NCBI GenBank assembly: GCA_947168485.1
Contig: CAMVLZ010000013.1
Span: 1 to 38,972, forward strand
DNA length: 38,972 bases
Reading direction: 5' to 3'
From: an uncultured Bacillota bacterium
GTDB lineage: Bacteria; Bacillota_I; Bacilli_A; RF39; UBA660
The notes beneath the pieces were generated by a model. It ran no database searches. It was not told where the DNA came from and worked only from the letters and a program-made list of their open reading frames with translations. Of this stretch, positions 1 to 38,972 are shown one piece after another. The translations under genes and the position numbers were made by a program. Numbering within the stretch: position 1 is the stretch's first letter; each line of letters begins with the position of its first letter.

Positions 1-14
1 ATTTCTACTCTTAA

Positions 15-941
15 TTAAATAATATCAATATCTTCAGACTTTTTATCATCTAAAACTTCTACTTTTTTATTAACTTTTTTAATAGAATTATCCTCTTTTT
101 TATTATCTTTTTTCTTTTTAATTTTCTTTCTCTTTTTTATCTTTTTCTTATTATTTTTAATAAGTATAAACATAAAAATACTAAGTAATATCAATGAAAT
201 AGTAATAGAACCATAAAATATTAAATCAACCATAGATAAAGATCTTTTAATCTTTTGATTATCATTAGTTAAAGGAATTCTTTCTCCTCTAACAAGTAAT
301 CTATGTGTATTAATAGAATAAGGAGTACAAGTAATTAAAGTAACATAGTCTTTGTCTTTATCTAATTTAATAGATTTAGTATCAGTAGGTTTAACTACTT
401 TAATATTATCTACTTCATAAGCTAATTTCTTATTTAATACATGTATATAAAAGATATCTCCATCTTTTAATAAGTTTAAATCAGTAAATAATTTAGAACT
501 AGGTAACCCTCTATGAGCAGCTATAACAGAATGAGTTCCTTTTCCCCCTACTGGAAAAGAAGTACCTTGTTGATGACCAGCACCTTTTTCCATAACATCT
601 TTATTAGTAGTATGAAATATAGGTAATTTAACACCAATCTTAGGTATTTCAATATAACCCATCATACCATTATCATCTAAATTTAATATTTTATTATAAT
701 CTTTATCATCTTTAAAATTTTCATCAATAAAAGAATCGACTATATCTAATTTAGTCAATTTCTTATTATAATCTTCTGCTTCCTTAAGTAAATATGAATT
801 ATTAACACTATTATTTTTATAATTATTAATTGTATTATCAATCTCTTTATTACTTTTAGAATTCATATAACTAGGAATAAACATTAATAATAATCCAAAT
901 ATAAACAATAATATAAATATAACTACATATTTCTTTTTCAT
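15..941 (-). CDS. Class C (pilus-type) sortase
   Basis: This is a membrane transpeptidase that would join pilin-like subunits through their sorting signals on the outer face of the membrane. The 308 residues show an N-terminal membrane segment (about 5-24), the class C landmark MGYIEIPKIGVKLPI near 94-108, catalytic His143 in AAHRG, catalytic Cys205 in TLITCTPY and the essential Arg214 in NTHRLLVRG. A second membrane segment (about 236-264) followed by a lysine-rich tail is typical of class C enzymes. It follows the pilin-like gene with only one base between stop and start and has no clear ribosome site of its own, so translation is probably coupled. It is the last gene of this unit inside the window. 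The family call is secure; the substrate is inferred from adjacency to the LPVAGG protein. Confidence 0.95.
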   Translation of the reverse strand: MKKKYVVIFILLFIFGLLLMFIPSYMNSKSNKEIDNTINNYKNNSVNNSYLLKEAEDYNKKLTKLDIVDSFIDENFKDDKDYNKILNLDDNGMMGYIEIPKIGVKLPIFHTTNKDVMEKGAGHQQGTSFPVGGKGTHSVIAAHRGLPSSKLFTDLNLLKDGDIFYIHVLNKKLAYEVDNIKVVKPTDTKSIKLDKDKDYVTLITCTPYSINTHRLLVRGERIPLTNDNQKIKRSLSMVDLIFYGSITISLILLSIFMFILIKNNKKKIKKRKKIKKKKDNKKEDNSIKKVNKKVEVLDDKKSEDIDII

Positions 942-942
942 A

Positions 943-3024
943 TTAAATAATATCTAAATCTTCAATAGTCTCCTCTTTAATTTTATAATTCTTAATAAAT
1001 AGAACAAATCCAATAATAACTACAATTAAACCACTAAGTATAAATGGATAAATACCTATACCACCTGCAACAGGTAACATATTAACCTTTCTACATGGAA
1101 TATTTAAAGTATATGTATTCTTATTTAATTGTACCGGATGATTATCTACTTTTAATTTACCATTACGATCAATTCTAACTTTCATAGTAGTACTATCTTT
1201 CATATATCCAGAAGGACTACTAACTTGTTTTAAATAATAAGTTTTATCAGGTAATAACTCTTCAAAAGTTAATCCTTCAGCAATTGGTAAAGATAACTTA
1301 TCACTATCATATAAAGAATATTTACCACCATCAAGTTTATTATCTTTATAATCAGTATCATTAATAACTAAATCTATATTAGATACTTCAAAACTAACAC
1401 TATCTATATATTTCTTAGTATCATTCAAATAATAATTATTATCCGCAATACCACCAACTATTTCAAAATCATTAGTAATAATAGAACTCAAATCATTATT
1501 AGCTTTATATTTACCATATAAATTAATATATCCTAAAGGATTAATATTATTAATTTTAACATTATTATCATTTAAAACAGTATATTGATTACTCTTAGTA
1601 AATTTAAATCCACCTAAACTACTCTTAACCATAATATCTTTAATATTTAAATAATCATTATTCTTAATAGTAATAACAAAATCTACTTCATCATTATTAT
1701 GATAATAATCTTTTTCTTTAATAATATTAGCTTTAATACTAGGACTGAAATAACCATATAATTTCATCCATTGTCCATATATAACAATATTCTTATCACC
1801 TATAGTAAACTCATCATCACTTAACCATCCTAAGAATTTATATCCTTCAACTTCAGGATACTTTTCTAAAGAAACTTTTTCTCCTTCAGAATAATACTTA
1901 GTTTCTGGTAATAATTCTAAGTAATTATAAGGTAAAATATCTCCTCTAAATTTATAACTAACAGAATACATTCTCTTAGTAAATGATCCAGTAACAGTAA
2001 CATTACATTCAGGCATACTAAATATATTATCAATAACTCTTATATCTCCACAAGTACTAGAAACACTCCATCCATTGAATATATATTTATCAATAACATC
2101 ACCCTTAGTTAAACTATCTAATTTAACATCACTATTACTATAAATATCTTTCTCACTAGGAAGAATATAATTATCTGGTTTATCTCCAACTATTTCATAT
2201 CTAACTTTATACTTAGAACTCTTCTTAAAATTACCAGTAAAAGTAACACTATGTTTAGGCATAACAAATGTATTATTATGAACTTCTACATCATCACTCT
2301 TCCATCCAGAAAACTCATAACCATCAACCTTAATATCACCCAATACCTCCACAAGTGATCCATCACTATAACCAAATCCTTCCGGTGCGGAACCCAAATT
2401 AGTTGGTACATCTCCACTATATTTATAGTTAACCGCATACAAAGAATTATCTTTTCCTAAGAAAGTATGTTCTACATTTGAGTATTTATAAAAACTTTTT
2501 TCTTTAATACTAACAGTATTATAAAAATCCATTCTATCATTATTTATCATTCTAGGAGTTTTAGTTACTATACCTACTGTTAATTTACAACCTGCTTGTA
2601 AATTTTTAATTTTAAATGAAATTATCTTAGTTTTTGGATTATATTTTAGTCCAGCTTTATTACCTACAACATAACCTTGACAACTTGTATTATCACTTCT
2701 CTTTACAGCACCAATACTACCATCATCACTAGTAACAAATCTAACAAATTGTAGTCCTTCAGGTAATCTATCTTCAACATAAATATAATCAGAATATACT
2801 TTACTTATCGCATTATCTGATGATACTTTTACATTTTTATCTATACCATCATAAACTACATCTAAATAATAAACTAAGTCAGTATTAGTTGCGATTCTAG
2901 AATTATTTTCAATTATTTCTGCTTTAGAACCTCTAGTAACTAAGAAAACTAAACTTCCAATTAAAAGCAAAAAAGAAAGCACTATTAAAAGAAATAATTT
3001 GTTCTTTGAAATTGTTTTTTCCAT
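943..3024 (-). CDS. Pilin-like LPxTG-type surface protein with InlB-type repeats
   Basis: This is a secreted wall protein and the probable substrate of the adjacent class C sortase. I place the start at the ATG at 3024, nine bases inside the longest frame, because an AGAAAGGA ribosome site sits correctly before it; this gives 693 residues. It has an N-terminal membrane signal with likely cleavage after GSKA, then a repeat-like domain. Three Listeria-Bacteroides (InlB B-type) repeats follow, recognisable by YxVxY and FxGW at roughly 190-430. A prealbumin/SpaA-like domain ends in YYLKQVSSPSGY, and the C terminus has the sorting signal LPVAGGIG, a hydrophobic stretch and a charged tail. The sorting motif has Ala where LPxTG has Thr, and the usual E-box Glu appears to be Gln. 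It lies between the vWA-like protein and the sortase in one operon. Confidence 0.85.
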   Translation of the reverse strand: MEKTISKNKLFLLIVLSFLLLIGSLVFLVTRGSKAEIIENNSRIATNTDLVYYLDVVYDGIDKNVKVSSDNAISKVYSDYIYVEDRLPEGLQFVRFVTSDDGSIGAVKRSDNTSCQGYVVGNKAGLKYNPKTKIISFKIKNLQAGCKLTVGIVTKTPRMINNDRMDFYNTVSIKEKSFYKYSNVEHTFLGKDNSLYAVNYKYSGDVPTNLGSAPEGFGYSDGSLVEVLGDIKVDGYEFSGWKSDDVEVHNNTFVMPKHSVTFTGNFKKSSKYKVRYEIVGDKPDNYILPSEKDIYSNSDVKLDSLTKGDVIDKYIFNGWSVSSTCGDIRVIDNIFSMPECNVTVTGSFTKRMYSVSYKFRGDILPYNYLELLPETKYYSEGEKVSLEKYPEVEGYKFLGWLSDDEFTIGDKNIVIYGQWMKLYGYFSPSIKANIIKEKDYYHNNDEVDFVITIKNNDYLNIKDIMVKSSLGGFKFTKSNQYTVLNDNNVKINNINPLGYINLYGKYKANNDLSSIITNDFEIVGGIADNNYYLNDTKKYIDSVSFEVSNIDLVINDTDYKDNKLDGGKYSLYDSDKLSLPIAEGLTFEELLPDKTYYLKQVSSPSGYMKDSTTMKVRIDRNGKLKVDNHPVQLNKNTYTLNIPCRKVNMLPVAGGIGIYPFILSGLIVVIIGFVLFIKNYKIKEETIEDLDII

Positions 3025-3043
3025 TAACAGCACTTCCTTTCTA

Positions 3044-5440
3044 TTATATTAATCTAATTATATATGGATTATCTTTAGTACCCATACCATCAACTATTTT
3101 AACATTTCCTTTTAATGAGACAACTGGTCTTACATTAATACTACTATTACTTACAAGTTCACCTTTATTTCCACTAAATACATAACTATTACCATCATAT
3201 TTATATGGACTCATCAAATAAAATTTACTTCCATTATCAATAGAACCTGCACTTAATAAATATTCATCAACACTAAGCATACCAACTGGATAAGTTAATT
3301 CTCCATTACCTAGTTTATTTGACACAGTATAACTATCTCTCTTGTTACATTCTAATGATATATTTTTATTTTTAACTCTATTATAAGTCTCAAATTCAAA
3401 ATTATCATCTAACCTTCTATCATTACAATAAACAGTATCTTCAATATAATTTCTATATCTATATAAATTATTTATATACCATCTATCAATATAATATTTT
3501 ATATTAGAATTTTCATTACCACCAAACACATTATTTAGTAATTCATCAATACTATTTTCACCATTTAAAGTTAAATAATAAATATTATTATCATCATATG
3601 AAGTAATATAATTAACACTTCTACAAGTATCATCTTCACTAAAACAACTATACTTCATATCATTAGTTATATCATCTTTAGAATCAATTAATTTATATAC
3701 TCCATTTATATATTTAATATTTTTACTAAATTTATATTCACCATGATTAATCTTTTTAATATTAATTTTATCTCCATATGTATAAGATAAATCTGATAAT
3801 GAAGAAGAATTACTATTAAAATTATAACTATTCATCAAATAATCTACACCAGTATTAACACATTTATTATTATTTTGAACACCATTGAATATAATCTTAA
3901 CTCCCTCAGTATTAGTAGATCTAACTATATTCCAACAATATCCACCAAATATTAAATTATTATTACTCTTACCTTTATAGTAATAAATAGGTTTCTTAGT
4001 ATTAGACATACTATGTATACCATTACTATAAGAATCTTTTAATTCATTACTCTTTAATAAATCATATAAACTTAAAGATTTATGTACATTACCTTCCATA
4101 CTAAGAGAAACTTTCATCTTACTCCATGTACCTCTAACTAAAACATTATCTTCTCCCATAATAAAGTAATCATCATTAATCTTTTTAACTTTATCAACAA
4201 CTTCCCATCCTTTGAATTGATAACCTTTACATTCTAATTCTTTATTTTCTAATTTGACAGTATCAAATATAGAATAACTCTTAGTAACAGGAATATCTTT
4301 TAATACACATCCCTTTGGAGCATTAGGATCATATATAACATCATAATTATTTTGAATAATAGGACTATTTTTACTATTAAACTTTTCTTCTAATTCTCCA
4401 ATCTTAGATTTAACTTTCATCTCTTTAGAAACATTAAATATACCATCAATATCCTTATATTTATCAATTAATTTAATATTAAAACTCATAGTCGCATCAA
4501 ATCCAGATATTAATTTATTATCTAGGTTCCAATTTATTTTATTCTTATTAATTTTAACTTTACCTATACTTGTATCAATATCACTACTAATATCAAAATA
4601 ATTATTATCAATTATCTCTTCTATATTAAACTCTTCATAATTAATAGGTAACTTAATACTATTCTTAATATATTTACTAATATTATCAGAATTACTTATA
4701 TAAGAATCATCAGTAACATTATCAACTTCATCTATAACTTTATTACCTAAGTCATATTGAATACCTGTAATATTAATATTTTTATAACTATCTTTTAAAT
4801 AATTATATTCAGATACTTCTAGAGGACTATTAATAGTAGGATAAGAATTCATAATCATTAAAACTACTACATCTCTATTACTTTTTCTATTTCTTAATAA
4901 ATAATCTACTTTACATAAAGCATCATAATAATTAGTACCTCTATTAAAACTAATATTATTAATATTTCTAATTAATTCATTATAATTATCAGTAAAATCA
5001 CTTCTAATAACAGCTTTATTATTATAAGTAATTAAACTAACTTTATTACTATTATTAAGCATAGATTTTATATTAGATTTTAATCCATCTTTTAATTTAT
5101 TAAAACTATTCTTACTAACAAAATTACTATCATTAACAACTAAAATAATATCTTTTGATTTACCATTCTCATATGGATTAGAACTAATAGTAAAAGTAAC
5201 CTTCGCTTCATTATTAGTTAACCATTTAACACTCTCATTAATATTAAATGATCCCCCTACTTCATCTTTATATGAAGAATTAACACTACTAATATTAACT
5301 TCTTTAACTGGAGTAACTTGAGCAAAAGTTGTTCTAACTAACAATATAAAAAGAAAGAACACCATAAAAACAAGTATTCCAATCAACACTCTTTTTAAAC
5401 CATCAATATTAATATTTAACCTATTAATAATATCACTCAT
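3044..5440 (-). CDS. Secreted vWA-like surface protein with InlB-type repeat
   Basis: This 798-residue surface protein has an N-terminal membrane signal (about 16-38; possible cleavage after TTFA). A vWA-like fold spans about 60-330, beginning with DIILVVNDSNF where the metal-binding DxSxS motif is expected. The motif is degraded (N in place of the first D, F in place of the last S), so metal-dependent adhesion may be lost. One InlB-type repeat is centred on GYQFKGWEV. A Cys- and Trp-containing C-terminal region begins at FGGYCWNIVRS and ends with RPVVSLKGN and GTKDNPYII, a pattern I associate with lipoprotein-like or surface proteins of gut Firmicutes. No sorting signal or C-terminal membrane segment is seen, so it may be held by its N terminus or released. 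It heads the pilin-sortase operon and may be the tip or adhesin component. Start ATG is supported by GGAG five bases upstream. Confidence 0.75.
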   Translation of the reverse strand: MSDIINRLNINIDGLKRVLIGILVFMVFFLFILLVRTTFAQVTPVKEVNISSVNSSYKDEVGGSFNINESVKWLTNNEAKVTFTISSNPYENGKSKDIILVVNDSNFVSKNSFNKLKDGLKSNIKSMLNNSNKVSLITYNNKAVIRSDFTDNYNELIRNINNISFNRGTNYYDALCKVDYLLRNRKSNRDVVVLMIMNSYPTINSPLEVSEYNYLKDSYKNINITGIQYDLGNKVIDEVDNVTDDSYISNSDNISKYIKNSIKLPINYEEFNIEEIIDNNYFDISSDIDTSIGKVKINKNKINWNLDNKLISGFDATMSFNIKLIDKYKDIDGIFNVSKEMKVKSKIGELEEKFNSKNSPIIQNNYDVIYDPNAPKGCVLKDIPVTKSYSIFDTVKLENKELECKGYQFKGWEVVDKVKKINDDYFIMGEDNVLVRGTWSKMKVSLSMEGNVHKSLSLYDLLKSNELKDSYSNGIHSMSNTKKPIYYYKGKSNNNLIFGGYCWNIVRSTNTEGVKIIFNGVQNNNKCVNTGVDYLMNSYNFNSNSSSLSDLSYTYGDKINIKKINHGEYKFSKNIKYINGVYKLIDSKDDITNDMKYSCFSEDDTCRSVNYITSYDDNNIYYLTLNGENSIDELLNNVFGGNENSNIKYYIDRWYINNLYRYRNYIEDTVYCNDRRLDDNFEFETYNRVKNKNISLECNKRDSYTVSNKLGNGELTYPVGMLSVDEYLLSAGSIDNGSKFYLMSPYKYDGNSYVFSGNKGELVSNSSINVRPVVSLKGNVKIVDGMGTKDNPYIIRLI

Positions 5441-5461
5441 ATAGTCTCCATTATTAATTTA

Positions 5462-5490
5462 ATTTTATCATTAATAGTAATCATTTTCAA
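5462..5490 (-). promoter_or_regulatory. Promoter of the vWA-pilin-sortase operon
   Basis: On the minus strand a -35 TTGAAA (5485-5490) and a -10 TAAAAT (5462-5467) are separated by 17 bases, ending about 20 bases before the start codon of the vWA-like gene. This is a SigA-type match seen by eye. Confidence 0.6.
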
Positions 5491-5505
5491 TACAAAAAGA
5501 AGATA

Positions 5506-5607
5506 TCAAACTAGAGTAAGATATCCCCCTTCACTAATAGGTTTAGCCATACTAACGTCAATATAACTTGAATTAAATTTAGTTAAATTAGTACAGTCAT
5601 AAAACAT
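5506..5607 (-). pseudogene. Remnant of a BspA/DUF285-type surface-protein repeat
   Basis: A 33-residue open frame begins MFYDCTNLTKFNSSYIDVS. This closely follows the DUF285/BspA leucine-rich repeat pattern (MF.xC.xLT.L..S..DTS) of Firmicute and Mycoplasma surface proteins. There is no ribosome site before it, and it stops after one repeat and an unrelated tail. I therefore read it as a decayed fragment of a larger surface gene, stranded between two surface operons. It could also be a chance resemblance, since the repeat is short. Confidence 0.4.
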
Positions 5608-5624
5608 ATTTATTGTTATTTAAT

Positions 5625-5654
5625 AAAAAAAAGAAATGTATTTCTACATTTCTT
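5625..5654 (-). terminator. Intrinsic terminator of the signal-peptidase/giant-protein operon
   Basis: A perfect 10-bp stem (AAGAAATGTA at 5631-5640 with TACATTTCTT at 5645-5654), a 4-base loop and a run of T on the minus strand follow the S26-like gene. The stem overlaps that gene's stop codon. Confidence 0.85.
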
Positions 5655-6297
5655 ATAAAACATCTACATCATCTTTTTTTTCTTCTACCATTGGTTTTTC
5701 ATCTTTTAATTCTTCTGTTGTTTCAGATTTACCAGTATTCTTAATCTTAGGAGTATCTCCATTCTTTTCATAATTTAATACAATTATAAATTCATATATT
5801 TGATATACAAATACTAATAAAATTGGTAATAAAACAAACAATAAGAATCCAATTCTAGTAACTAAGAAATTCATAATAGAACCAACACTACTTAAAGCAT
5901 TAGCATACTTACCTAAAGTTCTAGTTTGAGCAACATTTAGTTTAGTTTTTTTATCTCCACTAACTAAAGTTTCAATAGTATAAAGAGAATTATAATCATC
6001 TTTTTGAACTTTTTCTACAATACCAGTTCTAATTACATATCTATCATTAACAGTAGCATAATAATAGATTCTATCTCCTTGTACTATATCATTACTACTC
6101 TTTACTATTAATAAATCACCAGACTTAGTATTTTCAACATATTTAGCAGTAGTACCATCTATTGGAGAAATAGTATAATTACCAAATTGTGTAAAACCAA
6201 ATTTGTTTCTAAATAGAATACAAGAAGTTAAGAATATAACATAAATAATTATAACTACCTCTAAAATATTCCATAATGTCTTTAAAATATTTTTCAT
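5653..6297 (-). CDS. Signal-peptidase-I-like (S26) membrane protein, probably catalytically inactive
   Basis: I choose the ATG at 6297 because GGTGA lies five bases before it; upstream ATGs lack a ribosome site. The roughly 214-residue product has an N-terminal membrane segment, an extracytoplasmic S26-like domain, a C-terminal membrane segment (about 140-175 of the longer frame) and an acidic, lysine-rich tail, the same layout as SipW-type peptidases. The domain aligns with the SipW-type protein at 14391-15686 around SGDLLIVK / VNDIIFVR and VQGDRIYYY / KNNDIITYK. Where that enzyme has the nucleophile in TGSM this one has SPIDGTTAK, and where it has the catalytic THR this one has VIRTG. Both dyad residues therefore seem absent. 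It is the last gene of the giant-protein operon, so an accessory or chaperone role in export or assembly is plausible but unproven. Confidence 0.65.
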   Translation of the reverse strand: MKNILKTLWNILEVVIIIYVIFLTSCILFRNKFGFTQFGNYTISPIDGTTAKYVENTKSGDLLIVKSSNDIVQGDRIYYYATVNDRYVIRTGIVEKVQKDDYNSLYTIETLVSGDKKTKLNVAQTRTLGKYANALSSVGSIMNFLVTRIGFLLFVLLPILLVFVYQIYEFIIVLNYEKNGDTPKIKNTGKSETTEELKDEKPMVEEKKDDVDVL

Positions 6298-6346
6298 CTC
6301 ATTCACCAACTCCATATTAACATATTAAATATTCTTTTTCAATTAA

Positions 6347-9300
6347 CTAATTATCCAGTAATTTTTTCTTTACAATAATCATTTCATAATCACTATCAAT
6401 TAAAGTATCACTATCATATAATTTAACCATTAATTTATAAGATCCAGATGTTAAGTTATTTTGTAATGTCCAATTTATATTAATTGGTGACGAATCCAAA
6501 GGAATAGTCTTTTCATACATAGTCTGTGGATGATTTGGAGTATTTAAATTAACGTCAAATAGTGATGTTAAATCTACTTCATTATATTCAGATGAATCAC
6601 TATTAGTTATATCTCTCTTATATAGTGAAACTCTAATATTAGGATTAGATAAAGTAGATGTATATTTTATTGTATAAGCATTCTTATTGCTTCCCATTTC
6701 ATTTAATGATAATGCTCCATCTACTACTTTATTCTTATCATCACCCTTAATTATGATAGAACTTGCAGTAGCAACTACAGTAACATTCTTAGTAACAACT
6801 ACAGGGTTAGCTGAAGCATGCATACCATCAGAAGAAGCAAATAAACTAAATTTAAACTTATAATTACCAGCAGGTAACATATCATCTGTCTTAAATATCA
6901 TTGAATTTGTAATATTAGAAACTTTACCAGCTAATCTAATTCTAAATATACCATCAGCATCAGCAAAGTATTCTTGATTACCAATCATAATAGAAGTACC
7001 AGTTAGTAATGAAGAACTAACAGTATTATTACTACTATCTATTATTTCAACATTTAATCCCATCACATTACTTTCATAGTTAGTATCAATAATAGATTCT
7101 CTACCATCAGTAACATCATATGAAACTTTAGTTGTAATAGATCCATTATTATCAATATCTTGATAGATATAATCACCTAAATTAACAGTTTCTACTAAAG
7201 TTGAATTAGATTCATTATAAGTAGAAAATTTCATAAGTTCTTGACGTGGAGATAAAACATAATACATTGTTCTATCTTCATTATTACGTAATTCTAACAT
7301 GAAAGTATTATTCTCACTTGGTTGTGTATTAGTACAATTTTTAAAATCAACTATAAACATAAATTCTTCAACAACTAAGTTATGATCAGAATCATAATAT
7401 ATTTGATTCATAGTTTCATCATCATAAGTATTAGATGTCGTCGTACTATCCATTGCGATGAAATCAGATAACCTGTACGTGACTTCATGATCACTCTGCA
7501 GTTGTGCCTGCTTAGCTGCATAATTCGTCGAGTTTACCGTGTAATAGTACTCTTTAGGCTGACCATCAACAGATGTATCAATCAAAGTTATCTCAGTACC
7601 AACAGGTAATACACTGTTAGTTACAATAGCATGATAATTATCACCATCATCACCATAGAATTTCTTAAAGCTTTCAGGTGTCGCAACCATAGAGAAATAT
7701 GCACTAAATTGACTACGATTAGTTATATTAACAGCTGTAGCAGACGGCAAATCATACTTCTTACCATAAGTAATTGAAGCATCATATGCATCTCCTAAAT
7801 CATATTCAACAGCCTCTAAATGAATAGTAATTGTAACTATATTTTCATCATATTCTATTGGATTTCTAGGAGTTAAAGCTTGTAAAGTAACTACTACAGT
7901 ACCTAACTCACCACTAGTATTAATATTCTTAGCATGATAGAAATAGAACATTAGTGACGGCTCCATAGATTGTGAGTCAGTCTTATACATTTCTGTACCT
8001 GTATAATCTCCATTATCTCTACTTACTAATTTAGTTGTACCATAATTAGTCCACTCTCTAGTCTCAGCTTTCATTGAAAGACCAAATACAGTATTAGCTT
8101 CATTATTGTCATAAGCAACTTTAGGTACATTATTAGAATCAACTAACCTAATTCCATCTTCTAAGTCAGCAGCATCAAATGATAATACATTGAATATTGT
8201 TGAACCATGAGAGAAATCATCCATACCTAAGTTATGAGTACCTAATGAAGAATACTTAGAAGCAGTCATAGTAAATTCATAATTTATTGTAGTAACTCCA
8301 ACAGACCAAATATAGAAATCAGAGTTATTTGGATGTGGAGTAATATATTCAGTCTTTAACTCAGTATAATCTCCATTAGCAGTTATATTAGTATAATATC
8401 CATCTTTCTTAATATCATGATTAGTAACATGAGCACCTTTAACTGAAGTTCCAGCAAATATATAATCATTTGAAGTAGTTTCAGAACCATAACTAAATGA
8501 ATCATCATAAACTCCAAAATGAGGATTATGTCCAGAACCAGTATACATTCCTAAGAAAGTCATACCCCATACTTCACCAGTAGTAGTAGCATCTTGATTA
8601 GTAGCAACATTTAATTTTTTATTTGCTAACATATAAAGTCTATTATCAACATTCTTAGTAACAGTTTTACTCTCATCATCAATATTAACAACTGCTTTTA
8701 CTTCAGAACCATCTTCTCCAACCATAGATTTAAATGTTTCTAAAAGGTTAGCATTTTCTCTTAATAATAACATTGAACCATTCTTAATAGTAAAATCAGG
8801 AACCCTACTTATAGAGTACTTAATAGTAGCATAATCATTAGTAGTATCAACAGTACCAGATAATTCTAAACAACTATTATCGATTACTACTTTACTAGCT
8901 CTTTGGATAGAAACTGCTTCATTTATACTATCTCTAGTACCTAAATTTCTAATATAAATTGTACTAGTAGCAGTAGACGCAATAACTGAGTTATTACCTG
9001 AACCAAAGAAAGATCCATTTACTATAAAGTCATGATTATGAGTACCATAATTCTTACCATCTATAATTATTTGCGCATCATCTGTAACAGATACAAATGA
9101 GAAGTCGTAGTTTTCACTACCAGAAGCATTAGCTTCACCTCCGGCAAAGACAGTTCCATATATATGTAAATCATTTTCTTCTAAATTTACTCCACTTGGA
9201 AGTGAATTAGTTCCAAGATATACATTAGTCTTTCCGTAAACTTTAGATGTATTAGCACCACCATATACATTTCCATAGATAGTACCACCATTTATATAAA

Positions 9301-12300
9301 CATTTGCACTACTTGAATTATTAGCAGCACTTCCTGTAGCAGCAGCATTTCCTGATCCAAATACACTACCAGTAGCAGGTTTACCTGTCTCATTAGCAGT
9401 ACCTATAACACTAGCTCCATCTATATAAATAGATGAATCACCATTAACTATCGCAGTTGCTCCATTACCTCCAGCATAAGCACTACCAGTAATAATACCA
9501 TCAGTTATATAAATATTAGTATCTCCAGTAACAACACCAAAGTTACCTCCACCATATACATTATTATTAACTTTAGAATCATCTATATCAACAAAAGTAT
9601 CTCCATTAACTTGAGCTTGGTTTCCTCCACCAAACAAAGTATTAATAACAGATCCATTTTTAATAGTAACATTTGTAGATCCTGTATTAGCTTTATTTCC
9701 TCCACCATATACAGCATCAACTACAGCTTTATCAACAATAACTTTAGGATTAGTAGTAATTCCACCATCATTATTACCACCATATACAGATCCAACATTA
9801 ACAGTAGCACTATTATTACCAATTTGAACATTAGCATTAGTAACATCACCAGATTCATTAGCGCCACCATATACTGAATCAATAGTTCCACCTAAAATAT
9901 CAACATTAGTAGTTGTAACACCTACTTTGTTACCTCCACCAAAGACATCAGTTATTTCACCACTATAAGTAGTAACATTAGAAGTTGTAACAGTTCCACC
10001 ATCATTATTACCACCATATATTTGTCTAGCAACAATAGTTCCAGTAGAACCAGAACTACTTCCAGAAATAACAGTAGTTTTATTTACATTTCCAGAAGTA
10101 TTTGAACCACCAAATACTTGATCACAAGTACCATTTTGTAAATTAATATTAGTACCTGTAGTTACATTAGCAGAATATCCTCCACCATATATATCATTAC
10201 ATGTACCACTAGCTAGAGTAACATTAGTTGTTCCAGATGAAGCAACATTTCCTCCACCATATATGTCTTCAGTAATGCTAGCACCATCAAATGTAACATT
10301 AGTTGTAGTTGCAGTACCACCTTGATTATTACCACCAAATATATTTTTAACACTACCAGATGTAGCAGTAACATTTGTAGTAGTAACAGTTCCACTTTGA
10401 TTAGATCCACCATAAATATTTTCAGTTACAGTAGAACCTTGTAAGTATACTTTAGTAACATTTTGACCAGTGTTATTACCTCCACCATAAACATTACCTA
10501 CAGTACCACCATTTAAGTATACTTTATCATCTTTAGCAGGAGAACCCATCATATCATTACCACCATATACAGCAGTAATATTACCTCCGTCTATATTAAC
10601 AGTAACATCTCCCCAAACATTAGGAGTAAATGTTGTACCACCATTTGTACCACCTTTAGCTCCACCAAAGACATTACCAGTAACTACTCCATTATTAACA
10701 GTAACAGTAGTAGTGTAATTAGAAGTAGAAGTACTATTATAATTTCCATTAACAGTACCAAATGCTGAACCACCATAAACATTTTCACCAATATTTAATG
10801 CAGTAGTATCAGCACTACCAATATTAACAGAAACATTTCTAGTTACAGCAGTACCATTATGTCCAGTATATCTACCACCTTCACCACCACCATATACACT
10901 TTTAGTGACAGTTCCATTTATAATATTTAAATTTGTATTTCCATAAATTGTACCATCAGTTTTACTACCACCATAGATAGAATCCTTAACAGTACAATTA
11001 CCATCCATAGTAATATTAACAGTAGAAACAACACTTGAACTACCAGCTCCATTATTATTTCCACCACCATATACACTACCTTGAATAGTACCACTATTTA
11101 ATAATATCTTAGTATTAGTAGTACCACTAGCCTCTAAACCAACAGCACCATAATTACCTCCACCAAAGACATTACCATTAATAGTACCACCATTTATTAA
11201 CACAGTAGAATTTAAAGCAGTACCAATATCTTCTCTTGAATCATTACCGTTACCAATACCAAATACATTACCTATTCCTTGACCAAAGGCAGTATTTGTA
11301 CCAGTAACACCAACGGTAGCATTACCACCAACATATACAAATGTTGATCCAGTTAAGATACCAGTTTCATTACTTCTAGCAGTAATACTATATCCATTTG
11401 AACCACCAAATACACTAGTTTTAACAGTACTACCAGAAAGATTAATAATACGATTTCCATATGTTTCAGCAGAACCAGCTCCACCAAACACAACATCTAT
11501 TTCTCCACCTTTTAAATTCATGAAAGTATCATTCTTATCAGCTCTAGTACTACTAGTACCAAGTCCTCCAACAAGTACATAAATACTTCCACCTTCTACA
11601 GTAATACTACGACTAGCAAACACAGTACCACCACGTCCACCTACATAAATACCAGTATAAGGGTCATATTTACTAGAACCAAATACTCCACTCTTAACAT
11701 TGATATTATATAAAACACCATTATCATTAGAAGAACGTAAAGTACCACCAGCAGCACCCTGTACAGAATAATAAACATCTAAATCATCATTATTATTAGT
11801 AACAATCCTATCATAATCATTACCTAATATTAATTGTCCATCTAAATATAAATTACCAGAATAACTCCAAGTTTCAGTACCATAAATATTACTATATCTA
11901 CCACTCTCTACAATAGTAGTATATCTCTCTGGATTAGCTTGAGATCCAACAGTAGTATTTCTTCCTCCAGCACTACCTCCAAATACAGAAGTAGCAGCTA
12001 CATATCTAGCATCAGTAATACCTCTACCTATCTTCAAATTATGATAATTACCAATAATAGCAACAGTATTATTACTTAATCCAGAAGAAGCAATTGATGT
12101 AGATCTAGCAGCTCTATTATAAAAATACATATATTCTATTCTCGCATCTTCATTAAGATACATATAATTAGAAGAATTAGTAATTCTACGATTAGCATAT
12201 AAAGTATTATTATTTAAACCAGTAATAGTACAAGGTTTATTAATATTAAATGCATTAACATTAGCATTAATAACCATAATATTAGTATCTCTAGTAACTA

Positions 12301-14368
12301 AATAATAATATTTATCATCACCATCTTCTAATGTTTGATTAATATCTTGTACTAAAGAATAAACATCACAACTTCCAGAACAAGTACCACTTAACTGAGT
12401 TCCAGTAAGATTATAATATCCATTTTGAGATTGTCCATTATTAAGAGTAACTTTTTCAAAATAACCAGCTACACTATCTCCAATATTAATTAAATATGAA
12501 TAATTCCAACTAGTAGGTTGTGGAAGTGTACCATTATATACACTAGCTCCATAATAATAACTTAATGTATATACAGTCTCTGTAGTATATTCTTCTATTC
12601 GTTCATAATATGTACAAGTTCGATTTTGATATCCATAACGTCTACTCCAAGTAGGTTCACAATAACTATTAGATAAACTTTGTCCATATTGATTTACAGC
12701 ACCACTCGGATAAGCAACTCCATAAGGATCAGTAGTAGATTCAATAGTTCTTCTAACATAAACCTCAGGGAACTCAACACCATCTTCATAAACAGGAGTT
12801 CTATTAGTTATAGGTACCATCTCACGAGATTTTAAATCATCTTGATTATTACCAGTAACAGTAGTAGCTTCAGTCCAAGAAGCTTGCATGTTAATATTAA
12901 TAACTTCTCCAGCAGTATAACTACTAATAGGAACTCTTAAATATCTAACATAAACATCAGTATCTAAACTAACAGTCGCTCCAGGATAATTAGTAACCCA
13001 TCCATTAAAAGCTAAATCATTAGGTCTATCAGCATAAGGATTATCAATTAAAGGAATTTCAATATATTTATTACTTCCACTACCCTTAATAGGATAATAT
13101 TTATAATAAATAATCTTAGATACTTGTTCATTTAAAGAAACATATCCAACAGCACTATCATCATTAATATCAGTACCATCATATGAGATATATACTTTAG
13201 CTAAATTAGAATCACTATATAGATTCAAACTAGTACCATCAGGAATAATACCATCAGATTTCTCAGTATAATTACGACCCATATAGTCATTATAATCACT
13301 AGTTAAATCATTAACATACAATGTATTACCAACTACCCCATTATCATGTAATGTAATAGTACTAGCATTAAAAGAAAAACTCTTTTTAGCTTTAGCACTC
13401 TTTTCAGTAACTACATCTACATAGAATAATTTTTCATTATCAAATTTCCATTCAAAGTCTTTTAATTTATTATTAAATAACTCTAATATAGCTTTACTAC
13501 TAATATCATCATCATTATAAATAAACTTATCTTCACCAGTCATTTTAATAATATTATTAGTTTTAATACCCTCATCAATATAATTAAATTCATCTAAACT
13601 CAAACTAGTATCAATTCTATAAATAATATTATTAACATCACTAAATATATTACTACTTATAATAGCAACATTAGTATCATATTTAGAACTAATCTTACCA
13701 TCAACAAATATATTATTAATATTTTTACTCTCTTCAACACTACCAGTTAATAAACCAATTCCACTACTAGCAACACTCTTAGTATTATCTAATTTAATAT
13801 TAATTCTAGATAAACTAATATTATTAATATTACTTTCTCCAGTAACAAAACCAGCTAAACCACCAACGTATAAAATAGAACTATTTTGAACAGGTTCAAT
13901 ATTAAAATTACTAATATTTAAATACTTAATTTCAGCTCCATCTAAATTAGAAAATAACCCATAACATTCAGAATCTCCAACATCATAACTACTTGTCATA
14001 TTGATATTAGAAATGTATTTTGAATTACCATCTAAATGTCCTTTAAAAGTAGCAAAAGGAGTAATATAATGATTATCCAAATCTATATTAGCCCCTAATT
14101 TATAATATTTATCAATATAATTTTTATCTTTATCTTCAAGTACTTTCTTTAAATACATTAACTGTTCACCATCATTAATCATATATGGATTAGCTTCTGT
14201 ACCATTACCTGAAGCAAAATCAGTTCCTATAGTTACTCCATCCCACTTAGTATAAGTAACTTCTGCTAAAGAACCATTAGAAAAAAAAGAAACAATACTA
14301 AAAGAAAAAACTAATAGTACAAACATAGCAAAAGTAATATACATTAATTTATTCTTTGTATTGCTCAT
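6347..14368 (-). CDS. Giant (2673-residue) secreted beta-repeat surface protein
   Basis: The protein has an N-terminal membrane signal (about 8-30) with likely cleavage after GSLA. An N-terminal domain contains GNGTEANPYMIND and DLDNHYITPF blocks, typical of surface proteins that start with a right-handed beta-fold. An InlB-like repeat lies near FNGWV. A long array at about residues 795-1790 carries roughly 30 copies of a [VI][YF]GGxN-type glycine motif (for example VYGGGNNNG, IYGGSNQSG), each ending a rung of about 20-30 residues rich in T, N and V, which suggests a parallel beta-helix or beta-solenoid. Several domains of 100-200 residues follow. There is no C-terminal membrane segment or sorting motif. 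It is preceded by a GGGAGG ribosome site and lies between the SipW-type peptidase and its apparently inactive relative. Function is unknown; a large adhesin or scaffold is the natural inference. Confidence 0.8.
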   Translation of the reverse strand: MSNTKNKLMYITFAMFVLLVFSFSIVSFFSNGSLAEVTYTKWDGVTIGTDFASGNGTEANPYMINDGEQLMYLKKVLEDKDKNYIDKYYKLGANIDLDNHYITPFATFKGHLDGNSKYISNINMTSSYDVGDSECYGLFSNLDGAEIKYLNISNFNIEPVQNSSILYVGGLAGFVTGESNINNISLSRINIKLDNTKSVASSGIGLLTGSVEESKNINNIFVDGKISSKYDTNVAIISSNIFSDVNNIIYRIDTSLSLDEFNYIDEGIKTNNIIKMTGEDKFIYNDDDISSKAILELFNNKLKDFEWKFDNEKLFYVDVVTEKSAKAKKSFSFNASTITLHDNGVVGNTLYVNDLTSDYNDYMGRNYTEKSDGIIPDGTSLNLYSDSNLAKVYISYDGTDINDDSAVGYVSLNEQVSKIIYYKYYPIKGSGSNKYIEIPLIDNPYADRPNDLAFNGWVTNYPGATVSLDTDVYVRYLRVPISSYTAGEVININMQASWTEATTVTGNNQDDLKSREMVPITNRTPVYEDGVEFPEVYVRRTIESTTDPYGVAYPSGAVNQYGQSLSNSYCEPTWSRRYGYQNRTCTYYERIEEYTTETVYTLSYYYGASVYNGTLPQPTSWNYSYLINIGDSVAGYFEKVTLNNGQSQNGYYNLTGTQLSGTCSGSCDVYSLVQDINQTLEDGDDKYYYLVTRDTNIMVINANVNAFNINKPCTITGLNNNTLYANRRITNSSNYMYLNEDARIEYMYFYNRAARSTSIASSGLSNNTVAIIGNYHNLKIGRGITDARYVAATSVFGGSAGGRNTTVGSQANPERYTTIVESGRYSNIYGTETWSYSGNLYLDGQLILGNDYDRIVTNNNDDLDVYYSVQGAAGGTLRSSNDNGVLYNINVKSGVFGSSKYDPYTGIYVGGRGGTVFASRSITVEGGSIYVLVGGLGTSSTRADKNDTFMNLKGGEIDVVFGGAGSAETYGNRIINLSGSTVKTSVFGGSNGYSITARSNETGILTGSTFVYVGGNATVGVTGTNTAFGQGIGNVFGIGNGNDSREDIGTALNSTVLINGGTINGNVFGGGNYGAVGLEASGTTNTKILLNSGTIQGSVYGGGNNNGAGSSSVVSTVNITMDGNCTVKDSIYGGSKTDGTIYGNTNLNIINGTVTKSVYGGGEGGRYTGHNGTAVTRNVSVNIGSADTTALNIGENVYGGSAFGTVNGNYNSTSTSNYTTTVTVNNGVVTGNVFGGAKGGTNGGTTFTPNVWGDVTVNIDGGNITAVYGGNDMMGSPAKDDKVYLNGGTVGNVYGGGNNTGQNVTKVYLQGSTVTENIYGGSNQSGTVTTTNVTATSGSVKNIFGGNNQGGTATTTNVTFDGASITEDIYGGGNVASSGTTNVTLASGTCNDIYGGGYSANVTTGTNINLQNGTCDQVFGGSNTSGNVNKTTVISGSSSGSTGTIVARQIYGGNNDGGTVTTSNVTTYSGEITDVFGGGNKVGVTTTNVDILGGTIDSVYGGANESGDVTNANVQIGNNSATVNVGSVYGGNNDGGITTNPKVIVDKAVVDAVYGGGNKANTGSTNVTIKNGSVINTLFGGGNQAQVNGDTFVDIDDSKVNNNVYGGGNFGVVTGDTNIYITDGIITGSAYAGGNGATAIVNGDSSIYIDGASVIGTANETGKPATGSVFGSGNAAATGSAANNSSSANVYINGGTIYGNVYGGANTSKVYGKTNVYLGTNSLPSGVNLEENDLHIYGTVFAGGEANASGSENYDFSFVSVTDDAQIIIDGKNYGTHNHDFIVNGSFFGSGNNSVIASTATSTIYIRNLGTRDSINEAVSIQRASKVVIDNSCLELSGTVDTTNDYATIKYSISRVPDFTIKNGSMLLLRENANLLETFKSMVGEDGSEVKAVVNIDDESKTVTKNVDNRLYMLANKKLNVATNQDATTTGEVWGMTFLGMYTGSGHNPHFGVYDDSFSYGSETTSNDYIFAGTSVKGAHVTNHDIKKDGYYTNITANGDYTELKTEYITPHPNNSDFYIWSVGVTTINYEFTMTASKYSSLGTHNLGMDDFSHGSTIFNVLSFDAADLEDGIRLVDSNNVPKVAYDNNEANTVFGLSMKAETREWTNYGTTKLVSRDNGDYTGTEMYKTDSQSMEPSLMFYFYHAKNINTSGELGTVVVTLQALTPRNPIEYDENIVTITIHLEAVEYDLGDAYDASITYGKKYDLPSATAVNITNRSQFSAYFSMVATPESFKKFYGDDGDNYHAIVTNSVLPVGTEITLIDTSVDGQPKEYYYTVNSTNYAAKQAQLQSDHEVTYRLSDFIAMDSTTTSNTYDDETMNQIYYDSDHNLVVEEFMFIVDFKNCTNTQPSENNTFMLELRNNEDRTMYYVLSPRQELMKFSTYNESNSTLVETVNLGDYIYQDIDNNGSITTKVSYDVTDGRESIIDTNYESNVMGLNVEIIDSSNNTVSSSLLTGTSIMIGNQEYFADADGIFRIRLAGKVSNITNSMIFKTDDMLPAGNYKFKFSLFASSDGMHASANPVVVTKNVTVVATASSIIIKGDDKNKVVDGALSLNEMGSNKNAYTIKYTSTLSNPNIRVSLYKRDITNSDSSEYNEVDLTSLFDVNLNTPNHPQTMYEKTIPLDSSPININWTLQNNLTSGSYKLMVKLYDSDTLIDSDYEMIIVKKKLLDN
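8990..11990 (-). repeat. Coding repeat array encoding about 30 GGxN beta-rungs
   Basis: Within the giant surface gene the minus strand repeats a short block encoding [VI][YF]GG[GSAN]N, alternating with T/V/N-rich segments. On the plus strand it appears as many degenerate copies of a ccaccatata / ccaccaaa core. Unit length varies, so this is a diverged protein repeat and not a recent tandem DNA expansion. Confidence 0.8.
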
Positions 14369-14390
14369 AAGTCCTCCCCAAAATTATGTA

Positions 14391-15686
14391 TTATTCATTA
14401 ACATAATTTTTAATTTTAACTAATCTTTCAATCTTATCTAATTCAAATACATTTTTATTATCATATTGTTTAGATATCTTCTTCATAACATTAATTAAAT
14501 TCTTAATTTGTTTTTTAGAGTAATTATCACCCTTCTTTATAACTCTAAAATGATCTTCTTTATCAATCATAACTTTATATTTCATAATCTTAAATATTCC
14601 ATCAAAGAATGCCTCATCATTATAAATAACTGCTAAGAAAAGTATTCTTAAGAAAACATATATAGGCATCTCATATATTTTATTTCTAAGATTCTCATAT
14701 AAACCTATCTTTTCTAAATCATAATCATAAATCTCTTTAAATGAAGGATGTTCAACATTTTCAAATAAACTCTTAGTATCTCCTAAAAACAAGATATTAG
14801 CTATTTTGAAAACATATTGGTATTTACCTAACCATTTCTTAGTAAGTCTAGAAGTATCAATAGAATTATTTTTAACTCTTAATAAGTTATTAACTTGATC
14901 GATCAATTCTCTTTCTTTATCTTTTTGACTATTAGTAACTGTAACGATACTATTAGATTCCATATCAAGAACTTCTTCTTCCTCAAGTACTTCTATATCA
15001 TCATTATCTAATACTTCTACTTCTTGAATTTTCTTAATATCTTCAATTTCTTTCAAAGGAATAGTTATTGTTAAACCACTATGTTCAGGTTTCTTTCTAT
15101 CTTCAGGTGAACTAAATACATCTTGTGGTAAAACATCTTTATCAAAATCATGAACTATCCTTTCATCTTCTTCTTTAACAATAAATTTCTTAAATACTTT
15201 GTCAAAGTTTAATAAAACTACTCCAATAACTATTATTAAACATACCGCTATAAACTCAAGTATAGTCTTAGGAGAAACAACTCCAACAACTTTACCAATT
15301 ACACTCTTTCTAGTAATCGCATCATCTTGAGTATTATTCGCATCACCCTTAGTAATTATTCTATTACCACTAGTTTGGATAATTCTATGAGTAATAATAT
15401 CTCCATTCTTATTCTTATAAGTAATTATGTCATTATTCTTAACATCATCAGTTAAACGAACAAAAATAATATCATTTACTTCTATAGTTCCACTCATTGA
15501 TCCAGTCGCAACCACAAAATAAGAATGTCCAAAGATATTTACATAATCTTTTTTCATAATATCTGTAACTACAAAAGTATAAACAGATAACATAATTAAT
15601 AACACTAAAAACCCATAACCAACATATTTGATTCTAGGTTTAATTACATCTAATATTTCTATCATTTTGTCTTTCACACTATTCAT
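14391..15686 (-). CDS. SipW-type signal peptidase I with long C-terminal extension
   Basis: This is a membrane serine protease of the ER/archaeal-like S26B type, which in Firmicutes processes TasA/CalY-like proteins. It has a membrane segment at about 24-41, nucleophile Ser63 in VVATGSM, catalytic His100 in DIITHRII (histidine, not lysine, is diagnostic of the SipW type) and the KGDANNTQD motif at about 113-121. A second membrane segment lies at about 142-161. Most SipW proteins end soon after; this one carries about 260 more residues facing the cytoplasm: an acidic linker (EVLEEEEVLD) and a helical C-terminal domain with hydrophobic helices around 325-345, which I do not recognise. It heads the operon with the giant surface protein; the TasA-like candidate substrate lies 3-4 kb upstream on the same strand. 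Start ATG has GGAGTG seven bases upstream. Confidence 0.85.
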   Translation of the reverse strand: MNSVKDKMIEILDVIKPRIKYVGYGFLVLLIMLSVYTFVVTDIMKKDYVNIFGHSYFVVATGSMSGTIEVNDIIFVRLTDDVKNNDIITYKNKNGDIITHRIIQTSGNRIITKGDANNTQDDAITRKSVIGKVVGVVSPKTILEFIAVCLIIVIGVVLLNFDKVFKKFIVKEEDERIVHDFDKDVLPQDVFSSPEDRKKPEHSGLTITIPLKEIEDIKKIQEVEVLDNDDIEVLEEEEVLDMESNSIVTVTNSQKDKERELIDQVNNLLRVKNNSIDTSRLTKKWLGKYQYVFKIANILFLGDTKSLFENVEHPSFKEIYDYDLEKIGLYENLRNKIYEMPIYVFLRILFLAVIYNDEAFFDGIFKIMKYKVMIDKEDHFRVIKKGDNYSKKQIKNLINVMKKISKQYDNKNVFELDKIERLVKIKNYVNE

Positions 15687-15712
15687 ATAAACACTCCAAT
15701 TATTCTTATTTT

Positions 15713-15740
15713 ATTATATCATATTTACTATTAAATCCAA
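15713..15740 (-). promoter_or_regulatory. Promoter of the sipW-type/giant-protein operon
   Basis: Minus-strand -35 TTGGAT (15735-15740) and -10 TATAAT (15713-15718) with a 16-base spacer, about 27 bases before the start codon of the signal peptidase. Confidence 0.7.
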
Positions 15741-15807
15741 AGAATATTTAATAAAAAAAAAGAATAAAAAATATATGTAAAATATTAGTAAAATATAGCT
15801 GATTTAA

Positions 15808-15836
15808 TTTATAAAAAAAGTAAACTAATATATAAT
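15808..15836 (+). promoter_or_regulatory. Promoter of the SDR gene
   Basis: A perfect -10 TATAAT (15831-15836) lies 22 bases before the start codon. The -35 (TTTATA at 15808-15813, 17-base spacer) is weak. The ribosome site AAAGGAGG is strong. Confidence 0.5.
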
Positions 15837-15858
15837 GAAATTGTAAAAGGAGGATAAA

Positions 15859-16617
15859 ATGTTTAATTTAAAAGGTAAAGTTGCTGCTATAACTGGAGCA
15901 TCTAGTGGTTTAGGAAAACAAATGGCTCGTGCTTTTGCTGAACAAGGTGCTGATTTAGTTTTAATGGCAAGAAGAATCGAAAGATTAGAAGAACTAAAAG
16001 AAGAATTAGAAAAGAAAGGTGTTAAAGTTTTACCAATAAAGGTTGATGTTACTGATACAGTAAATGTAAACGAAGCAGCTAAACAAGCTGAAGAAGAATT
16101 TGGTAAAGTTGATATTTTAGTAAACTGTGCTGGTTCTGCTGAAAATGCTGGAGTATTAGAAATGACTGATGAAGATTGGGCAAAAACTATGAAAATTGAC
16201 CTAGATTCAGTATTCTATGTAACTAGAGCATTCGGTAACATAATGAAGAAAAATCATTATGGAAGAATAATCAATATTGCTTCAATGTATGGTTTAGTTG
16301 GAAATATGGCAATGGGAACAATTGCTTATCATACTTCAAAAGGTGGTGTTGTAAACTTCACTAGAGCTGCTGCTGCTGAATTAGCTAAAGAAGGAATTAC
16401 AGTTAATGCAATTTGTCCAGGTTACTTCGATACAGAACTAACTCATGATACATTAATTACTGATGAGTTCACAGCTTATATGAAAGGTACAGTTCCAATT
16501 GGAAGATATGGCCATGAAGGAGAATTAAACGCTGGAGCAATCTTCTTAGCATCAGAAGAAGCTTCATACGTAACAGGAGTAATCCTACCAATTGATGGTG
16601 GATACACTTGTGTATAA
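15859..16617 (+). CDS. Short-chain dehydrogenase/reductase (gluconate 5-dehydrogenase/FabG-like)
   Basis: This 252-residue cytoplasmic NAD(P)-dependent oxidoreductase has the glycine-rich nucleotide-binding motif TGASSGLG at 14-21, the NCAG structural motif near 90, the catalytic Ser in NIASMYG (about 142), the YHTSK Tyr-x3-Lys pair at about 158-162 and a C-terminal DGGYT motif. The full classical SDR catalytic set and length are present. The INIASMYGLVGN segment resembles gluconate 5-dehydrogenases more than FabG, but SDR substrate cannot be assigned from sequence alone. It is monocistronic, with a strong AGGAGG ribosome site and its own terminator, and stands alone on the plus strand inside an otherwise minus-strand surface region. 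Its G+C-richer, more optimised codon use suggests high expression. Confidence 0.9.
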   Translation: MFNLKGKVAAITGASSGLGKQMARAFAEQGADLVLMARRIERLEELKEELEKKGVKVLPIKVDVTDTVNVNEAAKQAEEEFGKVDILVNCAGSAENAGVLEMTDEDWAKTMKIDLDSVFYVTRAFGNIMKKNHYGRIINIASMYGLVGNMAMGTIAYHTSKGGVVNFTRAAAAELAKEGITVNAICPGYFDTELTHDTLITDEFTAYMKGTVPIGRYGHEGELNAGAIFLASEEASYVTGVILPIDGGYTCV

Positions 16618-16642
16618 AAGAGAAAAATAAAAAAAACAAAAC

Positions 16643-16673
16643 AAAAAAACTAATTAAATAATTAGTTTTTTTT
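16643..16673. terminator. Bidirectional intrinsic terminator between SDR and helical-protein genes
   Basis: An 11-bp stem (AAAAACTAATT 16645-16655 with AATTAGTTTTT 16660-16670) and AAAT loop, with T-runs in both directions, serves the convergent genes ending at 16617 and 16690. Confidence 0.85.
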
Positions 16674-16689
16674 ATATCTTAAATAAGTA

Positions 16690-18345
16690 TTAAAAAGTCT
16701 CTATTTCTTCTTGTTCTTCTATAACTATAGGTTCTATAGTATTAGCTTTACATATAAAGTTCATATCCTCTAAACTTAAAGAAGATTTATCAATATTTTG
16801 AACTAAATTAATATAAGAAATAGTACTCATAGTCTCATCTAATTGAGCTTTACTAACATCAGTAGTATTAATATTTAATCCTAATAATTTATACTTTTCA
16901 GATACAATATCCTCCATCTTAGTAGTACTAAAACAAGGTATTTTTCTTAAAAACTCATTAGAAGGATTATATAAAAATCTAAAGAATAAATTAATTTCTT
17001 TATCTAGATCAAATTCATTTTCTTCTTCTTTACTACAAATCTTCTTTAATTCACCAACTAAATAGTCAAAAGAAGATGCAGCAGTCATAAATAAATCATA
17101 CATAGAAGAAGATTCATTAATAAATTTACCTAAACTAACACTAATATCATAAGTAGTTTTCTTATTATATAATTCACTATATTTTTTAACTTCATCATTA
17201 ATCTTAACTTTATTTAATTTAATATCACTAGGATTATATTTAGCTAAGAAACCAATACCATTAGCCTTCAAATAACTATTATATATTTTAATTCTATTCT
17301 TATTTGAAGTTTCTAATTCCTTATCATTAGCCTTAGAATCAGCAATAACCTTATCTTTTTCACTATATTTTTTCAATAAATCAGTAATTATAGGCATATA
17401 TCTATAATACTTTTTTAATAAAACTAAAGTAGTATAAAGATCCATACAAGAATCATTAAATTTAGCTTTATCAACATCAGATAAATCTTTATAATTACCA
17501 TTACAATATAAATTATAATTCTTTTCTCTAGCTTCACTATTATCTAAATAATCATCTATATTTAAAGTATTATCCATAAATTTAGATAATAAATAATAAG
17601 CATCACTAGCTTTAGATTTACCTAGTTTAATTCTCTCATCTATATATTTATTAACAATACTCTTTTCATCACATTCATATGAATGTAATAACTTTGTAGT
17701 TTCAGAATCTAAATAATTAGATAATTCTTTACTATATTTATTTAAAATATCTATTAAATTTAAACGTAATTGATAACTAATATTAGGACATTCCCAATAA
17801 ATAGAATCAAATACTCTTCTCATATTAACAGAGAATTCTTCTTCATTATTTTTATCAGACTTAAAATACTCTTCCATATACTTCTTAGTAAACATAGTAT
17901 AACTAAAATCGTCTAAAGATAATTTTATATTAATATGATCAAATTTAGAAACAAACTCTTCTAAGCAATCATTAAGTACACTAAGAGAAATACCATCTTC
18001 TATTTTTTCTATTATTGAAGAAAAACCTAACTTAAAAGAATAATCTAAGTACTTATTAGACTTAATTACAGCATCATAAAGAGATGAAACAAGTTCTTTC
18101 TCAGTTTCATATTCTTTGCTTTTATCTTGAGGCATTAAAGATTTAGCTTTATCTTTCATAATATTAAGAACACCATTTTTATATTGAGTAAATATTTTTA
18201 TTTGTTTAACACAATAATCATTTCTATCACTAACAGCTTTTTCATGAAACTTCTCTCTAACTTTATTAGTACCAGATTCAGCTTCTAAAACAAAATTAGT
18301 AATATGATTTCTATCTATTTCAATTAATTTCTTTATACTATCCAT
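16690..18345 (-). CDS. Large helical cytoplasmic protein of unknown function
   Basis: I do not recognise this protein. I start it at the ATG at 18345 (MDSIKKLIEIDR), giving 551 residues. That codon overlaps the end of the upstream 44-residue gene and has GGTGAG six bases before it; the longer frame would overlap that gene further. The product is rich in K, E, N, L and I, almost entirely predicted helix, with no signal peptide and no membrane segment, and ends in an acidic tail (IEEQEEIETF). Cysteines are scattered and form no metal motif. It is translationally coupled to the 44-residue protein and lies downstream of two TasA-related genes, with a hairpin between, so it may be a cytoplasmic partner of that surface system. 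This is inference from position only. Confidence 0.7.
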   Translation of the reverse strand: MDSIKKLIEIDRNHITNFVLEAESGTNKVREKFHEKAVSDRNDYCVKQIKIFTQYKNGVLNIMKDKAKSLMPQDKSKEYETEKELVSSLYDAVIKSNKYLDYSFKLGFSSIIEKIEDGISLSVLNDCLEEFVSKFDHINIKLSLDDFSYTMFTKKYMEEYFKSDKNNEEEFSVNMRRVFDSIYWECPNISYQLRLNLIDILNKYSKELSNYLDSETTKLLHSYECDEKSIVNKYIDERIKLGKSKASDAYYLLSKFMDNTLNIDDYLDNSEAREKNYNLYCNGNYKDLSDVDKAKFNDSCMDLYTTLVLLKKYYRYMPIITDLLKKYSEKDKVIADSKANDKELETSNKNRIKIYNSYLKANGIGFLAKYNPSDIKLNKVKINDEVKKYSELYNKKTTYDISVSLGKFINESSSMYDLFMTAASSFDYLVGELKKICSKEEENEFDLDKEINLFFRFLYNPSNEFLRKIPCFSTTKMEDIVSEKYKLLGLNINTTDVSKAQLDETMSTISYINLVQNIDKSSLSLEDMNFICKANTIEPIVIEEQEEIETF

Positions 18346-18472
18346 CTTGCTCACCATTTTCTGTAATAATAGATTCATTTAAATATTTTATATGTTCTTC
18401 TATAAGATAATAAACCTCTAATATCTCTTCAGGCGTTAAATTTTCTATTTGCTTTAAAATCTCTTTGTCCAT
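18338..18472 (-). CDS. 44-residue helical protein, coupled to the downstream gene
   Basis: A short frame starting MDKEILKQIENLTPEEILEV runs to a TAG inside ATGGATAG, whose ATG starts the next gene. It has an excellent AGGAG ribosome site seven bases upstream and an alternating charged/hydrophobic pattern consistent with one or two amphipathic helices. The overlapping stop/start is the classic arrangement for translational coupling, so it is very probably real despite its size. Function is unknown; a binding partner or regulator of the 551-residue protein is a reasonable guess. Confidence 0.7.
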   Translation of the reverse strand: MDKEILKQIENLTPEEILEVYYLIEEHIKYLNESIITENGEQDG

Positions 18473-18490
18473 AATAAACTCCTAAAATTT

Positions 18491-18512
18491 AAAGGGTCTT
18501 GTAAGACCCTTT
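18491..18512 (-). terminator. Hairpin after the TasA-like gene (terminator or attenuator)
   Basis: The perfect inverted repeat AAAGGGTCTT / AAGACCCTTT (18491-18500, 18503-18512) has a two-base centre, so the effective loop is larger. On the minus strand it is followed by AAATTTT, a weak T-run, so some read-through into the 44-residue gene is likely. Confidence 0.65.
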
Positions 18513-18515
18513 ATA

Positions 18516-19598
18516 TTAAACTTCTTCTAATAAACTGAATTGCATATCATATGATAATGATTGTCCAGATGCATTGTTTTCACAGTCAACATCTTGACCT
18601 TCAATCCATAAGTAGAATCTTACTTTAGTAACTCCAGCTGCTAATTTAAACCAAGTTTGTCCATTTCCAACACCAGTATTAGTTGTTGAGAATAAACCAG
18701 TTACTGAACCAAAGTATGATGAATTAGTACTATTTAAAGGTACTCCTGAACTAATTTCAGATTTAATACCATTATATGATAATACATTAGGTGAATTTGA
18801 AGTTACAGTAGTTGATGTATAAATACCAGCATGAGTAATACCAGATGCACTATGAGTATTACTATTTGGTTCCCAAACTATAACATTTCCTGTAGTATTA
18901 CCTTTACCACTTGAAGTAGTACCACTTGCTGATTGTGCTTGAATTGTAGATAAAGCAGTTCCAATAGGACTATTTCCTTCTCTTAACCAAGCAATACGAG
19001 CAGAGTTTTGTAATCCTTTATCAGTTTCTTCAGCAGTAGTTGAAGTATTATCTCCATCACTCCATACAGAAACTCTAGAATTATTTGTTAAATATACTTG
19101 AGATTCTTGAGTAACTTGGAAGAATAAGTCGAAAGCAACTAAACTTCCTTCTTGTCCTTTAGCCTCAGTCATCTTTGTAGCAGTTAATAATTCGTTACCA
19201 GAAGTATCAGAATCAACTGATCCAATATAATAATTTAATTTTCCAGAAACAGCAGTATCTGCAGTTGTTGAAACTGGAACGATAGAAGCACTTGGAGTAG
19301 TTCCATCACCTCTAAATGGTAACATATTAGTATTTCCAGGATATAAAGTACTAGATCCTAGAGTTGCTAATAAATCTTCATTAGTAATAACAGTTTTCCA
19401 ACTAGTACCATCAGTAGATACTTGTAAACCGTTTTGAGCAGCTACATTAACGTCAATAGTTTGTACTGTAACTGTTTGGTTTGCAGTAAACCATGCATAT
19501 GTACTTGCAGTTAAAATAATACCTACAAATAATATCATTAAAATTGATAAAAATATTTTTCTTTTTCTTTTCTTTTCATAGTTTTGAGTATTGTTCAT
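18516..19598 (-). CDS. TasA/CalY-type SipW-dependent secreted protein
   Basis: This 360-residue protein is a probable extracellular fibre or matrix protein and a candidate substrate of the SipW-type peptidase. It has a basic N terminus (KKRKRK at 9-14), a hydrophobic segment at about 15-33, and directly after it TASTYAWFTANQTVTVQTID, the typical SipW-dependent signal region followed by the conserved N-terminal strand. The rest is T/S/N-rich beta-type sequence. The C terminus contains VRFYLWIEGQDVDCENNASG; the same WxEGxDxxC block closes the upstream protein at 19617. It has a strong AAGGAGG ribosome site, follows that gene closely in one operon, and is followed by a hairpin. The family call rests on the signal region. 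Fibre formation is inferred from TasA/CalY biology. Confidence 0.8.
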   Translation of the reverse strand: MNNTQNYEKKRKRKIFLSILMILFVGIILTASTYAWFTANQTVTVQTIDVNVAAQNGLQVSTDGTSWKTVITNEDLLATLGSSTLYPGNTNMLPFRGDGTTPSASIVPVSTTADTAVSGKLNYYIGSVDSDTSGNELLTATKMTEAKGQEGSLVAFDLFFQVTQESQVYLTNNSRVSVWSDGDNTSTTAEETDKGLQNSARIAWLREGNSPIGTALSTIQAQSASGTTSSGKGNTTGNVIVWEPNSNTHSASGITHAGIYTSTTVTSNSPNVLSYNGIKSEISSGVPLNSTNSSYFGSVTGLFSTTNTGVGNGQTWFKLAAGVTKVRFYLWIEGQDVDCENNASGQSLSYDMQFSLLEEV

Positions 19599-19616
19599 AT
19601 TTTCCTCCTTAATTTA

Positions 19617-20306
19617 TCACTCGACATGTTCTTCAGTTATATCCATGTGCATTTTTATTTCTCCACCCAATAAATCATTTTTACATTCAGGGTCGTCACC
19701 TTCTAGCCATATAACTATGGTGAATTTATCTTTTTGTTTAGGTTTAAAGTTCTTAACTTGTTTAAGCACCGCAACAGTATCAGATTTAAAAGCTGTTGTA
19801 TTAGGCTCAGCCTTATTAGTAACCCTATTACGTTTAGCATAAACAACTCTATTACCATTCTGATAGATCATTATTCTTATAGCATCATCTACTCTTTTAA
19901 TAGTATCATCAATATCTAGTTCATACCAATAATTTACTTTTTCTTTACCAGCATTAACTAAATAAAAACTATAAGCAATATAATTATCCCCATTATGACT
20001 ACCAGTACCATCATTTAAATTACCAGGTAACCAGTTAATAGAAATATTATCCATATAATCTATCGTATCAGCAGATAACTTAACCGTTTTATTTTTCAGT
20101 TTACCATCTTCTGATAAATAAATATTTTTACGGTTAGATAAATTCTTATCTAAACTAACAGTAAACCTTCCACCATCATAGACAATATATAAAAATAAAT
20201 AAATAACTGAAACTAAAATGATTAATAACAATAATATAATTTTGATGATTCTAATGAATAATTTTCTTTTATATACACTTTTAGCATCAATTTCAACATT
20301 TCCCAT
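19617..20306 (-). CDS. Membrane-anchored TasA-related protein
   Basis: I choose the ATG at 20306 over the in-frame GTG at 20315 because GGTGAT, a ribosome site used repeatedly in this window, lies four bases before the ATG. The 229-residue product has one membrane segment near 20-45 and an extracellular beta-rich domain with a DGTGSHNGDNYIAYSFYLVN strand region. It ends in TIVIWLEGDDPECKNDLLGG, matching the C-terminal block of the adjacent TasA-like protein (WLEGDDPEC versus WIEGQDVDC). It lacks the TYAWF signal of its neighbour, so it probably stays anchored, and may act as an assembly base or regulator for the secreted partner. It is the first gene of the operon, with a good promoter and a hairpin in its leader. 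Confidence 0.65.
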   Translation of the reverse strand: MGNVEIDAKSVYKRKLFIRIIKIILLLLIILVSVIYLFLYIVYDGGRFTVSLDKNLSNRKNIYLSEDGKLKNKTVKLSADTIDYMDNISINWLPGNLNDGTGSHNGDNYIAYSFYLVNAGKEKVNYWYELDIDDTIKRVDDAIRIMIYQNGNRVVYAKRNRVTNKAEPNTTAFKSDTVAVLKQVKNFKPKQKDKFTIVIWLEGDDPECKNDLLGGEIKMHMDITEEHVE

Positions 20307-20338
20307 TTCAATCACCCACTATTATTAATATATAATCT

Positions 20339-20374
20339 ACATAGTTTTAATCAATGCCACCTTCCCTACTATGT
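20339..20374 (-). promoter_or_regulatory. Leader hairpin of the TasA-type operon
   Basis: The inverted repeat ACATAGT (20339-20345) / ACTATGT (20368-20374) has a 22-base loop containing AGGGAAGGTGGC on the transcript strand. It lies between the predicted transcription start and the start codon. The loop's AGGGAAGG could mimic a ribosome site. Regulatory function is inferred. Confidence 0.35.
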
Positions 20375-20382
20375 CTATTATC

Positions 20383-20410
20383 ATTATAGCATAAAAAATC
20401 TTCATAGCAA
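20383..20410 (-). promoter_or_regulatory. Promoter of the TasA-type operon
   Basis: Minus-strand -35 TTGCTA (20405-20410) and perfect -10 TATAAT (20383-20388) with a 16-base spacer, upstream of the gene starting at 20306. Confidence 0.7.
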
Positions 20411-20468
20411 TATTTTTTTACACTTTTTTGTCCACAATGTAAACAAAAAATCATAGTAGATTTACCTA

Positions 20469-20502
20469 TTGACAAAACAATAAAAATATATTAAATTATA
20501 AT
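20469..20502 (+). promoter_or_regulatory. Promoter-like sequence for the plus-strand RNA
   Basis: A perfect -35 TTGACA (20469-20474) is followed by TAAATT at 17 bases (20492-20497) and by TATAAT at 22 bases (20497-20502). One of these would be the -10; the second is a better hexamer but too far. No protein gene follows on this strand for over 4 kb. Confidence 0.5.
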
Positions 20503-20507
20503 TGTAT

Positions 20508-20950
20508 TTTGATACATTAGATATCGCAATACATGTATGAGAATTTTTAACTTATAATTATCTTCAATTTATTTGAATTTAATTACTGATAAAAAGAATT
20601 ATACAAATTGTATTGAAAGATGGGGATTGTGAAATAACAATCTTAATCAATAACTTATCGTAGTCAAAATACTGTAACCGTGTAAGAGAAAGAAAACTCA
20701 ATAAAGATAAGATTAATTTGCTAACCTCATACTGATAATGTGAACTACGCGAATTAATATTACAAACTCGGTTTTATAATGTTTTATTAATTTGAATTTA
20801 TTATTTGACAATATTGATAGCAATATTAATATTAGAAGATCTTATTTTTGGATTAGTATAGTTATAAAATTTGTTTACTTTTTGAAATGAAACTTTTATT
20901 TTAGTAGCGATATTAATTTAATTGTTTCATTTCTTTTTTTATGCAAAAAT
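20508..20950 (+). ncRNA. Candidate structured RNA, about 440 nt, unassigned
   Basis: There is no convincing open frame here. The segment starts after a TTGACA promoter-like sequence and ends with a stem GAAATGAAAC (20884-20893) / GTTTCATTTC (20934-20943) followed by seven T, a terminator with a 40-base loop. Several short hairpins are visible: GTAT/ATAC at the 5' end, GATTGT/ACAATC near 20627-20644, and ATATTG/CAATAT near 20810-20826. Parts such as 20680-20775 are clearly richer in G+C than the flanks, a usual sign of a structured RNA in an AT-rich genome. I see none of the diagnostic blocks of tmRNA, RNase P or SRP RNA. The 5' end is approximate. Confidence 0.45.
20884..20950 (+). terminator. 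Terminator of the plus-strand candidate RNA
   Basis: A 10-bp perfect stem with a 40-base loop, followed by TTTTTTT at 20944-20950. Confidence 0.6.
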
Positions 20951-20968
20951 TTAAGCACAAAAAAAAGC

Positions 20969-21000
20969 AGTTATTATGACCTAACTGCTTCTAAAAAGAT
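20969..21000 (-). terminator. Terminator of the minus-strand candidate RNA
   Basis: Stem AAGCAGTTA (20975-20983) / TAACTGCTT (20992-21000) with eight T on the minus strand. The upstream protein gene already has its own terminator at 21318-21346, so this one must serve another transcript. Confidence 0.85.
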
Positions 21001-21243
21001 TACTTCTCTTTTGTCAACTATTATAATACTGATAATATTACAATAGCCCGGTAAAAATGGGAGCCAAATATTCTTAGTCATATTTAATTCAGCCACTCAT
21101 CGTATAAGCATTTTCCTTTGCAATGTAACTCCTAGTACATGAACAAGATAAGTAAATAACATACTTAACAAGAACACATTTATAATTAAATAAATAATAA
21201 TAAATCATTATAACCTAACTATACTTGCAAATTTCCTGTCTCA
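20969..21243 (-). ncRNA. Candidate structured RNA, about 275 nt, unassigned
   Basis: The minus-strand segment has no protein frame of note and ends in a strong terminator. A promoter-like TTGTTA-16-TATGAT (21250-21277) precedes it; an alternative -10 TATAAT lies at 21207-21212, which would shorten the RNA. A G+C-rich core around 21045-21125 reads GAGTGGCTG, an AAATAT/ATATTT hairpin, then GGCTCCCA and CCGGGC. The size is in the range of 6S-type RNAs, but I cannot match conserved positions and leave it unnamed. Confidence 0.45.
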
Positions 21244-21249
21244 TATGAA

Positions 21250-21277
21250 ATCATAATTTTAATTCATATACTAACAA
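21250..21277 (-). promoter_or_regulatory. Promoter-like sequence for the minus-strand RNA
   Basis: Minus-strand -35 TTGTTA (21272-21277) and -10 TATGAT (21250-21255) with a 16-base spacer, about 40 bases beyond the upstream protein gene's terminator. Confidence 0.45.
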
Positions 21278-21315
21278 CTACATTAAAACATAAAAACTAA
21301 TTTTAGTCAATATCT

Positions 21316-21346
21316 AAAAAAAGAGTAAATCAATTTTACTCTTTTT
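21316..21346 (-). terminator. Terminator of the nrdDG/membrane-protein operon
   Basis: A 12-bp stem (21318-21329 with 21335-21346) and a T-run on the minus strand overlap the stop codon of the gene ending at 21336. Confidence 0.85.
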
Positions 21347-22085
21347 CTGTACTTACAAATTTTAAATCTTTATCAAATGTCCAAATAGTTTTATATGTTT
21401 TAGTAACTTCTTCAGTAGCACTATTAAATTCTTGTCCAGTAGTATGTACTAAATATTTATCTCCATCTTTTTTATAATAATCAATAATTGAATTATAACT
21501 CATAACAGTTGTTCCACCACATCTATGAAATAAATAAATATCAGTTTTACTCATAGCTAGAGGCATTGGACAACCTAATTTTTTAATATCTTTTATAGTA
21601 TATTTAGGTTTCTCACCAAAAAAATCTTCATATTCTTGATTAAAATCTTCAACCCTAACAATAGTTACAGGTTCTCCAACTATTTCACTACTCTCATTTC
21701 TATTAAAAGTGCTATCTACCATTTCATCAATTTCACTTTTATCAATAATATGATTATCTTGAGCATATCTTAAAGTAGCATTATAAACCATTTTTAATTT
21801 CATTTCATCACTGATTTTAGTTGTACCTTTATTAAAATACTTAGCCGTAATATAATCACTTGCTACACTATCATCAATTGAAGCAGCATCTATAAAATGA
21901 GATATTTTTTGTTTAACTTCAAAACTAACATCATCTACTACTTCATTATTAGTTTTCTCATCTTTAGAATCCTTACTTAGATAATTATCATATCCATAAT
22001 AAGCACCTAATCCAACAACAATACCCACTAACAACATAATTATAGCTTTAATCCAACCACTACCCTTTTTTGATTTATCTTTCAT
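21336..22085 (-). CDS. Membrane-anchored extracytoplasmic protein of unknown function
   Basis: The 249-residue product has a basic N terminus, one membrane segment (about 12-30, AIIMLLVGIVVGLGAYYGY), a charged linker and an extracytoplasmic domain of about 190 residues. Two Cys (in LGCPMP and HRCGGT) could form a disulfide. There is no lipobox. I do not recognise the domain; the TTGQEF...YKTIWTF end has the look of a beta-sheet ligand-binding fold, but that is only an impression. It follows nrdG by 36 bases and has a strong AGGAGG ribosome site plus a possible promoter of its own, so co-expression with the reductase may be partial. Confidence 0.65.
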   Translation of the reverse strand: MKDKSKKGSGWIKAIIMLLVGIVVGLGAYYGYDNYLSKDSKDEKTNNEVVDDVSFEVKQKISHFIDAASIDDSVASDYITAKYFNKGTTKISDEMKLKMVYNATLRYAQDNHIIDKSEIDEMVDSTFNRNESSEIVGEPVTIVRVEDFNQEYEDFFGEKPKYTIKDIKKLGCPMPLAMSKTDIYLFHRCGGTTVMSYNSIIDYYKKDGDKYLVHTTGQEFNSATEEVTKTYKTIWTFDKDLKFVSTEKE

Positions 22086-22106
22086 ACAAAAGTCCTCCTA
22101 TAATGA

Positions 22107-22136
22107 ATTATACAACACATTTTATTCATTGTACAA
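22107..22136 (-). promoter_or_regulatory. Possible internal promoter before the membrane-protein gene
   Basis: Minus-strand TTGTAC (22131-22136), 18 bases, TATAAT (22107-22112). It begins inside the end of nrdG. Confidence 0.4.
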
Positions 22137-22616
22137 AATAATTTTATTATTATTTAAAGACTTCTTTACATCAATAACTCTCTGATTAGATGAACCTCTC
22201 CATTTTAAAGTAGGATCATGTAAATCATCTATATATTGACCATCTACTAATACATCAATATAATTCATTATTTCTTTATCTTTTAAATCTTTGTCAAATA
22301 AGAAACCACTCCAAGACCAAATAGTCTTATCAGGAAATCTTTCTTTAAATGCTTTTGCTAGTTTAGTACTTCCTTCAATATTATTAGGATGCATTGGTTC
22401 TCCACCTAATATAGACAATCCAACAATATGAGACTTATCACATAAATCTAATATGTGATCAATAACTTCATCATTAAACTCTTCACCCTTATTAAAATCC
22501 CAAGTTTCAGGATTAAAACAATTCTTACAATGAAAAGCACATCCTTGAAAGAATATAGATACTCTAATACCAGGTCCATTAGAAATATCCATCTTTCTAA
22601 TCTTACTATATCTCAT
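22122..22616 (-). CDS. nrdG: Anaerobic ribonucleotide reductase activating protein
   Basis: This radical-SAM activase generates the glycyl radical on NrdD using S-adenosylmethionine and a 4Fe-4S cluster. The 164 residues are the usual NrdG length. The cluster ligands are C26, C30 and C33 in GCAFHCKNCFNPETW, followed by the SAM-binding glycine motif LSILGGEPM. The C-terminal LVDGQYIDD and WRGSSNQRVID segments are also NrdG hallmarks. Its start codon shares one base with the nrdD stop (TAATG), and AAGGA lies just upstream inside nrdD, so the two are translationally coupled, as fits an enzyme-activase pair. Confidence 0.96.
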   Translation of the reverse strand: MRYSKIRKMDISNGPGIRVSIFFQGCAFHCKNCFNPETWDFNKGEEFNDEVIDHILDLCDKSHIVGLSILGGEPMHPNNIEGSTKLAKAFKERFPDKTIWSWSGFLFDKDLKDKEIMNYIDVLVDGQYIDDLHDPTLKWRGSSNQRVIDVKKSLNNNKIILYNE

Positions 22617-24805
22617 TAGTCATCCTTATTATCTATATGAAGAACTCTCTCTTTTATTTCTTGAGTTCTACCTTTATTCCAGAAATTAGATCCAATATAT
22701 CCACAAGTTCTTCTAGCAACATTTAATTTATCATGATCTCTATTACCACAATTAGGACAATACCATTCTAAATTATCATCAATTAATATTTCTCCAGTAT
22801 AACCACATTCTTGACAATAATCACTCTTAGTATTTAATTCAGCATACATAATATTATCATATATAAAATTAATAACTTCTAAAACAATATCTAAATTATT
22901 AGAAAGATTAGGAGTTTCTATATAAGAAATAGCTCCTCCTGGAGATAATTTTTGAAATTCACTTTCTAAAGCTAACTTCTCAAAAGCATCTATCTCTTCA
23001 AATACAGGTACATGATAACTATTAGTAATATAATCTCTATCAGTAATACCCTTAATTTTACCAAATCTTTCACGTAACCCCTTCGCAAATTTATAAGTTG
23101 TGGATTCAATAGGAGTTCCGTATACAGAATAATCTATATTTTCTTCTTCTTTCCATTTCTTACAAGCATCATTCATATGTTGCATTACACGAAGTCCAAA
23201 ATCTTTTCCTTCTCCTCCATCAGTATGAGAATGTCCAGTCATATATTTAACACATTCATATAGACCAGCATATCCTAAAGAAATAGTTGAGTATCCATTA
23301 TGTAATAAATCATGAATAGATTCTCCTTTATCAAGTCTAGCTAAAGCACCATGTTGCCATAAGATAGGCGCAACATCACTAGTAACTTTAGATAAACGTT
23401 TATGTCTAATTTGAAGTGCTCTATGACATAATTCTAATCTATCATCAAATATCTTCCAGAATAAATCCATATCCTTTCCAGAAGATAAAGCTACATCAGG
23501 TAAATTGATAGTAACTACTCCTTGATTAAATCTACCATAATATTTTCCTTTTCCAGGAACATAATTCTTAGCTTTAGCAACATTACCTAAAGAAATAGAT
23601 CTATCAGGAGTTAAGAAAGAACGGCATCCCATACATGGGTAACAATCTCCTTCTCCATTTTCATTTATCTTTAATTGTTTCATCATCTTCTCAGATATAT
23701 AGTCAGGAACCATTCTTTTCGCAGTACATTCAGCTGCTAACTTAGTAAGATAATAATACTTTGAATCCGGTCTAATATTATCTTCTTCTAAAACGTATAA
23801 AAGTTTCGGAAATGCAGGCGTAATATAAACACCCTTCTCATTCTTCATACCCTCTATTCTTTGTTTTAAGAATTCTTCTATAATCATAGCTAATTCTTCT
23901 TTATATTCATCAGTTTCACCTAAATACATATTAACTGATAAGAAAGGAGCTTGACCATTAGTATTATTCATAGAATTAACTTGATATTGGAAAGTTTGAA
24001 CACCATCCTCAATCTCTTTACGCAAATCTTCATCTACAAATTTATCTATTTGTGCTTTTGTAAGTTTTCTATTTTTATATTTTTTTTCAATTCTCTTTCT
24101 ACTCTCTCTAACAAAAGGAGCTAAATGAGTAAGAGAAATAGTAGCTCCACCATATTGTGAAGAACTAACAGCTAATATTATTTGAGTTGCGATAGTCATA
24201 GCAGTTAAAAATCTATGTGGTTTTTCTATCATAACCCCATTCATATTAGTACCATTTTGAAGCATATCTTCTAAATTAATTAAATCACAATTATGAAGAG
24301 CATCTTGTGCAAAATAATCCGCATCATGAAAGTGAATTATACCTTCATCATGAGCTTTAACTATATCTTCTGGTAATAAGAATCTTCTAGTAATATCAGT
24401 ACTAGTAATACCAGCTAAATAATCTCTTTGAGTAGTAACTACTCTAGCATTCTTATTAGAATTTTCTGTATTCCAATATTCATTTTCACCATCAATTAAC
24501 TCTTTAATAGAACGATCAGTAGTATTACTACGTCTAATAAGCTCTCTTGTATAACGATAAGTAATATACTCTTTAGCTAAAGCATATTTACCTAAAGTCA
24601 TTAAACGCATTTCAATTACATCTTGAATATCTTCTACTAACATTCTTTTCTTTTTTAAGCCTTCAATATACTTAATTATATTTCTAATTTGAACATCAGT
24701 TACTCTATCTTCTTCAGCTACTTCGGCATTAGCTTTAGAGATAGCTTCTTCAATTTTATCTGGACAATAATCAACTATATGCCCATCTCTTTTAACAACT
24801 TTCAT
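22616..24805 (-). CDS. nrdD: Anaerobic (class III) ribonucleoside-triphosphate reductase
   Basis: This enzyme makes deoxyribonucleotides without oxygen, using a glycyl radical. At 729 residues it is full length. An N-terminal ATP-cone (about 1-90, starting VVKRDGHIVDY) gives allosteric control. The catalytic barrel includes the active-site region CYPCMGCRSFL. Near the C terminus is the zinc site CQECGY...CPNCG and then RRTCGYIGSNFWNKGR, with the radical glycine at about 705. The start is supported by AGGAG close upstream. It is transcribed divergently from a Crp/Fnr-type regulator through an intergenic region with two inverted repeats, suggesting oxygen- or nucleotide-responsive control. Confidence 0.97.
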   Translation of the reverse strand: MKVVKRDGHIVDYCPDKIEEAISKANAEVAEEDRVTDVQIRNIIKYIEGLKKKRMLVEDIQDVIEMRLMTLGKYALAKEYITYRYTRELIRRSNTTDRSIKELIDGENEYWNTENSNKNARVVTTQRDYLAGITSTDITRRFLLPEDIVKAHDEGIIHFHDADYFAQDALHNCDLINLEDMLQNGTNMNGVMIEKPHRFLTAMTIATQIILAVSSSQYGGATISLTHLAPFVRESRKRIEKKYKNRKLTKAQIDKFVDEDLRKEIEDGVQTFQYQVNSMNNTNGQAPFLSVNMYLGETDEYKEELAMIIEEFLKQRIEGMKNEKGVYITPAFPKLLYVLEEDNIRPDSKYYYLTKLAAECTAKRMVPDYISEKMMKQLKINENGEGDCYPCMGCRSFLTPDRSISLGNVAKAKNYVPGKGKYYGRFNQGVVTINLPDVALSSGKDMDLFWKIFDDRLELCHRALQIRHKRLSKVTSDVAPILWQHGALARLDKGESIHDLLHNGYSTISLGYAGLYECVKYMTGHSHTDGGEGKDFGLRVMQHMNDACKKWKEEENIDYSVYGTPIESTTYKFAKGLRERFGKIKGITDRDYITNSYHVPVFEEIDAFEKLALESEFQKLSPGGAISYIETPNLSNNLDIVLEVINFIYDNIMYAELNTKSDYCQECGYTGEILIDDNLEWYCPNCGNRDHDKLNVARRTCGYIGSNFWNKGRTQEIKERVLHIDNKDD

Positions 24806-24839
24806 CTCCCTATTCTCCTCTCCACTAAAATAATTTTAT

Positions 24840-24862
24840 CACTAATATATAAAATATTAGTG
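24840..24862. promoter_or_regulatory. Inverted repeat overlapping the nrdD -10 (possible operator)
   Basis: Nine-base arms CACTAATAT (24840-24848) and ATATTAGTG (24854-24862) with a 5-base centre cover the predicted nrdD -10 (24846-24851). Position suggests repression. It shares A/T-rich symmetry with NrdR boxes but does not match their spacing, so I do not call it one. Confidence 0.5.
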
Positions 24863-24897
24863 TTGCAGTTGCAACACTTTACATAATTTGATAAAAT
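24846..24897. promoter_or_regulatory. Divergent nrdD / regulator promoters sharing one -35 hexamer
   Basis: TTGCAA at 24869-24874 is its own reverse complement. On the plus strand it lies 17 bases before TAAAAT (24892-24897), leading to the regulator gene. On the minus strand it lies 17 bases before TATATA (24846-24851), leading to nrdD. The two polymerase sites would therefore exclude each other. Confidence 0.5.
24860..24877. promoter_or_regulatory. Candidate operator of the Crp/Fnr-type regulator
   Basis: The inverted repeat GTGTTGCAGTTGCAACAC has perfect 8-base arms and a 2-base centre, a size typical for a dimeric helix-turn-helix protein. It covers the shared -35 hexamer of both divergent genes. 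The Crp/Fnr-type protein encoded next to it is the obvious candidate binder. Confidence 0.55.
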
Positions 24898-24918
24898 TTT
24901 CTAAAGAGGTGATATTTT

Positions 24919-25563
24919 ATGCAAAATGCTTTTCATAATATATCAACAAATAACAAGAAAAAACTACTTTCTCTTCTAGAATCAAAAGTAACACACTTTA
25001 CAAAAAACTCGTCAATATTAAATAATTATACAAATGAAAATATCGTAGGAATAATAGAAGAAGGAACAGTACAATTAATAAAAACAGCTGATAATGGTAA
25101 TAGAACTATTATTCAAGAATTATCTACTAATGAAGTATTCACAACTGATGTAAATACATTTTTCAATGATACAGATATTATTGCTTTAGAAGATTCTAAA
25201 ATTATAATAATAGATTATGATTATATAATAGAAAACTTAGATAATAATAAAGATTATTTTAATCAATTTATTAAAAATCTATTTGTAATAATGAATGAAA
25301 AAATATTAGAAAAGAATGAAAGAATCCAAATATTAACAAAGAAAACTATTCGTAATAAATTTTTAGAATATTTAAATCTTCAAAGCAGATCAAAAGGTTC
25401 TAGAAATATCTATCTACCTTATAATTATAAAGATCTAGCAGATTACCTAGCAGTAGATAGAACAGCTCTAGCAAGAGAAATATCTATATTAAAAAAAGAA
25501 GGTTTTATAGAAACTAAAGGTAAAAAAATAACTATATTATTTGATAAAAAAAATAAGTTTTAA
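24919..25563 (+). CDS. Crp/Fnr-family transcription regulator
   Basis: This 214-residue DNA-binding protein has a cupin-like sensor half (about 15-125, with IIEEGTVQLIK and a glycine turn), a dimerisation helix (about 125-150) and a C-terminal winged helix-turn-helix, YKDLADYLAVDRTALAREISILKKEGFI at about 173-200, in the position typical for the family. The protein contains no cysteine, so it cannot bind the 4Fe-4S cluster of Fnr, and the cAMP-binding RxS pattern is not visible. Its signal is unknown; haem, nitric oxide or a small metabolite are possible. It is divergent from nrdD with a shared palindromic control region, so regulation of nrdDG and itself is likely. The GAGGTGAT ribosome site is strong. 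Confidence 0.88.
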   Translation: MQNAFHNISTNNKKKLLSLLESKVTHFTKNSSILNNYTNENIVGIIEEGTVQLIKTADNGNRTIIQELSTNEVFTTDVNTFFNDTDIIALEDSKIIIIDYDYIIENLDNNKDYFNQFIKNLFVIMNEKILEKNERIQILTKKTIRNKFLEYLNLQSRSKGSRNIYLPYNYKDLADYLAVDRTALAREISILKKEGFIETKGKKITILFDKKNKF

Positions 25564-25575
25564 AACTTATTTTTT
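25547..25575. terminator. Bidirectional terminator between regulator and Cys-rich peptide genes
   Basis: The near-perfect palindrome AAATAAGTT / AACTTATTT with T-runs both ways serves the convergent genes ending at 25563 and 25574. Confidence 0.8.
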
Positions 25576-25813
25576 ATTTATATCTAACACATCCACAAGA
25601 TTTAGCAGGACATTTTTTAACTTTAACACATCTTCCACTTTTCTTTTTTAAGCAACCACAAGTTTTACATGCTTTATATTGAACACATACTTTATTTGCT
25701 CTAATATTTTTTTCAGTAGATACAGTACCATCACTATTTCCTTTAGGAATAAATATAATAACAGCTCCTACTACTAAAATTAATACTACTAATCCTGCTA
25801 TAATTTTTTTCAT
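25574..25813 (-). CDS. Small exported 8-cysteine, lysine-rich peptide
   Basis: This roughly 79-residue protein starts at the ATG at 25813; a GTG nine bases upstream overlaps the previous stop and is the alternative. One hydrophobic segment (KKIIAGLVVLILVVGAVIIF) acts as signal or anchor. After a short linker come 35 residues with eight Cys arranged as two similar units: CVQYKACKTCGC and CVKVKKCPAKSCGC, each C-x5-C-x(2 or 4)-C-G-C, separated by a basic spacer (LKKKSGR). The internal repeat implies duplication. The mature part is strongly positive. A disulfide-knotted secreted peptide or an extracytoplasmic metal-binding module fits; neither is proven. It closes the class B sortase operon. Confidence 0.7.
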   Translation of the reverse strand: MKKIIAGLVVLILVVGAVIIFIPKGNSDGTVSTEKNIRANKVCVQYKACKTCGCLKKKSGRCVKVKKCPAKSCGCVRYK

Positions 25814-25818
25814 ATTTC

Positions 25819-26388
25819 TCACTTTCCTTTTTTATCATCATTTTTTTCTCTACTAAGTAGATATAACATACCAAGTATATATGCAGCCCCAAAAACCATT
25901 TTAATAATATTAAATGATAATAGACAAAGCGCTCCTCCAAATAGTCCAGCATAAACACCATTAATACTACCCTTCTTTAAAGTAGTATAACTATATCCAA
26001 ATACAATCAAACTAAGAATATCTAAACCAATATCTATAGGATTATTAATCTTAAAATTAAGAAAAGATAATATAGTAACTAATAACATAACAATAGTAAC
26101 TTTAGAAGCATTAATTGCTCTATCTTTAAATTCTTCATCATTTTTTATTTTATCATTGTTAAAAAATTTAGAAAACATACCACCAAGATTACTAGTTAAT
26201 TCACTTTTTGTTTCTTCTTTTTTAGCTTTATTACTTTCAATAGTATCTTTCTTTTGATAATAATTAATCATATTATTTTGAAAATCAGTATTCTTATCTT
26301 CTATATTTTTACCATTATCAGTAAATAACCTACTTTGTCCATCATTGACATTAGATTTTATATTATTTGGATCTATATTATTATTCAT
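25819..26388 (-). CDS. Small integral membrane protein of unknown function
   Basis: The 189-residue product has a polar, N/D/K-rich N-terminal half (1-85) that should be cytoplasmic. It is followed by three or four hydrophobic segments (about 93-115, 117-135, 142-165, 165-180) and a basic tail. I recognise no family. The start has GGTGAT three bases upstream. It lies between the class B sortase gene and the Cys-rich peptide gene; its TGA stop overlaps a GTG codon in frame with the peptide gene. A supporting membrane role in export or anchoring is possible from position alone. Confidence 0.65.
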   Translation of the reverse strand: MNNNIDPNNIKSNVNDGQSRLFTDNGKNIEDKNTDFQNNMINYYQKKDTIESNKAKKEETKSELTSNLGGMFSKFFNNDKIKNDEEFKDRAINASKVTIVMLLVTILSFLNFKINNPIDIGLDILSLIVFGYSYTTLKKGSINGVYAGLFGGALCLLSFNIIKMVFGAAYILGMLYLLSREKNDDKKGK

Positions 26389-26414
26389 AGTATCACCTAC
26401 TCTTAATAATTATA

Positions 26415-27140
26415 TCATACTTTATAAGCATGAACTACTAATCTATATCCATCAACAATAGTACATGTAGAAAGTGTCAATATTTGATTAACATTAGTCA
26501 AATCATCTCCAAAATTATGAACACTTCTTTTACTAATATTATTTATAAATTGAGAATAATTAATATTTTCAAAATTAGTATTTATATAATACTCCTCTTC
26601 TTCTACTTTATACATAGAAAATATTTTATAATTAGTAACACCATTCTTATCAATTAATTTTATATTTAAATTTTCATCATTAGAATACCAATCACTATTT
26701 AAAACTTTACTTAAACTACCAAACATAATACCATCTAATCTATTATGTCCATATATAACTATATTTTTATCACTACCATCAAATTTATTATTAGAATCCA
26801 TAAATACCCATCCAGCTTCACTCTTACTCTTATTAAAACTATGATTTAAATAAAAATCATCATTATTAGTTTTAACAACAGGATAACTAACATTAGTATT
26901 ATTAACAATTAAATAAGCAACTGTATCACTATTCATTTTAGATAATTCATCAAAATCAACTTCAAAAACACCTTTACTAACATCAATATTTATCTTATCA
27001 TCTATCTCTTCTTTTATTTTTTTAGAACTTTCACTCTCACCAAACCAAACAAATATATTAAATAAAGAATATACAAATATTAATGAAAATATTAATAATA
27101 GTACTTTTAAAATACCCTTCCTTAGTTTTCTTTTCTTCAT
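26415..27140 (-). CDS. Class B sortase
   Basis: This membrane-anchored transpeptidase attaches a sorting-signal protein to peptidoglycan. The 241 residues include an N-terminal membrane segment (about 10-32), the class B pattern VSYPVVKTNNDDFYLNHSF, the catalytic His in IVIYGHNRLDGIMF, catalytic Cys in LTLSTCT and the essential Arg in DGYRLVVHA near the end. There is no C-terminal membrane segment, distinguishing it from the class C enzyme at the other end of the window. Its upstream neighbour carries an NPKTG sorting signal, a class-B-like motif, so it is the likely substrate. GGTGAT three bases before the ATG supports the start. Confidence 0.93.
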   Translation of the reverse strand: MKKRKLRKGILKVLLLIFSLIFVYSLFNIFVWFGESESSKKIKEEIDDKINIDVSKGVFEVDFDELSKMNSDTVAYLIVNNTNVSYPVVKTNNDDFYLNHSFNKSKSEAGWVFMDSNNKFDGSDKNIVIYGHNRLDGIMFGSLSKVLNSDWYSNDENLNIKLIDKNGVTNYKIFSMYKVEEEEYYINTNFENINYSQFINNISKRSVHNFGDDLTNVNQILTLSTCTIVDGYRLVVHAYKV

Positions 27141-27153
27141 CTTATCACCACTT

Positions 27154-27181
27154 AAAAATCAGTACCTTAGTACTGATTTTA
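27154..27181 (-). terminator. Hairpin between the NPKTG protein and its sortase (partial terminator)
   Basis: An 11-bp stem (AAAATCAGTAC / GTACTGATTTT) with a CTTA loop is followed by only five T and then the sortase ribosome site. A leaky terminator would make much substrate and little enzyme from one promoter. Confidence 0.7.
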
Positions 27182-27195
27182 TAATAACTTTTTTA

Positions 27196-28575
27196 TTAAC
27201 GATTAGCAAGTTTTTTTGTAGTAACAACTACACCTGTTAATCCAAGTACCATCATAACAACAAATAATATGATAGCATCTCCTGTCTTAGGATTAGACTT
27301 AGAAGTTACTGAACTAGAATTATTATCTTCATCAGCTTCTCTATTTTGAGTATTTGCTGTATCTTTATATGATACTGCATATGTAGAGAACTTATCAGAT
27401 TCAGCACTAACTGTTCCATCTCCATTATCAGTAGTTTCTAAAGCAGTAGCTTCTCTACCATGTAATCTAATAATTTGATATTCTCTAGTATAACCTTCAG
27501 CTACTTCAGGTAAGTTTTCAGGTATAGCTAATGTAACTTTCATAGTCTTATCAGTTTCTTCTACATAAGCTACAACATCACCATCTTCAGTAACTTTAAC
27601 ACAATCTACATCATAATAACCAGCTACTTCAAAACCTTCTTCTAAAGCTTCACCAATTAATGTTTTAGTAGTATCTTCTACAGTATCTAAAGTCTTAGGA
27701 TCTAATAATTTATCACTAAGAGTATCATTTTCAACTACAACATATTTTCCTTGGTTATCACCAGAAACAACTTCATAAGCACCATATCCTTCTTGAATTT
27801 CTTCTTTAACAGGTTGACTTGCATAAGTACCACCTTCTATTGTTAAACAACTAGCTAATTGTGGATCAATATCAAATTTTCCATCTAAGTTCATATTTTT
27901 AATTAATAATGTAGCTTTATTATCTTTAGGTAAACTACCCCAAATATCTAATTGAATGATACCCTTAATTGTACCAGTTGTATCAACAGTTATTTGAGTT
28001 CCATCTGGATAATATCCAGTAGCACACATATCAAATGCATAATTAGTAGCTTTAGCTAAAATACTAGTATTACCAATAATATTAACCTTACCATTATTTG
28101 AACTTAATGTATAAGCACCACTTCTTGTAGTACCAGAACCATCTAAAATCATATCTTCTAAAGTTAAATCACAATAATTTTGAATTAACATAGCAGAATT
28201 AGAACTCATTATTAATTTTCCATTTTTTAACTTAATAGTAGACCCCTTCTCTAAATGATAGTTTTGAGATTCAGTACCAGTACTACCAACTAATTTAGCA
28301 CTTAAAGTTTGAGTATGCCCTTTAAAATCAATAACAAAATTTTTACCTACAGCATTTTTCCCTTTTAATGACACACCATCACCAGTAAAGTCTTTTAACA
28401 CTTCAATAGTAGTTAAAGTACCATCATTTGGAACAGCCGCAACAGCTTCTGGAATTGAATTATATTCAACATCTCCTATTTTAGCTACCGCATCAGAAGC
28501 ATTTACATTAATACATAAACCAAGTCCAAAGGCACATAAAACACTTAGTAATGTATTACGAATAAGTTTTTTCAT
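27196..28575 (-). CDS. NPKTG-anchored cell-wall surface protein
   Basis: I start at the ATG at 28575 (MKKLIRNTLLSVLCAFGLGL), with GGGAGG upstream; the longer frame runs through the promoter. The 459-residue product has a cleavable signal (after VNASD or nearby). It then has a beta-helix-like domain with N/G-rich rungs (about 25-240) and a second domain (about 250-405) with DTVEDTTKTL and SAESDKFSTYAVSYKD segments seen in many gut-Firmicute surface proteins. The sorting signal NPKTGD is followed by a hydrophobic stretch and KKLANR. The motif has Asn in place of Leu, consistent with class B sortase recognition. The downstream class B sortase supports this. Surface role (binding or coat) is inferred. 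Confidence 0.85.
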   Translation of the reverse strand: MKKLIRNTLLSVLCAFGLGLCINVNASDAVAKIGDVEYNSIPEAVAAVPNDGTLTTIEVLKDFTGDGVSLKGKNAVGKNFVIDFKGHTQTLSAKLVGSTGTESQNYHLEKGSTIKLKNGKLIMSSNSAMLIQNYCDLTLEDMILDGSGTTRSGAYTLSSNNGKVNIIGNTSILAKATNYAFDMCATGYYPDGTQITVDTTGTIKGIIQLDIWGSLPKDNKATLLIKNMNLDGKFDIDPQLASCLTIEGGTYASQPVKEEIQEGYGAYEVVSGDNQGKYVVVENDTLSDKLLDPKTLDTVEDTTKTLIGEALEEGFEVAGYYDVDCVKVTEDGDVVAYVEETDKTMKVTLAIPENLPEVAEGYTREYQIIRLHGREATALETTDNGDGTVSAESDKFSTYAVSYKDTANTQNREADEDNNSSSVTSKSNPKTGDAIILFVVMMVLGLTGVVVTTKKLANR

Positions 28576-28605
28576 ATAAGTATTCCTCCCATCTTTATTA
28601 ATTAC

Positions 28606-28634
28606 ATTATAAATAACAAAAATATATAAGTAAA
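28606..28634 (-). promoter_or_regulatory. Promoter of the NPKTG protein/sortase B operon
   Basis: Minus-strand -35 TTTACT (28629-28634) and perfect -10 TATAAT (28606-28611) with a 17-base spacer. Confidence 0.65.
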
Positions 28635-28721
28635 TCCATTTTGGAGATAACCTACTAATAAAAAATTTTTGTAATGTTAATTTACGTACATTTACAAAAA
28701 CATTTACAATCATATTAACAC

Positions 28722-28750
28722 TTGTTAAAAATATTATGATTTGTTATAAT
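28722..28750 (+). promoter_or_regulatory. Promoter of tRNA-Leu
   Basis: -35 TTGTTA (28722-28727), 17 bases, -10 TATAAT (28745-28750), 19 bases before the tRNA. Confidence 0.75.
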
Positions 28751-28769
28751 ATTTCAAGAGAAAAGAAAT

Positions 28770-28853
28770 GCTCGCGTGGCGGAACTGGTAGACGCGCACG
28801 ACTCAAAATCGTGTAACTTTGTTGTAAGGGTTCGAGTCCCTTGGCGAGCACCA
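28770..28853 (+). tRNA. tRNA-Leu(CAA)
   Basis: An 84-nt class II tRNA with encoded CCA. The anticodon stem CACGA/TCGTG encloses the loop CTCAAAA, giving anticodon CAA for UUG. The D-loop has GG (ACTGGTAG), the T-arm reads GGGTTCGAGTCCC, and a long variable arm is present as expected for leucine. The acceptor arms GCTCGC/GCGAGC pair. All conserved tRNA features are intact, in contrast to the neighbouring tRNA-like gene. Confidence 0.96.
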
Positions 28854-28864
28854 TAAAAAAAATA

Positions 28865-28890
28865 AAGAACTACCTAGTAGTTCTTTTTAT
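28865..28890 (+). terminator. Terminator of tRNA-Leu
   Basis: Stem AAGAACTA / TAGTTCTT with a CCTAG loop and a T-run. It can also work for the convergent tRNA-like gene, because A-rich sequence gives T on the other strand. Confidence 0.8.
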
Positions 28891-28902
28891 TGCAAAAAAA
28901 AA

Positions 28903-28978
28903 TGGTGCCGAAGAGATGGACTCACACCACTAACCTGCTACAAACAATGTAGCTGCTCTAAAATTGAGCTACTCCGGC
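28903..28978 (-). tRNA. Atypical tRNA-Thr(UGU)-like gene, possibly non-ribosomal
   Basis: This 76-nt cloverleaf has an encoded CCA. The acceptor stem GCCGGAG/CTTCGGC pairs fully (one G-T), the D-stem GCTC/GAGC and anticodon stem GCTAC/GTAGC are perfect, and loop ATTGTTT gives anticodon TGT. The threonine identity elements known from bacteria (G1-C72, C2-G71, G35, U36) are present. However, the D-loop is AATTTTA, without the invariant G18-G19. The T-loop is TGTGAGT instead of TTCRANY. Position 37 is T, where ANN-reading tRNAs need A for the t6A modification. The T-stem needs one bulged base. Intact stems with lost tertiary contacts resemble staphylococcal tRNA-Gly species used for cell-wall bridges. 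A decaying pseudogene is the alternative. Confidence 0.7.
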
Positions 28979-28990
28979 ATCTACAAATAA

Positions 28991-28996
28991 ATTATA
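28991..28996 (-). promoter_or_regulatory. -10 element before the tRNA-Thr-like gene
   Basis: A perfect minus-strand TATAAT ends 12 bases before the mature 5' end. No good -35 is visible at 17 bases, where the scpB terminator lies. Expression could also come by read-through from scpAB. Confidence 0.4.
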
Positions 28997-29005
28997 ACAA
29001 AACTA

Positions 29006-29035
29006 TATAAAAAAATCTATATTAATTATAGATTT
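29006..29035 (-). terminator. Terminator of the scpA-scpB operon
   Basis: Stem AAATCTATA / TATAGATTT (29013-29021, 29027-29035) followed by a T-run on the minus strand; the scpB stop codon lies in the loop. Confidence 0.8.
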
Positions 29036-29595
29036 TCTTCACTTTCTTTTGTATATAAATCTAATTCAGTATCATCTTTCTCTTCAGCATTTTCAATAAA
29101 TTTATCCATATTAGGTAAATCTTCAATAGATGATAAACCAAAATAATCTAAAAACTCATTAGTTGTTTCATATAAAATAGGTCTACCAGGTAAATCACTT
29201 CTACCACTCTCTTTAATAAACCCTTTCGCAACTAGTTTTCTAATCAATTGAGTAGATCCTACTCCTCTTAAATTATCTACTTTAACACGAGTAATAGGTT
29301 CATTATAAGCTATGATTGCTAAAGTCTCTAAAGCAGCTTGACTTAATTTATTAGTAATAGGATTTTCAATTAACTTTTTATAATAATCTCTATGTTCTTC
29401 TTTAGTAGTTAATTTAAATCTATTTCCTAAAAAATCTATTCTAATACCACGAGATTCATCTTCATAATCTTTTTTTAATTCATTTACTAATTCTTTTGCT
29501 TCATCATTTGTTATGTTCATAACTTCTTGTATTTGATCTAAAGTTAATCCATCTTCACCCATAACAAATAATAATCCCTCTAATACAGCTTTCAT
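29026..29595 (-). CDS. scpB: Segregation and condensation protein B
   Basis: ScpB is the winged-helix partner that bridges ScpA in the SMC-ScpAB condensin complex, which compacts and segregates the nucleoid. At 189 residues it is of normal length. It begins ILFV-type as AVLEGLLFVMGEDGLTLDQI and has the second winged-helix hallmarks SQAALETLAIIAYNEPITRVKVDNLRGVGS and GRPILYETTNEFLDYFGL. The C terminus is acidic. Its ATG lies directly after the scpA stop (TAG-ATG), with GAGAGTG upstream, so the pair is co-translated. smc itself is not in the window. Confidence 0.97.
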   Translation of the reverse strand: MKAVLEGLLFVMGEDGLTLDQIQEVMNITNDEAKELVNELKKDYEDESRGIRIDFLGNRFKLTTKEEHRDYYKKLIENPITNKLSQAALETLAIIAYNEPITRVKVDNLRGVGSTQLIRKLVAKGFIKESGRSDLPGRPILYETTNEFLDYFGLSSIEDLPNMDKFIENAEEKDDTELDLYTKESEENL

Positions 29596-30306
29596 CTATA
29601 CACTCTCCACTATAATATCATCAAAATTATTATCTTGTTTAATAATTAATTCTTTATTCTTACACATTTCTAATATAGCTAAAAATGTCGCAACAACATA
29701 CTCTTTATTATCTACAGGAAACAAACTAAAGAATGATATTTTTTTACTCTTCTTTAATCTATTTCTAATATCAATACATCTACTACTTACACTAATCTCT
29801 TTAACAGTAACTCTAGTCTTTAAAGGTTTAGATTTACTTTTTCTATCTAAAAACAATTTAAAAGCATTAATTAAATCATCAATTTCCCCTTCATTACTAA
29901 TATCTACATCTTCAGCATATTTATTAATATTTTCAGGTAACTTAGTATAAATATAACTTCTATTCTCACCTTTTTCTTCTAGAACATAACTTAGTTTCTT
30001 ATAAGCTTCATATTCTAGTAAACTTTGAATTAATTCTTCTCTAGGATCAATTACTTCTTCATCTTCTTCAACTTTCTCATTAGGAAGTAATAATTTAGAT
30101 TTAATCTCAATTAATTCAGAAGCCATTACTAAGTATTCAGAAGCAATCTCTATATTTAATTTTTCTTGTGACTCTAAATAATCTACATATTGTTTAGTAA
30201 TTTCTTCTATTTGAATATCCATTATATCCATTTCATTAATCTTAATCAAATGAAGTAATAAATCTAATGGACCTTCAAACTCATTAATTTTAAAGTCATA
30301 ATTCAT
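29596..30306 (-). CDS. scpA: Segregation and condensation protein A (kleisin)
   Basis: ScpA is the kleisin that links SMC heads and carries ScpB. The start is the ATG at 30306 (MNYDFKINEFEGPLDLLLHL), with GGAGTG upstream. The longer frame reads through the promoter -10. The 236-residue product has the signature FEGPLDLLLHLIKINEMDI, the long N-terminal helix region ending ASELIEIKSKLLLP, and a C-terminal winged-helix that binds the SMC head (FLAILEMCKNKELIIKQ). It is first in the operon with scpB. Confidence 0.97.
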   Translation of the reverse strand: MNYDFKINEFEGPLDLLLHLIKINEMDIMDIQIEEITKQYVDYLESQEKLNIEIASEYLVMASELIEIKSKLLLPNEKVEEDEEVIDPREELIQSLLEYEAYKKLSYVLEEKGENRSYIYTKLPENINKYAEDVDISNEGEIDDLINAFKLFLDRKSKSKPLKTRVTVKEISVSSRCIDIRNRLKKSKKISFFSLFPVDNKEYVVATFLAILEMCKNKELIIKQDNNFDDIIVESV

Positions 30307-30328
30307 AAAAATCACTCCAACTATAAAG

Positions 30329-30337
30329 ATTATAACA
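30329..30337 (-). promoter_or_regulatory. Extended -10 promoter of scpAB
   Basis: Minus-strand TGTTATAAT, an extended -10 (TGnTATAAT), lies between the last upstream terminator and scpA, so scpAB transcription can start after the tandem elements. No strong -35 is seen. Confidence 0.5.
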
Positions 30338-30344
30338 TAAACAT

Positions 30345-30419
30345 AAAAAAAAGACATCTTCTTCTAAAGATGTCGATATGAGAGAATATGAAAAATTTCA
30401 TTAACTGGATTAACCAGCA
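30345..30419 (-). ncRNA. Tandem structured element, copy 1 (ends in terminator)
   Basis: Read on the minus strand: TGCTGG hairpin (CTGG/CCAG, 30405-30417), then a self-complementary ATGAAATTTTTCAT (30388-30401), then the linker ATTCTCTCATA, then a strong terminator GACATCTT/AAGATGTC (30353-30374) with eight T. The whole arrangement recurs about 140 bases to the right with conserved linker and order. It may be a small RNA or a leader-type regulatory RNA. It lies 40 bases upstream of scpA but ends before that gene's own -10. I do not recognise the motif. Confidence 0.55.
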
Positions 30420-30484
30420 TCTAAAATATAACTAATAAATGTGAAAATATTATAAAAACTAAATGAAATGTAACTATTATATAT

Positions 30485-30560
30485 AAAAAAGGACATCTTC
30501 ATTGAAGATGTCCGTATGAGAGAATATGAAAAAATTTCATACCACTGGCTTTCACCAGCA
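30485..30560 (-). ncRNA. Tandem structured element, copy 2 (ends in terminator)
   Basis: Same order as copy 1: TGCTGG hairpin (30545-30558), self-complementary ATGAAATTTTTTCAT, the identical linker ATTCTCTCATA, then GGACATCTTC/GAAGATGTCC with a 3-base loop (30491-30513) and six T. The loop bases of both hairpins differ between copies while stems are kept, the pattern expected for RNA structure under selection. TTTCACAT and TTATATTT blocks upstream of both copies suggest that the duplicated unit also includes promoter-proximal sequence. Confidence 0.55.
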
Positions 30561-30674
30561 ATTTAAATATAAATGATGTTTGTGTATATTATGTGAAATT
30601 TTTGTGAAAAGCCCAACATTTTAACAAAGAGAGTATAATAAAATAATGTGATATAATAGAGTTGGTGATTAATC

Positions 30675-30977
30675 ATGAAAAATTTTAGTAAAAATGATAA
30701 TGAATTTATATGTGAAAATTGTAATAAATTAGTACCAAAATTAAATTATACCTCTCGTGATCATTGTCCATATTGTTTATATTCTAAACATGTAGACATA
30801 AATCCAGGAGATAGACAAAATACATGTTTAGGATTATTAAAACCTATTGATATAGAAAAATTTAAAGATACCTATAAAATAATCTATCAATGTGAGAAAT
30901 GCCATCAGATGCATAAAAATATTATCGCGAATGATGATTCTTTCGAAAGAATACTAGATATAATGAAAAACAAGTAA
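30675..30977 (+). CDS. RNHCP-domain zinc-binding protein
   Basis: This 100-residue cytoplasmic protein shows the RNHCP family pattern. A first CxxC (CENCNKLV) is followed by SRDHCPYCLYSKHVD, the PGDR and TCLGLLKPI segments, then YQCEKCHQMHKN and the C-terminal IIANDDSFERIL. Six Cys and conserved His could hold one or two zinc ions. The family is widespread in Firmicutes and actinobacteria with no established function; nucleic-acid binding is a common guess. It is monocistronic, on the plus strand, with GGTGAT five bases before the ATG and a terminator overlapping its stop codon. Confidence 0.9.
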   Translation: MKNFSKNDNEFICENCNKLVPKLNYTSRDHCPYCLYSKHVDINPGDRQNTCLGLLKPIDIEKFKDTYKIIYQCEKCHQMHKNIIANDDSFERILDIMKNK

Positions 30978-30996
30978 TTAAATTACTTGTTTTTTT
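30966..30996. terminator. Bidirectional terminator after the RNHCP gene
   Basis: Stem ACAAGTAAT / ATTACTTGT with T-runs on both strands. It lies between the convergent genes ending at 30977 and 30995. Confidence 0.85.
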
Positions 30997-31519
30997 AGTC
31001 TTCTATAATTTTAAATATATGTTTATATACTTTTATCTTAATTTTACTATTAATTTCATAAGGTTTATCTAAAGTACCTAATTGATAATATATAAAAATT
31101 GGTCTATTTTTATCTTCTACTAGTAATTTAACAATTTGAGTAGGATATTCATCTATATATTGATCATCATCAATATATTCATAAACAATAGCTGTTTTAA
31201 CTTTACCCTTCTTTTTAATGATATTAAGCATTTTTACTTCTTTGAAGAAATTAACTAAAAAGATAATACCAACTATACCAAATACTCCAAATATTAAAAG
31301 CATTAATCCTAATAATTCAACTAATCCACTAGGTGGTTTTAATTGACCTATTTTATTTAGAGCATTAAGAAAACATATTATAGGTAATACAAACCCAAAA
31401 AATGTAAGTACAATACCCAATCCTAATTCAATTAACTCATTAGTACCAATTCTAGCTTCTAAACATTCTATAACAGGATAATTCTTTTTAGAAACTCTTT
31501 TTATTCCCTTTTTAGTCAT
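30995..31519 (-). CDS. Membrane protein with two TM segments, function unknown
   Basis: The 174-residue product has a short basic N terminus, a membrane segment at about 27-50, a loop, a second segment at about 66-90 and a C-terminal soluble part of beta-type sequence (VKTAIVYEYIDDD ... IFIYYQLGTLDKPYEINSKIKIKVYK). Two membrane helices followed by a small beta domain resembles DUF3592-like proteins, but I cannot confirm it. It is monocistronic, with a GATATAATG -10 (31535-31540) close upstream and GGTGAT before the ATG. Confidence 0.6.
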   Translation of the reverse strand: MTKKGIKRVSKKNYPVIECLEARIGTNELIELGLGIVLTFFGFVLPIICFLNALNKIGQLKPPSGLVELLGLMLLIFGVFGIVGIIFLVNFFKEVKMLNIIKKKGKVKTAIVYEYIDDDQYIDEYPTQIVKLLVEDKNRPIFIYYQLGTLDKPYEINSKIKIKVYKHIFKIIED

Positions 31520-31534
31520 AGTATCACCAACATC

Positions 31535-31540
31535 ATTATA
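31535..31540 (-). promoter_or_regulatory. -10 element of the two-TM membrane protein gene
   Basis: A perfect minus-strand TATAAT, 15 bases before the start codon; the -35 (TTTTTA at 17 bases) is weak. Confidence 0.5.
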
Positions 31541-31596
31541 TCAAATGTAGATATAATTAAAAATACTTTTTTCATTATAACTAAATTAGATTATAA

Positions 31597-31630
31597 CAAA
31601 AAACATTCATATAATAATGAATGTTTTTTA
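31597..31630 (-). terminator. Terminator of the tex-dut-superoxide reductase operon
   Basis: A 13-bp stem (AAAAAACATTCAT 31598-31610 with ATGAATGTTTTTT 31617-31629), loop ATAATA, and T-run. It overlaps the stop codon of the superoxide reductase gene. Confidence 0.9.
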
Positions 31631-31999
31631 TTTATTATTCCAAAGACCATGTTTATTACAATAAGCATATGCTGTATATAATTCTTCATTTTCATCTAAA
31701 ATGAATCTAGTTTCAGGGTCTTTTCCAGGAACTAATTTATTAATTTCAATTCCATAATTACTTTCAATAGCGACAAAGTCAATATAATGATCTTTTTCCA
31801 TAGGATGAGAAACCTCTCCTACTTTTACATCAACTACATTTTCATCAATAAATATTTTTGGTACATGCTTTTCAATAGAAGCATCTTCACTTCTAGGAAT
31901 TAATTCCATCATATCTTCTCCACAACAAGATAAATTATTACTCTTGTCATCAACTAATAAAACAACATTACCACACTTTTTACATTTAAAAAATCTCAT
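31628..31999 (-). CDS. Superoxide reductase (desulfoferrodoxin)
   Basis: This enzyme reduces superoxide to hydrogen peroxide without releasing oxygen, a defence typical of anaerobes. The 123 residues hold an N-terminal desulforedoxin-type iron site (C6, C9, C25, C26 in CKKC and CC) and the catalytic iron domain with EKHVP, HPMEKDHYI and the C-terminal CNKHGLW, giving the expected four His and one Cys ligands. It is of two-iron (class I) type. It has a strong AGGAGG ribosome site, lies 18 bases after dut, and is the last gene of the operon. Confidence 0.93.
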   Translation of the reverse strand: MRFFKCKKCGNVVLLVDDKSNNLSCCGEDMMELIPRSEDASIEKHVPKIFIDENVVDVKVGEVSHPMEKDHYIDFVAIESNYGIEINKLVPGKDPETRFILDENEELYTAYAYCNKHGLWNNK

Positions 32000-32017
32000 A
32001 GAAACCTCCTAATACTA

Positions 32018-32479
32018 TTATAACTTATCTGTGGAACCAAATCCACCCATTCTATTACCAGAAGCTTTATCATCATCAGTAATTAAATATTTCATAAATA
32101 CACCTTGTCCAATAGCTTCACCTTTTTTTATAGTTATATCTTCATCTTTTACATTATAAAAAGCAAACATTATATGACCATCATTATCAGGATTACCATA
32201 ATAATCTTTATCTATAACACCTACAGAATTAGCTAAAATAAGACCTTTTTTCTTAGGATTAGAACTTCTATTATATAAATATAATACTTCATCATCTCCC
32301 ATATATGCCTTAATACCTGTAGGTATTAAAGTAGGTTTTTCAGTACCAGCAGGTACTATAGTATCTTCAGCACATTCTATATCATATCCTGCTGAAAACT
32401 TTGTTTTTCTAACTGGTAAATTAATCTCTTTATCTTCAAATCCTTTACACACTTCAAAACCACGTACTTTTAATTTCAT
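32018..32479 (-). CDS. dut: dUTP diphosphatase (trimeric dUTPase)
   Basis: This enzyme hydrolyses dUTP to dUMP, keeping uracil out of DNA and supplying the dTMP precursor. The 153 residues show the trimeric dUTPase motifs in order: SAGYDIE (1), NRSSNPKKKG (2), VGVIDKDYYGN (3, with the catalytic Asp and uracil-pocket Tyr), GEAIGQGVF (4) and the flexible C-terminal GGFGSTD (5). The insert PDNDGHI after motif 3 is longer than in E. coli and common in Firmicute forms. Its ATG overlaps the TGA of the upstream gene (ATGA). Confidence 0.95.
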   Translation of the reverse strand: MKLKVRGFEVCKGFEDKEINLPVRKTKFSAGYDIECAEDTIVPAGTEKPTLIPTGIKAYMGDDEVLYLYNRSSNPKKKGLILANSVGVIDKDYYGNPDNDGHIMFAFYNVKDEDITIKKGEAIGQGVFMKYLITDDDKASGNRMGGFGSTDKL

Positions 32480-33171
32480 ATTGGTTCCTCCTCACTCAAA
32501 TAAAATATTGAACAAATAATTAGGACAAACGCTAGTATTATAGGAAAAGCAGCTGTATGTAGTTTAGCTATATCATATACTACTAATATTACAGCTAAAA
32601 CAATAGAAACAAATCCCATAAACTTTTTATGTAATACAGTAAATATAAAACCAACTATTAATAATAAATCTGCTCCTATAAACTCTAAAAACTCTTTTGA
32701 TTTAAAGAAATAACTAATATCGACAGATCCCCAAGCATTAGCTAACTTTATAACAGCATAAATACTAATAGTTAAATTCATTATTAAATAGAAATATACA
32801 AGTATCATTCCTAAAGCAGGTAAAGTAACTAATATTCTAGAACGATATGTACTTACTTCTTCATGAACAGTTTGTGTTTGAGGTAAATTGTTAGAACTAA
32901 AAGTATTATTCACTCCAAAATTATTATTAGGAATTTGATTACTAGCCATTGTATTCATATTATTAGGTTGTAGTGTATTTCCCATTGTTTGAGAATTATT
33001 AATAGGCATCGAATAATTCATTGGTTGAGCATTATTCATAGGTTGAACATTATTCATAGGTTGAGCATTATTCATAGGTTGAGTAAAAGCATTACCAAAT
33101 TGTGCTCCACAATGAATACAAGATGTACTATCACTTTTAATCATCATTTTACAATTAGGACACTCAATCAT
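32476..33171 (-). CDS. Zinc-ribbon membrane protein with QPMNNA repeats
   Basis: The 231-residue product begins with a zinc ribbon (CPNCK ... CIHCG). This is followed by a low-complexity N/Q/P/M-rich linker with near-perfect QPMNNA repeats (about 31-52), then three or four membrane segments in the C-terminal half (about 115-225). Zinc ribbon plus linker plus membrane domain is common in Firmicutes, but the function is generally unknown. It overlaps dut by four bases and follows tex by four, so it is firmly in the operon. Linker length may vary between strains. Confidence 0.8.
   Translation of the reverse strand: MIECPNCKMMIKSDSTSCIHCGAQFGNAFTQPMNNAQPMNNVQPMNNAQPMNYSMPINNSQTMGNTLQPNNMNTMASNQIPNNNFGVNNTFSSNNLPQTQTVHEEVSTYRSRILVTLPALGMILVYFYLIMNLTISIYAVIKLANAWGSVDISYFFKSKEFLEFIGADLLLIVGFIFTVLHKKFMGFVSIVLAVILVVYDIAKLHTAAFPIILAFVLIICSIFYLSEEEPI
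33013..33084 (-). repeat. 18-bp coding tandem repeat (QPMNNA linker)
   Basis: Three nearly identical 18-bp units (33031-33048, 33049-33066, 33067-33084; plus-strand core ATTATTCATAGGTTGA) with a degenerate fourth. Units differ by one base, which suggests recent slippage expansion. Confidence 0.85.
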
Positions 33172-33175
33172 ATTA

Positions 33176-35323
33176 TTAACCCCTTTCTAATAAACTTAAA
33201 TTTACTTTTTCTTTTTCTAAATTAATTTCATCTACATAGCAATCTACTATATCTCCTACACTAAATAAATCACTAGGATGTTTAACATAACTATTAGATA
33301 ACTTAGATATATGAGCTAACCCATCATTATGAAGTCCAATATCTATAAATAATCCAAAATCTACAACATTTCTAACAGTACCTTGAAGTTTCATTCCTAC
33401 TGTTAAATCTTTAATGTCTAAAACATTACTTTTAAGTATTGGTTGAGGATACTCATCTCTAGGATCTAAATTAGGTTTCTTTAGAGATGCGATAACATCT
33501 TCTATAGTATATTTATCACTATTTAATTCATTTACTAATTTATCTATATCTACACTATTCAATTTATCAATTAATTCTTTACTACCAACATCATTAACAG
33601 AGAACCCTAATTTCTCTAATATCTTTAAAGCAATATTATAACTCTCTGGATGTATAGCAGTTCTATCTAAAATATTATCACCATCTAATATTCTTAAGAA
33701 ACCAATAGATTGTTCATAAGCTTTAGGTGTTAATAATTTTTCTATTTCAACTCTATTTTTAAATTTATGTTTTTCTCTAAAATTAATTAACTTAGTAATA
33801 GAAGCTTTAGTAATACCAGAAACATATTTTAATAATGATGTAGAAGCTGTATTAACATTTACACCAACACTATTAACACATTTTTCTACTACAAAATCTA
33901 ATGATTCAGATAACTTCTTACCACTAACATCATGTTGATATAAACCTACTCCAATTCCATCAGGTGGAATCTTAACAAGTTCAGCTAAAGGATCTTGTAC
34001 TCTTCTACCAATACTTACAGCACTTCTTTTCTCTACTGCTAAATCAGGAAATTCTTCAATCGCAACATCACTTGCTGAATAAATAGACGCTCCTGCTTCA
34101 CTAACAATAATATATTTACAATTTAAATTATATTCTTTAATCATATCAGCACAGAATTTTTCACTTTCACGTGATGCAGTACCATTACCTATAGCTATTA
34201 TATCAACATTATATTTATTAATTAATTGTACCACAACTTCTTTAGATAATTTTATTCTTTTTTCTTCTTCTCCTTTTAAGAAAGGTTTAATAACTGTAGA
34301 ATCTAAATATTTCCCAGTTTTATCAATAACAGCTAATTTACATCCATTTACATATCCTGGATCAAAAGCAAGTACTACTCTTTCTTTCATAGGAGGAGTT
34401 AATAATAATGCTTCTAAATTCTTGCCAAAATTATCAATAGCAGCAATCTCACCTTTCTCAGTTAAATCAGATCTAATTTCTCTTTCTATAGACGGTTCAA
34501 TTAATCTCTTATATGCATCATCTATAGCTTCTTTTATATAAGTAGTAACAAAACTCTTATCATTTTTAATAATCTTTTTCTCTAAATAAGAAATAATCTC
34601 ATCTTTAGAAACATCTATCTTAACATTAAGAACTTTTTCACTTTCTCCTCTATTGATTGCTAGAATACGATGAGGTTTTATATACTTAACAGCTTCACTA
34701 TAATCATAATACATCTCATATACTTTATTCTCATCTTCACTATTCTTTTTTAATTTACTAGTAATAATACCATTCTTATAAAAATAAGATCTAATCCATT
34801 TCCTATAATAAGCATTATCACTAATCCATTCAGCTATTATATATTTAGCTCCTTCTATACATTTATCTTCATCTAAATCATCTTTAATAAATTTAGAACA
34901 CATTCCATGAATATCACCAGTAGTTGGAAAACTCATCATCATCTTAGCTAATGGTTCTAATCCTGCTTTAATAGCCTCTGTAGCTTTAGTTTTCTTCTTC
35001 TCTTTATAAGGTCTATATAAATCCTCTACTTCTACTAATTTCTCACATTTCATAATAGAATCTTTTAATTCATCAGTTAATAAACCTTTCTCATCAATTA
35101 ATCTAATAACATCTTCTTTTCTTTTTAATAAATTAACTTGATAATCATAAACTTCACCTATACTTTTAATTATCTCTTCAGATAATCCACCAGTAGCTTC
35201 TTTTCTATATCTAGCTATAAAAGGAATAGTATTATCATCCTTTAATAACTCTAAAACAGTATTAACTTGTTTAACACTAATATTTAAATCTTTACTAATA
35301 TTTTCAATTATATTGTCATTCAT
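33176..35323 (-). CDS. tex: Tex-family RNA-binding protein
   Basis: Tex is a cytoplasmic multi-domain nucleic-acid-binding protein linked to transcription and ribosome-associated processes. I start at the ATG at 35323 with GGTGAT four bases upstream, giving 715 residues, the normal length. Domains are: a helical N-terminal Tex region with IPFIARYRKEATGGL near 32-46; a YqgF/RNase-H-like domain from VVLAFDPGYVNGCKLAV (about 320-450); tandem helix-hairpin-helix motifs around VNTASTSLLKYVSGI (about 490-560); and a C-terminal S1 domain, GTVRNVVDFGLFIDIG to VNLSLLERG. It heads the operon with the zinc-ribbon protein, dut and superoxide reductase. Confidence 0.96.
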   Translation of the reverse strand: MNDNIIENISKDLNISVKQVNTVLELLKDDNTIPFIARYRKEATGGLSEEIIKSIGEVYDYQVNLLKRKEDVIRLIDEKGLLTDELKDSIMKCEKLVEVEDLYRPYKEKKKTKATEAIKAGLEPLAKMMMSFPTTGDIHGMCSKFIKDDLDEDKCIEGAKYIIAEWISDNAYYRKWIRSYFYKNGIITSKLKKNSEDENKVYEMYYDYSEAVKYIKPHRILAINRGESEKVLNVKIDVSKDEIISYLEKKIIKNDKSFVTTYIKEAIDDAYKRLIEPSIEREIRSDLTEKGEIAAIDNFGKNLEALLLTPPMKERVVLAFDPGYVNGCKLAVIDKTGKYLDSTVIKPFLKGEEEKRIKLSKEVVVQLINKYNVDIIAIGNGTASRESEKFCADMIKEYNLNCKYIIVSEAGASIYSASDVAIEEFPDLAVEKRSAVSIGRRVQDPLAELVKIPPDGIGVGLYQHDVSGKKLSESLDFVVEKCVNSVGVNVNTASTSLLKYVSGITKASITKLINFREKHKFKNRVEIEKLLTPKAYEQSIGFLRILDGDNILDRTAIHPESYNIALKILEKLGFSVNDVGSKELIDKLNSVDIDKLVNELNSDKYTIEDVIASLKKPNLDPRDEYPQPILKSNVLDIKDLTVGMKLQGTVRNVVDFGLFIDIGLHNDGLAHISKLSNSYVKHPSDLFSVGDIVDCYVDEINLEKEKVNLSLLERG

Positions 35324-35412
35324 CTTAATCACCATAATTATTGTATCAAATAATTAATTAAAAGTCCCTTATATTAACAATTAATTTACAAAAAAAGCAC
35401 TTTCATAGCAAC

Positions 35413-35434
35413 AAAAAAAGAGGCAAAGCCTCTT
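35413..35434 (-). terminator. Terminator of the sigma-factor gene
   Basis: Stem AAGAGGC / GCCTCTT with a 3-base loop and seven T on the minus strand, just after the stop at 35450. Confidence 0.85.
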
Positions 35435-35449
35435 ATTAACATTTTTAAA

Positions 35450-36304
35450 TTACTTACTTATATTTTTACCATATTTAACTCTAATCTTTTTAAGGACTTT
35501 TGCTTCCATTCTTCCAACTTCTTTATCTGAACAATTATATTCTTGTCCTATAGCTTCTCTAGCTAGACAAAAATCATCATCAAATCCCCAATGTTTCTTT
35601 AACATTTCTACACCAGTTTTATATGATGGATTAACAGCACTTACTTTATCAAAAACACTATTTAATTCATCGCGTAGTAAATCATTATCAATTTCTTCAT
35701 TGTAATCTTCTTCACTTACTATAGTATCCTTTAAAGTTGTTTCTTCATCAATATAATCATCTAAACTTTCAACTGCTTGAGAATTTACTAATATAGTTTC
35801 AACATTTTCAACAGGTATTCCAGTCTCTTTAGCAATTTCACTAAGTGTAGGTTCTCTATGATATTCATGTCTTAATAAATTAATAATATTATCTACCTTA
35901 ATACATGTAGTAGCATAATACTCAGGTTTTCTAATAATATCAGATGTTTTAGTAGCTTTATCTAAAGCACTAAAAACATAATAATAAGCATATCCTCTAA
36001 AATCTTCAGTTCTTGATACATTACATTTTTCTATTGAAGTAATTAAACCTATTGTACCTTCTTGAACTAAATCTAAAAAGTCAACACCTTTATCTAAGAA
36101 GTTAACTGACATACTAGCAACATAACCTAAACTAGATTTTATTAATTTATCTCTAGCATCCATATCACCAGATTGAGCTTTTTTAACTAATTCTATAGTT
36201 TCTTTTTTACTAATTTTATCTATCTTTTCAATTTCATCTAAAAATGCTAATTCAGATTTTGAAAAATATCCTTCTTGTCTTAATTGCTTTATTTTGTTTT
36301 TCAA
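35450..36304 (-). CDS. RNA polymerase sigma-70-family factor with atypical region 4
   Basis: This is a transcription initiation factor. I place the start at a TTG (36304) preceded by AGGGGGTG, because the longer frame reads through an obvious promoter; this gives 284 residues. Region 2 is clear: LIKSSLGYVASMSVNFLDKGVDFLDLVQEGTIGLITSIEK and then FRGYAYYYVFSALDKA (about 60-125). Region 3 is LRHEYHREPTLSEIAKETGIPVENV (about 150-180). An acidic linker (SEEDYNEEIDNDL) leads to a C-terminal region, GVEMLKKHWGFDDDF...AREAIGQEYNCSDKEVGRMEAKVLKKIR. This occupies the region 4 position but matches the usual helix-turn-helix poorly. It is probably an alternative sigma factor for a special regulon; which one cannot be said. 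It is monocistronic. Confidence 0.85.
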   Translation of the reverse strand: MKNKIKQLRQEGYFSKSELAFLDEIEKIDKISKKETIELVKKAQSGDMDARDKLIKSSLGYVASMSVNFLDKGVDFLDLVQEGTIGLITSIEKCNVSRTEDFRGYAYYYVFSALDKATKTSDIIRKPEYYATTCIKVDNIINLLRHEYHREPTLSEIAKETGIPVENVETILVNSQAVESLDDYIDEETTLKDTIVSEEDYNEEIDNDLLRDELNSVFDKVSAVNPSYKTGVEMLKKHWGFDDDFCLAREAIGQEYNCSDKEVGRMEAKVLKKIRVKYGKNISK

Positions 36305-36328
36305 AATAGCACCCCCTAAGTAAAGCAC

Positions 36329-36357
36329 ATTATACCACAAAAGATTAGAATAATCAA
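36329..36357 (-). promoter_or_regulatory. Promoter of the sigma-factor gene
   Basis: Minus-strand -35 TTGATT (36352-36357), 17 bases, -10 TATAAT (36329-36334). It lies inside the longest open frame, which argues for the TTG start downstream. Confidence 0.75.
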
Positions 36358-36365
36358 TACAAAAC

Positions 36366-36389
36366 AAAAAAAAGAGACTTTTGTCTCTT
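36366..36389 (-). terminator. Terminator of the 3D-domain gene
   Basis: Stem AAGAGAC / GTCTCTT with a TTTT loop and eight T on the minus strand. It overlaps the stop codon. Confidence 0.85.
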
Positions 36390-36981
36390 AATAACCATAT
36401 CTTAATACTTGATAATTAATACTACTAACACCATATTTATAAGCTATTTGATTACTTGGTACTAATACATCAAACATAAATCTTCTTCCACTACCAATAT
36501 TTCCACCTCTATCAAGAACAACTCCTGTAAAAGTACCTATTGGTGTACCACTAATCTTTATAATTGATCCATAAGGAAACTCTTTACCAGCTGCTAAAGC
36601 ACGTACATAACCAAACTTAGAATCATTATAATAAACTCCTTTTAATGACTTACCAGCACCAACTCTACCAGAACATCCTGCACAATTTAATGAGTAATAA
36701 GAAACTCTTCCACTACCATTTTTTAAACTTTTAGCAGAAACATTATTACTTTCTAATTTAACATCTTCAGTAACTTTTCTAGCTTGAATCTTAGCTTCAC
36801 GAGCTTTCTTTTCAGCAAGTATTTTCTTAATACTAATAGTATTAACTACATTACTTTGTAATGCTTTAGTACTAAAAGAAGTATTAACCCTTTTTAATTC
36901 ATTATCTGGAGTAATTAAAAACAATCCAGAACCTATCATAATAAAGGATATTATGAACATATAATAAATATACTTTTTCAT
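36388..36981 (-). CDS. Secreted 3D-domain (double-psi barrel) cell-wall protein
   Basis: This is a probable peptidoglycan-active or wall-associated protein, anchored outside the membrane. The start is the ATG at 36981 with GAGGAG upstream, giving 197 residues. It has a membrane segment at about 3-23, a lysine/alanine-rich helical linker (ILAEKKAREAKIQARKV, about 53-70) and a C-terminal domain. The domain begins GRVSYYSLNCAGCSGRVGAGKS and contains LDRGGNIGSGRRFMFDVLV, which carries the spaced aspartates that name the 3D domain of the RpfB/YabE/YuiC-type proteins. The Cys pair in NCAGCSG may form a disulfide. Upstream lie two direct-repeat pairs resembling WalR sites, which fits a wall-remodelling role. 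Confidence 0.85.
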   Translation of the reverse strand: MKKYIYYMFIISFIMIGSGLFLITPDNELKRVNTSFSTKALQSNVVNTISIKKILAEKKAREAKIQARKVTEDVKLESNNVSAKSLKNGSGRVSYYSLNCAGCSGRVGAGKSLKGVYYNDSKFGYVRALAAGKEFPYGSIIKISGTPIGTFTGVVLDRGGNIGSGRRFMFDVLVPSNQIAYKYGVSSINYQVLRYGY

Positions 36982-37030
36982 ATAAAAACTCCTCAAAAAT
37001 ATACTATCATATCTTTAAGGAGCAATCAAG

Positions 37031-37067
37031 TTTACTGATTATTTACACTATATACAAAATATTTACA
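37031..37067 (-). promoter_or_regulatory. WalR-like direct repeats upstream of the 3D-domain gene
   Basis: On the minus strand, TGTAAA-N5-TGTATA (37067-37051) and TGTAAA-N5-AGTAAA (37047-37031) follow the WalR (YycF) consensus TGTWAH-N5-TGTWAH, each with one mismatch in the second half. WalR controls wall hydrolases in Bacilli, which fits the target gene. Confidence 0.4.
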
Positions 37068-37068
37068 C

Positions 37069-37094
37069 AAAAAAGAGACACATGTCTCTTTTTA
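37069..37094 (-). terminator. Terminator of the NlpC/P60-like gene
   Basis: A 10-bp stem AAAAAGAGAC / GTCTCTTTTT with an ACAT loop, T-rich on both sides. Confidence 0.8.
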
Positions 37095-38972
37095 TTAAGT
37101 CCATCTTGTATCTGTAATTGGTCTTATTACCACAAACAAATCACTATTATAGATACCTCTTACAAAATAATCAGGACTATTCCAACCAGTCTTTCTCTTA
37201 TATGTTTGATTAACTGATAAATCAGCACTAGAATATTTATATTGAGTTACTTTCAATCTATTATTAGAATTTAGTTCTTGATTATAATATGTATATTTCT
37301 TATCAGTAAATCTTACAAATTTACCATGACCATAATATATATAAGTCTTAGGAACAAATATAGCTGTATTTATAGTACTTTTATTAATATTTAAATCAAA
37401 TAATAATAATACATCACCTAATTCAAAATCAGCTTCAGTCATGTACTTAATACGATTAACATTCTTTTGAGCTCCACTAGTAGCATGTCTTGCATCATTT
37501 CCTCTTAATAATTTTCCTCCATACATACCAGGAACAACAAATGAACTATTAGTATTCAATTGATAATCAAATTCACTTCCATTAATCTTAGAAAAATATT
37601 TATTTAATAATGTATTAGTATCATTAGTATCAAATACTGAATAATTAGATATTCTCTTAGGTTTATCATTAGAATAAAACTTCATATTTTGATATACCTT
37701 ATTAATCGCATCAAATTGATTACTCCATTTACTTAATTTATTAATAGAATTAATAATTTCAGTTCTATTAACTTTTGAAGTAATAGAATTATTAATATTA
37801 ATATCTATATCAGGTAAATTTAAACTTGAATTCCCATTAGTAATAACAAACCCAGGAATCTTTCTCTTTACTTTGTCACCTTGCAAATGAAGTGTATATT
37901 CAATAGTTTTCGCTTTCTTATAAGAAAGATTTTTCCAAGTTACTTTTATAACTTTTCCTGAACTATTCTTAGTTTTAACACAATTATCACTGCATTTTTC
38001 AAATTTTCCCCATGATGGAATACTAGCAGTTACAGTAACCTTATCTGTAGTATCACTACTAATATTACTTTTTAATCTCTTCCAAGCATAACCGTCATGA
38101 GCAACACATCCTTTTTCGCCTACCCAAGTTTTAGTCATAGAAGTATTAACTGTAGTATCACTTATAACATCATTTTCTTTATCTGCTGTAGTAGTTTCTT
38201 CACTCTCATCAACTGGATCTATTGTATCTAATTGAGTTCCTGCATTATATATAGATTTTGAAACTTTAGTAGTACAATAACCAAAGTTTCCAAGATTATT
38301 TGGTTTAGTATATCTAAATCTAACTCTAATATTATTACCAGGTCTATTTGTATTATAATTTCCAATAGTTCTACCAGATGAAGTCATAATATATTGTTCA
38401 CTAGTAACATCATGTAATTTAGTTCTAGCAACAGATTTATTATAAGCACTAATAGTATCTCCAAAATATGGATGAGAATTACTTATAGTACAATTATCAT
38501 TATCTTTATTTGTATTATTTGGACAGAATTCATTAATAGGTCTTAAGATTAAATATTTCATAGTTTTAACACCTTTAGAATCAAATATCATATAATCAAA
38601 ATCTTCAGTATATCTAATAGAAAAAGCATCTTTATTTCTACCTGAAGTAGATCCATTATTACTAAAAGTGTACTCTCTATTTAAATCGCCACCTTTAGCT
38701 TCAATAATACCATAATTATGAGTCTCATTAACCCATTTACCATTTTTATTAACAGATACACCTAATTTATTACCAACAAACAAAACAACATGTCCAGATT
38801 CATCATAACCAGCCTCATCAACTACACCTTTACGCCTAATAATTAAATCACCAGGTTTTAATAAAGCTCTCATTTCTTCATATATTTTTTTCTCATTACT
38901 ATAATTTATAGTAGTTGTACCACTAACTACTTTACCATTTTCAATTACACGATTATCATTTAATTCATGATA
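37095..38972 (-). CDS. NlpC/P60-like protein, 3' part only (runs off the window)
   Basis: The frame stays open to the last base of the window, so the ATG at 38873 is internal and the 5' end lies outside. The visible 625 residues begin within an NlpC/P60-type domain: LKPGDLIIRRKG, then ESGHVVLFVGN with the likely catalytic His, and IIEAKGGDL; the catalytic Cys should lie upstream of the window. A long middle part has T/S/N-rich beta sequence and paired cysteines. A second, degenerate copy of the same fold closes the protein: EADFELGDVLLLFD, NTAIFVPKTYIYYG and SDLFVVIRPI parallel the first copy's PGDLIIRR, GHVVLFVG and MKYLILRPI. It is probably a secreted wall hydrolase or a related surface protein; only one copy looks catalytic. 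Confidence 0.65.
   Translation of the reverse strand, partial: YHELNDNRVIENGKVVSGTTTINYSNEKKIYEEMRALLKPGDLIIRRKGVVDEAGYDESGHVVLFVGNKLGVSVNKNGKWVNETHNYGIIEAKGGDLNREYTFSNNGSTSGRNKDAFSIRYTEDFDYMIFDSKGVKTMKYLILRPINEFCPNNTNKDNDNCTISNSHPYFGDTISAYNKSVARTKLHDVTSEQYIMTSSGRTIGNYNTNRPGNNIRVRFRYTKPNNLGNFGYCTTKVSKSIYNAGTQLDTIDPVDESEETTTADKENDVISDTTVNTSMTKTWVGEKGCVAHDGYAWKRLKSNISSDTTDKVTVTASIPSWGKFEKCSDNCVKTKNSSGKVIKVTWKNLSYKKAKTIEYTLHLQGDKVKRKIPGFVITNGNSSLNLPDIDININNSITSKVNRTEIINSINKLSKWSNQFDAINKVYQNMKFYSNDKPKRISNYSVFDTNDTNTLLNKYFSKINGSEFDYQLNTNSSFVVPGMYGGKLLRGNDARHATSGAQKNVNRIKYMTEADFELGDVLLLFDLNINKSTINTAIFVPKTYIYYGHGKFVRFTDKKYTYYNQELNSNNRLKVTQYKYSSADLSVNQTYKRKTGWNSPDYFVRGIYNSDLFVVIRPITDTRWT

Follow-up and report, generated by a model that had tools for sequence, protein, structure and literature searches.

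The question raised by this locus is whether a tRNA-Thr(UGU)-like gene that lacks the elbow and decoding features of a proteinogenic tRNA serves the ribosome or is used elsewhere. The gene lies in a window of 38,972 nucleotides (the whole stretch of DNA that was analysed), which is one of the contigs of a 1.26-Mb metagenome-assembled genome of an uncultured Bacillota bacterium (25.7% G+C, 91.5% complete; G000 below). The gene, referred to here as the odd tRNA, and its surroundings comprise the following features:

28903..28978, minus strand: odd tRNA-Thr(UGU), as judged by sequence, covariance match, fold, homologues and covariation
28991..28996, minus strand: TATAAT -10 box, 12 nt upstream of G1, an extended -10 with a preceding TG (TGTTATAAT)
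28864..28886, minus strand: intrinsic terminator, AAAGAACTACTAGGTAGTTCTTT with a T run, downstream of the odd tRNA
29026..29595, minus strand: scpB (Pfam SMC_ScpB, 2.4e-57), the upstream neighbour, on the same strand as the odd tRNA
29596..30357, minus strand: scpA (Pfam SMC_ScpA, 4.8e-38)
28770..28853, plus strand: ordinary tRNA-Leu(CAA) (ARAGORN and Rfam), convergent with the odd tRNA

Within the genus, we compared G000 with G001, G002 (RUG13444, deposited as "uncultured Erysipelotrichaceae") and G003 (RGIG2824, from goat omasum, deposited as "Bacilli bacterium"). Among named genomes, a search for the exact motif returned only RUG13444 and RGIG2824 as further species.

Read on the minus strand from 28978 to 28903, the gene is GCCGGAG TA GCTC AATTTTA GAGC A GCTAC ATTGTTT GTAGC AGGTT AGTGG TGTGAGT CCAT(C)T CTTCGGC A CCA. 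The acceptor stem forms 7 bp (one of them G-U), the D stem 4 bp and the anticodon stem 5 bp, while the T stem carries a bulged C on its 3' side, is closed by A49-U65 and also contains U51-A63. UU takes the place of G18G19 in the D-loop (AATTTTA), G55-U56 replaces the TTC of the T-loop (TGTGAGT), and the UGU anticodon stands in the loop ATTGTTT, which has U37 and U38; CCA is encoded. Its sequence retains U8-A14, A15-U48 and U54-A58 of the tertiary core. The preliminary description of this DNA had the D- and T-loops, T37, UGU, CCA and the paired acceptor, D and anticodon stems right in every particular. In G000, G003 and G002, the features of a proteinogenic tRNA (G18-G19 with Psi55-C56, and a purine at 37) are replaced by UU or CU, G55-U56 and U37. 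Threonine identity resides in acceptor-stem pairs and the anticodon (PMC9976931), and the ThrRS identity elements G1-C72, C2-G71, G35 and U36, already noted as kept in the window gene, are invariant in all four homologues (G000, G002, G003 and, from a second genus described below, G243).

Standard tools pass over the gene. ARAGORN does not call it, its sole call at this place in the window being the adjoining tRNA-Leu(CAA), and Rfam with default filters misses it, so that genes of this sort are silently skipped by these standard finders. With lax filters, Rfam RF00005 matches it at 39 bits (E 2.8e-7; gathering cut-off 29), which classes it as a tRNA. The cloverleaf is its minimum-energy fold, and is better than that of 200 of 200 shuffled sequences (z -2.9).

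Comparison within the genus shows how the gene is maintained. All 76 positions are identical between G000 and G003, where scpB is 87% and the flanking spacers are 84–91% identical. Between G000 and G002, whose divergence is such that one Fem orthologue is only ~52% identical, 66 of 76 positions agree; in the same comparison the functional tRNA-Thr(CGU) agrees at 70 of 76 positions and the adjoining tRNA-Leu at 58 of 83 aligned positions. The odd tRNA is therefore changing at a rate like that of a functional tRNA-Thr(CGU), and much more slowly than its neighbour tRNA-Leu. The 10 differences include compensatory changes on both sides of two anticodon-stem pairs, a G-U to A-U change in one acceptor pair, the loss of one pairing in the anticodon stem, and CU instead of UU in the D-loop. 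Over the three distinct odd sequences, five pairs show both-sided changes with 98.4% of cells paired, a result reached in 6 of 500 shuffles. Changes in relatives thus preserve stems rather than break them, which answers the suggestion in the preliminary description that the gene might prove to be a pseudogene: neither random stem-breaking changes nor loss of CCA or promoter was found. The gene was not seen in G001, where the assembly is interrupted at the locus between contigs C85 and C37, one having its end at the 3' end of tRNA-Leu and the other just downstream of scpB. Since the contig ends flank the missing locus exactly, we dismissed this absence as counter-evidence; the locus falls in an assembly gap, and the odd gene is present in every species of the genus with sequence at the locus. 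An origin on a phage or plasmid was also rejected, since no phage matched, the single plasmid hit was partial and carried no weight, and the motif was in no viral contig. The identical 76 nucleotides in a second species and the diverged version in a third mean that the odd tRNA is not a product of chance. It is a real, conserved gene from which elbow and decoding features have been specifically lost, and in which the threonine identity elements are kept.

Putative transcription signals flank the odd tRNA. In the alignment, TATAAT is invariant at the same 12-nt spacing in G000, G003 and G002, whereas the rest of the G002 flank is unalignable; the box is not listed by the promoter scanner because no -35 fits. 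An AT-rich hairpin with T7, read from the sequence at the scpB stop codon, suggests that the scpB transcript ends separately. The symmetrical terminator at 28864..28886 may also serve the convergent tRNA-Leu. Most family members have tRNA-Leu(CAA) immediately after scpB and in the same orientation, in the conserved order scpA-scpB-tRNA-Leu(CAA) (L201-L228). In the genus with the odd tRNA, tRNA-Leu is inverted and the odd tRNA sits between it and scpB; the odd gene follows scpB directly in G000 and G003, and scpB plus one gene in G002.

We then surveyed the other tRNAs of G000, using ARAGORN on 1,264,034 of 1,264,265 bases together with a stem-only finder that ignores loop sequence and a covariance search on ~96% of the genome. 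Some 20 ordinary tRNAs were found, all with D-loop GG and T-loop TTC, in addition to the odd tRNA and one prophage tRNA-Lys-like gene. Because the other tRNAs are canonical, lineage-wide tRNA degeneration is ruled out. The prophage tRNA-Lys(CUU)-like gene (L052:18830-18904, minus strand; C1:38830-38904 of G000) has the D-loop AGTAGTA, the T-loop TGCAAAT and a T1xC72 mismatch, lies near terminase and portal-type genes, and has no relatives in 60 genomes.

The preliminary description had held that its proposal would fall if the genome had no canonical tRNA-Thr(UGU), as the odd tRNA would then have to serve translation. The Val-Thr(UGU)-Tyr-Gln-Lys array of relatives is wholly missing from the G000 assembly, so that the lack of a canonical tRNA-Thr(UGU) there reflects an assembly gap and not biology. 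The canonical gene is present in the array of G003, which also has the identical odd tRNA, and in the first 400 kb of the single-contig G243, alongside its odd gene. Translation in these genomes does not, therefore, depend on the odd tRNA, and we infer from G003 that the two genes coexist in G000 as well. Charging would fall to a single enzyme, as G000 has one thrS. A co-evolving ThrRS was considered and set aside: G002 has a second ThrRS (L281:9641-11176, minus strand; 511 aa, lacking the N-terminal editing domain, with a ThiI-like protein as its neighbour and exopolysaccharide genes downstream), which was not found in G000 or G001 and does not explain the odd tRNA.

Outside the genus, a covariance model of the odd tRNA was run over 386 family genomes, and two genes scored above all canonical tRNA-Thr, both in genus g119 (G243 and G327). 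The G243 gene is a tRNA-Thr(UGU) whose D-loop reads AATTTCTA and whose T-loop reads TGCAATT; it is the closest sequence, being identical to the window gene at 65 positions. Like the window gene it has UGU, G55, U38, UC instead of D-loop GG, and an identical acceptor 5' strand (GCCGGAG); it is less extreme in that C56 and A37 are kept, its T arm is one base pair shorter, and it adjoins tRNA-Lys(CUU) where the window gene adjoins scpB. In G327 the corresponding place beside tRNA-Lys(CUU) is occupied by a CGU gene with a compensated A19-U56 elbow. The G243 and window genes may share descent or may have converged. The evidence base for the odd tRNA is thus narrow, consisting of one genus and one further species.

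The elbow pair G19-C56 is nearly universal in tRNAs. It is replaced by A19-U56 in tRNA-Thr(CGU) of several other genera of the family (L131, L135, L257, L260 and L287), which points to a threonine isoacceptor set that is unusually free at the elbow. These genes resemble the odd tRNA in being tRNA-Thr of the same family with altered elbow bases, but differ in that the pair is compensated (A-U for G-C), G18 and U55 are kept and the anticodon is CGU; judging from their sequences, they are probably ordinary translational tRNAs. GG is retained in all the other UGU isoacceptors that were sampled across the family, with the exceptions of one canonical gene with TCC and a prophage-like gene. The latter (L159:1501-1576; C82 of G001) represents a third type of tRNA-Thr(UGU)-like gene; it lacks CCA, has the aberrant T-loop ATCATAC and is probably located on a mobile element.

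As to enzymes that might use a threonyl-tRNA off the ribosome, the preliminary description had pointed to Fem/MurM-type transferases, and G000 does encode four full-length FemAB proteins (E 1e-59 to 1e-104), which match the S. aureus FemA (1lrz) and FemX (6snr) structures over their full length. A non-ribosomal tRNA feeding Fem enzymes agrees with the conserved gene, the canonical isoacceptor and the presence of FemAB, but no fem gene linked to the odd tRNA was found, and Fem enzymes occur equally in relatives lacking it. FemAB was present in 36 of 36 other family members tested, most of which had no detectable odd tRNA-Thr, including many with 3–6 FemAB copies; these enzymes do not, therefore, generally need the odd tRNA. 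A Fem tree singled out no enzyme unique to the odd-tRNA genus, and the g1 tandem Fem pair is also found in G017, where the odd-tRNA query (R1) had no match at E<=1e-7. What looked like a tRNA-Thr/Fem neighbourhood in G018 proved to be the ordinary tRNA array. As the Fem genes are neither neighbours of the odd tRNA nor restricted to genomes that have it, the peptidoglycan step is drawn by analogy. Lipid aminoacylation of the MprF type was rejected as a use, an MprF-type LPG synthase being absent from G000.

The analogy is with the tRNA-Gly that supply FemX, FemA and FemB in S. aureus and S. epidermidis. The non-proteinogenic tRNA-Gly of S. aureus carry UU or CU in place of GG18-19, and A49-U65 and A51-U63 instead of strong EF-Tu pairs (PMC4052509), as the preliminary description had anticipated for the D-loop. 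The same replacements of GG18-19 are found here (UU in G000 and G003, CU in G002), strong EF-Tu pairs are likewise lost (A49-U65 and U51-A63 in the T stem) and the T-loop is altered, aminoacylation identity is kept, a canonical isoacceptor is retained (here in G003 and G243) and FemAB is present. The odd tRNA differs in its amino acid, threonine, in U37/U38, in the bulged C of the T stem and in being a single gene downstream of scpB, and its use by Fem enzymes is putative. For glycine in staphylococci, dedicated tRNAs withdrawn from translation are documented, and the aminoacyl-tRNA supply of other Fem/MurM enzymes is described as unclear (PMC4052509). A second point of comparison is tRNAOther of Bacillus cereus, which has a Trp anticodon and no translational role, affects the trpS1 T-box, and upon deletion thins the cell wall (PMC3399842). 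It is similarly a tRNA-like gene of Bacilli judged non-translational and with a bona fide anticodon (PMC3399842), but its anticodon is that of Trp, its transcript is longer and Fur-regulated, it is poorly charged and its sequence is unrelated; the odd tRNA, unlike it, has a conserved -10 box directly before the gene and a terminator after it.

Based on these observations, we propose that: (i) the odd tRNA arose as a duplicated tRNA-Thr that became specialised for use off the ribosome, (ii) it would be transcribed from its own promoter and matured to a CCA-ended tRNA, (iii) it would be charged by the single ThrRS, whose recognition sites on it are intact, and (iv) EF-Tu and the A site would accept it poorly, as expected from the loss of the G18-Psi55 and G19-C56 contacts, of the strong T-stem EF-Tu pairs and of A37 (no t6A). 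Such poor use would leave the threonyl group for an aminoacyl-tRNA-dependent transferase, and its likeliest users would be peptidoglycan-bridge enzymes of the FemAB/FemX type. Taken together, the lost and retained features form the pattern expected, on sequence grounds, of a tRNA that is charged but stays off the ribosome. The steps that we infer are that the odd tRNA is charged, that EF-Tu binds it weakly, that it is used outside the ribosome and that it is connected with Fem enzymes. Non-ribosomal use of some kind is, on balance, probable. The staphylococcal-like base losses, the four FemAB genes, the one thrS and the lack of MprF lead us to prefer a dedicated threonyl donor for a Fem-type transferase, and we give even chances to the odd tRNA being a dedicated threonine donor, ill-suited to the ribosome, whose leading putative use is the synthesis of Fem-type bridges. 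The fuller proposition, that a dedicated non-proteinogenic tRNA-Thr in uncultured gut Bacilli feeds a Fem-type peptidoglycan transferase and originated from a redundant threonine isoacceptor with a free elbow, is tentative and falls somewhat short of even chances.

Several other explanations were weighed against this donor role. The odd tRNA could be regulatory, an un- or poorly charged mimic of tRNA-Thr for the thrS T-box or another RNA regulator. A T-box with a threonine specifier (ACU) precedes thrS in G000, the anticodon and CCA, the two T-box contacts, are kept in the odd tRNA, tRNAOther affects the trpS1 T-box without taking part in translation (PMC3399842), and tRNA-Gly of either kind are reported to elicit a response from the S. 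aureus glyS T-box (Apostolidi 2015, cited in PMC7583486). However, the elbow-binding motifs of the thrS T-box (AGAGA and UGGUGA) are of the ordinary kind and stack on G19-C56, precisely the part of the elbow that is missing from the odd tRNA, the fem genes have no preceding T-box, and a pure decoy would not require invariant acceptor-stem identity elements; we consider this role unlikely. Distinctly unlikely, too, is that an extra tRNA-Thr(UGU) with a degenerate elbow is tolerated on the ribosome under some condition. The retention of U8-A14, A15-U48 and U54-A58, and the natural elbow variation of the family seen in the A19-U56 tRNA-Thr(CGU), would be compatible with it, but G003 and G243 have a canonical UGU gene, the other chromosomal tRNAs of the genome are all canonical, and G18/Psi55, G19/C56, A37 and A38 are lost together with no compensating pair, unlike in the A19-U56 variants.

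The anatomy of the odd tRNA would fit a donor for a non-Fem enzyme, for example an unknown threonyl-tRNA-dependent peptide- or lipid-modifying enzyme, as well as it fits the Fem role, and Fem genes also occur in genomes that lack the odd tRNA. Against this, no MprF homologue is present, and of the families looked for (FemAB and MprF) FemAB alone is both present here and documented as drawing on dedicated tRNAs, and we regard a non-Fem user as quite improbable. A decaying, functionless tRNA duplicate is very improbable and largely refuted. Decay could account for the fact that the lost parts are loops, and the family's redundant CGU isoacceptor slot does drift, the G243 odd gene occupying that slot beside tRNA-Lys(CUU); yet G003 shows no change at 76 positions against 13% in the adjacent scpB, and paired stem changes, the promoter box and CCA are retained across the G000–G002 divergence.

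If the odd tRNA is indeed a threonine donor for Fem-type enzymes, it would be the first dedicated non-proteinogenic tRNA outside glycine, and the same base losses in a threonine tRNA of a distant group would show that this route of escape from EF-Tu arose repeatedly. Under the donor role, the wall bridge of these uncultured bacteria from rumen and gut should contain threonine.

Elsewhere in the window, a class B sortase gene adjoins that of a secreted protein of 505 aa that weakly matches IsdC (26415-28713, minus strand). From its sequence this may be a surface locus for heme uptake, and the wall bridge would be the attachment site of its proteins. One open frame of 2673 aa occupies 6347-14368 on the minus strand.
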